Of a stretch of 64,000 bases of DNA, positions 1 to 64,000 are shown piece after piece; position 1 is the stretch's first letter, and each line of letters starts with the position of its first letter. Position numbers and translations under genes: made by a program. Below the pieces are notes generated by a model, which made no database searches, was not told the origin of the DNA, and worked only from the letters and a program-made list of their open reading frames with translations. The stretch comes from Tautonia marina (GTDB lineage: Bacteria > Planctomycetota > Planctomycetia > Isosphaerales > Isosphaeraceae): contig NZ_WEZF01000010.1 in assembly GCF_009177065.1 (NCBI RefSeq), positions 62,001-126,000 of the forward strand, in the 5' to 3' direction.

Positions 1-2
1 AC

Positions 3-1508
3 CGCGTGCAGGGCACCTACGTCGACCCGAACAAGAACTGGCAGCCGACCGATTTCCCACCGGTCACGAACAGCCTGTACGAGACGCAGGACGGGGGCGA
101 GGTCATCCCCCGCGACGTGGTGCTGACGCTCACCAACCACCCCGAGGCCGCCCAGCGCATCGCCAAGATCATCCTGGAGCAGGGACGCCAGGGCATCCAG
201 GTTGAGCTGAAGCTCAAGCACAGCGCCCTGTCCTACGCCGTGTGGGACACCGTGACGCTCACCAACACCCCGCTCGGCTGGGAGAGCAAGGTCTTCCGCA
301 TCAGTAACTTGCAGACGGAGGGCATCGGTCCGATCACCCTGAGCCTCCAGGAGGAGAGCGCGGCCAGCTACGACTGGGCGGCCGGTCAGGCGTCCACCTA
401 CGACGCGGCCCCGGACACGAACCTGCCCAGCCCGTTCAACGTGGCACCGCCCGTGTCGCTGACCGTGACCGAGGACTTGTACGTCACCCGCGAGGGGGAC
501 GGCGTGAAGGCGAAGGCCATCATGAGCTGGGTCGCCTCGCCGGACGCCTTCATCTATCTATACCAGCCCGAATACAAGCTCGCGTCCGATACCGAGTGGA
601 TCCCGCTACCGCGTACCCCTTCTACGACCGCCGAGGTGTTGGACATCGCGCCGGACATCTACAACTTCCGGGTCAAGGCGATCAACACGCTGAACGCTTC
701 GTCGGTGTACACCGAGACCACCAAACAGATCTCGGGCCTCGCGGCCCCGCCGACCGCCCCGCAGAACCTCTACTGGACGGCCATCGGCGGGTTGGCCTAC
801 CTGAATTGGGCTCCGTCCCCCGACCTCGACGTGCGCATCGGCGGCAAGTACGTCTTCCGCTACTCGCCGGACACTTCGGACGGGTGGGCGAACAGCACCA
901 CCATCGGCAACGCCGTGCCGGGCAGTTCGTCGCAGGCTCTCCTGCCGCTCAAGACGGGCATATATCTGGTGAAGGCCGAGGACTCAAGCGGCGTGCAGTC
1001 ATCCACCACCTCCAGCGTCATCGTGACGCAGGACACGATTTACGCCCTGTCGGTCATTGCCACGTTGACCGAGGACCCCACGTTCGGCGGTTCGAAGACC
1101 AACTGCTCGGTCTCCGGTGGCGTTCTCTCGCTCACCGACACAACCCTGCCCGGGACGTACCTGTTCAGCAGCAAGATGGACCTCGGGAGCGTAAAGCGGG
1201 TGCGCCTCACTGCGAAGTTAAAGGCCGCCGTGGTGAACCCATCCGACTTGTTCGACAGCCGCTCCGGATTGTTCGACGACGCGGAAGGCAGTTTCGACGG
1301 TGACGACACCGCGTCCGCTGATGCCGTGGTGTTCGTGCGGTCAACGCAGACTGATCCCAACGGCAGCCCGACGTGGACGGCTTGGAACCGACTGGATTCC
1401 GGTGAGTTCGTGGCAAGAGGGTTCGACTTCAAGGTAGAGCTGGTGTCATACGACTCAGCGTTCAACATCGAGATCAGCGAATTAGAAGCAGAAGCAGCGG
1501 AGTTGTAA
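3..1508 (+). CDS. phage tail tip / fibronectin-III tail protein (5' partial)
   Basis: The reading frame is open to the window edge, so the N-terminus is missing; the first in-window start codon is a GTG at 6. The first ~125 visible residues (the stretch with NHPEAAQRIAKIILEQGRQG) look like the late part of a phage tail-tip or baseplate protein of the lambda J type. They are followed by two fibronectin type III-like segments (about residues 150-240 and 245-340, the second opening with APPTAPQNLYWTAIGG) and a beta-rich C-terminal domain. The gene abuts the next one (TAA at 1506-1508, GTG at 1509). Its likely role is in the tail tip and host contact. FN3 repeats are common in tail proteins of dsDNA phages. 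The tail-tip family assignment is inference from position and sequence flavour. Confidence 0.7.
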   Translation, partial: RVQGTYVDPNKNWQPTDFPPVTNSLYETQDGGEVIPRDVVLTLTNHPEAAQRIAKIILEQGRQGIQVELKLKHSALSYAVWDTVTLTNTPLGWESKVFRISNLQTEGIGPITLSLQEESAASYDWAAGQASTYDAAPDTNLPSPFNVAPPVSLTVTEDLYVTREGDGVKAKAIMSWVASPDAFIYLYQPEYKLASDTEWIPLPRTPSTTAEVLDIAPDIYNFRVKAINTLNASSVYTETTKQISGLAAPPTAPQNLYWTAIGGLAYLNWAPSPDLDVRIGGKYVFRYSPDTSDGWANSTTIGNAVPGSSSQALLPLKTGIYLVKAEDSSGVQSSTTSSVIVTQDTIYALSVIATLTEDPTFGGSKTNCSVSGGVLSLTDTTLPGTYLFSSKMDLGSVKRVRLTAKLKAAVVNPSDLFDSRSGLFDDAEGSFDGDDTASADAVVFVRSTQTDPNGSPTWTAWNRLDSGEFVARGFDFKVELVSYDSAFNIEISELEAEAAEL

Positions 1509-2729
1509 GTGTCCCAGCATGATTTGGTAATCGATAACGCCACGTTCCCGTCCGTCCGTTCCGATGTGAACAGCGCCCTCCAGGCCCTCGGCAGCACGAG
1601 CAAGGGCAACAGCCGCCCGGCCACACCGTATGCCGGGCAGTTATGGCTCGACGACAACACCCCGAGCGCCACCGTGTGGTCGCTCTACATGTACGACGGC
1701 AGCGACGACATCAAGCTGGGCGAGTTCGACAGTACGGCCAACAACTTCATGCCGTTCGTCAACGGCGTCTCCCTGACCTCGTTCCTCTCGGCCTACACCT
1801 TCCCCGGCACGGAGGCCAGCCTCGCGTCGGCGTCCACCACGAACCTCGGCTCAACCGGCGTGTTCGCCGTCTCGATCACTGGCACGACGACCATTAACTC
1901 GTTCGGCAGTTCCGCCAGCACCTCGGCCCCGCTTTATTTCATCCGGTTCACCGGCGCCCTGACCATCACCCACAACGCCACCAGCCTGATCCTGCCGGGC
2001 GGGGCGAATATCACCACCGCGGCTGGGGCCACGGCGACAATGCTTTACCTCGGCTCGGGAAACTGGCGGATGCTCTCCTACGAACCCGCGCTCGCGGCCA
2101 ACCGCCTGATCGGTGTGGGCTCGACCGGGGGTAAGGGGGCCGTAATTCCCTCAGGGGATTTCACGTTCAGCGGCTTGAACATGGGCCTCAACACCGGCAC
2201 CAGCGCCAACCAGATCGTGAAGCTGGATTGGTCAGCCAGACTCCCAGCAGTGGACGGCAGCCAACTCCTCGGCATCTCGGGTATGCCTTCCGCCGTGACG
2301 GGCACGCTCTCCGGTGGCTCGACAGTCTTCACGGTCGACTTCACGACGTATTCGGCCTACAGGCTGGACATCGTCGAAATGGTATCGAGCCCAAACGGCG
2401 CGTTCACCATCGATCTCAGTAGCGATGGCGGATCGACTTACGTCAGTGCCACTCGAAACAACCGGGACAACGGAAGCGCAGCAAACACCACGTCTGATGG
2501 CAACTCTGGCGCCGGCTCGTCTCGCTACAACGGCTCCTTCGTAATCTCGCAGCCCTCTGCGTCTGGTGAAACCTGCCTCATCGGGTCCGGGGCGGTATCC
2601 GGCTCAACTGACACCGCGGCACACGTCCGACATGGGAGCAGCGCAGCCATCAACCGAGTGCGTATCACAGGATCATCGATCACTTTCACCGGTGGGAATG
2701 TCATCCTCCAGCCCATTTCCAAGCGTTAA
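1509..2729 (+). CDS. tail-fibre-like phage structural protein
   Basis: This 406-residue protein starts at a GTG directly after the stop of the tail-tip gene. The N-terminus (MSQHDLVIDNATFPSVRSD) and the motif TPYAGQLWLDDNTPSATVWS resemble the N-terminal attachment part of phage tail fibre and appendage proteins. The rest is Gly/Ser/Thr-rich, low in charge and predicted beta, as expected for a trimeric fibre shaft and tip (for example SLTSFLSAYTFPGTEASLAS and a C-terminal stretch near SGAVSGSTDTAAHVRHGSS). There is no signal peptide or enzyme motif. The context directly behind the tail-tip protein supports a receptor-binding or side-fibre role; the specific receptor cannot be inferred. Confidence 0.65.
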   Translation: MSQHDLVIDNATFPSVRSDVNSALQALGSTSKGNSRPATPYAGQLWLDDNTPSATVWSLYMYDGSDDIKLGEFDSTANNFMPFVNGVSLTSFLSAYTFPGTEASLASASTTNLGSTGVFAVSITGTTTINSFGSSASTSAPLYFIRFTGALTITHNATSLILPGGANITTAAGATATMLYLGSGNWRMLSYEPALAANRLIGVGSTGGKGAVIPSGDFTFSGLNMGLNTGTSANQIVKLDWSARLPAVDGSQLLGISGMPSAVTGTLSGGSTVFTVDFTTYSAYRLDIVEMVSSPNGAFTIDLSSDGGSTYVSATRNNRDNGSAANTTSDGNSGAGSSRYNGSFVISQPSASGETCLIGSGAVSGSTDTAAHVRHGSSAAINRVRITGSSITFTGGNVILQPISKR

Positions 2730-2795
2730 CCATTGCCTCGTTGCGCCTACGCAACAAATGGTATAGACTTTTTATAACCAGTCTAGGAGTAGATA
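2730..2795 (+). promoter_or_regulatory. hairpin and possible promoter before the small lysis/late genes
   Basis: A perfect 6-bp stem with a 4-nt loop (GTTGCG-CCTA-CGCAAC, about 2740-2755) follows the fibre gene. Next come a TATAGA -10-like box at 2762-2767, a T-rich stretch, and an AGGAG ribosome binding site before the ATG at 2796. It may act as a weak terminator of the structural operon and a new promoter. The AT-rich composition contrasts with the flanking genes. Confidence 0.35.
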
Positions 2796-3011
2796 ATGAT
2801 TGTCGACATTGGCGATACCCTCCGAAATCATGGCTGGAAAATCTTCATCTCGACTGTATCCGTCATCGGCACCACCATCGGCGGTGCGTACTGGTCGCTC
2901 GATAAGCGGCAGTCCTCGCTGGAAGACTCCCAGATCATGATCGAGAAGAACATCTCCGAGATCAACGGCAAGATGGACGTTGTCATTACGCTCCTAAGGG
3001 GTCGCAAATGA
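2796..3011 (+). CDS. small single-pass membrane protein (phage, holin-like candidate)
   Basis: This 71-residue protein has one predicted transmembrane segment near the N-terminus (about residues 14-34, FISTVSVIGTTIGGAYWSL) and a charged, helical C-terminal tail (residues 38-71). It is preceded by a good AGGAG ribosome binding site and overlaps the next gene by four bases (ATGA). The size, single membrane span and position between tail-fibre and lysozyme genes are compatible with a holin or holin accessory protein. No diagnostic holin family motif is visible, so the function is a guess from context. Confidence 0.6.
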   Translation: MIVDIGDTLRNHGWKIFISTVSVIGTTIGGAYWSLDKRQSSLEDSQIMIEKNISEINGKMDVVITLLRGRK

Positions 3012-3184
3012 GCAAGGTCCATACCCTCGATACGCCCGCCTCCTACGCCTACGAGGACGAGGATTGCATCGTGAGGGTGACGGACAAGGCTGGCGAGCCC
3101 CTCACGAACGCGGTCGCCTTCTACGCGCTTTGCAAGGCCGCGATCGACCTGCTCATCGACTACGGCGACGAGGCCGAGGACTGA
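3008..3184 (+). CDS. 58-residue hypothetical phage protein
   Basis: The ATG lies in an ATGA overlap with the upstream gene, and the stop TGA at 3182-3184 is followed directly by the ATG of the next gene. The product is small and acidic (ending YGDEAED), with no membrane segment or recognisable motif. Support comes from tight overlap at both ends and codon usage like its neighbours. Function unknown. Confidence 0.55.
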   Translation: MSKVHTLDTPASYAYEDEDCIVRVTDKAGEPLTNAVAFYALCKAAIDLLIDYGDEAED

Positions 3185-4096
3185 ATGCGGCGCGAACCCT
3201 ACGACGAGGCTTACAAGGCTGAGATCGTCAGGAGGGTTCTGGCAGGAGAAACCGCCGAGGCCATCAGTCGCCAGCCAGGGTCACCGAGAGGTGCAACCAT
3301 CCGCGAGTGGGTTGTCAAGGCGAAGCATAAGGAGGCCCTCAAGGCCACAGTACGTCAGCACGTCGAGCCGAGGCCTGTCGTCCTGGCCCCCACCATCGAA
3401 GCCCACCGCCCGCGCCGGGTGCTCGTCATCCCCGACATGCACCATCCCTTCTGCCACCCCGACGCGCTGGAGTTCCTGAAGGCTGTACGCGATGCGTACA
3501 AGTGCGATTCCGTGGTGTGCCTCGGGGACGAGGTGGACTGGCACGCGCTCTCGCGCTACGACCACGACCCGGACGGCTTATCACCCGGGGGAGAGTTGGA
3601 GGCGGCGCTGGTCAGCATCGCCCCGTTCTACACCGCCTTCCCCGACGTGCTGGTATGCACCTCGAACCACACCGTGCGCGGCCACCGCAAGGCGTACTCC
3701 GCCGGCATCCCCGCCGCGTTCCTCAAGCACATCAGCATGGTGCTGCACGCTCCCGACGGCTGGGAGTGGAGGGATGAGCACCGCATCGACGGCGTGTCCT
3801 ACATCCACGGCGACGCTGGGCGCTCCGGCCAGTACGCCCACATCCACTACATGAAGCAGGCCAAGCGCTCAGTGGTCATCGGGCACATTCATGCCTTTGC
3901 CGGAGTGGCATTTGAAGGACAGCACTTCGGCATGAACACGGGCTGCCTTATCGACTCGGAGGCCTACGCCTTCGCCTATGGAAGAAAGAACCTGCTCCCC
4001 GTATCCCTCGGGTGTGGCGTGGTCATCGAGGGAAGGGAGGCGCATTTCATCCCGATGCACCTGGACGACAACAAACGATGGACAGGAAAGTTATGA
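3185..4096 (+). CDS. metallophosphoesterase with N-terminal helix-turn-helix
   Basis: The protein has 303 residues. Residues 1-45 (YDEAYKAEIVRRVLAGETAE) resemble the helix-turn-helix of transposase OrfA-type proteins. Residues ~78-300 form a calcineurin-like metallophosphoesterase with the ordered metal-binding signature: VIPDMHHPF (D, H), CLGDEVDW (GDxxD), SNHTVRG (the NH of GNHD), YIHGDAG and IGHIH (GHxH). Such enzymes hydrolyse phosphoesters of nucleotides, DNA ends or proteins using two metal ions. The gene lies in the late region between structural and lysis genes, with stop/start contact upstream and an ATGA overlap downstream. The substrate is unknown. The HTH-phosphoesterase fusion suggests it works on or near DNA. 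Confidence 0.85.
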   Translation: MRREPYDEAYKAEIVRRVLAGETAEAISRQPGSPRGATIREWVVKAKHKEALKATVRQHVEPRPVVLAPTIEAHRPRRVLVIPDMHHPFCHPDALEFLKAVRDAYKCDSVVCLGDEVDWHALSRYDHDPDGLSPGGELEAALVSIAPFYTAFPDVLVCTSNHTVRGHRKAYSAGIPAAFLKHISMVLHAPDGWEWRDEHRIDGVSYIHGDAGRSGQYAHIHYMKQAKRSVVIGHIHAFAGVAFEGQHFGMNTGCLIDSEAYAFAYGRKNLLPVSLGCGVVIEGREAHFIPMHLDDNKRWTGKL

Positions 4097-4365
4097 AGGC
4101 AGAGGAGATCGCCCGCAGGGCGGCGGATCTGGTCGGGGGCGACCGAGCCAGGCAGCACGGCGACAAGCACGAGACGCACCGCAACATCGCCCGACTGTGG
4201 AGCGCGTGGCTGCGCCATCCCGTTTCGGCGGCTGACGTGGCGGCCATGATGGTGCTGCTGAAACTGGCCCGCACCAAGGGCGGAAGCCTCAACACGGACA
4301 ATTTCGTGGATATGGCGGGCTACGCCAGCATCATGGGAGAACTCGCCGATGGAGCCGACTCGTAA
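4093..4365 (+). CDS. small phage protein resembling DUF6378 family
   Basis: This 90-residue protein starts in an ATGA overlap with the metallophosphoesterase gene (ATG at 4093). A start at 4078 is possible but less well placed. The sequence AADLVGGDRARQHGDKHETH followed by ...NIARLWSAWL and ...DVAAMMVLLKLARTK resembles a family of small phage proteins with a conserved R-x(2)-HGD motif and a following helical region (DUF6378, from memory). The biochemical role of that family is not known to me. The conserved His/Asp residues hint at metal or nucleotide binding, but nothing here proves it. Confidence 0.65.
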   Translation: MKAEEIARRAADLVGGDRARQHGDKHETHRNIARLWSAWLRHPVSAADVAAMMVLLKLARTKGGSLNTDNFVDMAGYASIMGELADGADS

Positions 4366-4507
4366 TGCTGTTCTCGAAAGACTGGCTCTTCTGCTTGAGC
4401 GGGAGTGCCGCCTGGCTGGCGTGGATATTGAGCCGGAAACGACGAAAATCATCGAAAAGCTGAAGAGGAACCATGAAGGTATCGGATCGCGGGATCGCAC
4501 TGATTAA
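4349..4507 (+). CDS. possible 52-residue overlapping protein
   Basis: An ATG at 4349 opens a frame reading MEPTRNAVLERLALLLERE and ending at the TAA at 4505-4507. It overlaps both the preceding gene (by 17 nt) and the lysozyme gene (by 35 nt). The product is helical and charged with no known motif. A competing ATG at 4365 would encode a 32-residue membrane-like peptide (MLFSKDWLFCLSGSAAWLAW) in another frame. Otherwise about 107 nt between the two flanking genes would be empty, which is unusual in this compact block, so one of the two is probably used. Confidence 0.4.
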   Translation: MEPTRNAVLERLALLLERECRLAGVDIEPETTKIIEKLKRNHEGIGSRDRTD

Positions 4508-5129
4508 AGACCACGAAGGGTTGCGGCTGGAGGCGTACCTATGCCCCGGCAACGTCTGGACAATCGGCTACGGCTCCACCAAAGGCGTGAAGCAAGGCAT
4601 GAAGGTGACCAAGAAACAGGCCGAGGAAATGCTGCGTCGCGATATTGGCAGGTTCGAGCGGGCGGTGAACAAGTTGGTCACCATGGAATTGTCGCAGGAG
4701 CAGTTCGACGCGCTGGTGTCGCTCGCCTTTAACATCGGCGAAGGCGCGTTTGCAAAGTCCAAGCTATTGGAGGTTCTAAACGCGGGGAAATATCGCGACG
4801 CAGCCGCGCAGTTCCCGAAGTGGCGCAAGTCGGCGGGCAAAGTGCTGCCTGGCTTGGTCAAGCGCCGCGCCGCCGAGAAAGCCCTGTTCCTCGAAGGCAC
4901 CGCCCCCGAGCCCTTGAAGCCGCTCACCAAGAGCCGTGAACTGATCGGCAGCACCGTGGCTGCGGTCGGCACTGCGGGCGACGTCGCCCTCTCCGAGGCC
5001 AAGGACGCGATCGAGCCGGTCATCGGCTACTCGGAAACCCTTCGCTGGCTTTTCATCGCCCTCGTATTCGTCGGCCTCGGCCTGACCATCTATGGGCGGC
5101 TCAGCAACCGGAGGAAGGGCATTGTTTAA
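4473..5129 (+). CDS. GH24 lysozyme (endolysin) with C-terminal membrane anchor
   Basis: The 218-residue enzyme is a T4/lambdoid-type muramidase that cleaves peptidoglycan. The catalytic signature E-8aa-[D/C]-5aa-T is present as Glu15, Cys24 and Thr30 (KDHEG, ...CPGNVWTIGYGS), followed by a normal GH24 core (LSQEQFDALVSLAFNIGEGA) to about residue 150. It has no N-terminal signal-anchor. Instead, residues ~188-210 (LRWLFIALVFVGLGLTIYG) form a strong C-terminal transmembrane helix after a linker, which is unusual for GH24 endolysins. The start ATG has an AGAGGA site upstream, and the stop overlaps the following spanin gene. The membrane tail may tether the enzyme until holin triggering. Confidence 0.9.
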   Translation: MKVSDRGIALIKDHEGLRLEAYLCPGNVWTIGYGSTKGVKQGMKVTKKQAEEMLRRDIGRFERAVNKLVTMELSQEQFDALVSLAFNIGEGAFAKSKLLEVLNAGKYRDAAAQFPKWRKSAGKVLPGLVKRRAAEKALFLEGTAPEPLKPLTKSRELIGSTVAAVGTAGDVALSEAKDAIEPVIGYSETLRWLFIALVFVGLGLTIYGRLSNRRKGIV

Positions 5130-5346
5130 CGCGAAACTGATTGCCATCCTCGCGCTGTTGTGCATAGCTGCGGGGGGTGGGCTTTACTGGAAGGGCTACT
5201 TCAGCGGCAAGGCGACCTACGAGCAGCAGCAGGTGAAGAAAACGAATGAGATCAAGAGGAAACATGCGAAGGTCAAGCGCGACGCTCCTGGCGACACTGA
5301 TAAGCAGCCTGTCATTGAGTGGCTGCGGCAACGCACCCGTCAGTGA
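5122..5346 (+). CDS. i-spanin-like (Rz-type) inner membrane lysis protein
   Basis: A TTG at 5122 preceded by GGAGGAAGG is the best start; the frame is open upstream to an ATG at 5092, which lies inside the lysozyme gene. The ~74-residue product has an N-terminal transmembrane helix (LIAILALLCIAAGGGLYW) and a highly charged, coiled periplasmic tail. This is the layout of the inner-membrane subunit of the two-component spanin, which fuses inner and outer membranes in the last lysis step. It follows the lysozyme with an 8-nt overlap, and the o-spanin gene is embedded in its 3' half, the classic Rz/Rz1 arrangement. Confidence 0.75.
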   Translation: MFNAKLIAILALLCIAAGGGLYWKGYFSGKATYEQQQVKKTNEIKRKHAKVKRDAPGDTDKQPVIEWLRQRTRQ

Positions 5347-5518
5347 CGCGGCACCCGAGCCGTACTATCCATCCTGCGAGACCGTCCGGCACCTGAACCA
5401 AGCCAGCACCCCGGACATTGTCTGGCGTGACGTGCGCGGGATGGTGATCGTCATGGAGCAGCTCCGCGAGACCATGCCCGAGGACGAGCGGCCCCGTTTC
5501 GGTGAGTGCAAACTGTGA
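5264..5518 (+). CDS. o-spanin-like (Rz1-type) outer membrane lipoprotein
   Basis: The ATG at 5264 (with AGAGGA upstream) gives an 84-residue protein with a lipoprotein signal peptide and lipobox (LISSLSLSGC, Cys at about residue 21). The mature part starts with Ala/Pro-rich sequence (GNAPVSDAAPEPYYP). It overlaps the i-spanin gene by 83 nt in a different frame. Overlapping Rz/Rz1 pairs are typical of phages of Gram-negative hosts and imply an outer membrane in the host, which fits a planctomycete. The extended C-terminus (to ~84 residues) is longer than in lambda Rz1. Confidence 0.75.
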   Translation: MRRSSATLLATLISSLSLSGCGNAPVSDAAPEPYYPSCETVRHLNQASTPDIVWRDVRGMVIVMEQLRETMPEDERPRFGECKL

Positions 5519-5676
5519 GCGTCGTGGTCTGCGACTTCTGCGGCAAGCGGCCGCCCGAGGGCGAGCTCATCGTCGCGGCACCAGGCGGACAGGTCCACAT
5601 CTGCGAGTCCTGCGTGTTCGTGTGCCAGAGGGTGATCGAGGAGGAGAAGCAGAAGTGTTCTGGCGCAGCTGGATAA
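5515..5676 (+). CDS. 53-residue ClpX-type zinc finger protein
   Basis: A GTG at 5515 in a GTGA overlap with the o-spanin stop opens a frame that is too short for routine gene callers. The product has the C4 pattern of the ClpX N-terminal zinc-binding domain: CDFCGKRPPEGELIVAAP, then HICESCVFVCQRVIEEEK. It matches that domain over nearly its whole length and has no AAA+ part. In ClpX this domain dimerises and receives substrates and adaptors. A free copy in a phage could compete for adaptors or recruit ClpP. Zinc binding is strongly implied by the motif; the role is inference. Confidence 0.65.
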   Translation: MSVVVCDFCGKRPPEGELIVAAPGGQVHICESCVFVCQRVIEEEKQKCSGAAG

Positions 5677-5777
5677 TCGCCGCGTTTGTGATCGAGCTGC
5701 TGACGGGTTGTGCCATGTGCCCCATCGACCCCTCCGGCTGCCCGCCGTTCCCCGTAAGCTACGAGCCACGTCTATGA
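5655..5777 (+). CDS. 40-residue membrane or lipoprotein-like peptide
   Basis: A GTG at 5655 opens a short frame whose product has one hydrophobic segment ending in a lipobox-like sequence (WIIAAFVIELLTGC), followed by a short Cys/Pro-rich tail (CPIDPSGCPPFP). It overlaps both neighbours (22 nt upstream, 4 nt downstream). It looks like a tiny lipoprotein, perhaps an additional Rz1-like peptide. Evidence is limited to the motif and the tight packing. Confidence 0.4.
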   Translation: MFWRSWIIAAFVIELLTGCAMCPIDPSGCPPFPVSYEPRL

Positions 5778-6031
5778 ACGCCGTGAGCCCCTCCTTCGTC
5801 GCCCGCGAGGCCGAGCGCATGGCCCAGAACGCCAGCGGCAAGCAGGCCATGCTCCTGAACCACATCGCCGTGGGCTGCATGGTCGCCATGGCGCTGCCAG
5901 CAGTCCTGCAGGCGTTCAGCGCGGTATTCCGCAGCACGAATCACCTGACCCACGCCCAGCGCCTGAACATGGAGCGTGTGGGCCGTCAGATCGACGAGAA
6001 TAGTATGTGGGAGGGAGACAGGCGGCGGTAG
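5774..6031 (+). CDS. hypothetical phage protein with one membrane segment
   Basis: The ATG at 5774 overlaps the stop of the preceding small gene (ATGA) and gives an 85-residue protein with a central hydrophobic helix (HIAVGCMVAMALPAVLQAF) flanked by charged helical ends. There is no recognised family. It is the last + strand gene of the compact late block; a convergent minus-strand gene follows. It could be a second holin candidate or a membrane-associated late protein. Confidence 0.55.
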   Translation: MNAVSPSFVAREAERMAQNASGKQAMLLNHIAVGCMVAMALPAVLQAFSAVFRSTNHLTHAQRLNMERVGRQIDENSMWEGDRRR

Positions 6032-6063
6032 GGGGCGAACACGCGGCCCGCCCCACTTAATCT

Positions 6064-6399
6064 CTACGCAACCTTGGCGATGGTCCTACCTTCGTCGTTG
6101 CAGATGTATGCGAAGCACTCTACGGCAAGGCGATGCCACTGCCCGTCCTTCTCATAATCCACGAAGCGTACTCGCACGCCCTCGGGGCCTCCGGTAGAGC
6201 GATTATCGATCGATTCATCGAATGTATGTACAGCTGAGGGAGATAGACCCGTGGTGCGAAATACGCCGGGTCCCTTCGTCAGCGTGTCGTGCAATTCTCT
6301 GTCCGAAACAAATTGAAACCCGCTTTCGTGGATCTCCACGTCGGTCACGTTCTGAATGATACGCTGGGTATTGCGGTTCGTCATAACTTTTATAAGCAT
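6064..6399 (-). CDS. 111-residue hypothetical protein
   Basis: This minus-strand gene starts at an ATG at 6399 with an AAGGA site 7-8 nt upstream and AT-rich DNA behind it, so it likely has its own promoter. The product (MLIKVMTNRNTQRIIQNVTD at the N-terminus) is soluble, mixed alpha/beta, without signal peptide or known motif. It is convergent with the lysis block and divergent from the methylase-helicase gene. Independent orientation in a prophage sometimes marks lysogenic-conversion genes, but nothing in the sequence shows a function. Confidence 0.6.
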   Translation of the reverse strand: MLIKVMTNRNTQRIIQNVTDVEIHESGFQFVSDRELHDTLTKGPGVFRTTGLSPSAVHTFDESIDNRSTGGPEGVRVRFVDYEKDGQWHRLAVECFAYICNDEGRTIAKVA

Positions 6400-6862
6400 A
6401 TTTATAGTCCTTCTATTAATGCTAATGACATTGTCGCCTCAATGATGCGACTTGCAAATAGTGAATCAGACGCCGCCTTAGGTCAAGCGCACGATCGCTG
6501 TAGTCGCTTCTATTTCCGGTTGGCTCCCCGCCGCGGGCATGCTACACCTTGTCGGGCCGAATCCCAGCCGACCGCCCAGCATGTCCTTCGCCAGCCGCTT
6601 CTCCTCCAAAGATCGCCCCGACTCATTCGTGGAACGTGTCAGGCCGTCTCGCGGCCAGGGGCTTTTCTCGTTCTCCGAACCCCCTCCCCATACCGTGCAC
6701 GGCCCGCCAGGGCCTTCCTCCGCGACCGTACCTCCCCAGCCGTCCGCTTCAAGCTGCAATGGGTCCCCTCCCATTTCGCTTGACCCGGCCGTTGCTGAGT
6801 CGGTTGATCGCTCCGACGTCAGGCCCCCGCTCGCGGGGCCTTCAACGTCTCAAGGAGGTTCC
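6400..6862. promoter_or_regulatory. divergent intergenic region with hairpin leader of the methylase-helicase
   Basis: The first ~80 nt (6380-6460) are AT-rich with TATTTATAG and TTCTATTAATG blocks, and probably hold the promoter of the minus-strand gene. The rest is GC-rich. The helicase frame is open backwards to an ATG at 6539, but that extension is low-complexity Ser/Pro/Arg sequence. A hairpin (AGGCCCC / GGGGCCT, 6821-6841) lies just before a strong AAGGAGG site (6852-6858) and the ATG at 6863. The hairpin may be an attenuator or the terminator of an upstream transcript. Confidence 0.4.
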
Positions 6863-9800
6863 ATGGACAATCCCCTCTCATCAGGCGAGAAAGCCAAAGC
6901 CCGCGACATCCTCGCCGCCATCCGCACGCTCAAGACCGTCGAACGCGAGCAGCGTCCCCCCACCGACGACGAGATGCAGGCCCTCCGCCGATTCGGCGGC
7001 TTCGGGGCGGTGGCCCTCTCCATCTTCTCCGATCCCGTCACTGGCCAGTTCAAGGACGGCTGGCGCGAGATCGGCGAGGAGCTCCGCTCGCTCCTGACCC
7101 CCGAGGAATACGACTCCGCCAAGCGGACGACCTTCTCCCAGTTCTTCACCTCCCCCGTCGTCATGCGGGCCATGCACGACGCCCTTTCGCGTTTGGGCGT
7201 TCCTACCACCGCGACCGTGCTCGAGCCGGGATGCGGGACCGGCAATTTCATGGCTCACGCTCCCGCAGGTCAGCGGTTCATCGGCGTCGAGCTCGACTCC
7301 CTCACCGGCCGCATTGCCCGCGAGCTGCATCCCTCGGCAGATATCCGCATCGAAAACTTCCGCGACTCGAAGCTCCCTCCTCTCGACGCCGTGATCGGCA
7401 ACGTCCCCTTCGCCAACGTCCACCTCGACTTCCACGGCCGGAAGCTCTCCCTCCACGACTTCTGCATCGCCAAGTCGGTCGAGGCCCTGAAGCCCGGCGG
7501 CGTCCTCGCCGTGGTCACCAGCCACTTCACCCTCGACAAGCAGAACGCCGCCGTCCGCGAACTGCTCGCCTCGCAGGCCGACTTCCTCGGGGCCATCCGC
7601 CTGCCGAATGACGCCTTCAAGCGGGAGGGCACGGCGGTCACCACGGACATCCTGTTCCTGCGTAAGCGGGCCCCCGGCCAGGCGCCGAACCACGCGGACC
7701 CGGAATGGCTGGAAACCTCCGAGATCGGCATCGCCGGGGCCGACCTGCCGGTCAACCGCTACTTCCTGAACCACGACGAGATGGTCCTCGGCGACTGGAG
7801 TCGCGAGCACCTGCTCCACGGGGCGGTCGGGTTCAGCGTGAAGTCGAACGGCGACCTGGCCAGCCAGCTCAAGGAGGCCATCGCCCGGTTGCCGCAGGTG
7901 AAGCAGTCCGAGGCGGAGCGGCCGAATCCGCCTCCGGCCGTTCTACTAGACCCCGAAAAACGAGTAGATGTAGTAGAAGTCCAAGTAGAAAAACCAGCCT
8001 TCGTCCCGCCCCCGCCGCTCCGGCATATCACCGAAGGCTCCCTGTTCGTCGGCGACGACAAGGTCATCCGCCAGGTCGAGAACGGAACTGCCGAGCCCGT
8101 CACCTACTGCGGCGTCCTCCTCAGGTCCGACGGCACGCCCCAGGCCCGAAAGATCGGCTCGCTCATCGGGCTGCGCGACCTCGCCCGCCGCGTGCTCCAG
8201 TCCCAGAACGAGGGCTGGCCCGAGGCGAACCGCCAGGAGGCACGCCGGGCGCTCAACGCGGCCTACGACCGATTCGTGGCCCAGTACGGCCCGGTCAATA
8301 AGACCACGTTCACGGAGACCAAGAACGGCACCATCCGCCGCATGCCCAACCTGGTGAAGTTCCGGGAGGACCCGGACGCCATGCTCGTCATGAGCCTCGA
8401 GGAGTACGACGAGGCGACCGGCAAGGCGGAGAAGGCCGCTATCATGAAGCGGGACGTGGTCGGCCCGAAGCCGCCCGTCACGCACGTCGCCTCCGCGGAG
8501 GAAGGGCTGCTGGTCTCGCTGAACGAGCGAGGGGCCGTCGACCTGCCGTTCATCGCCTTGCTCTACGGGAAGCCCGAGGAGGCCGTCGTCGCCGAGCTTG
8601 GCGACCTGATCTTCAAAAACCCTGAGACCGGGAAGTTCGAAGTCGCCGACGACTACCTCTCGGGGAACGTCCGCCACAAGCTCGCCGTCGCCGAGAAGGC
8701 AGGGCCGGGGTATGCCCGGAACGTCGAGGCCCTGCGCTCAGTCCAGCCCGAGGACGTGCTACCCGGCGACATCGACGCGAACCTGGGCGCCCCATGGATC
8801 CCCGAGAAGGACATCAAGGCGTTCGCTGAGGAGCTCTTCGGCGGCTCGTTCACCGTCGGACACCTGAAGAAGGATGCCGTCTGGAGCCTGGAGCCCGACT
8901 ACCGGGCCATCCAGTCGGTCGCGGCCACCGCCGACTTCGGGACCGGCCGGATCAACGGCACGGAGCTGCTCGCCCAGGCCTTGAACCTGAAATCACCGGT
9001 CATCTACGACACGATCCGCGGCGTCAACGGCGACGAGCGGGTCCTGAACCCGACCGAGACGCAGGCCGCCAAGGAGAAGCAGAAGCTCATCAAGGAGCGG
9101 TTCAAGTCGTGGATCTTCGCCGACCCCGACCGCACCGAGCGGCTGGTGAGGATCTACAACGACACCTACAACAACATCCGGCCACGGCTGTTCGATGGCA
9201 GCCATCTAGATTTTCCGGGGATGAGCAGGGCGATCACGCTCAAGCCCCATCAGGTCGACGCGGTCTGGCGGTGCATGACGGCGGGGAACACGCTGCTCGC
9301 GCACGCCGTCGGAGCGGGCAAGGCCCAGCCACTCGACGCGAAAGTCCTGACACCAACTGGCTGGGTGCGGATGGGCAACCTCCGGCCGGGGGATAAGGTA
9401 ATCGCGGGCGATGGCACCGTGACGCAGGTCACTGGAGTTTTCCCGCAAGGTGAGAAGGCAATCTGGCGGGTTGCCTTCTCCGATGGCTCATCTACGCGAG
9501 CATGCGGAGAGCATCTCTGGCTGACCCAGACGAGTGCGGAACGGCAGCGATGGAATGAGGCGAAGCGCGAAGGGCATGTCACCGTCAAGGGGCAACCCAA
9601 AGTCAGAACTACGGAGGAGCTAGCCCGAACTATTCACGAACGGCACTACGTGCCGCTGACCGGCCCGGTTGAATTCACTGCCGTTGAGTTGCCACTCGAC
9701 CCATACACCCTCGGCGTGCTCATCGGCGACGCATCCTTCCGCCAGTTCTCGGTCCAACTGGCAGTCCCCGAGTCCGTTCAACTCGATTACCTCGCGCTGC

Positions 9801-12800
9801 CCGCTGGCGTGACGGCGAAGACCTGGTCGAAGCCGGGGAAGTGTCCCGTCGCGTGGATGGTCGCGGGCGGCGTCAGGCCGAACCCGCTCAACAAGATCAT
9901 CCGTGAGCTTGGGCTGTGGAACTTGAAGAGCCGCGACAAGTTCATCCCTAACGACTACCTCTACGCCTCCCCGGCCGACCGCCTGGGGATGATCCAGGGC
10001 CTGATGGATGCCGACGGTGGGGTGGTGGGGCGGACGGCCCGGTACACCAGCTACTCGGAGAGATTGGCCGACGGAATGGTCGCGCTGGTGAGGAGCTTGG
10101 GCGGCATCCCGCACAAGCGCATCATGGAAGGCGCTGCGCCAGGAAGCGTCAAATTCACCGTAGACGTAAAGCTGCCTGATGGAATGGTTCCATTTCGGCT
10201 GAAGCGAAAGGTGCTAGCCTGGAAGGGGTCCACAATAAATCGCCGCACCCCGAAGCGGTGCATCGTCTCTATATCCCCTGACGGGGTCGCACCCTCCCAG
10301 TGTATCGCAGTAGCCCACCCGTCGCGCCTCTACATCACGGATGATTTCATCGTCACCCACAACACCTACGAGATGTGCGCCGCCGGAATGAAGATGAAGC
10401 AGGCTGGCATCATTAAAAAACCGATGTACTGCATCGCGAACAACATGCTGGAGCAGTTCGCTCGCGAATTCCTCCAGTTATATCCTGATGCCAAGCTTCT
10501 CGTCGCGACCAAGGAGGATTTCACGCGAGAAAAGCGAAAACTCCTGACGGCTCGGATCGCTTCAGGAGACTGGGATGGCATCATCACCACTCATTCGAGC
10601 TTCGAGCGGATTGGTATGTCGCGTGAGTTCCAAGAGCGGTTCCTGCGCGATCAGATCAAAGAATACGAAGATCTCCTGATTGACAAGGCCACGCTGGGCC
10701 GGAACATCACGAAGACGCTAGAAAAGCAAAAAGTGGCGAGGGAAGAAAAGCTCAAAGCTCTTCTGGCTGAGGACAAGAAGGACAGTGGTTTGGTCTTCGA
10801 TGAGTTGGGGATTGACCACCTGTTCGTAGACGAGTCGGCGATGAGTTTCAAAAACCTCGAAACTCCCACCAAGATGGAGCGTGTCGCAGGCATCCAGACC
10901 AGCGGCTCCGAACGGGCCTTTGATCTGTACATGAAGTGCCGCTACCTCGACGAACGCCACCCTGGCCACGGCGTCACGTTCGCCACAGGCACGCCGATCA
11001 CGAATACCATGGTCGAGATGTACACCAACCAGCGGTTCCTCGACCCCGAGGGGCTCCGCTCGCGCGGCATCGAGCACTTCGACGCTTGGGCCGCCACGTT
11101 CGGCGAGGTTGTGGACTCCATGGAGATCTCGCCCGACGGTGCATCGCTCCGGCCCCGCAGCCGCTTCGCGAAGTTCGTGAACCTGCCCGAGCTGGTCCAG
11201 ATGTTCCGCGCCTTCGCCGACGTGCAGACGGCGGAGATGCTGGACCTGCCCCGGCCGAAGCTTGAAGGCGGGAAGCCCCAGACCATGGCCTGCCCCATGT
11301 CCGAGGAGCAGAAGGGTTTGCAGGCGGGGCTCATCAAGCGGTACGACCGCATCCGCAACGAGAAGGTCGATCCACGCGAGGACAACGCCCTGGCGATCAC
11401 CACGGACGGCCGCAAGCTGGCCCTCGACGGCCGGATGCTCGGGACCGGGGGCGACTTCCCGGAGTCGAAGATCAACGCCCTGGTCAGGAACGTGGCCCGG
11501 ATCTGGAACGCGACCGCCGAGAAACGCGGCACGCAGATGGTCTTCTGCGACATGGGCGTGAACGCAAACCCGTTCTCGGCCTACGACGAGATCGTGGAGA
11601 AGTTGGTCGACCACGGCATCCCACGGGCCCAGATCGCCGTGATCGGCGATGCCGACACCGACGCGAAGAAGCAGGCACTGTTCGAGAAGGTCCGTCAGGG
11701 CACCGTTCGCGTGCTCCTGGGCTCGACGTCCAAGATGGGCACGGGCACCAACGTCCAGAAGCGACTGGTGGCCCTCCATCACCTCGACGCCCCCTGGAAG
11801 CCCGCCGAGGTCGAGCAGCGAGACGGCCGCATCCTCCGTCAGGGCAATGAGAACTCCGAGGTGGCCATCTACCGATACGTCACCGAGGGTTCGTTCGACG
11901 CCTACATGTGGCAGGCGTTGGAGACCAAGGCCCGATTCATCGCCCAGGTGATGAGCGGCGACTGCGCGGTCAGGAAGGCCGAGGACATCGGCGGCCAGGA
12001 GCTGAGCTATGCCGAGGTGAAGGCCATCGCCTCGGGCAACCCGGCCGTGCTGACGCTGGCCGAGGCCGACGCCGAGCTCCAGCGGCTGGCTATTCTGCGG
12101 AAGAACCACCTGGACGAGCAGTACCGCGCAAGGCAGTCGGTCAGGGACCTCCCCGACGACATCCGGCGGCTGGAGAAGCGGCTGGAGGGCTTGGAGGCCG
12201 ACAAGGCGACACTCGCGAAGAGCGAGGCTGTTCCGTCGCAGGAGGCAGTCGCCGATCGCATGAAGCGGATGCCGGAGAAGGTGAGCGAGACCTACCGCAC
12301 CCCGCTCGGGCGATACCGCGGACTGGAGGCCAGCCTGATCCTGCACCCGCTCGGCGGGACGGAGGTCGTGCTGGACGGGGCGACCCGACGCCGGGAGACG
12401 CTGCTGCGGGACAACCCCGGCCCGCGTGCCGTGCTGAACGCGCTGGAACGGCTGGCGAACAGCTATGACTACGATTGCCGGAGCCACCGGGCGGAGATCG
12501 GTGTGAGGCAGGGCCAGCTCAAGGACTACGAGGCCCGCCTCGGAAAACCGTTCGAACATGCCGACTACATGAGCCAGCTGGCGGGCCTTCGCGACCTGCT
12601 CAAGGCCGGCCTCTCGGAGAACCCACCCGAGGGCATCCCTCCCGCCGGCGAGGTGGCCGAGAAGATCAAGGCGTTGCGGGAGGCGAACACCGTCGAGGCC
12701 GCCCCCGAGCGTGCGGTGAGGAAGGCCGCAAGGGCCGAGAGGCCGGTGACAGCCCGGCTCAGGGAAAAGCTGGCCGAGCAGCAGGCGGCCGAGGTGCCAG

Positions 12801-12967
12801 CTTCGGTCGAGGCCAACCCGGAGCCGGACGCAGCCCAGCCCGAGCCTGTTCAGGCGCCAGAGCACGTGGTCGTCCCCATGCCGGACCGGGTGAGGCTGAC
12901 GAACGGCCACGCCAAGGCGGTGGTCAGCCGCCGCCAGGCGAAGGCGGAGCAGTTGAGACTGTTCTGA
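6863..12967 (+). CDS. DarB-like DNA methyltransferase-SNF2 helicase, split by an intein
   Basis: The precursor has 2034 residues from the ATG at 6863, which has an AAGGAGG site; starts further upstream add only low-complexity sequence. An N-terminal adenine-type methyltransferase shows motif I (VLEPGCGTGNF, ~residue 119) and motif IV in the variant form GNVPFA (~176). A SNF2-type helicase follows with Walker A GAGK/T (Lys820), interrupted by the intein (residues 821-1167). It continues with Walker B-like VDESAMSF (~1321), ATGTPITNT (~1373) and motif VI QRDGRILRQGN (~1651). The Arg/Glu-rich C-terminus is coiled. This architecture matches the phage P1 DarB type and related mobile-element proteins that protect incoming DNA from restriction. 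After splicing, the mature protein would be 1687 residues. Confidence 0.85.
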   Translation: MDNPLSSGEKAKARDILAAIRTLKTVEREQRPPTDDEMQALRRFGGFGAVALSIFSDPVTGQFKDGWREIGEELRSLLTPEEYDSAKRTTFSQFFTSPVVMRAMHDALSRLGVPTTATVLEPGCGTGNFMAHAPAGQRFIGVELDSLTGRIARELHPSADIRIENFRDSKLPPLDAVIGNVPFANVHLDFHGRKLSLHDFCIAKSVEALKPGGVLAVVTSHFTLDKQNAAVRELLASQADFLGAIRLPNDAFKREGTAVTTDILFLRKRAPGQAPNHADPEWLETSEIGIAGADLPVNRYFLNHDEMVLGDWSREHLLHGAVGFSVKSNGDLASQLKEAIARLPQVKQSEAERPNPPPAVLLDPEKRVDVVEVQVEKPAFVPPPPLRHITEGSLFVGDDKVIRQVENGTAEPVTYCGVLLRSDGTPQARKIGSLIGLRDLARRVLQSQNEGWPEANRQEARRALNAAYDRFVAQYGPVNKTTFTETKNGTIRRMPNLVKFREDPDAMLVMSLEEYDEATGKAEKAAIMKRDVVGPKPPVTHVASAEEGLLVSLNERGAVDLPFIALLYGKPEEAVVAELGDLIFKNPETGKFEVADDYLSGNVRHKLAVAEKAGPGYARNVEALRSVQPEDVLPGDIDANLGAPWIPEKDIKAFAEELFGGSFTVGHLKKDAVWSLEPDYRAIQSVAATADFGTGRINGTELLAQALNLKSPVIYDTIRGVNGDERVLNPTETQAAKEKQKLIKERFKSWIFADPDRTERLVRIYNDTYNNIRPRLFDGSHLDFPGMSRAITLKPHQVDAVWRCMTAGNTLLAHAVGAGKAQPLDAKVLTPTGWVRMGNLRPGDKVIAGDGTVTQVTGVFPQGEKAIWRVAFSDGSSTRACGEHLWLTQTSAERQRWNEAKREGHVTVKGQPKVRTTEELARTIHERHYVPLTGPVEFTAVELPLDPYTLGVLIGDASFRQFSVQLAVPESVQLDYLALPAGVTAKTWSKPGKCPVAWMVAGGVRPNPLNKIIRELGLWNLKSRDKFIPNDYLYASPADRLGMIQGLMDADGGVVGRTARYTSYSERLADGMVALVRSLGGIPHKRIMEGAAPGSVKFTVDVKLPDGMVPFRLKRKVLAWKGSTINRRTPKRCIVSISPDGVAPSQCIAVAHPSRLYITDDFIVTHNTYEMCAAGMKMKQAGIIKKPMYCIANNMLEQFAREFLQLYPDAKLLVATKEDFTREKRKLLTARIASGDWDGIITTHSSFERIGMSREFQERFLRDQIKEYEDLLIDKATLGRNITKTLEKQKVAREEKLKALLAEDKKDSGLVFDELGIDHLFVDESAMSFKNLETPTKMERVAGIQTSGSERAFDLYMKCRYLDERHPGHGVTFATGTPITNTMVEMYTNQRFLDPEGLRSRGIEHFDAWAATFGEVVDSMEISPDGASLRPRSRFAKFVNLPELVQMFRAFADVQTAEMLDLPRPKLEGGKPQTMACPMSEEQKGLQAGLIKRYDRIRNEKVDPREDNALAITTDGRKLALDGRMLGTGGDFPESKINALVRNVARIWNATAEKRGTQMVFCDMGVNANPFSAYDEIVEKLVDHGIPRAQIAVIGDADTDAKKQALFEKVRQGTVRVLLGSTSKMGTGTNVQKRLVALHHLDAPWKPAEVEQRDGRILRQGNENSEVAIYRYVTEGSFDAYMWQALETKARFIAQVMSGDCAVRKAEDIGGQELSYAEVKAIASGNPAVLTLAEADAELQRLAILRKNHLDEQYRARQSVRDLPDDIRRLEKRLEGLEADKATLAKSEAVPSQEAVADRMKRMPEKVSETYRTPLGRYRGLEASLILHPLGGTEVVLDGATRRRETLLRDNPGPRAVLNALERLANSYDYDCRSHRAEIGVRQGQLKDYEARLGKPFEHADYMSQLAGLRDLLKAGLSENPPEGIPPAGEVAEKIKALREANTVEAAPERAVRKAARAERPVTARLREKLAEQQAAEVPASVEANPEPDAAQPEPVQAPEHVVVPMPDRVRLTNGHAKAVVSRRQAKAEQLRLF
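9323..10363 (+). mobile_element. class 3 intein with LAGLIDADG homing endonuclease
   Basis: Residues 821-1167 of the precursor (347 aa) lie exactly between Lys and Thr of the helicase Walker A motif; removal restores GAGKT. The intein starts with Ala (AQPLDAKVLTPTGWVRMGNL) and ends in THN before the +1 Thr. Block B has His at position 10 and Trp at 12 (CGEHLWLT), block F has Cys at position 4 (SQCIAV), and block G has Thr before His-Asn. That is the Trp-Cys-Thr triad defining class 3 inteins, which branch on the internal Cys instead of residue 1. The homing endonuclease motifs are LGVLIGDAS and GLMDADGGV, both keeping their acidic residues, so homing may still be active. Boundaries are precise to the codon. 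Confidence 0.93.
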
Positions 12968-14062
12968 TCATGCCGACTGGAACGGCAGAAGGAGCTGCTG
13001 GCCAGGGCGTGGCGACGACTCTGTATCCAGCGAGGAGATGGTCACGCCGAGCAGCCGGATACCTTTGCTGACCGGGAAGAGCGGCTCGGTGAGCGCGAAG
13101 ACCAGCTCCTCGAGCATGGCCCGCGATGCGACCGTTTCATCGAGGGTCCGGCTGCGGGTGATCTGCTGGAAGTCGGCGTACTTGGCCTTGAGAGTCACCG
13201 TCCGCCCCCGGATGGTCGCGTTCTCGCAGTACGTCCAGACCTTGCTGATGAGCGGATCGAGGGCGGCTCGGGCCTCCTCGGGCGTGAAGATGTCGGTGCT
13301 GAACGTCGTCTCCGCGCCGACGGACTTTCTGACGCGATCGGGGGAGACGCGCCGCTCGTCGATGCCCCTGGCCAGCCAGTAGTAATACGGGCCCGCCTTG
13401 CCGAAATGCTCCTGCAGGAATTCCAGAGTCTGGGCCTTGAGGTCGATGCCGGTGTAGATCCCGAGCCCCTCCATCTTCGCCTGCGTCGCGGGGCCGATCC
13501 CGTGGAACTTCCCCACCGGCAGGGCCTCGACGTAGCCCGGCCCCATCTTCGGCGTGATGACGAACAGGCCGTCGGGCTTGTTCTCATCGGAGGCCATCTT
13601 GGCCAGAAACTTGTTGTAGGAGACGCCGGCGGAGGCGGTCAGGCCCGTCTCGGCGCGGATCCTGGCCCGGATCTCCTCGGCGATGTTGGTCGCCGATGCC
13701 ATGGCCTTCAGGTTCTCGGTGACGTCGAGATAGGCCTCGTCGAGCGAGAGCGGCTCGACGAGCGGCGTGTACTCGGCGAAGATGGCGCGGATCTGGTGCG
13801 ACACCGCCCGATAGATGTCGAACCGCGGCTTCACGAAGATCAGCTCGGGGCATTTCCGCTTCGCCGTGACCGAGGGCATCGCAGACCGGACGCCGAACCG
13901 GCGGGCCTCGTAGCTCGCGGCCGCGACCACGCCCCGCTCGTGCGAGCCGCCGACAGCGATGGGCTGCCCGCGTAGCTCGAGATTGTCACGCTGCTCCACA
14001 GACGCGTAGAAGGCGTCCATGTCGACGTGAATGACCTTCCGCTGCCGATCAGGCCCGACCAC
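12968..14062 (-). CDS. dinB: DNA polymerase IV / Y-family polymerase
   Basis: This Y-family translesion polymerase carries VIHVDMDAFYASVEQ (first catalytic Asp), ERGVVAAASYEARRFGVRS and the palm motif SLDEAYLDVT (Asp-Glu), then the helix-hairpin-helix region FHGIGPATQAKMEGLGI and the little-finger domain. Its C-terminus ends in QLLLPF, resembling a beta-clamp binding motif. A GTG at 14062 gives 364 residues, the usual length. The frame is open to 14278, but that longer form would run through the tRNA-Phe gene and is unlikely. It is convergent with the methylase-helicase gene (one base between stops). It probably serves mutagenic repair or replication of the element. Confidence 0.9.
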   Translation of the reverse strand: MVGPDRQRKVIHVDMDAFYASVEQRDNLELRGQPIAVGGSHERGVVAAASYEARRFGVRSAMPSVTAKRKCPELIFVKPRFDIYRAVSHQIRAIFAEYTPLVEPLSLDEAYLDVTENLKAMASATNIAEEIRARIRAETGLTASAGVSYNKFLAKMASDENKPDGLFVITPKMGPGYVEALPVGKFHGIGPATQAKMEGLGIYTGIDLKAQTLEFLQEHFGKAGPYYYWLARGIDERRVSPDRVRKSVGAETTFSTDIFTPEEARAALDPLISKVWTYCENATIRGRTVTLKAKYADFQQITRSRTLDETVASRAMLEELVFALTEPLFPVSKGIRLLGVTISSLDTESSPRPGQQLLLPFQSA

Positions 14063-14239
14063 GTTCGCTTCCCCGGGCTTGATGACCTCGCTTCGCCCTT
14101 CCCTCTCTCGAATCGGCCCGGCGCTGGCCGGTTCATCACCACGCCGACCGGTCTCGTCAGTAACCCTATCACGCAAATGGCCACTAGTGAACAGGCGAGC
14201 CTGCGCGATAGGCCGACTTGGCGACCACGATGCGGGGAT

Positions 14240-14316
14240 TGGTGGGAACGGCTGGGATCGAACCAGCGACGCCAGCATCTTCAGTGCTGCGCTCTACCTA
14301 ACTGAGCGACGTTCAC
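14240..14316 (-). tRNA. tRNA-Phe (GAA)
   Basis: On the minus strand the gene reads GTGAACG at the 5' end and CGTTCCC-A-CCA at the 3' end, with CCA encoded. The D arm is GCTCAGTTAGGTAGAGC, the anticodon loop CTGAAGA (anticodon GAA), and the T arm GCTGG-TTCGATC-CCAGC. The acceptor stem has a mismatch at positions 2-71 (U-C). It is the last of four tRNA genes on this strand. Confidence 0.88.
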
Positions 14317-14328
14317 AGGATTTGATAT

Positions 14329-14404
14329 TGGCACCAGTAGCGCGACTCGAACGCGCTCCGCACGGTTTTGGAGACCGGCATGCTAACCCTCACAACCTAC
14401 TGAT
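14329..14404 (-). tRNA. tRNA-Trp (CCA), divergent
   Basis: The acceptor stem ATCAGTA/TACTGGT pairs fully (one T-G wobble), with discriminator G and encoded CCA. The anticodon loop is CTCCAAA (anticodon CCA, codon UGG). The T arm is GCGCG-TTCGAGT-CGCGC. The D arm is unusual: positions 8-9 are GG and the D stem has only about three good pairs (TGT/GCA). The anticodon stem has one C-T mismatch at its top. Such deviations are typical of phage-borne tRNAs. Confidence 0.75.
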
Positions 14405-14437
14405 GTGAGGTCACCAGCTAAATCGAGGTCGTGGGAA

Positions 14438-14521
14438 TGGTAGGGCGGGCAGGATTCGAACCTGCGAAGCCGAAGCGACGGTTTTACAGACCGCTTCCTT
14501 TGTCCGCTTGGATACCGCCCC
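14438..14521 (-). tRNA. tRNA-Tyr (GTA)
   Basis: This 84-nt class II tRNA has acceptor GGGGCGG/CCGCCCT (G-U at the end pair), anticodon loop CTGTAAA (anticodon GTA) and a long variable arm (about CGTCGCTTCGGCTTC). The T arm is GCAGG-TTCGAAT-CCTGC and CCA is encoded. The long variable arm is normal for bacterial tRNA-Tyr. Confidence 0.9.
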
Positions 14522-14570
14522 GTAAGGGCGGCAATATCGAGATCCGTTGTCCATATGCCTAGCCAATAAT

Positions 14571-14647
14571 TGGTAGCGGGAGCCAGATTTGAACTGGCGT
14601 CCTCCAGGTTATGAGCCTGGCGAGCTACCGGACTGCTCCACCCCGCT
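14571..14647 (-). tRNA. tRNA-Met (CAT), initiator-like body
   Basis: The anticodon loop is CTCATAA (CAT). The D stem GAGC/GCTC gives the A11-U24 pair typical of bacterial initiator tRNAs, and the body GTGGAGCAGTCCGGTAGCTC closely resembles tRNA-fMet. However, the 1-72 pair is A-T and paired, not the C-A mismatch of initiators, and the anticodon stem ends AGG/CCT instead of GGG/CCC. It may be an initiator-derived tRNA used as an elongator (or Ile2 if C34 is modified). CCA is encoded. It is the first gene of the four-tRNA cluster. Confidence 0.85.
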
Positions 14648-14690
14648 TCGATGACCATATGGCATCTGCTGTCTTGGCGCAAGCACTATG

Positions 14691-14718
14691 TTGCAAGCTG
14701 CCGCTGTCCTGTTAAGAT
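14691..14718 (+). promoter_or_regulatory. possible sigma-70-type promoter for the gene at 14764
   Basis: TTGCAA at 14691-14696 and TAAGAT at 14713-14718 are separated by 16 nt, about 45 nt before the ATG at 14764. It lies in the divergent region between the tRNA cluster and the + strand gene block. It is a sequence match only. Confidence 0.35.
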
Positions 14719-14763
14719 GGGCAATCTGTCGACCACAGTCGCCCTCCCAACCCTGAGGCTCCC

Positions 14764-15231
14764 ATGGCCAAGAGAGCAGCGAAGGCCGCCCCCAAGCGCA
14801 TCGAGCCCGAGGACGAGAGCCAGGACATCGAGGAGCAGGTGGCCATCGAGTCGCAGGAGCCCGATGAATCCGGCGTCAAGGGGATGACCAAAGCCGAAGC
14901 GATCCGCCGGGCCCTAGCTGCCGGACACGAGGGGCCTCAGGAGGGCACCGCGTATATCCTTAAGGAATTCGGGATCGAGGTCGCGCCACAGCATTTCAGC
15001 GCCACGAAGTCGCAGATGAAGAGCCGGGAGACCAGCAAGAAGTACAAGCCGGGGCGAAAGTCCAAGGCAGCGGCCCCCAGCCAGGGGGTCGAGGGCTACC
15101 TGGCCCCGCCTCCGAAGCAGGCGCCCTCGGGCGGAGAACCCGACCTGCTTGAGGCCATGGAGGCCATGAAGCCGCTGGTCGCCAGCCTCGGCGCCGAGAA
15201 GGTCAAGCGCATCGTGGACCTGCTGGGGTAG
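14764..15231 (+). CDS. planctomycete winged-helix-like hypothetical protein
   Basis: This 155-residue protein has an Ala/Lys-rich, then acidic, N-terminal tail (MAKRAAKAAPKRIEPEDE). A central domain of about 50 residues follows (GMTKAEAIRRALAAGHEG, then ...AYILKEFGIEVAPQHFSATK), and the C-terminal helix ends in KVKRIVDLLG. The central pattern resembles small planctomycete proteins in which a KSEAVRRAL-type helix and a KEFGIE-type helix form a putative DNA-binding winged-helix. It is followed within 1 nt by the transporter gene, so the two are probably co-transcribed. A role as a DNA-associated or regulatory protein is inference. Confidence 0.65.
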   Translation: MAKRAAKAAPKRIEPEDESQDIEEQVAIESQEPDESGVKGMTKAEAIRRALAAGHEGPQEGTAYILKEFGIEVAPQHFSATKSQMKSRETSKKYKPGRKSKAAAPSQGVEGYLAPPPKQAPSGGEPDLLEAMEAMKPLVASLGAEKVKRIVDLLG

Positions 15232-15232
15232 C

Positions 15233-15574
15233 GTGCCTGTGAAGGGCTATCTCCCCATCCTGGTCACCGTCGGATTCAGCGCCGTCGGCGTGCTGGGCGA
15301 CTACCTGCTCAAGCTCGCCAGCGCCCAGAAGGCCCCGCTGCGCTCCGGCTGGTTCTACGTCGGCTTCGCCGTCTACGCCTCGACCGCGTTCGGCTGGGTC
15401 TACGTGATGCGGCACCTGAAGCTGGCGACCATCGGCGTCGTCTACTCGGTCTCGATGATCCTGCTGCTGACGGCCATCGGGGCCTTCGCCTTCAGGGAGT
15501 CGCTCAACGCCTACGAGGTCATCGGGCTCGTCATGGCCGTCGCCTCGCTGGTCTTGCTGATGCGGTTCGCCTGA
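15233..15574 (+). CDS. SMR/EamA-like four-helix membrane transporter
   Basis: This 113-residue protein starts at a GTG one base after the preceding stop. It has four predicted transmembrane helices: about residues 7-26, 40-57, 63-83 and 90-111 (for example ATIGVVYSVSMILLLTAIGA). Length and topology match the small multidrug resistance / EmrE-like superfamily. The conserved acidic residue of drug exporters in helix 1 (Glu14 in EmrE) may be replaced by Asp in GVLGDYLLKLAS. Substrate could be a cation, a lipid-linked sugar or guanidinium; it cannot be told from sequence. It works as a dimer in this family. Confidence 0.75.
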   Translation: MPVKGYLPILVTVGFSAVGVLGDYLLKLASAQKAPLRSGWFYVGFAVYASTAFGWVYVMRHLKLATIGVVYSVSMILLLTAIGAFAFRESLNAYEVIGLVMAVASLVLLMRFA

Positions 15575-15638
15575 TGAGTCGATCCGCTTACGCGGTCTGT
15601 TTCGAGATCGGCTACCCCTCCCCGGACCATCCACAGCC

Positions 15639-15956
15639 ATGCCCGCCCGAAAAGCCAAGCCCGAGCGCGACGTCACCAAGGCCTACCCACTCTCCCAATT
15701 CGCCGACAAGCTCCGGAGGCTGGCCGACGCCGTGGAGGGCGGCCAGCGGTTCCGCATCCAGGTGGCCGGGGAGCGGGTGTCGATCCCGCCCGACGCGATG
15801 ATCAGCGTCGAGCACGAGCGCGGCGAGGACGGGGAGGAGGTCGAGTTCCAGATCACCTGGAAGTCGCCGGTGCTTCCGGAGAAGACCGAGAAGCCCGCGG
15901 CCAAGGGGAAAGCGAAGGCCGGAGGCGGGGCGAAAGCCCGGTCGAAGGAGGGTTGA
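15639..15956 (+). CDS. amphi-Trp domain protein
   Basis: This 105-residue protein has the amphi-Trp pattern: YPLSQFADKLRRLADAVEGG, then a strand pair around RVSIPPDAMISVEHERG and the signature ending EVEFQITWKSP with the conserved Trp. A Lys/Ala/Gly-rich tail follows (KGKAKAGGGAKARSKEG). Amphi-Trp proteins are small bacterial and archaeal proteins of unknown function, often of a type that might bind nucleic acid or proteins. It may belong to the same transcription unit as the two upstream genes (64-nt gap). Confidence 0.75.
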   Translation: MPARKAKPERDVTKAYPLSQFADKLRRLADAVEGGQRFRIQVAGERVSIPPDAMISVEHERGEDGEEVEFQITWKSPVLPEKTEKPAAKGKAKAGGGAKARSKEG

Positions 15957-15997
15957 CCGTGCTCTGGCCGAAGGTAGCTCCGGCGATGGATGAGTGG

Positions 15998-16028
15998 TAA
16001 AATGACGCAAGACTTGCGTCCTAGGAGG
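15998..16028 (+). promoter_or_regulatory. palindromic operator, -10 box and RBS of the HEPN module
   Basis: A TAAAAT -10-like box at 15998-16003 is directly followed by a perfect dyad, GACGCAAG-A-CTTGCGTC (16004-16020), and then by CTAGGAGG (16021-16028), the ribosome binding site of the TTG start at 16037. A repressor bound to the dyad would cover the transcription start. This layout is typical of self-repressed toxin-antitoxin and defence operons. It could instead form a hairpin in the leader. Confidence 0.6.
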
Positions 16029-16036
16029 ATGCCACT

Positions 16037-16735
16037 TTGGATCCGCAACAAATCGTACGCTCTCGCTTTCCTCATGCCCAGGCGATTCACCGGGAGCCGG
16101 TCTACGTTCTCGGCCAACGAGAGCCGTACATGCCGGGCGGCTGGGTGGTGCTCTCCTCGCCAACCCTTGGTGCAGAGCATCTTGGCAGTGGGCCGACCGA
16201 AGACGCTGCTTGGGCAGCCGCTGCAGATACTATCAGCGAGCAGACTTCCTCTCCGCGGCTCAGCTTCAAAGAGTGGCTAGAGGAGCAGGCGAAACGTGAG
16301 GGGGGTGTCGAACTACGCCGACGGCTTATCGAAGATTGGAAGGACGCTGTTGCTGACCTGCTCGCTCAGATGATTAAGTGGCTCGCGGAGGAAGACACCC
16401 AAAAAGTCCTGACCGTCGAAACGGGAAAGATCTCAAAAGAGGAGCAAGGATTAGGGATTTACGACGTCGCTGCTCTTCGCATCAATCTGGCGGCGAAATT
16501 CGTTGAGGTAATTCCAGAGGGACGCAACATCGTGGGTGCCATAGGCAGGAGCGGGGACCTTGGGCTCCGTGCCGAGGGACGGGTAGACATGCGAAACAGG
16601 ACGCGGAAGTACATGCTTTTCCGTGTTGCCTCTGCTGATGCCAAGAAGTGGAACATCGTGGATGACGACAATTATACGATCCAAGATTTTTCGAAAGAAA
16701 CCTTTGTGGCGGCGTTGCAGGATCTTCTGTCATGA
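16037..16735 (+). CDS. unknown partner protein of the HEPN module
   Basis: The TTG at 16037 has an ideal CTAGGAGG site. The 232-residue product has an N-terminal part ending near residue 75 (PGGWVVLSSPTLGAEHLGSG, ...EDAAWAAAADTI) that resembles small domains tagging other proteins. A charged helical middle (WLEEQAKREGGVELRRRLIE) and a C-terminal alpha/beta domain follow (ADAKKWNIVDDDNYTIQDFS). I recognise no catalytic motif. The stop overlaps the ATG of the HEPN gene (ATGA), so translation is coupled. By analogy with HEPN pairs it may be the antitoxin, the operator-binding repressor or a sensor; this is inference. Confidence 0.6.
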   Translation: MDPQQIVRSRFPHAQAIHREPVYVLGQREPYMPGGWVVLSSPTLGAEHLGSGPTEDAAWAAAADTISEQTSSPRLSFKEWLEEQAKREGGVELRRRLIEDWKDAVADLLAQMIKWLAEEDTQKVLTVETGKISKEEQGLGIYDVAALRINLAAKFVEVIPEGRNIVGAIGRSGDLGLRAEGRVDMRNRTRKYMLFRVASADAKKWNIVDDDNYTIQDFSKETFVAALQDLLS

Positions 16736-17400
16736 GGACGCTGGACGATGCCTGGCTGTGGTATGAGGATACCAAAAAAACGCTCCGTCGAATGGAGCGA
16801 ATGGGTAATCGTTATTGGGACAGGATTCCGTGGGATGCGCCGCCTTGGAGGGGCGACCGACACTTCATCGACCTGACCAAAGAGGCGATCGTTAGAGCTG
16901 CGGTGAATGCGTCAGTGCATCTCGACGATTTGGCTGTGGTGGTACTGTTCTCGGTTTTCGAGGCCAACGTGCGTGGCGCAATCCTCGACCAAATGCAAGC
17001 CGAGGAACCACAATACCAACACCGAGCGATTCGAGATGCCATCAGGGCGGCTCGGGACCGTATTGGTGAAGGGAGTTTTTATGCCGTCTTGTCCTCGTTT
17101 AAGGGGTCGGACAACAACCTGATCGAAGACGTAAACCAAGTCCGGAAATACCGTAACTGGGTTTCCCACGGCAGACGTGGCGCACAGCCCGCCTTGGTAA
17201 TCCCGCCAGTCGCTTTTGAGCGGCTGAAGAAGTGCATGACTTTGTTTTTCCCGCCCGTTCCCGAGGAGTGGGTGGCCATCAGTGCTTACTATGTGTGGGA
17301 GGAAGAGACGCGACCTGGCGCAAGAGATTCGGTCTACTGGAATAAAGGGAAAACCCAACTGCAGGAGATGATGAGAACTGGCGAACTTTCACTACCTTAA
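16732..17400 (+). CDS. HEPN-domain protein, predicted RNase toxin/effector
   Basis: This 222-residue, all-helical protein has the HEPN catalytic signature R-x4-H as RNWVSH within VRKYRNWVSHGRRG (about residues 138-151). That motif is characteristic of HEPN ribonucleases in toxin-antitoxin, abortive-infection and CRISPR effectors. A helix near residues 60-85 (LDDLAVVVLFSVFEANVRGA) resembles the dimer-interface helix of the RiboL-PSP/MAE_28990 type of HEPN proteins. The start ATG overlaps the stop of the partner gene. The bicistronic layout and the operator-like dyad upstream suggest a toxin or phage-sensing effector. RNA cleavage is implied by the motif but not shown. Confidence 0.75.
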   Translation: MRTLDDAWLWYEDTKKTLRRMERMGNRYWDRIPWDAPPWRGDRHFIDLTKEAIVRAAVNASVHLDDLAVVVLFSVFEANVRGAILDQMQAEEPQYQHRAIRDAIRAARDRIGEGSFYAVLSSFKGSDNNLIEDVNQVRKYRNWVSHGRRGAQPALVIPPVAFERLKKCMTLFFPPVPEEWVAISAYYVWEEETRPGARDSVYWNKGKTQLQEMMRTGELSLP

Positions 17401-17650
17401 TATTATGGACGCTGCTCGTCCTAAGTCCGCTTAGCACCGTTGCTTGGCTATCACTCAATCAATAGATTCTCAGCGATCATCAAGAATAGGAAGGCGAGAG
17501 GCCCATAATCCAAACTCGATGACCCTGGCATCGGCCTGACTTATCTCGACGTCGAGGGCACCTCGGGCATCGTCCACGTCGTGCCGGACTCAGGTATGCG
17601 CGGTTTATCGGTAGGAGCCTTCTGAGATCCCGCTAGCCAAGAGCCGGTCA

Positions 17651-18295
17651 ATGGCCTATCCTGCTCGCATGAAACGCTTTATCGCTGCCTTCCTGCTCCT
17701 CGTCTGCTGGCCTCTCCCGGCTCTCGCTGGGGACTTCGCGGCCAAGGTCGTCGGCATCTCCGACGGTGACACGCTGACCGTCCTGACCGCCGAGAAGCGG
17801 CAGGTGAAGGTCCGGCTGCATGGGGTAGATGCTCCGGAGACCGGCCAGGACTTTGGCACGCGGGCGAAGCAGGCCGCGTCCGAGATGGCCTTCGGCCAGC
17901 AGGTGACCGTTCGGGAGATGGACCGGGACCGCTACGGCCGCACCGTGGCCGAGGTGTTCCTGCCCGACGGCCGCTCGATGAATCATGAGCTCGTCCGAGC
18001 TGGGATGGCGCACTGGTATCGGCAGTACGCCCCCGCCGACCGCGAGCTGGCCACGCTGGAGGCCGAGGCGAAGGCAGCGAAGCGAGGGCTATGGGCCGTG
18101 CCGCCCTGGGAATGGAGGAGCGGCAAGGGCGTCCCCGTTACGGCGGGGGTCTTGGGGAACCGCCGGAGCTTCGTCTACCATACACCGAACTGCCGGGGCG
18201 CGGCCTCGATGAGCGAGAAGAACCGCGTCCCGTTCAAGACGGCGGCAGAGGCCGAGTCGGCGGGATATCGGAAGGCGGGGGATTGCCGGTGGTAG
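17651..18295 (+). CDS. secreted thermonuclease-like (SNase) nuclease
   Basis: The protein has 214 residues from the ATG at 17651, or 208 from the ATG at 17669, which gives a more classical signal peptide (MKRFIAAFLLLVCWPLPALA). The SNase core contains DGDTLTV, VRLHGVDAPETGQ and DRYGRTVAEVFL, preserving the metal-binding Asp and catalytic Arg/Glu positions of staphylococcal nuclease. A C-terminal extension (SFVYHTPNCRG to AGYRKAGDC) has the spacing of a small Ada-like Cys domain. It likely degrades DNA or RNA outside the cytoplasm. It stands alone: a 250-nt spacer before it shows no gene, and it is convergent with the minus-strand block. Confidence 0.88.
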   Translation: MAYPARMKRFIAAFLLLVCWPLPALAGDFAAKVVGISDGDTLTVLTAEKRQVKVRLHGVDAPETGQDFGTRAKQAASEMAFGQQVTVREMDRDRYGRTVAEVFLPDGRSMNHELVRAGMAHWYRQYAPADRELATLEAEAKAAKRGLWAVPPWEWRSGKGVPVTAGVLGNRRSFVYHTPNCRGAASMSEKNRVPFKTAAEAESAGYRKAGDCRW

Positions 18296-18398
18296 AGCCC
18301 CATCGCGCGCTGGCGTTGCTTCGGGGTCCAACTCTTGCGGTTATTCGCCATGCCTCCGAAGAGCCACGACATAGCTGATTGGCAGTTGCAAGGGACGA

Positions 18399-19484
18399 TC
18401 AATACCACTCGAGTGTCCCGCGGCGTGATGCCATGAGTAGCCATGACATCGCGTGTTTGGATAGTGCGTCCCGTCTCTTCGCCTGATAGGCCCGCACACC
18501 CGACACCAGGGTTCCTACGGCCGCCACCCCCGCCACCATCGTCAGAGCCGGGATATTGAATCCTTCGCCGACCACTGACGATCCCACGGTGGCGATGGTC
18601 CCGATGCCAAATTCCTTGGAAAGTAAGGCGTCTGTCCTGCTGCGTTTGAGACTGTCCTTCAGTTCCTGTAGATCGTCCCGCACGTCCTCTTCATATTGCC
18701 TCTCGATCTCTCGGATGTCAGCGGTATCTCCCTGGCAGGCTGCAATTCGTTTAACGTAGGCGTCAATATGATTCATAAAATTATGGCGCATCTTCCTGAG
18801 CCGCTTCCCCGGCTTCTTCAACTCTTGCTCTCGAAGTTCGATGAGCTCGCCGAGCGTAAATTGATCTGGATCGAGCACTTTGACGGCGATGGTGACCAGT
18901 CGCTCCACGTCGGCGCTCGCTTGACCATCGGGAACCTTCTGGATCGCGGCTATGGATCGGGCCAGCAGACGGTATGAATTCGTTTGATCTGTGACGAGCC
19001 GCTTTTGCGTTCCGGCGCAAGACTCGGCGAGGATCGACATTATCGCCAAGCCTACGTTCCTGCTCATGACCCAGTCTTCGTAGGGTCCGAGGTTGTCTGG
19101 CATGGCCAAATTTGTTTGCTTGAGCGCTTCCAAAGTCTCGCCGAGGAACTTGTCCGGGTAGATAAGGTATCGATTAGTTTCAGGGATCCGCTCGTCCCAC
19201 CGGAAATCATCCGGCAGAGGAGATGTAACGAGCTCTTCAATCAATTGATGGGCCCGCTTCTTCTGCGTCCGATTTGGGACCACCCCCGCCCCGATTAACT
19301 CAACGGCTTTATTGAATTGGGGGCTGGAGTACTCATTTCGGAGCTGAAAGCCTTCGTGGGGGACGATAAACTCCAACCGATCCCAGAGAAGTAGCGCAGT
19401 TTTCAGCAGGCTTTCGTCGCCGTGAGGGTTATGAGGGCCGCCACCTCGCAGCACGGTATGGGGGTAGTAAAGCGCGGTCAGCAT
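18399..19484 (-). CDS. unknown protein with C-terminal membrane segments and coiled coil
   Basis: The 361-residue protein begins MLTALYYPHTVLRGGGPHN. An N-terminal globular domain (~1-200) is followed by a helical/coiled-coil stretch (IREIERQYEEDVRDDLQELK) and a hydrophobic region (TVGSSVVGEGFNIPALTMVA, then AGVAAVGTLVSGV) that can form one or two membrane helices. I do not recognise the family. It is the last gene of the minus-strand defence-like block, 10 nt after the HEAD/DUF3883 gene, so it is probably in that operon. A domain-linker-membrane layout is common in defence effectors that damage the membrane, but this is analogy only. Confidence 0.65.
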   Translation of the reverse strand: MLTALYYPHTVLRGGGPHNPHGDESLLKTALLLWDRLEFIVPHEGFQLRNEYSSPQFNKAVELIGAGVVPNRTQKKRAHQLIEELVTSPLPDDFRWDERIPETNRYLIYPDKFLGETLEALKQTNLAMPDNLGPYEDWVMSRNVGLAIMSILAESCAGTQKRLVTDQTNSYRLLARSIAAIQKVPDGQASADVERLVTIAVKVLDPDQFTLGELIELREQELKKPGKRLRKMRHNFMNHIDAYVKRIAACQGDTADIREIERQYEEDVRDDLQELKDSLKRSRTDALLSKEFGIGTIATVGSSVVGEGFNIPALTMVAGVAAVGTLVSGVRAYQAKRRDALSKHAMSWLLMASRRGTLEWY

Positions 19485-19494
19485 GGCCCAACTC

Positions 19495-20661
19495 CTAGTC
19501 GGCCAATTCCAAGTTCACCGACGCCCTGTAATGCACCGGCTCCAGCAGACAAGTCTTCGACAACGCCCCGCTCAGTATGTATACCCGCGGCCGGCGCGAG
19601 AAATCGAAGACCCGGTAGAGGTGGAACCGCTCCTCGATATCCTCCGAGCAACGTCGCTCGTTCTCCGTGACCACGAAGGGGAAGTACTTTCCGAGGCACG
19701 TTGTCTTGACCTCCAGGCATCGCTCACTATCGTCGGCATCGTCAAATGAGAGCACGTCGAACCCGACGCCATCGCCGCAGGTCTGGGAGATCCATTCTAC
19801 TCGGCTCGCCAGGTCGTCACGTCCTGCAGCCAGAAGTCGCTTCCTCTCTATCTCCAGCGTGAACTGCTCCCCCATCTGCCCTAGCTGTCGATTCAGGGCG
19901 TCCCGCCTCGCGAAATCGACCTTACGTCCCCGCCGCGAGAGCCAAGGCTTTGAATCGCCGCTCGGAAGCACCATCCGGTCGGGCGGATCGTCGAAGTAGC
20001 CCTCCACGCCCCCCTCAGCTAAGGATGGTGACGCTGAAGGGTTCAGCACGGGAGACGCCTCCAACTCCTTCGCCAGCTCGGGATGGGAGTCCAGGTAGGC
20101 CTCGACCACCTGGGGAAGGAGCCGCTTCTGGTAGTTCTTGGCGGGCTTGTAGCCGTTGATGTAAGGCAGCCCCATCTCCAGTAGCACGGCACTGATGTTC
20201 TGGTGCTTGAACTCGACGGAGCCCTTGCTCCGGCCGTTCAGTTGCTCCCGGAGGGCCTGGTTGCGCCCAGCTTTGTTGAAGGGCCGGTCGGCCAGGTCGT
20301 GCCGCAGCATGTCGAAATAGTCGGCGACGATCAGTGAGACTTCCTCGGCGGTCCAGTCTGCACGCTTCTCGGAGTCGGTCGTCTCCTCGCCTTTCTTCTC
20401 GACCTCGAATCCCAACTGCCGCAGAACTTGGTTCGCCTGGCCGGGTGCCTCCCCGCCGCTGAACGCCTCCGGCCGCAGAATTTCGCCGTGAAGGTGACGG
20501 AAGGCCAAGCCGATCACCGCCTTGGGCGGGTAGCGGCGCCCCTCGTAGACGACCTCGTAACCCGTTGGCGCGCCGAACGGATGCTCGACCCCGGCGTCTA
20601 GCTCGCCCAGGGCGAGCCTGACGTGTTCGGCGGTCAGGCCTTTGGGAATCGATTGTGGCAT
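19495..20661 (-). CDS. HEAD-domain / DUF3883 nuclease-like restriction protein
   Basis: The protein has 388 residues. Residues 1-90 (GYEVVYEGRRYPPKAVIGLA) match the ScoMcrA-type N-terminal HEAD domain found in restriction enzymes. A middle domain spans ~100-200 (WTAEEVSLIVADYFDMLRHD, NKAGRNQALREQLNGRSKGS). Residues ~255-385 form a DUF3883-like domain with a PD-(D/E)xK-like pattern: GVGFDVLSFD (Asp) and CLEVKTTCLGK (Glu-x-Lys). DUF3883 is frequent in type I/IIG-like and modified-DNA restriction systems. It lies next to an HNH enzyme with a sulfur-binding domain and probably works with it. Which base modification is sensed cannot be told. Confidence 0.75.
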   Translation of the reverse strand: MPQSIPKGLTAEHVRLALGELDAGVEHPFGAPTGYEVVYEGRRYPPKAVIGLAFRHLHGEILRPEAFSGGEAPGQANQVLRQLGFEVEKKGEETTDSEKRADWTAEEVSLIVADYFDMLRHDLADRPFNKAGRNQALREQLNGRSKGSVEFKHQNISAVLLEMGLPYINGYKPAKNYQKRLLPQVVEAYLDSHPELAKELEASPVLNPSASPSLAEGGVEGYFDDPPDRMVLPSGDSKPWLSRRGRKVDFARRDALNRQLGQMGEQFTLEIERKRLLAAGRDDLASRVEWISQTCGDGVGFDVLSFDDADDSERCLEVKTTCLGKYFPFVVTENERRCSEDIEERFHLYRVFDFSRRPRVYILSGALSKTCLLEPVHYRASVNLELAD

Positions 20662-20816
20662 CGCGGAAAGCAGCGCTACAGGACGAATCGGACCACGGTT
20701 CCAAGATCGTAGCTGCTCGAGATCGTCGACGCCAGGACACTGACCCCACGCACGCCCGGATGCGCTGGCTAACGCTCTTCAGGTGGCAACTCGGCCAGAT
20801 CCGCTCGCGCCTCGGC

Positions 20817-21701
20817 TTACCCGATGTGCCGGGCTTCGCCCTTGAAGACTTCGCGGCCATGCCAATCGAGATGCTTCGGCTCCGGCCGCCAGTCAGGGTG
20901 CTGGGCTTCCCGAATCGGCCTGCCGTGGTAGGCCAGCAACGCCTCTTGGAAGCCGGTGGTGCCGTTCGCCTGGTCTGAGACGAGCAGCACGCCTTCCCTA
21001 ACGGTGAAAGCCCCCAGGTCGAACGTCTTGTGGTGCAGGACGCAGAGGGCAAGGCCGTTGTCCTCGGTGTCGGGTCCGCCAACCTGGTGCCAGCGGATAT
21101 GGGCGGCGTCCAGGGCGATGGACACCGAGCCGAGCCGCACGTCGAAGCCGCAGACGGCGCAGCGAAACTCGTAGGCCTTGAGCACCCGCTGGCGGAAGGC
21201 CGGATCGCGCTTGCGGCGGGTGACGGCCGTCTCCAGCGTCAGGCCGACCGCGTTCAGGATGTCCGGGTGGAGCGACTCTGGGAAATGCTGCTCGAGGATC
21301 CGGCTGGCGATGGCAGCGACGAGGCCGGGGTCAGCGGAAAGGGCGGCCTGCACCTCAGGCGAGAACTCGGCCCGGACGTCGTGCGTCCGCAGCTCGGTGA
21401 CCCGGGGGATGTCGTCGCCGGTCTTTAGAGTCAGGCCCTCCGGGGCGTGGACTGTCCAGACGGCGTCGCGCTGGAGCCGCCAGAAGGGCTGCTCGGGGTG
21501 GTCAGACTTGCGCGGCGGACCGAACTCGCGAAGCAGGGCGGTGAGGTCTGGCTCGACCTGCTGGAACGAGAGATCCTTCTGGCCCGCCTGCCACCGACCG
21601 AGAGCGTAGAGGACGAGGAGCGGCTTGTGCGGGGCGCGCTGGTCGCCCTGCTTCCAGATGCTCAGGCCGTCGAAGCGGTGAAGGACGGTTTCGCTGCCCA
21701 T
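20817..21701 (-). CDS. HNH endonuclease with sulfur-binding (phosphorothioate-recognition) domain
   Basis: The protein has 294 residues. An N-terminal domain (IWKQGDQRAPHKPLLVLYAL, residues ~15-34; about 1-150) has the RAPHKPLL signature of the sulfur-binding domain that recognises phosphorothioate-modified DNA in ScoMcrA-type enzymes. The C-terminal HNH domain has CxxC (Cys181, Cys184), His201, Cys220 and His223-His224 (ALDAAHIRWH; CVLHHKTFDLG). Predicted action: a type IV restriction enzyme cutting modified incoming DNA. The spacing to the HEAD/DUF3883 gene is 155 nt on the same strand. The ScoMcrA domains HEAD and SBD-HNH, fused in that enzyme, are here on two neighbouring genes. Confidence 0.85.
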   Translation of the reverse strand: MGSETVLHRFDGLSIWKQGDQRAPHKPLLVLYALGRWQAGQKDLSFQQVEPDLTALLREFGPPRKSDHPEQPFWRLQRDAVWTVHAPEGLTLKTGDDIPRVTELRTHDVRAEFSPEVQAALSADPGLVAAIASRILEQHFPESLHPDILNAVGLTLETAVTRRKRDPAFRQRVLKAYEFRCAVCGFDVRLGSVSIALDAAHIRWHQVGGPDTEDNGLALCVLHHKTFDLGAFTVREGVLLVSDQANGTTGFQEALLAYHGRPIREAQHPDWRPEPKHLDWHGREVFKGEARHIG

Positions 21702-21797
21702 GGGTGCCCCATCATGAAGCTAACCGACTGGTGCCACGAACGCCACAGCCCGGATGCTGGATGGGGCCGCACACCCGCAAAGCCGGTAGCGTTTGGT

Positions 21798-22919
21798 CTA
21801 CCGTGCTGGGCCTGTCGTACCGGTTGCAGAGCCGTCCGACTCCGACCTGATGCAGGCGGGGCAGATGCCCCCGACATTCTCGGATGTCCTCGCGGGAGGG
21901 GCTGGGAGGATACCATTCCCGTCAGCATGTCCGTCGAGGATCTCCTGGACGCGCTGGACGAAACTCGAGTGGTCAGCGGCGTACATTCCCCCTCTGGCCC
22001 CTTCATAACCGCAATTCCAAGCAGCGAGGGCTTGACCGTAGCGGAACGCATCAGCCAGATCACTATCGGTTAACTTTTGGAAGCCTTCGGCCCCGCCCCT
22101 ACCCGCCCGTTCGATGAAGCCGGCGGTGCACCAATCCCCCGAGCCAGCCGTGTCGCGGATCGAATCGACCGGGAACGCCTTCATTTCAACCCATCGACCC
22201 GCCCGGTGGCTCTGGGATACACGACGATATCGCAAGCCAGCCTCGCCAAGCGTTTCGACCTGCAAGCGCGGGATCCCCTCCATCCCGATCTCGGGCAGCT
22301 CCCGCAGCCTTTCGTGCGAATACTTCACGATGTGGGCGGTTTCCCAGGCCTGGCGAAAGAGAACCTGGTTCCCGATGCTCGATGGCTCGAATACGACCAA
22401 GGCGCCATTCTCGGCGCACGCCTTGGCGAGAATGATTCCTCCCGGCGTCGCCCTGTCGAAGAAATAGACCTGAGCCCCCGCCGCCATCGCGGCGATCTCT
22501 TCGGCTACCGTGGCGAGGACCGGCTTGAACGCCGGGAACTGCGACCCGCACTCTGGGCATCGCCATGAGAAGGAATGCCGGGGAATGTTGCCGCTCCCCT
22601 GAGTGATCCGTTCCACGATCACGGGCGTGCTGCCATCATCAGCCGTGCTGATAAAACGGTCGGACACCCCCCATCGTCGAAGGTCCGCGAGGATGCGATC
22701 AGCAGCGGCACCCGACCGCAGGCGGGCGACAGGTTGGGAGTTCCAACCAAGGTAACGCAGGGCTATCAAGACGTTTCCGCAAGTCCCGCCGGCCCAGTAG
22801 CTCGTGGGAGCTCCGCTCACCTCGCTGATCACGATGTCGAGCGCGAGAAGTCCCGAGCCGACCACTGCAGGGTGGCTCATGTCTGGGCGCATGGTAGCCT
22901 GCTTTCGTGATCGCTTCAT
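21798..22919 (-). CDS. PfkB/ribokinase-family sugar or nucleoside kinase
   Basis: The ATG at 22919 overlaps the stop of the upstream gene (ATGA), giving 373 residues; an upstream start at 22973 is possible. The PfkB fold is shown by YWAGGTCGNVLIALRYLGW near the N-terminus and by DTAGSGDWCTAGFIERAG, the conserved anion hole and catalytic Asp. Two CxxC motifs (RCPECG in the middle, ICPACI near the end) are unusual in PfkB proteins and may bind zinc. The C-terminal ~40 residues extend beyond the usual fold. In the operon with a phosphoribosyltransferase and a SIS-HAD protein, it likely phosphorylates a ribosyl sugar or nucleoside. Substrate unknown. Confidence 0.82.
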   Translation of the reverse strand: MKRSRKQATMRPDMSHPAVVGSGLLALDIVISEVSGAPTSYWAGGTCGNVLIALRYLGWNSQPVARLRSGAAADRILADLRRWGVSDRFISTADDGSTPVIVERITQGSGNIPRHSFSWRCPECGSQFPAFKPVLATVAEEIAAMAAGAQVYFFDRATPGGIILAKACAENGALVVFEPSSIGNQVLFRQAWETAHIVKYSHERLRELPEIGMEGIPRLQVETLGEAGLRYRRVSQSHRAGRWVEMKAFPVDSIRDTAGSGDWCTAGFIERAGRGGAEGFQKLTDSDLADAFRYGQALAAWNCGYEGARGGMYAADHSSFVQRVQEILDGHADGNGILPAPPARTSENVGGICPACIRSESDGSATGTTGPAR

Positions 22920-24049
22920 GTTCCGGCTCCTTCCGAATCGTGAGGCGTTCCGTATGCCTCGCCGTGCAGCCACAGATGGACGAATTCCCCCGCCGGGCCC
23001 GAGATCCGCGCATCGAGGCGGTCGAAGTCGACATCGTAACCGATGGCTTCGACGTACATTACCGTAAAATTTTGCTCCAGGGCAGCCATCAGGGCCCCCA
23101 GGGAGAGGGCCTTGCTGCCCACCGGTGACAGGACGATCTGCGACCCCCCGACTTCCGAGAAGACTCGCCGACGCGCGTCATCGATCCGTAAGATCGACCG
23201 GTAAAGATCGACGGGGCTCTTCTCATCCGCGTACACCAGATCGCGAGCGTCTACCTGCCAAGACTCCTGCAACTCCACCGCGTATTCTTCGATCAGCTCG
23301 TCGGATAGTCGAGGTCGGGCGGCTGGGAACGGCAAGATCGGGCAGACAACGGTATCGGGCTGGGCGTTCCGAATGACCTGGTAGATCTGCCGAAGGATCG
23401 CCTGCCTGCCCCGACTTAGCTGCGGCATCCAGAGCGTCGCGGCGCGAGACTTATCGTGCAGGCCCCAGCCTCCCCGGAAACCATGTATCGGGGCCGGGAG
23501 GTCCCCCGTTATGGATCGGATCGCATGATCGGTCGGCGGCTCGTCCATCACTACGACGTGCAGGTTCCTCGGGGTACCGTTGCCCCCTCGCTTCACGGTC
23601 TCGAGCAGGTGGCGGATCAGCGGGAAGGCGACCCCAAGGGAGAGGGCACTAACATCAACGAAAATATCCGTGAACCCTTGGAGCGAAATTCCGTTGACGA
23701 GCGAAACGGCATTCCTGCCGCCGACGGCCGCGTTGTCGGTGGCGAGGACCTGAATATGGCGGATCATCGCGTTGGGTAGCCAGGACCGCAGTAGAGCGCA
23801 ATTCGCCTCCGCCCTCCTGAGTAGCTCCGGATGCGGGCCGGGCCTTTCCTCCCGAAGGAATAGTCCCTGTAACCGCCCGGCAGCCACCTCCGTCATGAGC
23901 TCACAGATATGTGTGGACCGAGGATCGAAGCCGCCCCCGGCGACGAGCATAACCCGACGGTCATCGTGAGATAGGTATTCGCGGATGAATCCGGCGGCAT
24001 GAACGCCCCTGTGGTAGATGCAGGGGTCCCAGCGTCGAGCCACGCTCAT
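22916..24049 (-). CDS. unknown Rossmann-like protein of the five-gene operon
   Basis: The 377-residue protein starts in an ATGA overlap with the ATPase gene and ends in an ATGA overlap with the kinase gene. Alternating strands and helices with glycine-rich turns (RRVMLVAGGGFDPRSTHICE at residues 31-50, FVDVSALSLGVAFPLIRHLL, QIVLSPVGSKALSLGALMAA) suggest two Rossmann-like halves. The SPVGSKxxSLGA loop looks like a ligand or nucleotide pocket. I know no named family. The layout recalls CARF/SAVED-type sensors that bind small nucleotides, which would fit the metabolic genes around it. That comparison is structural guesswork from sequence pattern. Confidence 0.65.
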   Translation of the reverse strand: MSVARRWDPCIYHRGVHAAGFIREYLSHDDRRVMLVAGGGFDPRSTHICELMTEVAAGRLQGLFLREERPGPHPELLRRAEANCALLRSWLPNAMIRHIQVLATDNAAVGGRNAVSLVNGISLQGFTDIFVDVSALSLGVAFPLIRHLLETVKRGGNGTPRNLHVVVMDEPPTDHAIRSITGDLPAPIHGFRGGWGLHDKSRAATLWMPQLSRGRQAILRQIYQVIRNAQPDTVVCPILPFPAARPRLSDELIEEYAVELQESWQVDARDLVYADEKSPVDLYRSILRIDDARRRVFSEVGGSQIVLSPVGSKALSLGALMAALEQNFTVMYVEAIGYDVDFDRLDARISGPAGEFVHLWLHGEAYGTPHDSEGAGT

Positions 24050-25962
24050 GACGGCCGCTCCTCAAGCAATGCGGCCAGGGCCTCCGCCTCGCCCTCAAGA
24101 AACCCGCCACGCCTTAATGAGAGACCGTGCGCCAGGTTGACCATTCCGCCTAGCTCCAGAAGGCACCAAATTTTCGATCCCTGCTTGTAGTTTGGGACAA
24201 GAAGGATGGCGTTATAGGCGACCGCGAATTGGAGGACTCGTGCCAGATCGGGGTAATTCTTCGCTAGATTCTCGAACTCCTCCTGCGATATGCCGTAGGA
24301 ATTCGGTGTAAGCCATCCGTTCGGCTCCTGCGTGACTTCCACGCACCGCTTGCCAATCCAGGTGACGAGCTGCCTAACCTCCTGGAAGTACGGAAACGAC
24401 CATTTATTGATGATCCATTCGGCCCGCTGCCGAAGTAGCCGGCTCTGTGTCCCTGCGCTGAGTTGAGGCCCCTTCGATCGGATTACCTGCGTGGCCACTG
24501 TCTCAACCAGGACTGCCGACAGCTGTAGGAACAGCTCGGCATTTTCAGAGCTGGAATCGCAGAGATCGTCGATCCCGAAATAGAAGGGGCGATTGTATCG
24601 GTGCAGGAGATGGAGCTTGGCCGCCTCGTGTACGTCCGAGTTCGCAGCGATAGGGCGAGAGGGCTCCGGGTCCGTCTCGAAGAGAGTCGCGACTTTTTTC
24701 CTCCGCCGATCGTAGCGATGCAAGAGCACCATCAGCATCGCGAGGCGAACATCCGGCGGGACGGCACGCCCGCCCGAGCGGAAGCTGTCAACTTCTTTCT
24801 CGAATTCCTCACGCCGTGAATCCGTCACCCTTAGCCGTCGCTGAGCGGCGTTGACCATCTCACCGTACTCGCGCAAGGCGGATGGGCTGATCGATTCCTC
24901 TTGATCACTCAGCAGGTCAGAGAGGACGATCAGCCGCCTCGGCCCCAACAAGGAGTGCTTCTGGAGGTACCGTCCGGCCATGTCTTTCGCCATTCGCCGG
25001 AATGCAGTGCGCTGCTCCCTCCTGGGGCCACTGCTCTGGAGCAGTACGATTTCGATGTCGCGACCGGCAGTCAGGCCGGGAAAATCCGCCTCGGCCCGAT
25101 CTTCGGTGACCGCGTTCAAAGCCTCCTGGGGCAGGAGAATATCAAACCGCGCGATCATCCAACGGGCGATCCGCAGCTCTCTCCGAGCCAGCCAATGCTG
25201 AAGCGCCCGGAATTGGCTCGGATGTAGGACATTAGCGTCATCGAGGATGACGAGGGGAAGGAGCGACAACGGCGAGGTGGCATCGTTCTGAGGGACGACC
25301 TCGATCCGGTCGATCACGTCGAAGGGGCGATAAGCACCGGTCACCGCCGGGCTGAGGTCTTCCTCTCGGGGCGCTATGAGAGCTCCGACGATCTCGTAAG
25401 CGGCTGCCTCTACCTCTCTAGCCCTCGCCAGTACCCCCTCGGCGTCCGGCCCTCCGATAGCATCAACCGCCGTCTCCGCGTCCGAGCGGGGAACTATGCG
25501 TATCCGCGAAGCCGAAACGCCCTCCGACGCTAAATGGCGAAACCATGCCAGCACCGCTCTGGCCTGAACAAAGGTTGTCAGCAGGCCGATCTTCAAGGTT
25601 TCGTTATAAGGAAATTCCCAGAAATCCCGATAATCCGTCTCCATGGTGAGACGACAGCCGATCACCGCGGGCCGGTCATCGACGATCCCTCCACATTCCA
25701 CCAGCGCCCCTGCCAGAGACTGGTATCCCGACGAGCTCCGGTTGCGCAGCAGGGCGGTAAGGGTCGGATACTCGAAGAGTCTCGCCAGGGTGGTCTTGCC
25801 GCTGCCGGGCGTCCCCTGCATGAACAGCAGGCGATCGTAGAGCGTTCCCGCCTGACCGCGGCCGCGCAGGAAGAATGTGACGGGCTCCGGGCTTACCACC
25901 GCCAGGAAGGCCTCATCGTCCCGTAGGTATTCGCTGGCGCGTTTTAGGAACGGGTTCTCCAT
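24046..25962 (-). CDS. AAA/ORC-CDC6-like ATPase of the five-gene operon
   Basis: The 638-residue protein has a Walker A at residues 50-57 (MQGTPGSGKTTLARLFEYP) and a Walker B-like acidic pair in LVILDDANVLHP, followed by ALQHWLARRELRIARWMIAR. The region after the ATPase core is helical and ends in a winged-helix-like C-terminal domain. The overall look is of an STAND/ORC-CDC6-type ATPase rather than a helicase. It follows the phosphoribosyltransferase-like gene by 14 nt and overlaps the next gene by ATGA. In defence operons such ATPases act as switches that sense infection and turn on an effector; that role is inference. Confidence 0.75.
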   Translation of the reverse strand: MENPFLKRASEYLRDDEAFLAVVSPEPVTFFLRGRGQAGTLYDRLLFMQGTPGSGKTTLARLFEYPTLTALLRNRSSSGYQSLAGALVECGGIVDDRPAVIGCRLTMETDYRDFWEFPYNETLKIGLLTTFVQARAVLAWFRHLASEGVSASRIRIVPRSDAETAVDAIGGPDAEGVLARAREVEAAAYEIVGALIAPREEDLSPAVTGAYRPFDVIDRIEVVPQNDATSPLSLLPLVILDDANVLHPSQFRALQHWLARRELRIARWMIARFDILLPQEALNAVTEDRAEADFPGLTAGRDIEIVLLQSSGPRREQRTAFRRMAKDMAGRYLQKHSLLGPRRLIVLSDLLSDQEESISPSALREYGEMVNAAQRRLRVTDSRREEFEKEVDSFRSGGRAVPPDVRLAMLMVLLHRYDRRRKKVATLFETDPEPSRPIAANSDVHEAAKLHLLHRYNRPFYFGIDDLCDSSSENAELFLQLSAVLVETVATQVIRSKGPQLSAGTQSRLLRQRAEWIINKWSFPYFQEVRQLVTWIGKRCVEVTQEPNGWLTPNSYGISQEEFENLAKNYPDLARVLQFAVAYNAILLVPNYKQGSKIWCLLELGGMVNLAHGLSLRRGGFLEGEAEALAALLEERPS

Positions 25963-25976
25963 CCCGGTGTGCCCTC

Positions 25977-27071
25977 TTAAACGTGCCTCTGACGCCTGCG
26001 GAACAGCGGCCGCATCGCGTGCTTATCTTCGCCGCCCAGGGTCTCGGCCCAGAGCAGAGCGACCGAATTGTTCGGCGTGTTGTGCTCGAGTATTAGCGGC
26101 AGCGCACAACTACCGAACCCGAGCCGCGCATCATGGCCGCCGAGCTTCATGTGCTTGGTTTCGATTGTGTCGTCGTAATATCGATTTGTTAGCGCGACGA
26201 AATCCGGGTGGCTCCCCGCGTCGATTGGCGTGCCCTCCGGCAAGACGATTCCGAAAGAGAACTCCACGGAGTTGAACCAGCTCCCCTCGCCGTGTTCGGT
26301 GAGCGCGGCCTTCTGCCGCTCCTGCACGACGCGCTGGGCTCGGTGCGTACCGATATAATGGTGTACATTGAGCGTCCACCCGCTCTCGAAGTGGGTGGGA
26401 AGAACTTCCTGCACCTCTTTCCAAAACCTCGCCAGCTTCCCTTTCCATTTATCGCCCTCCTTGCGAAGGAGCGTCGTGCCGCTGGCGATGAAGTCGTCGA
26501 TCAGGAATATGGAGGAGAATCTCGCCGACTTGTCTTCGGCCCGGAGGTCGTCGAGCAGGTCATCCCACTTCTCCCGATTGATCCTCGGCGCGGTAACTAC
26601 CTGCTCGTTGCTGATCGTGCCCGCGTTCGCCCTCCTGAAGACATCAATCCTGGCCCCGTCGCTCAGTTCGACGAACAGAGTCTGCCGCAGGAGCTTTCGA
26701 TAGAGCTTGGAGGGCTCTTCGGCGGCCCACACCCTGTATGGCGGTATGCCCAATCGCGCTGCGACGGCGTTCTGAAGCCGCCATTGCACCGTCTCAGGGT
26801 AGAAGAGCTCGACTAGATGGTTCATCTCCGACGTGCTGATATACACAAGGGAGCCGCGGATGAGCCCATAAGCAGCCTCCCTCTCGGCCGGGGAGAACTG
26901 CTGGATCCAGTCCGCCAGGGATTCGATAAACCTCATCCCGGCCAGGAAATCCTGGTAACCGTCGTATTTCATCCGTGACATCAATCGCAGCCAGTCGAAC
27001 TCCTGGCGTGAGCGATCGGTGTCCCACCCCATGATCTCGCTTAGCCGGCCGAGGATGAAATCCTGGTTCAT
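25977..27071 (-). CDS. phosphoribosyltransferase-like protein of the five-gene operon
   Basis: The ATG at 27071 lies in an ATGA overlap with the SIS-HAD stop, giving 364 residues; the frame is open further upstream, but only inside that gene. The PRPP-binding loop is clear at residues ~188-201: IFLIDDFIASGTTLL (acidic pair, then G-T-T), as in type I phosphoribosyltransferases. A long N-terminal helical region precedes it and an alpha/beta C-terminal region follows it. Type I PRTases exchange PRPP with a base or another acceptor. The long extra domains and lack of a known hood domain set it apart from purine or pyrimidine salvage enzymes. The acceptor is unknown. Confidence 0.8.
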   Translation of the reverse strand: MNQDFILGRLSEIMGWDTDRSRQEFDWLRLMSRMKYDGYQDFLAGMRFIESLADWIQQFSPAEREAAYGLIRGSLVYISTSEMNHLVELFYPETVQWRLQNAVAARLGIPPYRVWAAEEPSKLYRKLLRQTLFVELSDGARIDVFRRANAGTISNEQVVTAPRINREKWDDLLDDLRAEDKSARFSSIFLIDDFIASGTTLLRKEGDKWKGKLARFWKEVQEVLPTHFESGWTLNVHHYIGTHRAQRVVQERQKAALTEHGEGSWFNSVEFSFGIVLPEGTPIDAGSHPDFVALTNRYYDDTIETKHMKLGGHDARLGFGSCALPLILEHNTPNNSVALLWAETLGGEDKHAMRPLFRRRQRHV

Positions 27072-29020
27072 CGACCACCACGTTTCGTCGCTATGGGAGC
27101 TAATCGTAAGCCCTTGCGAGTCGTCTTCAGCCTGCGCAGATAGCCGATGGTTGCCTGTGAGCCTCGATGACCGGCGGGGGCGAGATTCCACGCCCCCTTC
27201 GGATCAGGAGATACTTCGTCAGCGCTCAGCGAGTGAGCGCTGTCCAAGAGCGCAAAGTCGTTTCCAGGCCAGCGACCTCGGTCGCCGATTCGCAGCACGG
27301 GCCTGCCGTCCCCTGCCATCTCGGCCACCCGCTCGACCGCAGTGAGTTTGGTCGTTTCCGGCGCCACGATATCAACCGAATGGCCCGATCTCAGGGCTAC
27401 AGCACCAGTGTAGCTCGAAGAGAGCAGCAGTGCATGGACGTACTCCCAGAGCGGCCCGGGAAAGACCCCGTCAGCAGGCGTCAGGGTGATCTGCTTCAAG
27501 CGGAAGGAGAAGGAAGCCAGCCGCGTGATGTATGGATCGGCTCGCATCCGGTCGGCGACTCGTTGGAGCTCGGGGCCAACTTCTTCGCGACCGTCCGGGC
27601 ACTTGTCGTCGCCTAAGGATCCAACCTCAGCACCGTTGTAATAGCCGATGATCACTTGGTCCCACAAATCTCTTGGCAGGGCCTGTTGGAGGGATCGCCG
27701 CACCGATTTCCCTCGCCCCGTCGCAATCCCGATGTATCCCCCGGCGCGAAGGAGCCGCTCGAACTCTGCGGCCATGATATCCGGCAGGGGGCCGTATCGC
27801 TCGCCCTCATGGCATAGCGTGCCGTCGTAGTCCAACGCGAGACCGCCGTAGGCGGAATCGGTCAGGGTGGAGCAGGCCAAGCGATAGGCTTCTCGCCACG
27901 AATCCAGGCGCCCGGAACGCGACAACTCGGCGACCTTCGTGCGGGCCTTTCGTTCGATGGCAAGTTGCTCACCCGGCGGCAAGCCGCTATCCTCAGACGT
28001 CAGACCTCGATAGACGTTCAGGTGGTAGATTTCCCTCCCAAACGACGGAACTCCGGGGTCCCCCGGATCGAATCCCCTCGCTCTGCCAGCACTCGCCGTC
28101 ACGAAGAAGCCCCGAGACATTGCGGCGATCGCCGCGAGATAACCGGAGTGCGACACGTCGAGCCGGACGACGGGGACATCCGGCGGCAGTAAGCCGAGCA
28201 TCGCGTCGGCAATCTGGCGATCGTCATCGCAGATGATCGCCAGAACCGCTGATTCCGGACCCCGCTTCGCAATCCAGTGGTGCCTGCCATGCGCGAAGTG
28301 CCGGTAATCGGCCACCTGGACCGACCCGACGGCGGCCTCCGTAAACTTCGATTCGATGTCGATGGCGGCTGGGAGGGTTGAGGGGCCGTGAAGGACGACG
28401 AGCGTGTTGCGGCTCCACAACTCCGCGCACCGGATGTCGATGGCCTGGGCATCCGTCCACGAGTGGTCGCAGATCAGATCGTAGAATGAGCGGGGCAGAC
28501 CTGGGTCGGCGCCGAGAGCATCGGCGTAAGCGCGGGCGAGAAGGACCGAGAACGCCAAGAGGGAATTCACAGCAAGAAAGCCGTCCTTGCCGCAGGGCGG
28601 GGCGAAATCGAAGAAGTCCACGAAGCGATACTTCGCGGCGGCATCGGCTAGCGGAGACTCTGGTGTGGCACACCATGCCATCAGACTCCTCGGCTCCGCC
28701 GAGATGAGATGGCGGAATCCTCCAAGAACGTCCGGATTCTTCCCACCAGCAGTGGGGATGAAGACCGCCAGATCGCGCAGGTCAGCCGGGGACGCTATCA
28801 GTTGGAGTGGCGTCATCGCCTGGGCGATGCGCTTGGTGTGGTGGGTGTGCAGGGCGGCCGCGAGGTGGGCGACCGTAAAAGAGCCGCCCGAGCCGACAGC
28901 GAGGAGGGGAAGGCCAGTCAAGCCGCGGAATGCCCGAACGATGCTGTCGAGCGGGTGCCTCATGGACCATTCAAAGGTGGCCGGCAGGGAATCTAGCTCG
29001 GCCGCAAAAGGTTTGCCCAC
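27068..29020 (-). CDS. SIS (sugar isomerase) - HAD phosphatase fusion, first gene of the operon
   Basis: The protein has 650 residues from a GTG at 29020. Residues ~1-340 are a double SIS domain (LLAVGSGGSFTVAHLAAALH at 39-58; VVLHGPSTLPAAIDIESKFT at ~208-227), as in GlmS/AgaS-type proteins that bind phospho-sugars. Residues ~390-630 are a HAD hydrolase of the Cof/sucrose-phosphatase class: motif I LALDYDGTL (Asp397, Asp399), motif II GIATGRG (~431-437) and motif IV GDRGRWPGND. It could isomerise and dephosphorylate a sugar phosphate. It opens the tight five-gene run, with no close gene upstream; the promoter should lie in 29021-29245. Confidence 0.85.
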   Translation of the reverse strand: MGKPFAAELDSLPATFEWSMRHPLDSIVRAFRGLTGLPLLAVGSGGSFTVAHLAAALHTHHTKRIAQAMTPLQLIASPADLRDLAVFIPTAGGKNPDVLGGFRHLISAEPRSLMAWCATPESPLADAAAKYRFVDFFDFAPPCGKDGFLAVNSLLAFSVLLARAYADALGADPGLPRSFYDLICDHSWTDAQAIDIRCAELWSRNTLVVLHGPSTLPAAIDIESKFTEAAVGSVQVADYRHFAHGRHHWIAKRGPESAVLAIICDDDRQIADAMLGLLPPDVPVVRLDVSHSGYLAAIAAMSRGFFVTASAGRARGFDPGDPGVPSFGREIYHLNVYRGLTSEDSGLPPGEQLAIERKARTKVAELSRSGRLDSWREAYRLACSTLTDSAYGGLALDYDGTLCHEGERYGPLPDIMAAEFERLLRAGGYIGIATGRGKSVRRSLQQALPRDLWDQVIIGYYNGAEVGSLGDDKCPDGREEVGPELQRVADRMRADPYITRLASFSFRLKQITLTPADGVFPGPLWEYVHALLLSSSYTGAVALRSGHSVDIVAPETTKLTAVERVAEMAGDGRPVLRIGDRGRWPGNDFALLDSAHSLSADEVSPDPKGAWNLAPAGHRGSQATIGYLRRLKTTRKGLRLAPIATKRGGR

Positions 29021-29245
29021 GGGCGATTTCCATGAATGAGCGGGTTGGCCAAGCCACCGGAATCACCGCGCCTCCGTCACGAAACCGACCGCGAAACGGC
29101 CCAGCCTCCCTCGTGATAGGTGCGTACCGATGACGTTGCATGGCCCCCGAGGCGCACTGACTCTCGGTCGGGCCGTATGGCGAATGCCTATTCTATCGAC
29201 CGTGCACGGCGAATTCTTGGGTGAAGCGGCGGGGCATCTGACTCT

Positions 29246-29280
29246 TTGACCACTAATGGCCGCAAGTTCCCTAATATAAT
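29246..29280 (+). promoter_or_regulatory. possible promoter reading toward the tmRNA-like 3' end
   Basis: TTGACC at 29246-29251 and a TAATATAAT block at 29272-29280 (containing TATAAT at 29275-29280) form a promoter-like pair, but the spacing of 20 nt or more is long. The rest of the 29021-29480 interval shows no convincing gene. The minus-strand promoter for the five-gene operon should also be here, but no clear box could be picked. Confidence 0.3.
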
Positions 29281-29485
29281 ATGCTCCGTCAATCCTCACC
29301 ACGCAGGTTCAGTTTCTCGTGCCTCCAACCCCTGTCCCGAGACTCGCCGTCAGGCCGAGTCGCAAGCCGCCATGCGGTGCCGATTAGCGGCCAAAGCGAC
29401 GTCCGCCATCGCGTTGCAACCCCAATGCAACCCAGCACGCGGGCCACGTACGCAAGTCTTTTCAGAAAATTGCTTTAAGGAAACG

Positions 29486-29515
29486 AGACGGCGGGTGCAA
29501 TTCCCGCCGCCTCCA
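29486..29515 (+). ncRNA. tmRNA-like 3' end fragment (attachment-site duplicate)
   Basis: The sequence GACGGCGGGTGCAATTCCCG folds as a T arm (GCGGG-TGCAATT-CCCGC) and is followed by the acceptor 3' strand CGCCTCC and discriminator A. It closely parallels the 3' end of bacterial tmRNA (GACGCGGGTTCAACTCCCGC in E. coli). No matching 5' acceptor strand (GGAGGCG) or tag-peptide frame is found in the preceding ~250 nt. It therefore looks like the partial copy left when an element integrates into the 3' end of ssrA. A tRNA 3' end is the alternative. A full copy should lie to the left of this window. Confidence 0.5.
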
Positions 29516-29564
29516 CTTCGCAGCAAACTGTTAACTGATGAGAGTTTGCGACAACAGGCGACGC

Positions 29565-29587
29565 AAGCCCCGGCCCCGCCGGGGCTT
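29565..29587 (+). terminator. intrinsic terminator behind the tmRNA-like end
   Basis: A perfect 9-bp stem, AAGCCCCGG / CCGGGGCTT, with loop CCCCG is followed by TGTTCGTTTT. It lies 50 nt after the tmRNA-like 3' end, where the terminator of an intact ssrA gene would sit. Confidence 0.7.
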
Positions 29588-29993
29588 GTTCGTTTTCGGA
29601 GCCTTCCTCGCCTTGGTCGTCGCCGACACGCGGTGACAGGTCGCGACCCGGGGCGCCGCCCCGATTGCAGACATCGTGCAGACAGCCTGCGGAGGCCGAG
29701 GCGAGCAGTGAGGGAAGGTTGCTCAAGGGCCTCGGCCCGGTCCTCCATGCCGATGTGGGTGGACTTGGCCGTCTCCCAGATGTCGGCGTGCCGGGCCAAC
29801 TCCTTGGCCTCCATGATCGAGGCGCCCGAGCGGACCAGCCCCGTGATGTGGCTGTGCCGCCCGGCGGTGTCATCCCCGGCCTCGAGGCAGGGTTACGTGC
29901 AGCCCAAGGGTGCTTCCTTTACTGAACTTGTCAGCACAAACAGACAAAACATAATATTTATGTCAAACAAATTGAATGAGTTTCGTGACATTC

Positions 29994-33978
<3,985 letters not shown>

Positions 33979-33986
<8 letters not shown>

Positions 33987-36921
33987 GGTCGTGTCCCTCC
34001 TCGGAGTCCCGAGCCGAATCGCCCAGGGCGACCCGCTGCACCTCGTCGACGCAGCGGAGCATGGTCGCCCCGTAGTAGGGGTTGCGAGGCTGCTCGCCGG
34101 CCTGAAGCCAGGCGGCGCCCCGGCCGTCGAAGGCCATCGGGCAGTGCATCCGGTAGACGTCCCCGCCGATCTCGGGGGCGAAGGTCTCAAGAATGACCGG
34201 CATCTCCTCGGACAGGAGAGCAAAGCCGGCCCGCAACGGCTCAATTCCGGCTGCGCCGGCCATCCGGTCAATGGCCGTCCGCAAGTTGGCTTGCTCGCGT
34301 TCCCAGGTCTCTCGGGCCTCGCTTTCTAGGGCCGACGCATCGATGCCGGCCAACGCCCGGTCGAGTGCCCCGGCCGCCTCGCCGGCGCGAGCCGGGTCGT
34401 CTGAGGCCAGGGTGTCCTGGGCCTGAAGGTAGGCGTTCCAAAGTGCCTTCAATTGCTCCCGGAACGCAGGGGGGGCCTCGACCGGCCGGGGGCCGACCGT
34501 CTCGGCCGGCGGGCCGTCCCAGATCAGCGAGGTGTCGGTGGCGCAGGTCAGCATCGTTGCGCCGAAGTAAGGGTTCCGCACCGCTCCATCGGCCTGGAGC
34601 CAGGCGGCCCCTTTGTTGTCGAAGGCCATCGAGCAGAAGTGCTGAGAGATTGGCCCGACGGATGTTGGCAACCCAAAGGACGAGACAACGGTCAGCATGG
34701 TTTCGGACCACGACTTGAAGCCGCCTCGGAGTGCCTCAAGGTCGTTGGCCTGCTGGAGAGGCTCGATCGCCGCGAGCAGTTCGCCCCGGGTAGTCATCCA
34801 GGCGTCGTGCGCTTCCCCCTCCAGCAGCGTCATGTCGATTGACGAGAGTGCCTCCTCGGCCTGATCGACCGCCGATCGGGCGCGGTCGGGATCGTCGCCG
34901 GCAAGGGCTTGCTGGGCGTTCTGGTAAGCGTTCCAGAGGCCGGTAAGCTGCTCCCGGAAGGTATTGGAGACGTCGAACGGGCCGTTGGCCAGCAGTGTGC
35001 CAGGGTCATCGGTCACACCGAAGCGGTCGCGGAGTCGCCCGATGTCGGTCATTAATTGCCCGACGGCGTCTCGGATCCGGCGGTCGCTGGCGGCCCAACG
35101 GCCCTCGACAGCGTCGTTGCGGAGCTGCATCGCCAGCTCCTTCCAGAGCATCGCGGCGTGCCCGTCGAGCTTCTCGGCATCGACCCCGGCAATCGCCTGC
35201 TCGAGGGACTGGAGGGCGGCTCGCATCGCCTCGCGGTCGCCGGAGTCCATTGCGGAAGCCGCCTCACCGGCCGCCGAGAGGACCCGGCCGAGCTGCCCGG
35301 CGACGGAGGGCGGTAGCGCCAACTGATCCCCGCCGCCGTCCGAACCAGCATCGGCCATCGCTCCTTCGGGGTTCATCATGCTCGGCTTCGCGGCGATCTG
35401 CAGGGCACTGTCGAGCTTGAAGTTCCCCTGAGTAACGACTCGTTCTCCCTCCTCCAGACCGGCCCGGACGATGTAGGAGTCACCGGCTCGGGGTCCGAGG
35501 ACGATCTCGCGGCCCTCGTAGGTTGGCCTGTCGGCGTTGGGCCGCTCAACGTAAACAACCGCCCGGGTGCCGGTCTTGAGTACGGCCGAGGCGGGCACCA
35601 CGAGCGGCTCGGCCGACTCGTCGGCCGCGGCCGCGGCCGAGACGTAGCCGAGCGTCTCGGTCCGCACCAACGGCATGCCGCAGACGTCGCAGTCACCGGC
35701 GATGTCCTTCACCACTCCCGGGTGCATCCGACAAATCCATTTCCCCACCAGCGCCGCGTCCATCACCCGCCCGGCCGTGGCGACCTGGGCTCGCACGACG
35801 GCACGGACGAACATGTCGGGCTTGAGCTTGCCGCTCGGGTTCGGCACGTTGACCCTCACCTTCACCGTGCGGGTGGCGGCGTTGAGGACCGGGTCGATGA
35901 AGGCGATCGTCCCGGTGAAGACCTCGCCCGGGTAGGCCTCGCTGGTGAACTCGACCTCCTGGCCATAGCGGAGCCAGGGCAGATCCGATTCGTAGGCGTC
36001 GAGCTTGACCCAGAGGCGGGAGAGGTCGGAGATCGTGTAGATGCGGGTCCCCGTCTCGACGTAGGCCCCTTCCTGGAGGTTCTTCTGAATGACGATGCCA
36101 GACATCGGAGCGTAGATCGTCAGGTGGTCCGACGGTTCCTGCTGGGCCTCGATCTCCTGAATCTGCGCCTCGGTCAGTCCCCAGAGCCGGAGCTTCTCGC
36201 GGGCCGACTCCAGCAGCCGCTCGGCCCCAAGCACGCCGGAGGACGACCGCCGCTCCTGGGCGGCCTGGCGGGCTCGGATCAACTCGGCCTGGGCGGAATA
36301 CAGCTCGGGGCTGTAGATCGAAACCAGGTGGTCCCCCTCCTGCACCTCGACGCCGGTGTAGTCCACGAACAGCCGATCGAGCCGGCCGGGGACCCAGGCG
36401 GTGATGTAGCCGAGTCGAGTCTCGTCGTAATCCACCTTGCCGACCATGCGGACGGTGGCCGTCACATACCGCCGCTCAACGGGCTCGACTTTCAGGTCGA
36501 GCAGTTCGCGGGCCTCCCGGCTGATGGAGACCTCGCGGAGGCCCTCGGCCTCCTCGCCGCCGTCGTCGGTGGCCGGGATGAGATCCATGCCGCAGAGCGG
36601 GCAGTCGCCGGGGTTGGGCTGGCGGATCTGCGGGTGCATCGAGCAGGTCCAGACGGTCGCCGCTGAGGCCCCCGGAGACGCCGCCCCAGCCTCTCCACCA
36701 CCATCGCCGCCTCCCTCGGGGGCCAGCAGCGATCGGCCAAGACCGATACCAATGCCCAGCGCCGCCAGTACGACGACTGACGTCACCAGGCCGCCTGCCA
36801 GCCGAGAGACTCGACCCGAGCGACGGGATGGATTGGGGGATTGCGACGGGGTCGGAGGCCCGGACAGGGCCGGGGCGGCGCGGTCGGGCGACGGCTCGGA
36901 TTTGGAGACATGTGCAGACAT
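33979..36921 (-). CDS. CusB-type efflux adaptor with metal-binding and DUF3347 domains
   Basis: The protein has 980 residues. An N-terminal membrane anchor (VTSVVVLAALGIGIGLGRSL) is followed by a heavy-metal-binding domain (WTCSMHPQIRQPNPGDCPLC, ~residue 95) and the HlyD/CusB core (for example YAPMSGIVIQKNLQEGAYVE). A second metal-binding domain (WICRMHPGVVKDIAGDCDVC, ~400) and a beta-barrel end follow. The C-terminal half (~540-960) carries a degenerate helical copy plus two clear DUF3347-like copies, each opening with FREQLT/K-LWNAY and containing a FCSMAF or HCPMAF Met/Cys motif. This is about twice the length of ordinary CusB. It links the pump to the outer-membrane channel and probably hands over Cu/Ag ions. 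Confidence 0.9.
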
Positions 36922-37264
36922 GGGTTACCTCCCGCACGCCCGAGTGGGCGTTCGATCGATCGGGGCGGGCATCGAGACAAGGGCGGCCATCGCAGAGACG
37001 AAAATCAGGTCGATCGGGACGATAAACCGATCAATTTTTTCAAATGGTCGTGGCAAGGCCTGTGAAGCAAAGGCACCGGGACAGTCCCCAGGCGCGACCC
37101 ACCGCCGATCGAGCCGGCCGGCACAACTCGGGCATCCCTCGTGCGGGGCTCAAACACACAGCGAGGGACACCATCGGGCCGACCGGACCCGGGGCGACGG
37201 TGGGCCGCCCCGGGGACCGTCCCCGGATCGGCGGCCGGGGAATGCCCGGCCGCCGACGGTCGGG
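36922..37264. other. intergenic region before the efflux pair
   Basis: No gene is seen. It contains an inverted repeat GATCGG...CCGATC followed by AATTTTTTC (about 37010-37040), which could be a terminator reading + or a regulator site. A very GC-rich stretch follows, with two copies of GCCCCGGGGACCGT (about 37210 and 37270, the second inside the next gene's end). The promoter of the adaptor-pump pair is probably in the first ~100 nt upstream of 36921. Confidence 0.4.
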
Positions 37265-38236
37265 TCAGCCCCGGGGACCGTCGTCGTGATCGTGGCCTTG
37301 CTCGTCGCCGGTCTCGCCCGAGGCGGCACCGAGGTAGGTCTCGGACTTCTCCTTGACGGCGGGGATGCAGGCCGGGCAGCAGACGAAGACGGACTTCTCG
37401 CCCCGGCTAACCTTGATCGGCCCGCCCATGGCGTTCAGGTCGGCGGCGCTGATCGGGCAGGTCCCCTGGGCAGCCACGGTTTCGCGGTCGGCCTCGGTGG
37501 CTTTCCTTGCGGAGATGACCGAGCCGAAGCGGCGATCGGGGGCAGCCTCAACTTTGGGCAGGCAGCCGCGGCAGCAGAGGTAGAGCCGATCGTCCTCGCC
37601 ACGGGTCACCCGGATCGGGCCGCCCATCGCGTTGAGGTCCTGACCGCTGACGGGGCACGTCGCCTGGGCAGAAACGCCGAGTCGGTCGTCCTCGGTCGCG
37701 GAAACAGCGACGATCTCGGCGGGAGCCCCGAGGGCAAAGGGGAGGGTGAATTGCGCCGTCTTCTCGGCGGGGTTGGGGAGTTTCCAGACCTGGATCGTGA
37801 CACGCGTTCCCTCGGCCGGCAGGCCGCTCAGGTCGGCGTCGAGCGCCAGGGCGTTGACAGGCCCACCCTCGGTCGTTGCGACGGGCTGGAGTTCGTACGG
37901 GGCTGTATACTGCTTGGCGCCGGGCAGCAGGAAATACGCCCGGGCCTTCAGGCCTGCGACAACTCCCCGAGCAAGGTCGACACCCATCGGATAGACCTGC
38001 AGGCCGTCGGCTCCGATGACAACCTCGAACGCGTGGTGGTCGGTTTCGGCGACAGTCCCGCCGTGCTCGGAGTGGTGGCCCTGGGCATCCTGACCATGCT
38101 GATGCTGGTCATGCGGGTCTTCCCGCGGGGCTGCCTGAAGAGTCGAGGCGAGCCCGAGTGCCAGGGCGAGCGTAGCCGCGGTCGCGAACGGGAAGAGGCG
38201 ACGAGGGGAGGTACGACGAGAGAGGCGGAAGGTCAT
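37265..38236 (-). CDS. secreted Cys-rich metal-binding protein with two CPxS/CC repeats
   Basis: The ATG at 38236 gives 323 residues with a signal peptide (FPFATAATLALALGLASTLQ). A His-rich segment follows (DPHDQHQHGQDAQGHHSEHG), then a beta-rich domain (~55-190). Two tandem repeats come next: TCPVSGQDLNAMGGPIRVTR with YLCCRGCLPKV, and TCPISAADLNAMGGPIKVSR with FVCCPACIPAVKE. The C-terminus is again His/Asp-rich. The repeats look like small Cys-cluster metal-binding modules of the YHS/TRASH kind. It lies on the same strand as the efflux genes and probably buffers or senses copper in the periplasm. The frame is open further upstream but without a plausible signal peptide. Confidence 0.75.
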   Translation of the reverse strand: MTFRLSRRTSPRRLFPFATAATLALALGLASTLQAAPREDPHDQHQHGQDAQGHHSEHGGTVAETDHHAFEVVIGADGLQVYPMGVDLARGVVAGLKARAYFLLPGAKQYTAPYELQPVATTEGGPVNALALDADLSGLPAEGTRVTIQVWKLPNPAEKTAQFTLPFALGAPAEIVAVSATEDDRLGVSAQATCPVSGQDLNAMGGPIRVTRGEDDRLYLCCRGCLPKVEAAPDRRFGSVISARKATEADRETVAAQGTCPISAADLNAMGGPIKVSRGEKSVFVCCPACIPAVKEKSETYLGAASGETGDEQGHDHDDGPRG

Positions 38237-38494
38237 GATTCGGAGACTCCTGAACGTGATGATCGTCATGCCAACCATCCGGCCGGCGGGAGAGTCCCGC
38301 AAACTGTGGAGGCAGTGCGGCCTGCTCGATCCGCCCGTCGCGGCCGATTTCGGTTCTCGGCCGAGAGAGGATGTGGTCGGATCGGGGAGATGCCGGTCCA
38401 AGGCACGGACGACGATCGCTGGACCAGCGATTTCGCAATTGGCCGGAGCGGTGAGGTCCCAACACCGAGTGGTCGGCGCGGACCGGTCCAAGTG

Positions 38495-38968
38495 CTAGTT
38501 CAGGAGATGGAGCGTGCGCAGATAGATTGGCACGCGAGGAAACCCGGCGGAATCGGAGGGGGCCGGGCGGGAGTCCGCGCCGGAATGGTTGCCGGAGAGG
38601 ATGGCGGAGACGAACGCCAAAGACAAGGGCGAGGTGGTGGGTCGTCTCTCCGGAAGACGGGATTCCGATCGAGAGGCGGGAGGGGCCGACTCGTCGGCCG
38701 GGCAGACGCAAGAATGGCACGAATCAGCGACCGGAAGAGCCGCCGAAGGGGTGATACGTTCTGATCCTGGGGGAATGACCTCGGACGACGGCGCGGGGGC
38801 CGAGCAGCAGCAAGCAACCGCCTCACGCTCCATCCGGCAAGCGGCAGATTGTGAGGCCGTCTGGACACCCTTCGAGCAGGCCAAGGCCGCGTCCGCCGCG
38901 CAGAGCATGCCGAGGATCGCGATCACTGCGATCCAGGGAACTCGACGGCGGTAACTGCGGAAGACCAT
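38495..38968 (-). CDS. small Cys-rich secreted protein of the metal island
   Basis: The second ATG (38968) is favoured because GAGGA lies 9 nt before it; the first ATG is at 38977. The ~157-residue protein has a signal sequence (WIAVIAILGMLCAADAALAC) and several Cys in the early mature part (CRMEREAVACCCSAP; CHSCVCPADE). The rest is Pro/Ser/Arg-rich and probably disordered. I know no family. Position and cysteines suggest a metal-related periplasmic or outer-membrane-associated protein belonging with the efflux genes downstream (258-nt gap to the next). Confidence 0.55.
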   Translation of the reverse strand: MVFRSYRRRVPWIAVIAILGMLCAADAALACSKGVQTASQSAACRMEREAVACCCSAPAPSSEVIPPGSERITPSAALPVADSCHSCVCPADESAPPASRSESRLPERRPTTSPLSLAFVSAILSGNHSGADSRPAPSDSAGFPRVPIYLRTLHLLN

Positions 38969-38977
38969 CAACAGCAT

Positions 38978-39615
38978 TCCTCGATGGTGCCCAGAGAAAT
39001 TAAGGTATATTTAGGTTATCGCCAGCGAAGCGATCGGTCAAGGACGATCTGAGTGGAGCCTGTGCTGGCCAAGCGCTCACAATTCCTGGAGAAAGTTCAA
39101 GACTCCCAGGCTCAGACGCTGCGACAGAAGGATCGAGTACGCCCAGTTTCAGCAGGACCAACCGAGGCAGCTGGGCCTCGCGGATCGAACACGGAACTGG
39201 ACGTTGGCAGCCGCCTTGCCGAGGAGCTGGTAAAGCGAGACAACTCTCAGTCAATCCGAGATTCAGTCCCAAGACCGCCGAAGACCTGCTCTGGAACTGA
39301 GAACCCCTTTCTCCCGTACCGATACCTCAGGATCAACAAAGCGTTCGTGGAGTGAAGGTGTCTGATGGCTCGATCATTAAAGAGGTGAACCACCCTAAGG
39401 ATAACGCGCCGCGCGCGGAGCGGACGGTGAGCCGCGTCGCCCCCTCACGGCGTTGCCTCGCCGCCTCCGAAGGCCTACGGGCCTGGGAGAGCCATCCTCC
39501 GAGGAGTCCAAGCGCACCGGGTCACCGTTCACTCCACGCTCGTCGTTCGTGGGCAAGTCGATCGTGACCACCTGCCGGCAAAGACGTTCAAAGGAATCAC
39601 CTGGAGTTTTGTGAA
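38978..39615. other. intergenic region with IS3-related remnant
   Basis: Apart from an IS3-like inverted-repeat copy (39405-39557) no convincing gene is visible; short open frames here have no known motifs. The AT-rich stretch AAATTAAGGTATATTTAGG (38998-39016) is a likely promoter area for the minus-strand Cys-rich gene. Confidence 0.45.
39405..39557 (-). repeat. inverted copy of the IS3-family end fragment
   Basis: The reverse complement of this segment matches 41810-41963 with few differences (shared blocks such as GGACTCCTCGGAGGATGG and GTAGGCCTTCGGAGGCGGCG). It therefore forms an inverted repeat of about 150 bp around the 39616-41633 genes. It corresponds to the 3' end region of the degenerate IS3 transposase at 41810-42558. 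No coding sequence of its own. Confidence 0.7.
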
Positions 39616-40101
39616 ATGATCAACAGGATCGCAAGGAGACGATTGGTTCGGTCGGCGCTCGCAAGCAGCATGGTGATCGCGTTGACGATGGGGCTGATCC
39701 CGGACTCGGCGTGGGGACAGATGAGTGTTCGGCGCCGACCGCTCGGCGGTTACGGGGCGGCGACCATCGCCCGGTCCTACCGCATGGACAAGGGCGCGGC
39801 GTACATTCCCTATGGCGGCGGCTTCGGAGGCTACATCGCTCAACGAGTTCTGGAGCCGACGTCGCCGGTTGCCTCGGTGACAACCCCGCAGCCGTCGCCC
39901 CGCACAGCGATCGGCGGCACCAGCATGGCCCGAACGCCGATCGGTGGCGCCTCCCGCATGAGAGAACGCCGCCTGGTGCCGTCGGCCGGGTCGATGGGGA
40001 TGACAGGCATGATCCGCTCCCCTGCCGTGGGGAGGCCGGGGGTGATGCCTCCCCGGCTCAGCTCACCGTTCGGATCGCCCTCGGTGCTCGGAGGCGGTTG
40101 A
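39616..40101 (+). CDS. secreted Gly/Arg/Met-rich hypothetical protein
   Basis: This 161-residue protein has a signal peptide (LASSMVIALTMGLIPDSAWG, cleavage near residue 34). The mature region is low in complexity with repeated GG-T/S and Met-Arg elements (TAIGGTSMARTPIGGASRMR). It has no known domain. It faces the TolC gene convergently (8-nt gap) and lies within the inverted IS3 repeats. Upstream, GGAGTTTTGTGAA is a weak ribosome binding site. Function unknown; a role in the outer surface or metal island is possible but unsupported. Confidence 0.6.
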   Translation: MINRIARRRLVRSALASSMVIALTMGLIPDSAWGQMSVRRRPLGGYGAATIARSYRMDKGAAYIPYGGGFGGYIAQRVLEPTSPVASVTTPQPSPRTAIGGTSMARTPIGGASRMRERRLVPSAGSMGMTGMIRSPAVGRPGVMPPRLSSPFGSPSVLGGG

Positions 40102-40109
40102 GTCGATCG

Positions 40110-41633
40110 TCATTCAGGATTGGTCCGGTCGCTCTCGCGTCCGGAAAACGGACCGGAGCCGATGGGTGGAGGAGGTGGAGGGGCTTCATCGGCCGGTGTG
40201 GCGTCAAGGGCCTCCGTCGGGGGATGGTCCCTGAGCTGAATCCCGACGGCTCGCTCCAGCGAGGCGAGGCTCTTGTTCAGCTCGGCCTCGAAGCGGGCCA
40301 CCTGAAGGTCGATCTGGAGGACCTCGCGCCAGGCGCTGATCAAGGTCAGGAAGTCAACGCGACCGGCCTGGTAGTCGGCCACGGCGATGTCCAGTGCATC
40401 TCTCGCTCGGGGGAGAATGCTTTGCTGAAACAGGTCGAGCGTCTCTCGCTGGGCGCGGGCCCGGGAGAGCAGATCCTTCAGCTCCCGGTAGATGCCGTCT
40501 CGCTCGGCGTCGTAAAGTTTGGCATCGGCCACGGCCCGGGCCTGGGCCTCGCGGATGGCGCCGTCGATCTTGGCCCGGTAGATCGGCAGGTTGAAACCGA
40601 CGAACAGGCCAAGGTTGTCGTTGCCGTTGGCCACCGGGGATATGGCGTTGTCCTCAGAGACCAGGCCGTAGTTGAAGCCGAGCGTGACGTTGGGCGCCGA
40701 GCGTTTCTTCGCCAGCTCGACGGCCGCCGCGTCACGCGCGACAGCGGCGAGCCGGCCCCTCAGTTCCGGCCGGGAGGCGACGGCCAGGCGGTAGAGCCGG
40801 TCGATCTGCCCGGGGACGTCACCTGCCGGTAGGTCGAGGGTCGTCTGCAGGGGGGCCTCGGGGGTGACGTGCATCAGCTCGGCCAGATCGGCGCGGGCCG
40901 ACTCGATCCCCTGGCGGATGCCGACGAACTCGCGGTCGAGGTCGGCCAGGGCGACCTCGGCGCTGAGCACGTCCTGCTGGCTCGACTGGCCGCTTTCGTA
41001 CTGGATGCGGGCGATCTCGATGAAGTCTTCGACCAGTGCCCGGTTCTGCTCCAGGATCTGGGCCGACCGCTCATTGGCATAAAGATCGGCATAGGCCCGC
41101 TTCACCGCCTCAACCACGTCGAGCTGGGCGGTCACGAGCTCGGCAATGGCGACCTGCACGTCCTTCTCCGCCGCCTCGCCGCGCAGGGCCAGCGTGCCGA
41201 ACCAGGGGAACTGCTGCGCGATGAGAAGGTTCCAGGGTACCTGACCGGCGGCAGTTTGCAGGCTATTGCTGCCGCTCGGGTAGATCGTGTTCGAGACGAC
41301 CGGATCGTCGAGTGATGTCACCTGCGGAATGCGGTGCTCGAGTGCTTTCACATTAAAAGAGGCCGCCTGGACTGCCCGGTTCTCGACCAGAGCGAAGCGG
41401 ATGTAGTCGTCGACCGGCCGGGGCCCGGAAAGCTCTGGGGGTGCCGGGGCGGGGTCAAGCGCAACGGCCATCGGGTCGTCTGGACCGATTGTCTGGGGAG
41501 GCCGGATCGAGGCATCGTGCAGATTCCCAGCAACCTCAGCATACTCCGGCGTGGAGCCGGGCAGGGCGCATCCGCATCCGAAGCCACCAGCCAGCAGGGC
41601 CGCCCCCATTGCGGCGGACCAGCGTCGTGTCAT
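40110..41633 (-). CDS. TolC/CusC-type outer-membrane efflux channel
   Basis: The 507-residue protein has a signal sequence with a lipobox-like Cys (GAALLAGGFGCGCALPGS), so it is probably lipidated as CusC is. Two OEP repeats of long coiled helices follow (VTAQLDVVEAVKRAYADLYA; LKDLLSRARAQRETLDLFQQ), and the Pro-rich C-terminus (DEAPPPPPPIGSG) is unstructured. It serves as the outer-membrane exit duct for the CusA/CusB pump encoded at 29994-36921. The other efflux genes are on the same strand, separated by the Cys-rich proteins. The IS3 fragments on both sides suggest that this gene was brought in or moved as a unit. Confidence 0.9.
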   Translation of the reverse strand: MTRRWSAAMGAALLAGGFGCGCALPGSTPEYAEVAGNLHDASIRPPQTIGPDDPMAVALDPAPAPPELSGPRPVDDYIRFALVENRAVQAASFNVKALEHRIPQVTSLDDPVVSNTIYPSGSNSLQTAAGQVPWNLLIAQQFPWFGTLALRGEAAEKDVQVAIAELVTAQLDVVEAVKRAYADLYANERSAQILEQNRALVEDFIEIARIQYESGQSSQQDVLSAEVALADLDREFVGIRQGIESARADLAELMHVTPEAPLQTTLDLPAGDVPGQIDRLYRLAVASRPELRGRLAAVARDAAAVELAKKRSAPNVTLGFNYGLVSEDNAISPVANGNDNLGLFVGFNLPIYRAKIDGAIREAQARAVADAKLYDAERDGIYRELKDLLSRARAQRETLDLFQQSILPRARDALDIAVADYQAGRVDFLTLISAWREVLQIDLQVARFEAELNKSLASLERAVGIQLRDHPPTEALDATPADEAPPPPPPIGSGPFSGRESDRTNPE

Positions 41634-41809
41634 CGTTCCCCTCGCTCCGGTTCAACGGGAGCCGGCGCGCCGAGACGCCGACGGAATTTCGAGGATGAGC
41701 CCAAGATCATTCAATCGGACGTTCGAGGGATCGGCCTTTGCCGATTCTCCGGCCAGATGGCCGGACCCGTCTCCTGCCGATCATGCTTGAGCGAACCTCC
41801 TTGGCTAGG

Positions 41810-42558
41810 CTTTCCCACGAATGACGAACTCAGGGTTGACGGTGATCCGGTGCGCTCGGACTCCTCGGAGGATGGATCTCCCAGGCATGTAGGCCTTCGG
41901 AGGCGGCGGGGGAACGCCGCGAGGAGGGCGACGCGGCGCGCCGTCCCCTCCGCGCGCAGCGCGTCGTCCTCAGCGTGGATCAGCTCCTTCTTAATCGAGG
42001 GGAGGAAGCTCTCCCTCGGCGCGTGATTCCAGCAGTTCCCCCAGCGTCTCATACTGCGGGCGATCCCCTCGCCGGCCAGGATGCGTTCAGGTACTCGCTG
42101 GGATACTGGCTGCCCCGATCCGAGTCGGCCACCCGATCGGTCCCGGGCATCCGCCGCATGATCGCCATCTCCAGGGGATCGACAACCAGGCGACTCTCGA
42201 TCCGTTCCGACCTTGACCAGCCGCCGATCCGTCGCGTGCGCAGGTCGTTCACCGCCGCCAGCGACGACCAGTCCCCCCGCGTCGAGAGGGAGGCGATATC
42301 GGCCGTCCAGGTCCAATCGGCCCCCCGGTTCCAACGCTCGCCCCGCAGGCGACGCAGTTCCTCCTCGGCGGGGGACAGGTTCTCCTTGCCGGGGAAGGTC
42401 TGGTCCTCCTGGGTGGCCAGAGCCTTGCTTGCAGCTCGGGAGCAGGAACTGGCCCAGGTTTCGCGAGTAACCCCGGTGAGGCTCTCGCCCCCTTCGGTCA
42501 CCCTTCGCTCGACCTCAGCCTTGAACGCGGCGGTGAAGGACCCTCGACTCGTTGCCAT
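41810..42558 (-). pseudogene. degenerate IS3-family transposase (orfA/orfB remnant)
   Basis: The minus-strand frame from the ATG at 42558 reads MATSRGSFTAAFKAEVERRV, an OrfA-type start. It jumps to OrfB sequence (WTWTADIASLSTRGDWSSLA, ...VADSDRGSQYPSEY), which keeps the second Asp region of the DDE core. After a frame change it continues MRRWGNCWNHAPRESFLPSI, the final Glu-containing region (normally NAPMESFF). Large parts of OrfB are missing and at least one frameshift is present, so it is inactive. Its 3' end is repeated in inverted orientation at 39405-39557. Confidence 0.8.
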
Positions 42559-42680
42559 CGTTGACCTCCTCACGAGTAGTTTGCGCTCTGATCTGAGCAC
42601 TCACCATTCGAGGGGAAGTCCACCTCAGTCTCCTGCTTCAGGGACAAACTCTGATCGAGTCGTCGAATCCCCGGCGTCCA

Positions 42681-43445
42681 TTATCCTCGAACGGCTTCAA
42701 CCGCTCCTCGGAAGATCCGCAAGCCGTCTCCTTCGGGCCGAGACGCGATCCGAGTCCATCGAGGATGGTGAATAAATTCGAGAAACCGCTCCGGGTGAGG
42801 CATGAGTCCAAAGATTCGACCAGTCGGGTCAATCACGCCCGCAACTCCCGCAGGAGAGCCATTCGGATTGCTCGGGTATAACTCGGTCGGACGATTTGAT
42901 TCGTCAATGTAGCGAAGGGCGAGCTGACCGGCGGCAGCCAGGGAGTCGAACGCTTCCTGGCTCTCGACAACGAACTTCCCTTCACCATGAGCCACGGGAA
43001 GCTCGATCGGATCTCCGTCGGGAAGAAAGGGAGACCGCCCGGGAGACGTGGCCTGAAGTCGAACCCATCGGCACTCGAAACGCCCGGAATCGTTGTGAGT
43101 GATGGTCGCTCGGGGCCCTCCAGGCAAGAGCCCTGCTTTCACGAGGACCTGAAATCCGTTGCAGATGCCAAGGATGAGCCCACCTCGGTCATGAAAGCGC
43201 CGAAGCGCATCGTCGAGGGCCTTGAGCCGAGTCGCCAGAATGCGACCGGCGCCCAGGTCATCTCCATAGCTGAACCCGCCGGGGATGGTCAGGATTTGGA
43301 AGGCATCGAGCGCCCCGGGACGCTCCAGAACTCGGTCGATGTGGGCCGTCTCAACGTAAGCCCCAGCAAGTTGCCAGGCCGCGACGGTTTCCTCATCGCA
43401 GTTTGTACCAGGAGCCCGAAGGACGATCGCACGGGGCAAGGGCAT
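42681..43445 (-). CDS. purQ: phosphoribosylformylglycinamidine synthase subunit PurQ
   Basis: This 254-residue class I glutamine amidotransferase provides ammonia for FGAM synthase in purine synthesis. The catalytic Cys is in LILGICNGFQVLVKAGLLPG (the nucleophile elbow), and the His-x-Glu partner is in GLMPHPERFLEF. The N-terminal APGTNCDEETV and GFSYGDDLGAG are characteristic of PurQ. It lies downstream of purL on the same strand, separated by the NYN gene, and acts with PurL in a complex in the cytoplasm. Confidence 0.95.
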   Translation of the reverse strand: MPLPRAIVLRAPGTNCDEETVAAWQLAGAYVETAHIDRVLERPGALDAFQILTIPGGFSYGDDLGAGRILATRLKALDDALRRFHDRGGLILGICNGFQVLVKAGLLPGGPRATITHNDSGRFECRWVRLQATSPGRSPFLPDGDPIELPVAHGEGKFVVESQEAFDSLAAAGQLALRYIDESNRPTELYPSNPNGSPAGVAGVIDPTGRIFGLMPHPERFLEFIHHPRWTRIASRPEGDGLRIFRGAVEAVRG

Positions 43446-43551
43446 GGTTCCACGGGGAAAAAGGCCAACTAACGAGGAAATGTCAATTGATCGGAATCAG
43501 GAATGACGAGCCCAAAGAGTGCTTCCATTCCTTAAAGGCGATCGAGTGTGC

Positions 43552-43594
43552 AAGGGACGTTTCGACCGAAACGAAGAACTCGAGCACGTCCCTT
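43552..43594. other. hairpin between the NYN gene and purQ
   Basis: AAGGGACGT (43552-43560) pairs with ACGTCCCTT (43586-43594), and a smaller TTTCGACCGAAA hairpin lies inside the loop. With no clear T run, it may be an RNA-processing site, an attenuator of purQ or a weak terminator. The remaining 43446-43716 interval shows no gene. Confidence 0.35.
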
Positions 43595-43716
43595 CAAGTT
43601 CAACCCCGAACCGGCGACTACCACGTCTGAGGACCGTTTCAGTCATCGTCTCGATCATCGTCGAGATCAAAGCTTGAGTCGAATCCTCGGTAGCGGTAGC
43701 GATTCGGGGCAGCTCT

Positions 43717-44529
43717 CTAGTAATCGCCCGTATTGTCGTACTCGGGATTGGCGCGGTAGGAGAGATCGCGGCGGATGAGATCGGCCTCGTAGATTTGGAC
43801 CACGAAGTCGGCCGCAATTTTCAGTCGAGAGCTGGCCCCCTTGAGGGATTCATCACGAGAACCGCGTCGAAATTCGACGACCCCGACGTGCTTGGCCTTG
43901 TTCTTGACATAATTGATCCCTGGGATGCCATCGGCGTCTCCAGAGATCAAAAGGGCAACGTCATAGGTATCCTGAAGCGCGACCATATCAACGGCCATGC
44001 TGGTGTCGAGCCCTTTTTCGGTGAGGTTGTGATGCAGGAGGTCGACCTTCCAATGACCTTCCTGGCGAATCTCAACGAAGTCCGTGGCCGACTGCACACC
44101 GTGGTAAAAGCGCTTCTTCCGTTCCAGGGCCCGACGCTTTCCCTCGTACCATTCACGTGTTTCAGCGAAGCAGAGACCCCAGGCCTCGTCCAGCCGACGC
44201 TCGGGGGAAATGTCTGGAGACTTCCGGATCACGTCTTCGACATAACTGTCGCGAAGTCTCGGATTCAGTTCAAAACGGTTCCGAAGCCGGCTCTCAGCCT
44301 TGGAATCGTTCAGGTCCCATTCATCCATTTTGCCGACAACATACCAGTAGATCCGAGCATGCTGTGCAGATTCCCAGGGAGCCCCCTCGGCAAAGGTTCG
44401 GCCCCAGTGACTGACACTTTGCTCAAAAATATAACGGTAGAATGAACCGTAATCGTCGACACGAAGGTTCAGATGTTTCAGGACACCGTCGAGGTTCGAG
44501 CCATCGACAAAGGTGACGAAGCGCTGCAT
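43717..44529 (-). CDS. NYN/PIN-like predicted ribonuclease
   Basis: The protein has 270 residues. The N-terminal VTFVDGSNLDGVLKHLNLRV and the later LDTSMAVDMVALQDTYDVAL, then LISGDADGIP, carry the ordered Asp residues of NYN (LabA/DUF88-like) domains, a PIN-fold RNase superfamily. A large charged insert (~60-130) lies between them, and the C-terminus is tail-like. Family members cleave or process RNA, some with tRNA targets. The gene sits between purL (22 nt) and purQ (271 nt) on one strand, an unusual place; co-transcription with purine synthesis is likely. Target RNA unknown. Confidence 0.8.
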   Translation of the reverse strand: MQRFVTFVDGSNLDGVLKHLNLRVDDYGSFYRYIFEQSVSHWGRTFAEGAPWESAQHARIYWYVVGKMDEWDLNDSKAESRLRNRFELNPRLRDSYVEDVIRKSPDISPERRLDEAWGLCFAETREWYEGKRRALERKKRFYHGVQSATDFVEIRQEGHWKVDLLHHNLTEKGLDTSMAVDMVALQDTYDVALLISGDADGIPGINYVKNKAKHVGVVEFRRGSRDESLKGASSRLKIAADFVVQIYEADLIRRDLSYRANPEYDNTGDY

Positions 44530-44551
44530 CTGCGCATTCCTTCCGGGCGGG

Positions 44552-47485
44552 TCACCGGTTCAAGAGGTGATGATTAACAGAGTCGAAACCATGATCATCG
44601 ATCGGACGAAGCCATCGCGTCCGTAAATCAGCGACGGACGCATCGATCACCGTCTGGCCAAGCAGGCCTCGAACGGACAAACGGGGCCCGTGCTCCGGGG
44701 CGGCAACGACGGTTCCGAGGCGACCCACAGGCAGTCCCTCGAAACGATCGAGTACCTCGGCAACGTGCTCCGGACGAACTTCAAGCAGAAATCGAGAGGG
44801 GGATTCGGAGAACAGGAGAATCGGATCACTTGCGGCATCATCGAGACAGGGGACATCGCGTACCGAACACTCGGCCCCAAGCGAACCGGCCAGGCACATC
44901 TCGGCGAGGGCAACGGCGAGGCCCCCCTCGCTCAGATCGTGGCAGGCTCGCAGCCACCCGCGAACATTACAGTCGTGAACCGCTCTGAAGATGGCCAGCC
45001 CGAGTTCGGGGTCAACCTGAGGAACCCGACCGCCAGCCTCTCCCAGGTGTTTGAGGAGGGCCGAACCTCCGAGTTCGTTCCGCGTCTGGCCGACAATCAA
45101 CAGGTGGTTTCCTGCGGCCTTCAGGTCCATCGTCAGACACTGACGCACGTCGGGAACCTGGCCGATTGCAGAGATGAGCAGCGTGGGAGGAATTGCAAGA
45201 CTTTCCCCCTCATGCGTGTATTCGTTGTAAAGACTATCCTTCCCAGAAATAAAGGGAGTTCGATACGAAAGCGCTAAATCGTGACACGCCTGCGCAGCCA
45301 GAACGAGTGAGCCAAGCGTTTCGGGCCGTTCTGGGTTACCCCAGCAGAAGTTGTCGAGCAACGCGATCCGATCGGGATCGGCACCGACGGCAACCACATT
45401 TCGAATCGCCTCGTCGATCACACAGCCGGCCATGGCGTAGGGATCGAGATCGCCATACCTTGGGTTCAGGCCGCACCCCACCGCGAGTCCTCGCAGCGAG
45501 CCGCGAACGGGCAAGACCACCGAGGCATTTCCAGGCCCTTCCTCATGTTCGCCGACCAGTGGTTTGATCACGGTTCGGCCTTGCACCTCGTGGTCGTACT
45601 GTCGAACGATCCATTCCTTCGAACAGATCTCCCAGTCATGCAAGAGGGCGAGAAGCTCGGCGGTATACTGGTCTCGCTCCGGAAGCGAGAGAGCGGTCTC
45701 GACTGGAGGAGTGAAGGCCGCCTTGCGCGTGACCTTGGGCCGACCCTCGTGGAGGAAGTGCATCGAGAGATCGCCAACAACCTCTCCGTGATAGCGCAGG
45801 GTTAACCGACCAGTATCCACAAACTGCCCAAGATCGGTGGCCTCGACCCCCTCGGAGGCGCAAAGCGAAACCAACGCGTCGAGATGTTCTGGTGGGACGG
45901 CAAGAACCATCCGCTCCTGAGCCTCGGAAATCCAGATCTCGGTATACGAAAGCCCTTCGTATTTGAGGGGCGCCCGCTCCAGATCGACCTCGGCTCCGAG
46001 TTCCGCCCCCATTTCTCCGACGGCCGAGCTGAATCCGCCCGCTCCACAATCGGTAATCGCGCGATAAAGCCCTTGGGATCGGGCTTGCAGCAGGGCATCG
46101 AGGACCATCTTTTCGGTGATGGCGTTGCCAATCTGCACGGCTCCACCAGAGAGTTGCTCGCTCTCTCCGGTCAATTCAGCCGAACTGAACGTCGCGCCAT
46201 GAATGCCGTCGCGTCCGGTCTTGCCACCAACGGCGACAATTCGATCTCCCGGATTGACGGATTTGAATGCCATTCCTTTTGGGAGAACGCCGACTGTTCC
46301 ACAAAAGACGAGTGGGTTGGCCAGATAGCGTTCGTCCGTGACAACGGCGCCGTTGACGGTCGGGATTCCCATGCGGTTGCCGTAGTCGCGGACCCCGGCA
46401 ACCACCCCTTTGAGGACGCGGCGCGGGTGCAGGACTCCGGTCGGCAAGCCATCGACAGGAGTGTCGGGAGGGGCGACACAGAAAACGTCAGTGTTGCAAA
46501 TCGGTTTCGCGCCGAGCCCCGTTCCCATGGGGTCGCGAATCACACCACCGATGCCGGTATTCGCCCCCCCGTACGGGTCAATCGCAGAGGGGTGATTGTG
46601 CGTCTCGACCTTGAAGCAAACGTCATGCTCGTCGTCGAACCGGATCACTCCGGCGTTGTCCTCGAAGACCGAGACAAGCCAGTCAAGCCCATCCGCTTCT
46701 AGGTCCTTGGTTGCCTTGAAGATGGTCTGCTTGAGCAGATTGTCAATCACCTCGCCTTCGAACTCGACCCGACCTCGGAGGGTTTTATGAGAACAGTGCT
46801 CGCTCCAGGTCTGAGCAAGCGTTTCCAACTCAACGTCGGTCGGCTCGCGCCCAAGTTCAACGAAGTGGGCCTGGATCGCCCGCATCTCGTCGATCGAAAG
46901 GGAGAGTTGTCCCTCTCGACTCACACGCATCAAGGAGTCGTCATCCATGTTCCGTAACGGAACATCGACCCGAGAAAACGTGTAAGGGCTCCCTTGACCC
47001 AAATGATCCAGTGTCAAGGGTCCGACGATCGCCTGTTCGACGGCGTCGTTGGCCAGGACTCGGCGGATCAACGCGTCAAGGGAGTCGGTTGGTCCCTCGA
47101 TCATGTACGTGCGAACGGAGCGGACCTCAGCGACGGCAAGGCCAAGATCCCGAAGAACCGCCCGCGCACTTTCCGCAACCGGATCCGTGACCCCGGGACG
47201 GGGCAGCACGTGAACCAGGGCATTGTCGAAAACGGGACGAGACGTCCCCTTCGGTTCCTCCTGGTTGGAGGAAATCGCGAAGGTCTCGACGATCGGGTCA
47301 GCGAGAACCTGTTCGGCCGCGCGACGGAGATCGGATTCCGAAAGTTCGCCTTCAACGAGAAATCCGCGAGCCGAGCGAATCGTCCAGGAGCCGCCGAGCC
47401 CCAGGTCGGCGGCCTCAGCCGACACCCGACGGCCTTCGGAATCGGCCAGGCCGGGGGCGGGATCGATCTGAAGATGCCAGAGCAT
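44552..47485 (-). CDS. purL: phosphoribosylformylglycinamidine synthase PurL with PurS-like N-terminus
   Basis: The protein has 977 residues. The N-terminal ~170 residues contain two PurS-like segments (for example DNALVHVLPRPGVTDPVAES, then ...VRTYMIEGPTDS), followed by the PurL catalytic core (ETLAQTWSEHCSHKTLRGRV; VETHNHPSAIDPYGGANTGI). The second half has GKDSLYNEYTHEGESLAIPP and HDLSEGGLAVALAEMCLAG. It makes FGAM from FGAR using ATP and ammonia from PurQ. The length lies between small PurL (~740) and the single-chain large enzyme (~1300), because PurS is fused while PurQ is separate. It is followed by the NYN gene and purQ. Confidence 0.95.
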   Translation of the reverse strand: MLWHLQIDPAPGLADSEGRRVSAEAADLGLGGSWTIRSARGFLVEGELSESDLRRAAEQVLADPIVETFAISSNQEEPKGTSRPVFDNALVHVLPRPGVTDPVAESARAVLRDLGLAVAEVRSVRTYMIEGPTDSLDALIRRVLANDAVEQAIVGPLTLDHLGQGSPYTFSRVDVPLRNMDDDSLMRVSREGQLSLSIDEMRAIQAHFVELGREPTDVELETLAQTWSEHCSHKTLRGRVEFEGEVIDNLLKQTIFKATKDLEADGLDWLVSVFEDNAGVIRFDDEHDVCFKVETHNHPSAIDPYGGANTGIGGVIRDPMGTGLGAKPICNTDVFCVAPPDTPVDGLPTGVLHPRRVLKGVVAGVRDYGNRMGIPTVNGAVVTDERYLANPLVFCGTVGVLPKGMAFKSVNPGDRIVAVGGKTGRDGIHGATFSSAELTGESEQLSGGAVQIGNAITEKMVLDALLQARSQGLYRAITDCGAGGFSSAVGEMGAELGAEVDLERAPLKYEGLSYTEIWISEAQERMVLAVPPEHLDALVSLCASEGVEATDLGQFVDTGRLTLRYHGEVVGDLSMHFLHEGRPKVTRKAAFTPPVETALSLPERDQYTAELLALLHDWEICSKEWIVRQYDHEVQGRTVIKPLVGEHEEGPGNASVVLPVRGSLRGLAVGCGLNPRYGDLDPYAMAGCVIDEAIRNVVAVGADPDRIALLDNFCWGNPERPETLGSLVLAAQACHDLALSYRTPFISGKDSLYNEYTHEGESLAIPPTLLISAIGQVPDVRQCLTMDLKAAGNHLLIVGQTRNELGGSALLKHLGEAGGRVPQVDPELGLAIFRAVHDCNVRGWLRACHDLSEGGLAVALAEMCLAGSLGAECSVRDVPCLDDAASDPILLFSESPSRFLLEVRPEHVAEVLDRFEGLPVGRLGTVVAAPEHGPRLSVRGLLGQTVIDASVADLRTRWLRPIDDHGFDSVNHHLLNR

Positions 47486-47739
47486 GTAGACGTTGCAATT
47501 CCAGGTCAGAGTCGTTCAAATCGGCAAACGTTTCGATCGATGACGCTGACTCGGGCGTCGTTCCAAGATCGATTTGCCGCACCAGAGAATCCAAACGCAT
47601 GGCTCGAAACGGTTCATGGAAGGATCCATGCAAACTGAGATCGTGTCCAGGTCGCCGTTTGAAGAGCTTAGGAATTCATCCGAGTATCGGTGAGTCGGAG
47701 TCTGCGCGTCAAGGTCTCAGTGGGGGCGATTCACGACGA

Positions 47740-47774
47740 AAGCCCTCCCGACACGTAATGTGCCGGAGGGCTTC
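47740..47774 (-). terminator. hairpin terminator behind the fasciclin gene
   Basis: AAGCCCTCCCGACAC and GTGCCGGAGGGCTT form a long stem around GTAAT, 40 nt after the fasciclin stop on the minus strand. The T tract is weak. The rest of 47486-47813 holds the 5' flank of purL; no gene is seen. Confidence 0.6.
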
Positions 47775-47813
47775 GCTGATTCGTGATCGAATCTCAGATC
47801 AATTTACTTCAAA

Positions 47814-48296
47814 TCACTCGGAGGGAGGCAGGATGACCGAGTCGATGACGTGAATGACGCCGTTGGAGCATTCGATGTCGGTCTTGACGACCTTGGCCTT
47901 GTCAACCATGACCGTGCTACCAGCGACCGAGATGGTCGCCTTGGCACCGGCGGCCGTATCAACCTTCTTGCCGTCAAGCTTGACGACGTCGGCAGCCATG
48001 ACCTTCCCCGGAACCACGTGGTAGGTCAGAATCTTGACCAGGGTTTCCTTGTTCTCAGGCTTCAAAAGGGTTTCGAGGGTCCCTTCCGGCAATTTGGCGA
48101 AGGCTTCGTCCGTGGGAGCGAAGACCGTGAAAGGTCCTTCGCTGGAGAGGACGTCAACAAGATCGGCGGCCTTGACGGCGGCAACCAGCGTGCTGAAGGC
48201 CTCGTTGCCGGCAGCGGTTTCTACGATGGTCTTGTCCGCAGCGATGGCCGAGGAACCGAGAACCAGCGACAAGGTCAGGGCGGCAAGCATACGCAT
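47814..48296 (-). CDS. secreted fasciclin (FAS1) domain protein
   Basis: This 160-residue protein has a signal peptide ([20 protein letters not shown]) and one FAS1 domain: [20 protein letters not shown], then [20 protein letters not shown], and the YH motif in [11 protein letters not shown]. It closes with [14 protein letters not shown], typical of the family. FAS1 proteins mediate adhesion or act in the cell envelope and matrix. A single gene: a terminator hairpin follows (47740-47774), and an intergenic promoter region (48297-48480) lies upstream. Confidence 0.93.
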
Positions 48297-48480
48297 AGGT
48301 AAAGCTCCGAGTTGTGTTGATGCGGGAACTTGTCTGGATCGCGATCGAGGTTTTATACTCGAATACGTCTCTCACGATCAGCCGACGGTGTTGTAGTCCG
48401 TACCTCGAACCCGTCCAGATTCATGGTCCATTTTTCTCGTTTTTTCTTTCGACTCACCCGTTGCGCAGTGCGCAAGAAAA

Positions 48481-48501
48481 GACCCCACTCAGGGTGGGGT
48501 C
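48481..48501 (-). terminator. intrinsic terminator of the nusA-infB-rbfA-HhH operon
   Basis: Read on the minus strand, GACCCCAC-CCTGA-GTGGGGTC is followed by TTTTCTTG, a perfect 8-bp stem with a T run, 35 nt past the stop of the endonuclease III-like gene. Confidence 0.85.
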
Positions 48502-48535
48502 ATTGACCGCGACTCATGCTTGGAACTCTCCCCGA

Positions 48536-49333
48536 TTACTTGGGGCGAGGGGTGCGTGTGCGAGTCGGCTTCGAAGCGCCTTCGTTGGAAGTGGATGCTC
48601 GACGCCGAGAGCCGGCAGACGATTCATTACTCCCTGCGGTGGGAACCGCTTTGTCAGGGTTGAGTTGCCGCTGACCCGTGGGACACAGCTTCACCAGCAC
48701 GCATTCCGGACAATTTGGGTCAACGGCAACACATGTGTCGTGAGCAAGTTCCTCAAGCAGGTCCACAAACTCGGGACCTCGAGTTTTGGGAACGGCTCGT
48801 TCGAGGGTCGCGCGAATTGACTCAACCGGAGTTTCTTCCTCCGCAAACCCAAGACGGACGAGGCAGCGTCGAATCGGATCGTCGACCGGCATGGCATGAC
48901 CGCCAAGCGCTTGCTGAATGACGGTAGCCAGAACAAAATCCGATTGCATGGCCTCGAACTCCTGAAGCGTCTTGATGGACTCCTTCAGGGGCTTTTTGCC
49001 GAGGTGATCGAGGTCGAACTTGTAGGTCCGCGAGAAAAGCTGACGCAGGAAGCGACGGATGCGCTGAGCTTTCAATTCTGGTTGGGGGAGGCCGTTGAGA
49101 GCATCCTGGATCTCTTCCACGGAACTCACGCGAAGTTCGTTCCAATCAAAAAAAGCGTCTCGAAACCGACTCATTGCCGTGTCGGCTTGCTCGCGAGTCG
49201 TGCTCTCGTGGCAAATGCCGAACAGAACCGCTTCCAGCACCGACATTTTCACCTCGCGCGAGCCGGGCTTGTAGCGCTTGGCCAGCAAGGGCTGAATCTT
49301 GTCGAGCATCTGCGATTTGCTGGGTGCGGCCAT
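48536..49333 (-). CDS. endonuclease III-like HhH-GPD/[4Fe-4S] protein lacking the catalytic lysine
   Basis: The protein has 265 residues. The helical HhH-GPD fold is seen in KMSVLEAVLFGICHESTTRE, then LPQPELKAQRIRRFLRQLFS. The iron-sulfur loop is exact: C-x6-C-x2-C-x5-C in CVAVDPNCPECVLVKLC. The conserved Asp after the HhH is kept (HAMPVDDPIRRCLVRLGF), but the hairpin that normally holds the catalytic Lys (GVGRKTA) is replaced by EAMQSDFVLATVI. It may therefore be a monofunctional glycosylase, or a binding or structural protein. The Ser/Arg-rich C-terminal tail is extra. It lies 53 nt after rbfA and is probably translated in the same operon. Confidence 0.8.
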   Translation of the reverse strand: MAAPSKSQMLDKIQPLLAKRYKPGSREVKMSVLEAVLFGICHESTTREQADTAMSRFRDAFFDWNELRVSSVEEIQDALNGLPQPELKAQRIRRFLRQLFSRTYKFDLDHLGKKPLKESIKTLQEFEAMQSDFVLATVIQQALGGHAMPVDDPIRRCLVRLGFAEEETPVESIRATLERAVPKTRGPEFVDLLEELAHDTCVAVDPNCPECVLVKLCPTGQRQLNPDKAVPTAGSNESSAGSRRRASTSNEGASKPTRTRTPRPK

Positions 49334-49386
49334 GTGTGTGTTCGGGTTCAGTCGAGGAGGAAGAGGAAGATCGTGGTCTGCACGTG

Positions 49387-49833
49387 TCAGTCGGTCGCTG
49401 CCTGGCCTTCGTCACCGGAAGGGTCCTGGAGCGATGAGTCCGCGGGATCGAACTCCGAGTCTTCGGGACGTTCCCCACGGGCAAGGCGGTCGGCGGCGAG
49501 CGTTTCGTCGATCAAACGGGACATGGCGACCGATTTCTTGACCCCTTGATCGAGTTCGAACCGGAGGATCGGGGTGTAGCGTGTCTTTAATCGGGCGGCG
49601 AGCCTCGACTGGAGAAAACCGGCTGCCGATTGGAGCCCTCGAAGCGCGAGCCGTTGCTTGGCTTCGTCTCCCATCACGGAGACGAACACGGTCGCGTGCT
49701 TCAGGTCGGAAGCGACCTCCGCTTCCAGCACGGTGACCCCCTTGACCCGGGGATCAGCCACCTCGAACAGCACGGCCGAGGAGACGACCTCGCGGACGGC
49801 CTCGTTCAGACGCTCAATGCGGTGCGAGGGCAT
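49387..49833 (-). CDS. rbfA: 30S ribosome-binding factor RbfA
   Basis: This 148-residue protein with a KH-like fold matures 16S rRNA in the small subunit. It starts SHRIERLNEAVREVVSSAVL and contains DPRVKGVTVLEAEVASDLKH and the conserved TPILRFELDQGVKKS region. An acidic C-terminal tail (RPEDSEFDPADSS) is longer than usual. It follows infB by 128 nt on the same strand, the standard bacterial order. The cold-adaptation role is known for the family; no regulatory element is evident here. Confidence 0.93.
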   Translation of the reverse strand: MPSHRIERLNEAVREVVSSAVLFEVADPRVKGVTVLEAEVASDLKHATVFVSVMGDEAKQRLALRGLQSAAGFLQSRLAARLKTRYTPILRFELDQGVKKSVAMSRLIDETLAADRLARGERPEDSEFDPADSSLQDPSGDEGQAATD

Positions 49834-49961
49834 GGAAGCAAAACCTCGATCGGACTCGTCAAGAACTCAACGCAAGCCATTACGAACCGTCACGGCCGCT
49901 CCCCGCACGGCTCAATGAAGGACCGAGCGGGGAGCGGCCAAGTGAGAAGCAGCATGGGAAA

Positions 49962-52900
49962 TCAGAGCGTTCGACGAATGACTTCGACCCGATAGGCTTC
50001 AATCACGTCGTCCACCTTGATATCGTCGAACTTGGCGATCTTGATACCACACTCGAAGTTCTCTCGGACTTCTCGAACATCGTCCTTGAAGCGTCGGAGG
50101 GCCTCGATGGCACCCTTGTAGATCTCTCGGCCTTCCCGAATGATACGAGCCTGGCCGTTGCGTTCGATGACTCCCTGGGTCACAAAGCAACCGGCCACCG
50201 TCCCGGCACCGCCCCGAGAAATCTTGAAGACCTGGCGGACAACAGCCCGGCCGAGATGGACCTCCTTGATCTCCGGTTCGAGTCGACCCTCGATGGCCTG
50301 CTTAATCTCGTCGGAAACTTGATAGATGATGTCATATCGACGAATGTCGATCGACTTCTCCTCGGCGAGGGACACGGCCCGATCTTCCGGAGCGACGCGG
50401 AAGCCAATCACGATCGCCTGGCTGGCGTCGGCCAGCATGACGTCGCTTTCGGTAATGCCCCCAACACCCTTGTGGAGAATTCGGACGGGCACCTCATCAT
50501 TCTCAAGCTTCTCAATCTCCTTGAGCAGTGCTTCGAGTGAGCCCTGCACGTCGGCTTTGAGAATGACGTTCAGGCTCTTGATCTTCTGCTCAGCCATCTT
50601 GCTGTAGAGATTCTCCAGCGTGACGGCTTTGGTTTCACCGAGGTTGACCCCTCGCGATCGGGTGCGACGGGTTTCGGCCACCTCGCGAGCCTGACCAATA
50701 TCTTCCAGCACGGCGAACTTCTCGCCGGCGGTCGGTACCGCGTCGAGCCCAGAGATTTCCACCGGGGTCGAAGGTCCGGCTTCCTGAATCGGTTGGCCCT
50801 TGTCGTCAAAGAGGGCTCGGACGCGTCCGAAGCCTTCCCCGCACGCCAGTGCGTCGCCGACCCGCAAGGTACCGTCTTGTACCAGGACGGTGGCGATCAC
50901 GCCGCGGCCTTCGGAAACCTCGGCCTCAAGGCAGGTGCCCGTCGCCGGCCGATCCGGATTGGCCTTGTACTCGTAGACCTCGGCGATCGTGGACAGAGTC
51001 GCCAGCAAGTCATCGACGCCCAGGCCGGAAAGTGCCGAGGTCCGGACCACGGGAACGTCGCCCCCGTATTCCTCGGGAATCAAGCCCTCGGCGCTGATCT
51101 CTCCGAGAATCCGATTGACGTTGGCTTCGACACCAGGCAGATCAATCTTGTTCAGGGCAACGACAATCTGCACGCCGGCGGCCTTGGCGTGGGCAATGGC
51201 CTCCTTGGTCTGAGGCATCACACCGTCATCGGCCGCGACCACGACCACGGCGATGTCCGTGACATTCGCCCCTCGGGCTCGCATGGCCGTGAAGGCTTCG
51301 TGACCAGGGGTATCGACGAAGGTCACCGGGTGCCCGTCGTGATCGACCTGATACGCACCGATATGCTGTGTGATGCCGCCGGTTTCACTGGCCACGACAT
51401 TGGCCTTGCGGACATAGTCCAGCAAGGAGGTTTTCCCGTGGTCAACGTGGCCGAGGATGGTCACGATCGGCGGTCGAGGCTGAAGCTGTTCGGGAGCGGT
51501 TTCAGCGACTCGGGCATCTTCAAGCAGACGATCGAACTCGTCTTCCGCGGTTTCTTCGTGAGCGATCGACAACTCGACGCCGAACTCCATGGCAAGTTCG
51601 ATGGCGGCGTCTTCTTCGAGCGAGGTATTGATCGTCACGAGTTGGCCGGTCAGATCCATCATCCGTCGCATGAGCTGATTGGCTTTAATGCCAATCGCTT
51701 CGGAGAGGGAACGCAAGGTGATGGGGTATTCGATCTCGGCGCTGGTCTTCCGCGGAGCGACGGTGGGCCCTCGGCTCTTGTGGCGCTTCGGACCGCGTCG
51801 ACGACCGCTGTCCTCGTCGCTATCCAGCAACGCCGCGGCAGGAACCGGAGACACCACGCGATCCTTGGCCCGTTCCTGACGAGCCTTTCGCCGTCCGGCA
51901 CGGTCGGCGGCGCCACCGAATCGACCGCCGGGGCCCGCCGGCCCCCCCTTGCCCTTGCGTTCTTCTTCTTCGAAATCGGCCCCGGACTTCCGGGACGGAG
52001 CACCAGGGACACCGCCACGAGCCGTCGGGCCAGTCGGCAGCGGACCCGTTGGCAAGCCTTCCGGACGGGGACCGCGGGGAGCACCAGCGTCTCGACCGGT
52101 CGGAGGAGCGGTCGGAAGCTGCCCTCGCCGCATCATCTCCAGCATTTCTTCGCGGGTAAACCGCTGCTGGGGCTGTACATGCCCCCCGGCGGGAGGCCCA
52201 CCAGCGGGGCGAGGCCCACCAGCGGGACGCTTGGGGGGTCCACCGGGAGGAGCCACCGGAGGCAAGGGGCGTCCACCGCCCGACGCGACCGGAGGCAAGG
52301 GGCGTCCTCCCGGTCGGGGGCCTTCACGCCGTCCCGAAGTGTCGCCCGATTCGCCGGCAGGTCGACGAGGGGGCTGAGCGGCAGCAGGCCGACCGGTCGA
52401 GCCGGGCCGAGTCCCGGCGGGACCGATGTAATCACTCCGATCGAGAGGCCGCGATGGCTGCGGACCTTGGCCAGGGCGGGGACGCTGATCCGGCGCCGGA
52501 CCGGCCGTCGGAGGAGCCGACGGCGTAGGGCCAGCCGGACGAACAGTCGTGCCTCGGGTATGTCCAGCAAGCGGCCCAGCTTGCTTCGAGGCCTGAGAGG
52601 ACGCAGGAGGAGTTTGCGACATAGGGGGGGCTGGACGGGATGCGGGAGGACCCGCGGGCGGGGAAGCGGACGGAGTGGGACGAACGGGAGCCGAGGCCGG
52701 TTCCGGCGCTTGAGCCGAGTCGGCCTGGGCCGGGGCGGGTTTGGTCGGCTGCGGCGGCGTGGATGCCTGAGGCGGAGCCGAATCAAGCGAGTCGGCTGCC
52801 GCAGTCTTGGGAGAGGCAGCGGTCGGGCTGATGACGGGGGCCTCCGCGGTCGGGGTCTTCGGTGCCGATTCCGATTTCGGTTCCGGTGTGGGCCGGGGTG

Positions 52901-53096
52901 GGGTTGGTGCGGCTTGGGGGGCTGGCCCCGAGGTCGATGCGATCATGCGCTGCCGGATCTCATGAGCAACGTCGTCACCGACGCTTGCCAGAGGGCTCGC
53001 TTTGACATCAAGGCCCCATTCCTGAATACGATCGATGAGATCTTGGGCTTTCTCCAGCCCGAGTTCTTTCGCTAACGCGTGGACACGAATCGACAA
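49962..53096 (-). CDS. infB: translation initiation factor IF-2
   Basis: The protein has 1044 residues from a TTG at 53096, which has GGAGGAGGAG immediately upstream (the ATG at 53132 is an alternative). An IF2_N-like start (SIRVHALAKELGLEKAQDLI) is followed by about 450 residues of Pro/Ala/Gly/Arg-rich linker, much longer than in E. coli. The GTPase then has G1 GHVDHGKTSLLDYV, G3 DTPGHEAFT and G4 NKID. The C-terminal domains bind fMet-tRNA. It delivers initiator tRNA to the 30S subunit. The linker is built of GGPP/RPAGG-type repeats and is likely flexible and RNA-binding. Confidence 0.95.
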   Translation of the reverse strand: MSIRVHALAKELGLEKAQDLIDRIQEWGLDVKASPLASVGDDVAHEIRQRMIASTSGPAPQAAPTPPRPTPEPKSESAPKTPTAEAPVISPTAASPKTAAADSLDSAPPQASTPPQPTKPAPAQADSAQAPEPASAPVRPTPSASPPAGPPASRPAPPMSQTPPASSQASKQAGPLAGHTRGTTVRPAGPTPSAPPTAGPAPDQRPRPGQGPQPSRPLDRSDYIGPAGTRPGSTGRPAAAQPPRRPAGESGDTSGRREGPRPGGRPLPPVASGGGRPLPPVAPPGGPPKRPAGGPRPAGGPPAGGHVQPQQRFTREEMLEMMRRGQLPTAPPTGRDAGAPRGPRPEGLPTGPLPTGPTARGGVPGAPSRKSGADFEEEERKGKGGPAGPGGRFGGAADRAGRRKARQERAKDRVVSPVPAAALLDSDEDSGRRRGPKRHKSRGPTVAPRKTSAEIEYPITLRSLSEAIGIKANQLMRRMMDLTGQLVTINTSLEEDAAIELAMEFGVELSIAHEETAEDEFDRLLEDARVAETAPEQLQPRPPIVTILGHVDHGKTSLLDYVRKANVVASETGGITQHIGAYQVDHDGHPVTFVDTPGHEAFTAMRARGANVTDIAVVVVAADDGVMPQTKEAIAHAKAAGVQIVVALNKIDLPGVEANVNRILGEISAEGLIPEEYGGDVPVVRTSALSGLGVDDLLATLSTIAEVYEYKANPDRPATGTCLEAEVSEGRGVIATVLVQDGTLRVGDALACGEGFGRVRALFDDKGQPIQEAGPSTPVEISGLDAVPTAGEKFAVLEDIGQAREVAETRRTRSRGVNLGETKAVTLENLYSKMAEQKIKSLNVILKADVQGSLEALLKEIEKLENDEVPVRILHKGVGGITESDVMLADASQAIVIGFRVAPEDRAVSLAEEKSIDIRRYDIIYQVSDEIKQAIEGRLEPEIKEVHLGRAVVRQVFKISRGGAGTVAGCFVTQGVIERNGQARIIREGREIYKGAIEALRRFKDDVREVRENFECGIKIAKFDDIKVDDVIEAYRVEVIRRTL

Positions 53097-53309
53097 CGGC
53101 TCCTCCTCCTGGCTTGGGACATCCGAGCCCATCGGGATGTCCCGGTCGGTATTGTGGTTTCGACCGACCGGTCGTGCCAGGCCAATTTTCCGGAACCTCC
53201 GGGCCGCATGCTGGCCGGGAGAGCCCGGAACAGGCGGATTAGGAGGAGGGAACGGCAGGGGCGGCGACTCGGCCGGTACGCGGCGGTCTTGGCCGGACCG
53301 TCGCGGGGA

Positions 53310-55028
53310 TCATGGTTCTTCGCGGTCCATAGCTGAGGGCTCCGGAGAATCCGCTCCTGAGACCTCGGCCGAGCTGGCCGTTGAGGGTTCAGGGGCAGAG
53401 GGCGGGGAGGCCGGGCGTTCCGCTGAGTCCACCGCCGGGGCGTTGGATTCAGGTTCAGCCTCGGCCGGGGGGGGCACGACGCGACCGATGCGGATCTCAA
53501 ACGGGGGGACGTCGGTTTCGTCTGGGTCTTCCTCGTCGTCAATCGGGGCGTGGGTCACTTCGTGACCGCGATGCTCGAGATGACCCGCCTCGTCGGCCAG
53601 GTCAAGATCGTGCGAGTCATAGCTCGCAGCGGTTTCGGTTGGGTCCGAGGCCTCACCGAGATCCTGGGAACCCGTCTCGGCGGATTCTGGAGCGTCGGAA
53701 GCCGAAGCCTCCGAGTCGTCCGGCGGACTTACGGTAGCTTCGGAATCGAGTGCAGACGCGGCTGGCTCGTGTTCGTCATCAGGGGCAGGCTCAACGATCG
53801 GCTCGACAGGCTCGGCGCGAGGCTCAGCCGATGCGGCACTTGCGAGGGACCTTGCTCCTTTACGGCGAGGCGTCTCGTCTTGTTCGGCAAGCTCGGCAAG
53901 GTGTTCGGCCTGTGAAACCAGACTTCGAGCCAGTGGCTCGTCGAAGCCTTCCACCGTACTGACCAGATGGTCGATCTCCATGATCGACAGGTCATCGTAA
54001 CTGAGAATCCCCTGCTCAACGAGACGGTTGGCCAGGTCGGTATCACACCCTTCAAGTGCCGAAAAGAGGCCGACAGCCTTATCGATCAACTCGTCCAGCT
54101 CCTCGCTGGTCATGATCTCGATGTCCCAGCCGACCAGCTTCGAGGCAAGCCGTACATTTTGACCGCGTCGACCGATTGCCAGCGAGAGCTGATCGTCCCG
54201 AACCAGCACGATTGCCCGGCCCAGCAGGTTGCAGAGAAGAACCTCTTCAATTTCCGCCGGCTGCAGGGCGTTGGGAATCAGGACCTGAAGGGCTTCATTC
54301 CAGCGGACGATGTCAATCCGCTCACCCCCCAGTTCATCGACGATATTCTTGATCCGCGTTCCCCGGACACCGACGCAGGCGCCAACCGCGTCAACCTTCT
54401 GGTCGAGCGAACTGACAGCGACTTTTGACCGATAACCGGCTTCCCGGGCAAGGGCCTTGATCTGAATCGTCTGGTCCGCGATCTCGGGAATTTCCAGCTC
54501 GAACAGCCTGCGCACGAAATCCGGATGGGTGCGGCTGAGGATAATCTTGACTCGCTGGCCGACTTTGCGGACGTCAAGCACAATCGCCCGAACCCGCTCG
54601 CCAGGGTGATGGCTTTCGCCCGGAATCGACTCACTCCGGGGAAGTAAGCCGTCGGTCTTGCCCAGATTGACCGTCACCGCCCCGCCTTCAAAGCGCTGAA
54701 TGGTCCCGGTGACCATCTCCCCCCGCAGAACCTCGAACTCATCGAACAAGGTATCGCGTTCGGCTTCGCGAATTTTCTGAATAATGACCTGTTTGGCCGT
54801 CTGGGCGGCGATTCGGCCAAAATCGGGGGGCTCAACGGACACGCCGTCTTTCAAGGTGGCGATCCGGCCAGTTTCCGGGTCAATCGTGACCTGAATCTCC
54901 TGGGCGTCCGGATAGTGCTTGCGCGCGGCTGTGGCAAGCGCCGATTGAAGTCCATCAAAAAGGACTTCTTTCGGGATATTCTTTTCCCGATGAATACTCT
55001 CGACAATCCGGACCAGATCGACGCTCAT
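53310..55028 (-). CDS. nusA: transcription termination/antitermination factor NusA
   Basis: The protein has 572 residues from the ATG at 55028 (CGGAGGAG 4 nt before it). The N-terminal RNA polymerase-binding domain is MSVDLVRIVESIHREKNIPK..., then an S1 domain (GEMVTGTIQRFEGGAVTVNL) and two KH domains (GACVGVRGTRIKNIVDELGG; AIGRRGQNVRLASKLVGW). An acidic C-terminal extension (~420-572) is rich in Glu, Asp and Ser (EPAPDDEHEPAASALD). It leads the nusA-infB-rbfA operon. No rimP gene is seen upstream. Confidence 0.95.
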   Translation of the reverse strand: MSVDLVRIVESIHREKNIPKEVLFDGLQSALATAARKHYPDAQEIQVTIDPETGRIATLKDGVSVEPPDFGRIAAQTAKQVIIQKIREAERDTLFDEFEVLRGEMVTGTIQRFEGGAVTVNLGKTDGLLPRSESIPGESHHPGERVRAIVLDVRKVGQRVKIILSRTHPDFVRRLFELEIPEIADQTIQIKALAREAGYRSKVAVSSLDQKVDAVGACVGVRGTRIKNIVDELGGERIDIVRWNEALQVLIPNALQPAEIEEVLLCNLLGRAIVLVRDDQLSLAIGRRGQNVRLASKLVGWDIEIMTSEELDELIDKAVGLFSALEGCDTDLANRLVEQGILSYDDLSIMEIDHLVSTVEGFDEPLARSLVSQAEHLAELAEQDETPRRKGARSLASAASAEPRAEPVEPIVEPAPDDEHEPAASALDSEATVSPPDDSEASASDAPESAETGSQDLGEASDPTETAASYDSHDLDLADEAGHLEHRGHEVTHAPIDDEEDPDETDVPPFEIRIGRVVPPPAEAEPESNAPAVDSAERPASPPSAPEPSTASSAEVSGADSPEPSAMDREEP

Positions 55029-55723
55029 CCAACTCCTCCGAGGCGAGTGGCGGGCAGCCTGCACAGGGGCAGCCCGACCCTCCGGTACGAAACATTGGCC
55101 GGGCTTCTCGCGAAAGCCCTCCCCAATCTTTCGCGACCGAACGCCGCTGGCGCGACGCTGCAGGACCTCGACCGCTCCGGGCCCCGGGTCGAGTGATCGC
55201 CACCCGACCGTTGCCACGACACCTTGACACGGCGAACGTGACCCGAAACCAGATGCGCCCCGACCCAGGACCGAGATTCGCGATCCGAACCTCAGCCCAC
55301 CAATCACTCTACCGATGATCCGAGGACACTGTCAAGCGAGGCTCCGAGGAGCTTCCGCAGGCCAAACGTTGCGCCAACCACCGGTCGATTCCCGGAGACC
55401 GAAGAGCGGGCGTTCCCAACCGTTCGACTTGCTCAAAGTCCGAGATTCCGGACCCCGATTTGCATGAGCTTCGCCCCCGGAAACGTCAACCAGGCGCCCC
55501 GCCGAACACCATTTACGCCATTTGCCTATTCTCCCCAGATCGGCTAACGTACACCAGCGTTGACTGTCTCGCGATGTTGTGTCTGGTCAACGTCGAGAGG
55601 AAATCGGCGGGACGATTGGATAGCATGGATCGTCTTCTCGGCACGGAGGTCGATGATGATGGAACCAGCAGCGGTCATTCGGTGGACGAAGGGTCGTTTC
55701 GAGCAAACCAGAGGGCCGGGGTA
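55029..55723. other. divergent intergenic region
   Basis: It holds the promoters of nusA (minus) and of the FG-GAP protein (plus). The FG-GAP frame is open to an ATG-like codon at 55460, so the start could lie earlier (55460, or 55625), but the upstream residues have no signal-peptide look. GC-rich, with no RNA gene recognised. Confidence 0.4.
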
Positions 55724-58558
55724 ATGAGTCGAGTGATCCGGAAACGAGCAGGGCAGAAGTTCAAGCTAGAGCAACTGGAAGAACGAACACTACTCAATGG
55801 AGAGACTCCGAACATCCAGTTCGCCGAGGCTCTGGTCGGTTCCGGTACGTCTCTGGACCCGTTTTTCTCATCCGGCGGCCTGATTCAGGCTTCGCTCACC
55901 GATGACCAAGGCCGGTTGTATCTCGCCGGCAGGCTCGACGGTTCGGTCAATTTGAACCCGGTCGCCACGCAGCCGCCCAACTTGCTCACCAACACGTCGG
56001 GGCCGGCGGATGGATTTTTGGCTCAGTATGCCGCCGATGGAACGCTGAACTGGGTTTATCAGATTCAGGTGGATGATGGGGAGTCGTTCAACTTTACCAA
56101 CATGACCCTGTCCTCTGCGGGCGATCTGCTGGCGGTGGGATCTGCCTCCTCGGGGGTCGACCTCAATGGATCGGTGGCTCCGAATGGCACCCCCTTCGAT
56201 GCCGGTGGCTTTCTCCTGAGAGTCGACGCGGAACTGGGGCAATTTCAGTCGGTTTCCCGTTTCCGAGACCTGGAGGGGAACGCCGGAAACAACTTGCCGC
56301 AGGCCGTGGGGGTCACCTCAACCGGGGCCATCGTGATCGCGGGTCTCCTCACGGGAGGCACAACCGACTTCGACCCCGGCGCAGGTGAGTCCAACGTCGA
56401 GGGCAATAGGGATTCGTTCGTCGTCACATTGAATTCTGATGGCAGCTTCGACGATGTTGTGATCCTGGAGTCCGATTCAAGGAGGTCGACCAATGACCTT
56501 CGAGTTCAGAACCTAGCAATCGCGTCTGGTTCCTCTGACATCTATCTGGTTGGTTCCTACAGAGGAACGGTCGACTTCGATCCGGGACCGGACTCGGTGG
56601 AGCGGGTCGCGTCGGGAACAACCGACTTGTTTCTGCTGCGCCTATCCATCGACGGGACCTATCAAAATGTCACGACCCTGTCGGGCAATGGGTCGGGATT
56701 GATGTCCAAGGTTGCTCTCATTGAGTCGGGTTCCGGTGTCGAGGGAGTTGTCGCGACCGGGAATTTCAATTTCTCCATCGCGCTGGAGAATTCCCCGATC
56801 GTCCTGACGAGTCAGGGGTCCGTCGACACGGTCATTGGCCGCTGGACCCCCGATCTGACGCAGGTGGAATGGGCTCATTCGATCGGAAATCCTCAACCCG
56901 TTTTCCCTGCTCGGGCCGGGGGACTGGCGATTGACCCCGCCGGGAACGTCATTGTCGGCGGAAATTTCGAGGGAACACTCGATCTTAGCTCACTTCCGGG
57001 CGGGGGAGACGTTTTCGTTTCCCAAAGTCAGGTCGAAGCAGGAACCAACAGCTATTACGCAATCTTCAACGGAGATGGAATCTACCAGCGTGGCTACAAT
57101 TTTGGAGGTTCTTCCTCCTCGGTCTTCGCAGGCTTCTCAAGCCCCGAAGTGGACACGTTGCTTGTTTCCGGCTGGTATTTCGGTGACCAGTTCCAGATTG
57201 CGGATAAGACCCTTGCCAGTCCCGCGAACGAAGCACAGAACCTCTTCATTTCAAGATTGACCTATCAGGAAATCACCGATCCCGATCCCGATCCCGATCC
57301 CGATCCCGATCCCGATCCCGATCCCGATCCCAAGACGATTGTTGGTGATTACGACGGCGACGGCGTGGCCGATCTTGCCCTCTATCAGTACGATCCGGTT
57401 GCCGGCGCAGCCGTGTTCCATCTTCAACTGACGAACAACGGCACTCCGAGGGTGTCGACCGTCTCGATTCCCAACGTCAGCCCCAACGTCATACCCATCT
57501 CGGGCGACTTTGACGGCGACAGGAAGGCTGACGTGGCCGTGGTCGATCCGTTCGCACGGCTGTTCAATAGCTCCCGGCCGAATGCCACCGAGTGGATCAT
57601 TCGACTCTCAACCACCCAGGGGCTTCGGCGCGTCCCGTTCGGTGGCCCTGGCAGCCTCGATCGTCCCGCCCCGGCGGATTACGATGGCGACGGCTTGACC
57701 GACATTGCCACTTTCCGCGCTGACAGCGATCTGGTCCGCGGTGCAGCTCAGTGGTTCATCTTGCCGTCGAACGGCCCTAGTGCATTCGACGTGGTTTTTG
57801 GTGCCCCGGGAGGCACCGACCTACCGGCTCCGGACGACTACGACGGAGACGGAAGGGCTGACATCGTCACGTTCCGCCCCGTGCGAACCCCGCAGGATGT
57901 GTCGGGAGGGGTTCCCGATGCGGCACAGTGGTTTATCCTCCCGTCGAGCCCCAACGATGCCACCTTCAGCGGTCGAAACAACGCGTTCCGTATTCTGTTC
58001 GGTGCGTCCGGCAATGCCGACCAGCCCTCACCGGCCGACATCAATGGTGATGGGCGGGCCGATATTGTGGCATTCCGGTCGGAGAGCGACCTGAACCCCG
58101 GTTCCGCCGACTGGTTCAAATTGCCCTCGGCGCGACCCTCGCCAAACTTTGCGAACGGGTCCCTCACGACCTTCGGCGATGCCGGTGAGATCGCCGCCGT
58201 CTCCGACTACACCGGCGATCAGAACCCCGACCTCACCGTTTTTAACCCCACCACTGGCGTCTGGACCATTCGCAGTGGGACCAACGGCCCGGAGCAGACC
58301 ATCGCGTTCAATCACCCGCTGGGTCAAGCCGTGCCGGTGCTTTCTCCGCTCTTCTTCCGGCTTCGGGCGTCGGGAAATTTGCCAAATCAAGCCTCGGGGG
58401 TCGCGGTGGCGGCTCAATCGTCCAGTCGAAATGATGGCCTGTTGCTGTTCGACTCGGGAACTTCGGCGTCATCCACTCCGATCGAGTCAATTCGATCGCA
58501 GCGGGGCGGACTCATCGACTCGGCCATCGATTCCTTGATGGACGATCCGCTGGCCTAA
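55724..58558 (+). CDS. large secreted FG-GAP/VCBS-type repeat protein with planctomycete tag
   Basis: From the ATG at 55724 the protein has 944 residues; starts at 55460 or 55625 are possible. The N-terminus has the planctomycete export-like signature RKRAGQKFKLEQLEERTLLN. Residues ~20-500 form beta-propeller-like repeats (FDPGAGESNVEGNRDSFVVT; VDFDPGPDSVERVASGTTDL). A Pro-Asp linker of nine DP units (nt 57278-57331) leads to FG-GAP/VCBS repeats such as DYDGDGVADLALYQYDP, DFDGDRKADVAVVDP and DYDGDGLTDIATFRADS, each an Asp-rich calcium-binding loop. It probably lies on the surface or in the matrix. It stands alone, with a hairpin terminator behind it. Confidence 0.85.
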   Translation: MSRVIRKRAGQKFKLEQLEERTLLNGETPNIQFAEALVGSGTSLDPFFSSGGLIQASLTDDQGRLYLAGRLDGSVNLNPVATQPPNLLTNTSGPADGFLAQYAADGTLNWVYQIQVDDGESFNFTNMTLSSAGDLLAVGSASSGVDLNGSVAPNGTPFDAGGFLLRVDAELGQFQSVSRFRDLEGNAGNNLPQAVGVTSTGAIVIAGLLTGGTTDFDPGAGESNVEGNRDSFVVTLNSDGSFDDVVILESDSRRSTNDLRVQNLAIASGSSDIYLVGSYRGTVDFDPGPDSVERVASGTTDLFLLRLSIDGTYQNVTTLSGNGSGLMSKVALIESGSGVEGVVATGNFNFSIALENSPIVLTSQGSVDTVIGRWTPDLTQVEWAHSIGNPQPVFPARAGGLAIDPAGNVIVGGNFEGTLDLSSLPGGGDVFVSQSQVEAGTNSYYAIFNGDGIYQRGYNFGGSSSSVFAGFSSPEVDTLLVSGWYFGDQFQIADKTLASPANEAQNLFISRLTYQEITDPDPDPDPDPDPDPDPDPKTIVGDYDGDGVADLALYQYDPVAGAAVFHLQLTNNGTPRVSTVSIPNVSPNVIPISGDFDGDRKADVAVVDPFARLFNSSRPNATEWIIRLSTTQGLRRVPFGGPGSLDRPAPADYDGDGLTDIATFRADSDLVRGAAQWFILPSNGPSAFDVVFGAPGGTDLPAPDDYDGDGRADIVTFRPVRTPQDVSGGVPDAAQWFILPSSPNDATFSGRNNAFRILFGASGNADQPSPADINGDGRADIVAFRSESDLNPGSADWFKLPSARPSPNFANGSLTTFGDAGEIAAVSDYTGDQNPDLTVFNPTTGVWTIRSGTNGPEQTIAFNHPLGQAVPVLSPLFFRLRASGNLPNQASGVAVAAQSSSRNDGLLLFDSGTSASSTPIESIRSQRGGLIDSAIDSLMDDPLA
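57278..57331 (+). repeat. hexanucleotide tandem repeat (GATCCC)9 coding Asp-Pro
   Basis: Nine uninterrupted copies of GATCCC lie in frame and encode nine Asp-Pro units that link the propeller and VCBS halves of the protein. Unit length 6 keeps the frame, so slippage would change linker length without breaking the gene. Confidence 0.95.
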
Positions 58559-58589
58559 GGCTCCATCACGCGACATCAACTCCTGACAC

Positions 58590-58622
58590 GCCGACGGACT
58601 GAAACCTCCCCAGTCCGTCGGC
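58590..58622 (+). terminator. hairpin terminator of the FG-GAP gene
   Basis: A perfect 12-bp stem, GCCGACGGACTG / CAGTCCGTCGGC, with loop AAACCTCCC lies 32 nt past the stop. No T tract follows, so it is either a weak intrinsic terminator or an mRNA-stabilising hairpin. Confidence 0.6.
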
Positions 58623-58745
58623 GGTTGACACAGATCATCCCTGATTCCAACAATAGTCGTCGATGAGCTTGCGCCCGGCGATGGTCCCCGCTCGTGGCGG
58701 TTCGAGCGTCCATCGACCCCAAACACCGGGCGTCCCGGTGAAGTG

Positions 58746-59225
58746 ATGGCTGTGGATCACGAAGACCTCCACCGGATGCGGTCCTGCCTGGAGTCGGCCG
58801 GCCGCCGATCGACGCGCCAACGCGAGGAGATCTACGCCTATCTCCTCCGCTCCGAGGACCACCCCACGGCTGAGCAGGTCTTCGAGGCAGTCCGCACGTC
58901 GATCCCAAACCTCAGCCTTGCCACGGTTTACAACGCCCTTGAAGCGCTGGCCGACGCGGGCCTGATCATGAAGTTACCGTCGAGCGAGGGCTCAACCCGC
59001 TACGATGGGCGGGCTGACGGTCACTATCACCTCCGCTGTCTCCGCTCGGGAGCGGTGGCGGACCTCTCAACCCCTTACGTGCCGGACCTGATCGAGTCGC
59101 TCGATCCCGGTCTGGCCCATCGGCTCGGTCGGCAAGGGTTCCGCGTCACCGGGTATCGTCTTGAGGTTGTCGGCTACTTTGAGCGTTGCCCGACCAACGG
59201 AATCGACGACCCGCGGGAGAACTAA
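58746..59225 (+). CDS. Fur-family transcriptional regulator (altered zinc site)
   Basis: The ATG at 58746 (a GTG lies just before at 58743) gives ~159 residues. The winged helix is SAGRRSTRQREEIYAYLLRS, then SLATVYNALEALADAGLI, the recognition helix of Fur/PerR proteins. The dimerisation part keeps GHYHLRC, but the usual CxxC pairs are changed: CLRS in the first and CPTN near the C-terminus, so the structural zinc of PerR/Zur may be lost. It likely still binds metal through His residues (DGHYH). It is 4 nt from tatD on the same strand, possibly co-transcribed. Target metal unknown. Confidence 0.85.
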   Translation: MAVDHEDLHRMRSCLESAGRRSTRQREEIYAYLLRSEDHPTAEQVFEAVRTSIPNLSLATVYNALEALADAGLIMKLPSSEGSTRYDGRADGHYHLRCLRSGAVADLSTPYVPDLIESLDPGLAHRLGRQGFRVTGYRLEVVGYFERCPTNGIDDPREN

Positions 59226-59229
59226 CGCC

Positions 59230-60045
59230 TTGTCCGAATCTTCGATCGCCACGTTCGGTCCCCTGGTCGACACCCACGCCCACCTCGACGACCCAAGGAT
59301 GGCCCGGGATCTTGCCGGGGTTCTGGCGAGGGCCCGCGAGCATGGTGTGACTCAGATCGTGGCAATCGGCACGACGGCTGCGTCGTCACGCGACATCGTG
59401 TCCCTGGCCAGGGACCACCAAGGGATCTTCGCCGCCATCGGCATTCAGCCAAACCACGGGGCCGAAGCAGAGCCGGGGGACTGGGAGCGAATCGTCGAGC
59501 TGGCCGATGCCCCGAAGGTCGTCGCCATCGGTGAGACGGGTCTCGACCGATACTGGGATCGCACACCGTTTCCCCTCCAGCAAGACCTGTTTGACCGTCA
59601 CCTGACCCTGGCCTTCGAACGTCAGTTGCCGGTGGTCATCCACTGCCGCCAGTGTGAGGCCGACATTGTCGCGCAGCTGGAACAGCTGGGGCGACCTGTC
59701 TCGGGCATCTTGCACTCGTTCACCGGCAACTGGGACGATGCGCAGGCCTTCCTGGCGCTGGGCCTTCACCTGTCGTTCGCCGGAATGGTCACGTTTCGGA
59801 ACGAATCGCTCGACCCGTTACGCGAGGTTGCGTCTCGAATGCCCCTCGATCGGCTGCTGATCGAGACCGATAGCCCGTACCTCAGTCCTCACCCGTTCCG
59901 GGGGAAGACGAACGAACCGGGCCGGGTCGCCTGGACTTGCGCCCGAATCGCCGAACTTCGGGGGATGGAGGCGGAAGAACTCGCCCTCCAGACGACCAGG
60001 AACGCACGTCGGCTCTTCGGTCTGGAAGAGACGGAGACTCTCTGA
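59230..60045 (+). CDS. tatD: TatD-family metal-dependent DNase
   Basis: The TTG at 59230, four bases after the regulator's stop, gives 271 residues. TatD-type amidohydrolase motifs are in order: VDTHAHLDD (HxH), GETGLDRYW, VVIHCRQCE, LHSFTGNWD and ETDSPYLSP (the final metal Asp). Upstream starts (from 59161) lie inside the Fur gene. TatD proteins are 3'-exonucleases or deoxyribonucleases of DNA repair and oxidative stress. The coupling with a Fur-type regulator suggests stress response. Confidence 0.92.
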   Translation: MSESSIATFGPLVDTHAHLDDPRMARDLAGVLARAREHGVTQIVAIGTTAASSRDIVSLARDHQGIFAAIGIQPNHGAEAEPGDWERIVELADAPKVVAIGETGLDRYWDRTPFPLQQDLFDRHLTLAFERQLPVVIHCRQCEADIVAQLEQLGRPVSGILHSFTGNWDDAQAFLALGLHLSFAGMVTFRNESLDPLREVASRMPLDRLLIETDSPYLSPHPFRGKTNEPGRVAWTCARIAELRGMEAEELALQTTRNARRLFGLEETETL

Positions 60046-60068
60046 CGCACCTCATGCCCCAAAACGCA

Positions 60069-60134
60069 AGGCCATTACCGATCGCCACGCGGTCCGAGTG
60101 AATCGGACTTGGGAATGGCGATCGGCAATGGCCT
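60069..60134. terminator. long inverted repeat, bidirectional terminator candidate
   Basis: AGGCCATTACCGATCGCCA and TGGCGATCGGCAATGGCCT form a 19-bp stem with one A-C mismatch. The loop has its own small TCCGA/TCGGA hairpin. It lies between tatD (+) and the convergent hypothetical gene (-). No T tract. Confidence 0.55.
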
Positions 60135-60190
60135 CGTTCAGGGTTTCCCCCGTCGCAGCAAGCAATCAGCTCGAATCGGATCGAAACGAG

Positions 60191-60571
60191 TCAGGACTCA
60201 TCGCCGAGGGAGAGTTCGGTCAACTGCTCGGGAGTCGCTTCGTGAAAGCTCAACCCGCGTCGGCGGAGTTCGAAGTGCAATCGAAGCGCAAGCCGGTGCA
60301 GTTCGGGGGAATCAATCCGCCAGGCGATATCGACCAGATCAACAGGGGACACTTCGCCGAGGGCCTGACCGCGTCGCTCCAGTTCGGCTTCGAGCCGGAG
60401 CACCATTTCAAGCGTCTCGGCATGAGCCTGTTCCGAGCCGCCGACAATCAGGCATTGCTCGCCATTGATGATGCGACGGGGCGCGTCCGAATCTGAGTCA
60501 TCGAGGCCCAGCCCGAGCAGCATGGCGCGCATCCGTCGACGGGGCCGGTGCCCCGGGGGGTGCATCGTCAT
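60191..60571 (-). CDS. planctomycete hypothetical protein, helical
   Basis: The ATG at 60571 gives 126 residues. The sequence has a conserved-looking HRPRRRMRAMLLGLGLDDSD, then GEQCLIVGGSEQAHAETLEM and VLRLEAELERRGQALGEVSP, a pattern seen in small planctomycete proteins with an ERR-G-L/V-D motif. It is fully helical, without membrane segment or enzyme signature. A longer frame to 60649 exists but its start is weak. Function unknown. Confidence 0.65.
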   Translation of the reverse strand: MTMHPPGHRPRRRMRAMLLGLGLDDSDSDAPRRIINGEQCLIVGGSEQAHAETLEMVLRLEAELERRGQALGEVSPVDLVDIAWRIDSPELHRLALRLHFELRRRGLSFHEATPEQLTELSLGDES

Positions 60572-60776
60572 CAAAGGTCGGCCTTTCACGAGTGGGAAGT
60601 CGGTCTCGGAAACCACCGGGCGGTCGCTTCTCGCGAATGATCCCCTCAACGAGGCTCACATCGCGACCAGCGATCGCCACGGGTTTCATATCGGCTCCAC
60701 ACCGGCGACGGGCCAGTACCGAAGCAGGGGAATCCGCCCTCCTGACCGGAACCAGGCGGAACCCTGCTCATGCCTC

Positions 60777-60986
60777 TTACGACCCGCCCAAGAGGTCCCG
60801 AACGGTTGACTTGGCCACCCGATACGCATGGCGCACCGTGATCGCTCGCGCCTCAATTTGCTCCTCATTGAATAAACGGCCCTCACTGGGCGGTAATCCG
60901 GCCAGTGAGATCGTCAACGGCAACAGGTCGAGGAACTGACGATATTTCTGCTGAATATCGCCGCCGGGGGTCGGTTGGTCGGCCAT
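60777..60986 (-). CDS. 69-residue hypothetical planctomycete protein
   Basis: The ATG at 60986 (GGAGCGACC upstream) gives a 69-residue helical protein: QKYRQFLDLLPLTISLAGLP, then FNEEQIEARAITVRHAYRVA. Small, acidic/basic mixed, no motif. It seems conserved in type, but function is unknown. The 60572-60776 spacer upstream of the neighbouring gene holds nothing recognisable. Confidence 0.6.
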   Translation of the reverse strand: MADQPTPGGDIQQKYRQFLDLLPLTISLAGLPPSEGRLFNEEQIEARAITVRHAYRVAKSTVRDLLGGS

Positions 60987-61309
60987 GGCGCGGTCGCTCC
61001 AGAAGGTCGAGGTGAGATGTGATCGAGCGAACAACTCGGCCCGAACCGGTGCCGGGCCTGAACCACTCGCGCGGATCCATCGTACCACTTGCAAAGCCTA
61101 TCGCCGCCGATAGCAGCCTCGCAAGAGGCCGACCCTTGCGATCCGAAGGTTCTGGCATCCCCGAGCAAATCCACCGAACCAACCACCTTGACCGCCGCGC
61201 ACCGGCCCGATAGTGTGGAAGAATTGAGTTGATCCGTCCTAATCGATGGGGCACTGTTCGCCTCATCTCTTGTTTTGTGATCCTGACCACCCCCACGAGG
61301 AGGTCTTGT
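60987..61309. other. divergent intergenic region before the DEAD-box helicase
   Basis: It contains a possible promoter (TTGACC at 61188-61193, TAGTGT at 61211-61216), leaving a ~90-nt leader before the TTG start at 61310, and the ribosome binding site GAGGAGG at 61297-61303. No gene seen. Long leaders are typical of cold-shock-regulated RNA helicases. Confidence 0.4.
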
Positions 61310-62521
61310 TTGATTCAGCGAGCTGTTGAGGAGCCCGAGCTCGGCTTCTCCGACCTGGGGCTGAGCCCTGAGATGCTCGACGCTTTGCGACGTGTCCGCT
61401 ACGTAACTCCCTCCCCGATCCAGGCCGCCGTCATTCCCGAAGCCCTTGAAGGCAATGACGTCATCGGCCAGGCCAAGACCGGCACCGGGAAAACCGCGGC
61501 CTTCGGCATCCCTCTGATTGAGATGCTCGAAGCGCGTGGCAAGGGGCCGCAAGCTCTGATCCTCGCCCCCACCCGGGAACTGGCCCAGCAGATTGTCAGC
61601 GAGATGCAAAATCTCGCCGTAAATCATGATGCGGCCATTTGTGCCGTCTACGGCGGCCAGCCGATCGAGAAGCAGTTGCGAGCGTTGCAGCGCGGCGTCG
61701 ACATTGTTGTCGGCACCCCTGGTCGCATCATCGACCATATCCGTCGTGGTTCCCTCTACCTGGGTGACGTGGTTCACGTTGTCCTGGATGAGGCCGACCG
61801 CATGCTCGACATCGGGTTCCGCCCCGACATCGAAAAAATTCTGCGGCGGGTTCCCGACCCGCACCAGACGTTGCTCCTCTCGGCCACCCTCGACGCGGAA
61901 ATCCGGCGTCTGGCCGACAAGTACATGTATCATCCGGTCGAATTGCTGCTCTCGAAAGACGAGCCCTCGGCCGAGACCGTCAATCAGTTCTACGTGACGG
62001 TTGACCAGGAAAAGAAGACCGAGTTGCTCCTGCACCTGCTCCGGCGGGAACAGCCCGAGCAATGCCTCGTCTTCACCCGCACCAAACGCGGAGCCGATAA
62101 ACTGGCCGATCGGATCAAGCGCGTGGTCAAAGGCGTGGCCGTGATTCACGGCGACCTGCCCCAGAGCGCCCGAGACAAGGTCATGAAAGCCTTCCGGACC
62201 GGAGACATTCCCGTTCTGGTGGCGACCGACGTGGTCGGTCGAGGCATCGACGTCAACGGCATCAGCCACGTCATCAATTACGATATCCCGGAAGATCCGG
62301 AAAACTACGTTCACCGGATTGGCCGAACCGGCCGGATGGGTCGGAACGGTGTCGCGTACCTGTTCGTCACCCCCGATCAGGGCGAACCGCTGACCAACAT
62401 CGAAATGCTGATGAATCGGACCATTCCACCGCTTCCGCTCGGTGAGTTCGAGGCTCATGATTCCTCGGGCAAGGCCCAGCAGAAACGTGGCGCATTCAAG
62501 GAATTGTTCAGCTACCTCTGA
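61310..62521 (+). CDS. DEAD-box RNA helicase (RhlE/CsdA-like)
   Basis: The TTG at 61310 with GAGGAGG 7 nt upstream gives 403 residues. The motifs are complete and in order: Q-motif GFSDLGLSP...TPSPIQ, motif I AKTGTGKTAAF, PTRELAQQ, GTPGR, DEAD as VLDEADRML, SAT as LLLSATLD, and motif VI HRIGRTGRMGR. The short C-terminus (RGAFKELFSYL) is unlike long-tailed CsdA, so RhlE-type is nearest. It unwinds structured RNA in ribosome assembly or decay. Followed by a terminator hairpin at 62563-62578. Confidence 0.95.
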   Translation: MIQRAVEEPELGFSDLGLSPEMLDALRRVRYVTPSPIQAAVIPEALEGNDVIGQAKTGTGKTAAFGIPLIEMLEARGKGPQALILAPTRELAQQIVSEMQNLAVNHDAAICAVYGGQPIEKQLRALQRGVDIVVGTPGRIIDHIRRGSLYLGDVVHVVLDEADRMLDIGFRPDIEKILRRVPDPHQTLLLSATLDAEIRRLADKYMYHPVELLLSKDEPSAETVNQFYVTVDQEKKTELLLHLLRREQPEQCLVFTRTKRGADKLADRIKRVVKGVAVIHGDLPQSARDKVMKAFRTGDIPVLVATDVVGRGIDVNGISHVINYDIPEDPENYVHRIGRTGRMGRNGVAYLFVTPDQGEPLTNIEMLMNRTIPPLPLGEFEAHDSSGKAQQKRGAFKELFSYL

Positions 62522-62562
62522 GCCATCACCTTGCCTGCCTTGTCCTACCCTGCCTGCTCCTG

Positions 62563-62578
62563 GCGGCAATCGCCGCCT
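62563..62578 (+). terminator. terminator of the DEAD-box helicase gene
   Basis: GGCGGC-AATC-GCCGCC followed by TTGATT, 41 nt past the stop. Confidence 0.65.
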
Positions 62579-62717
62579 TGATTCGGGATCCTTGCCTTCG
62601 GGCCGATGACTGATCCGGCGGATCGAATCCGCAAGGCGATCGAAGCATCGGCCCTCGACTGTCGTGGGGGCCTGTCAGTCCTCTTGGCCCCCACCCGGTT
62701 CCCATCGTTGCATCGCA

Positions 62718-64000
62718 TCAGACCGACGGCTCATTGTGGCCGGTGGCCGGTCGTCCTGTGTCTGGTCGAGCCTCGTACAGTCGAGCGTGAGCCAACGCGT
62801 TCAGGATCGCCGGTGCCTCGTCCAGAGGTCGCCTCCGATCTTCACCATCAATTCTCCGACCGGAATATCGAATCGCATCACACGCCTCGACCATCTCTCC
62901 GACCCGATCGGCAAGCGAGAGGTTTCTCGTGAGGGTCTCAATCGCCTCGCGAGCCTCGGGAGGCGTCAACGCCCCTTCCGGCCGGCCCATCGCCAGGTGA
63001 AGAAACCCGACCACCGCGCCGACCGCAAGATCGGCGCGTGTCACACCTTCGAGCGAGTGAATCCTTCGCGCGGCCCGAACGGCCAGACGATGCGGTGATC
63101 GGTTCCATCGTCGAACCGTTCGCCCAGTGATCACCGTCAGGAACAGACCGACTCCCACCATCCCGATCCCTGTGATCCATCGACTCCAGTCGTTTCGGAT
63201 CGCCCGGGGTTCCTCCTCCTCCAACGTCGCGACTTCGATCATGGCAGGGTCGAACCGAGGAGGATCCTCCACGCGAATGGAAACACTCGTGCTACTGACC
63301 GTTTGATAGCGTCGTGTTTCGGGATCGAACCAGGCAACCAGGACCGGGGCCAGCCGCAGGGTTCCGGCCTCAGTGGGGCGGACGCGATCGGTCACCGTTC
63401 GAGCGGGAGCAGCGACATCGAGGAGGGAGGTTTCCGGCTCAATCTCTGCGGGAAGCGTTCCGCCGTCCGGTCCTCGGAGCGTCGGCCGAACCGTTGAGCC
63501 GAACGCACCTTGTCCCTTGATCCGAACCGAAACGAGGGAGGATTCCCCAAGTCGGATTGCCTCAGGCTGCGCGATCAGCTCAAGCTCCAGCGGCCCGACT
63601 CCGCCAAGAAACCACGGGGGCCTTCCGTAAGCCGGAGGAACGATGGCATTGAGGCGAATGGGCCTGCTTGCTCCCTGGCGATCACCGACCCTTGCCCGAA
63701 TCGCCGGCACCAGCACGTTGCCGCTCGCTCGGGGAACCAGCAGGAGGTCAAAACGATACAGGTTCGTCTCGTGAACCATCGTCCCAATCGCTCCCGCGGT
63801 GATCGGCCGCACATCGCTCCCGACCAGAATCAGATCCACCTGGTCGACCTCGGGAAGGTCGATCACCGGGAGTTCCTCTGCCGCCGTCACGAGAAGCCGA
63901 ACCGGGATCGCCTGGCCGAGGTAATGCGGTCCCTCTGGAACCTGCTCGAATCGAACGGGCAACCGCCCCTCCTGACTGGCGAAGGCTCCCGAACCGAGCA
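62718..64000 (-). CDS. BatD-like membrane protein (5' partial)
   Basis: The coding sequence runs off the window; the last in-window codons before it read LGSGAFASQEGRLPVRFEQV, the end of a signal peptide and the mature start. The visible ~425 residues have BatD-type beta domains (YLGQAIPVRLLVTAAEELPV; GGVGPLELELIAQPEAIRLG; LLDVAAPARTVTDRVRPTEA) and one transmembrane helix near residue 280 (WITGIGMVGVGLFLTVITGR) followed by a helical cytoplasmic part. BatD works with BatA/BatB-type VWA proteins and MoxR ATPases in envelope stress. The other bat genes would lie outside the window. Confidence 0.8.
   Translation of the reverse strand, partial: LGSGAFASQEGRLPVRFEQVPEGPHYLGQAIPVRLLVTAAEELPVIDLPEVDQVDLILVGSDVRPITAGAIGTMVHETNLYRFDLLLVPRASGNVLVPAIRARVGDRQGASRPIRLNAIVPPAYGRPPWFLGGVGPLELELIAQPEAIRLGESSLVSVRIKGQGAFGSTVRPTLRGPDGGTLPAEIEPETSLLDVAAPARTVTDRVRPTEAGTLRLAPVLVAWFDPETRRYQTVSSTSVSIRVEDPPRFDPAMIEVATLEEEEPRAIRNDWSRWITGIGMVGVGLFLTVITGRTVRRWNRSPHRLAVRAARRIHSLEGVTRADLAVGAVVGFLHLAMGRPEGALTPPEAREAIETLTRNLSLADRVGEMVEACDAIRYSGRRIDGEDRRRPLDEAPAILNALAHARLYEARPDTGRPATGHNEPSV

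Follow-up and report, generated by a model that had tools for sequence, protein, structure and literature searches.

Which element splits the ATP-binding motif of a large DarB-like protein encoded in a planctomycete prophage, and how might it have come to lie there? In the 64,000-nucleotide stretch of Tautonia marina DNA analysed here (hereafter the window), the Walker A motif VGAGK^T of this protein is interrupted between Lys and Thr by an insert of 347 residues (positions 9323-10363, forward strand, like all features described below). Our reading, to which we assign a probability of about 0.93 with the proposed splicing and homing included, is that of a class 3 intein of full length whose LAGLIDADG homing endonuclease looks intact, residing in a siphovirus-like prophage.

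A codon-level check placed the 5' edge of the insertion between the Lys codon AAG (9320-9322) and Ala1 (GCC, 9323-9325), and its 3' edge between Asn347 (AAC, 10361-10363) and the +1 Thr (ACC, 10364-10366), in agreement with the first-pass annotation, which had located it exactly between Lys and Thr of GAGKT with Ala as first residue. The open reading frame (6539-12967) runs without interruption through the intein, which is in frame, and encodes a protein of 2142 residues. The N-extein (6539-9322) comprises 928 residues from the first ATG and ends with VGAGK; it encompasses a DarB-like methylase part and the start of an SNF2-type ATPase. Its true start may be internal, because similarity to the family begins near residue 113. 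The C-extein (10364-12967), of 867 residues from the +1 Thr onward, provides the rest of the SNF2/Helicase_C module. With the insert removed, the flanks read LLAHAVGAGK-TYEMCAAGMK and correspond to the unbroken LLAHxVGAGKT/S of homologues. At E<=1e-5, 742 phage records match the intein, the best at 3e-56 across 100% of its length, and the open frame together with hundreds of end-to-end homologue matches rules out chance or a sequencing artefact.

Class 3 inteins are defined by Trp at B:12, Cys at F:4 and Thr at G:5, and by the absence of an N-terminal nucleophile (PMC5222942). Further marks of the class are a catalytic His at B:10 and a His-Asn end followed by Ser or Thr, seldom Cys, as +1 residue. 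Position 1 of the insert is Ala rather than Ser, Cys or Thr. The block B region, GSSTRACGEHLWL (9485-9523), contains the block B sequence GSSTRACGEHLW, with His64 at B:10 and Trp66 at B:12. Blocks F and G (10292-10363) supply Cys327 at F:4 and Thr345 at G:5, followed by His346 and Asn347, block G reading DFIVTHN/T with its His-Asn end and the +1 Thr. The splicing columns of blocks B, F and G are invariant among relatives in alignments of 16 and 36 rows. Moreover, phmmer pairs His64/Trp66, Cys327 and Thr345 with His65/Trp67, the catalytic Cys118 and Thr137 of 6bs8, the solved class 3 DnaB intein of Mycobacterium smegmatis, whose triplet is named in PMC6195587.

The AlphaFold (AF2) model of the intein has a pLDDT of 91.9 and a pTM of 0.91, and its splicing domain adopts the HINT fold. 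That domain superimposes on 6bs8 at 1.4 A over 123 residues (Z 20.7), and on the solved class 3 inteins 6bs8 and 6rix at 1.4-2.0 A. The complete two-domain architecture matches PI-SceI (Z 26), and that of the endonuclease also matches I-DmoI. By its anatomy, its signature residues and its fold, the segment is a class 3 intein. The class call of the first-pass annotation, based on the Trp/Cys/Thr triad, thus stands: both the phmmer pairing and the overlay on 6bs8 put the Trp and the Cys within blocks B and F, and a position outside them had been named there as grounds for rejecting the assignment.

Between blocks B and F lies a domain with two LAGLIDADG motifs, both bearing acidic residues, as had been noticed at first sight. 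Motif 1, TLGVLIGDA (9707-9733), has Asp136 at the catalytic position, invariant in the alignment and replaced by Asn in the congener described below. Motif 2, IQGLMDADGG (9992-10021), has Asp231, which is nearly invariant. The LAGLIDADG_3 match (0.0012) falls slightly short of the curated cut-off. In motif 1 of the window's intein, Ala replaces the Gly that follows Asp136, which may affect the endonuclease.

The description of the host as a DarB-like methylase-SNF2 protein of a mobile planctomycete element was also borne out. Residues 113-1894 of the host protein match phrog_10089 (DarB-like antirestriction) with E=0. The C-extein matches PF00271 (2.5e-05) and has homologues that are 45-86% identical, while for the methylase part Pfam support alone is weak. 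A single protein that combines an adenine-methylase part with an SNF2-type ATPase, encoded in a prophage context, corresponds to the DarB-like methylase/SWI2-SNF2 family described in PMC5512222. In a siphovirus-like prophage, the host gene closes the late operon. The prophage also includes the C-terminal part of a tail fibre J-like gene (6-1508; phrog_31, 1.5e-37; the full gene is present in locus L242) and an endolysin gene (4473-5129; Phage_lysozyme, 3e-50; phrog_7, 1.9e-66). DarB of phage P1 is reported to be a virion protein that acts in cis to shield DNA against type I restriction (PMC5512222), and by homology the protein of the window may play a similar virion role.

We found the H-W-C-T-H-N signature with +1 Thr, Ser or Cys in 104 of 107 distinct full-length relatives of the intein. 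Among the 105 relatives whose site was readable, 85 are inserted at GxGK^T/S, as counted with the relaxed Walker A pattern G-x-[GSA]-K (a version that was too strict gave GK^T/S in 48/107). The first-pass annotation had presented class 3 inteins as rare, which was overstated, as related ones are abundant in phages. Its proposal to look for intein-free alleles proved fruitful: GAGKT/S is unbroken in about 80 homologous loci, same-genome paralogues included, so that the presumed homing target site is vacant in homologous alleles. We also identified a congeneric allele with an intein at the identical site. The latter is 73% identical to the window's intein and has conserved splicing residues but a D136N substitution in its nuclease. 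The two inteins form a clade of their own in the intein tree, with a pN/pS of 0.24 as a whole, falling to 0.15-0.17 within their splicing parts. Their fourfold sites differ in 71% of cases, at the random-match expectation of 72%, whereas those of the host gene of the two congeneric alleles differ in 47% of cases, for 58% expected. Vertical inheritance of a single intein since the split of these alleles is therefore not favoured.

The DNA that flanks the insertion is mosaic. A change-point scan against the empty allele L082, performed blind to the insertion site, returned as the best low-identity segment a tract from -148 to +649 bp around it, i.e. about 148 bp on the 5' side (9175-9322) and about 649 bp on the 3' side (10364-11012), and 0/100 block permutations were equally extreme. 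Upstream of the intein, identity to L082 is 92% from -720 to -180 bp and 79% in the last 180 bp; downstream, it is 74% in the first 600 bp and 87% in the next 600 bp. Allele-specific codons are enriched within the tract (43/132 vs 75/664 outside, p=1e-8), an excess not found in three other alleles, and the divergent tract is confined to the window's allele. GC3 is lower in the tract, as measured over the first 570 bp of its 3' part (0.695 vs 0.908, p=6e-14), and low GC3 is common to the tract and the intein. No donor above 74% was found among all fetched loci, and we thus infer homing from the position and composition of the tract, which seems to be the scar of homing with asymmetric co-conversion.

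The tract might instead stem from ordinary homologous recombination among prophage alleles, the intein having simply been inherited along with it and homing being uninvolved. Mosaicism is usual in phage genes, the lack of a donor among the fetched loci fits this scenario as well, and the 3' end of the host gene is also less L082-like. These points make it a serious minority possibility. Yet the segment found blindly brackets the insertion site, and it occurs in the window's allele only, with an intein-like lower GC3, as break repair predicts. It is very unlikely that the element has decayed and lost splicing while still recognisable as class 3, with the host protein a pseudogene. There is a precedent in Arth_1007 (PMC3196547), other intein-free paralogues of the genome could cover the function of the host protein, and the Ala after Asp136 might be taken as a sign of decay. 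However, Arth_1007 lacks Cys F:4 and His B:10, whereas all catalytic splicing residues are kept here, the 2142 codons form one open frame, the pN/pS of the splicing parts relative to the congener is low, and the AlphaFold model is confident.

The intein could also serve as a conditional switch, oxidised Cys327 keeping the DarB-like ATPase off until reducing conditions prevail and thereby timing the anti-restriction protein. In M. smegmatis, H2O2 inhibits DnaBi1, a class 3 intein also located in a P-loop, via its block F Cys (PMC6195587). We consider this role improbable: most alleles are intein-free, and the intein is therefore unnecessary for function, the DnaBi1 disulfide involves a second Cys (Cys48), and the sequence offers no specific pointer to regulation. 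Finally, the element might belong to class 1 or class 2 and merely begin with an uncommon residue. An N-terminal nucleophile is missing from class 2 inteins too, and all classes share the HINT fold, but Trp66, Cys327 and Thr345 match the WCT triplet seen in class 3 inteins of known structure, and class 2 is on record solely in KlbA (PMC3196547). This assignment can practically be discarded.

In our favoured reading of a splicing and homing class 3 intein, the latter would be translated within the DarB-like methylase/SNF2 precursor, which should be devoid of ATPase function until splicing since its Walker A motif is split between Lys and Thr. Judging from its class, Cys327, aided by His64, Trp66 and Thr345, would attack the Lys-Ala1 bond to form the block F branched thioester. 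The N-extein would then pass to the +1 Thr, Asn347 would cyclise and the exteins would be ligated, restoring VGAGKT, so that the spliced protein would read through the junction as LLAHAVGAGKTYEM. In alleles that lack the intein, the endonuclease would cleave the DNA close to GAGK^T, and repair would copy the intein in. The divergent, lower-GC3 tract of the window's allele, which extends some 150 bp to the 5' side of the intein and 650 bp to the 3' side, would be the expected scar. A bolder and rather doubtful extension is that we see an active homing intein soon after invasion, with L082 and the D136N congener completing a series of invasion, scar and nuclease decay. Because virions may contain the host protein, its splicing would need to be complete by the time of packaging, perhaps under redox control.

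Class 3 inteins and P-loop insertions at K^T have been published, as has an Snf2 protein with an intein of this class, and the intein itself is therefore unsurprising. The accounts citing Brace et al. 2010 (PMC3196547, PMC7664689) report that the Snf2 intein of Deinococcus radiodurans is also of class 3, with Cys F:4 and an SNF2-family host, and splices efficiently; it belongs to a different organism. The M. smegmatis DnaBi1 (6bs8) and M. chimaera MchDnaB1 (6rix, 6riy) inteins share the WCT triplet and the HINT fold (1.4-2.0 A), and DnaBi1 the P-loop insertion, with Ser rather than Thr as +1 residue. They are endonuclease-free mini-inteins in DnaB, unlike the full-length intein of our DarB-like SNF2 protein. 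Among phage helicase inteins, those of PhiPA3 gp233 (SNF2 helicase), phage Colt gp179 and Serratia phage BUCT660 are 36-38% identical over the full length and likewise have class 3 residues, a GxGK^T or GxGK^S site and a LAGLIDADG endonuclease, but the proteins that carry them are separate helicases, 800-1100 residues long, from phages that infect other hosts. In IMG/VR contig 3300010885_040738, the VGAGK^T motif of a DarB-like protein is split at the very same point by a class 3 intein; it is 43% identical to that of the window and lies elsewhere in the intein tree. The TerL1-a inteins of mycobacteriophages, also in a P-loop (PMC5050341), differ by their terminase hosts. A literature search for DarB with an intein and for planctomycete inteins returned nothing relevant.

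What is new here are the approximately 80 empty alleles, the D136N congener intein at the same site and the divergent tract that flanks the insertion. They accompany a class 3 intein that is full-length and lodged in a methylase/helicase of anti-restriction type from planctomycete prophages. Most members of the intein's family (85/105) hit the same two residues across many kinds of P-loop ATPases. With natural intein-plus, intein-minus and nuclease-mutant alleles and a co-conversion-like scar at hand, class 3 homing becomes testable.

The insert occupies positions 9323-10363 of the window, exactly as first annotated, on the forward strand and within an ORF of 2142 residues (6539-12967). At the codon level, the Lys of VGAGK (9320-9322) is followed by Ala1 of the intein (9323-9325), and Asn347 (10361-10363) by Thr +1 of the C-extein (10364-10366), which bears out an Ala start and an insertion between Lys and Thr of GAGKT. 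The joined extein flanks read LLAHAVGAGK-TYEMCAAGMK, a stretch uninterrupted in homologous proteins. The first-pass annotation of an intein in Walker A was sound.

Class 3 inteins are defined by Trp at B:12, Cys at F:4, Thr at G:5 and a position 1 devoid of nucleophile (PMC5222942). The window's intein harbours Ala1, Trp66 (B:12), Cys327 (F:4) and Thr345 (G:5), together with His64 (B:10), His346 and Asn347 followed by Thr +1, all invariant or nearly so in alignments of its relatives. phmmer pairs Trp66, Cys327 and Thr345 with Trp67, Cys118 and Thr137, the residues named for the solved class 3 DnaBi1 intein of M. smegmatis (PMC6195587). An AlphaFold model (mean pLDDT 91.9, pTM 0.91) superposes on the latter (6bs8) at 1.4 A across 123 residues (Z 20.7); with PI-SceI, which has a similar two-domain architecture, the match extends over 334 residues (Z 26.5). 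The proposed triad, with Trp and Cys in blocks B and F, therefore agrees with both the definition and the solved homologue, and the two LAGLIDADG motifs noted at first have kept both catalytic positions, Asp136 and Asp231.

As expected from its class, Cys327 would attack the Lys-Ala1 bond, the branched thioester would pass to Thr +1, and Asn347 would cyclise as the exteins join, restoring the P-loop. The low pN/pS of the splicing parts (0.15-0.17, with saturated synonymous sites) fits a working intein. Because the Walker A Lys and Thr are apart until the exteins join, the unspliced precursor is predicted to lack ATPase activity, which splicing would then permit, as reported for a P-loop RadA intein (PMC6195587).

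This kind of intein is already known, and the window's is a further member. The rarity initially ascribed to class 3 does not hold for phages: intein matches occur in 742 phage and 40 plasmid records. Viral contigs scanned with a profile yielded at least 600 stretches, with 584 of the 600 listed confirmed. The H-W-C-T-H-N set is present in 104 of 107 distinct full-length relatives, the window's intein included; the residue after it is Thr in 91, Ser in 10 and Cys in 3. Of the 105 relatives with a readable N-side, 85 are inserted at G-x-[GSA]-K^T/S; their hosts include helicases, secretion-type ATPases and further kinds of P-loop protein. K^T is the classic P-loop insertion site (PMC5050341). 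Given these counts and the published site, class 3 inteins are not rare in phages, and the insertion site is typical. Viral protein L223 carries two class 3 inteins, at GLGK^T and at a non-P-loop CY^T. Planctomycete genome G352 has several PRGSGK^T class 3 intein gene copies (L101, L108, L110, L111), two full length and almost identical, the rest matched only partly. L103 and L109, which are more weakly related and lie at a helicase site of LPTGC type, do not start with Ala1 and are possibly class 1 inteins with Cys1.

The proposed DarB-like identity of the host protein is supported by its best family match, phrog_10089 (DarB-like antirestriction, E = 0, residues 113-1894), alongside a Pfam Helicase_C match. 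It shares with the archetype, P1 DarB, the DNA methylase and SWI2/SNF2 ATPase pair known from phages and plasmids (PMC5512222). In planctomycete genomes and in viral contigs, the C-extein half is matched at 45-86% identity; more relatives occur in phages and in >1000 plasmids. Upstream lie the C-terminal part of tail fibre J (6-1508), metallophosphoesterase and endolysin genes, and, also upstream on this contig, primase, terminase large subunit, portal, head morphogenesis, major head protein, tape measure and distal tail genes. The carrier is a siphovirus-like prophage, with the DarB-like gene after the late genes. The congener genome G393 has the same order of J, DarB-like gene and homologue of the 14764-15231 gene. 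A DarB-like paralogue in the window's own genome (L114/L115, G000:C17:142529-144084) seems split across two overlapping frames, as if by a frameshift or an assembly error. Outside the prophage late genes, the product of 19495-20661 (minus strand) carries a NO VEIN C-terminal domain (NOV_C); its gene adjoins a run of large minus-strand genes, function unassigned, to about 36921.

The search for intein-free alleles was fruitful: among homologous loci with a readable site, G[AG]GKT/S is uninterrupted in about 80, including paralogues on two contigs of the window's own genome (C31, C17), and an intein occupies it only in the window, in G393 and in viral contig L156. Carriers represent 2 of 4 genus and 2 of 45 family genomes; across the phylum (392 genomes), ten have any intein match, the next best being 43% identical, in another protein. 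The G393 intein (C1:3463577-3464617) is 73% identical, with all splicing residues kept, and has Asn instead of Asp136, so its nuclease is probably disabled. The class 3 intein of L156 stands apart in the intein tree, at a weakly supported position, and this site may thus have been invaded more than once.

Between the window and G393, synonymous difference is about 0.4-0.6 per site over most of the host gene vs 0.7-0.9 in the intein and about 200 codons 3' of it. Comparison with two empty alleles, L082 and L117, identified the window's allele as the odd one; the other three agree among themselves over this stretch. Window-only codons amount to 43/132 inside this stretch vs 75/664 outside (p = 1e-8), and GC3 is 0.695 vs 0.908 elsewhere (p = 6e-14), with 0.755 for the intein itself. 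DNA identity to L082 runs, 5' to 3', 92%, 79%, intein, 74% and 87%. A change-point scan run without using the insertion site delimited a low-identity segment from -148 to +649 bp (9175-11012 with the intein), and 0 of 100 block permutations were as extreme. These sequence patterns are naturally read as the result of repair, from an intein-bearing donor, of a break close to GAGK^T, with flanking DNA copied along, more on the 3' side. As a search for the donor allele of the tract found none among the loci compared, ordinary recombination keeps some probability as its origin, and we consider it rather unlikely. Repair with co-conversion would make this tract a scar of intein invasion, and it is this co-conversion-like scar, alongside empty and nuclease-mutant alleles, that gives the window's intein its added interest.
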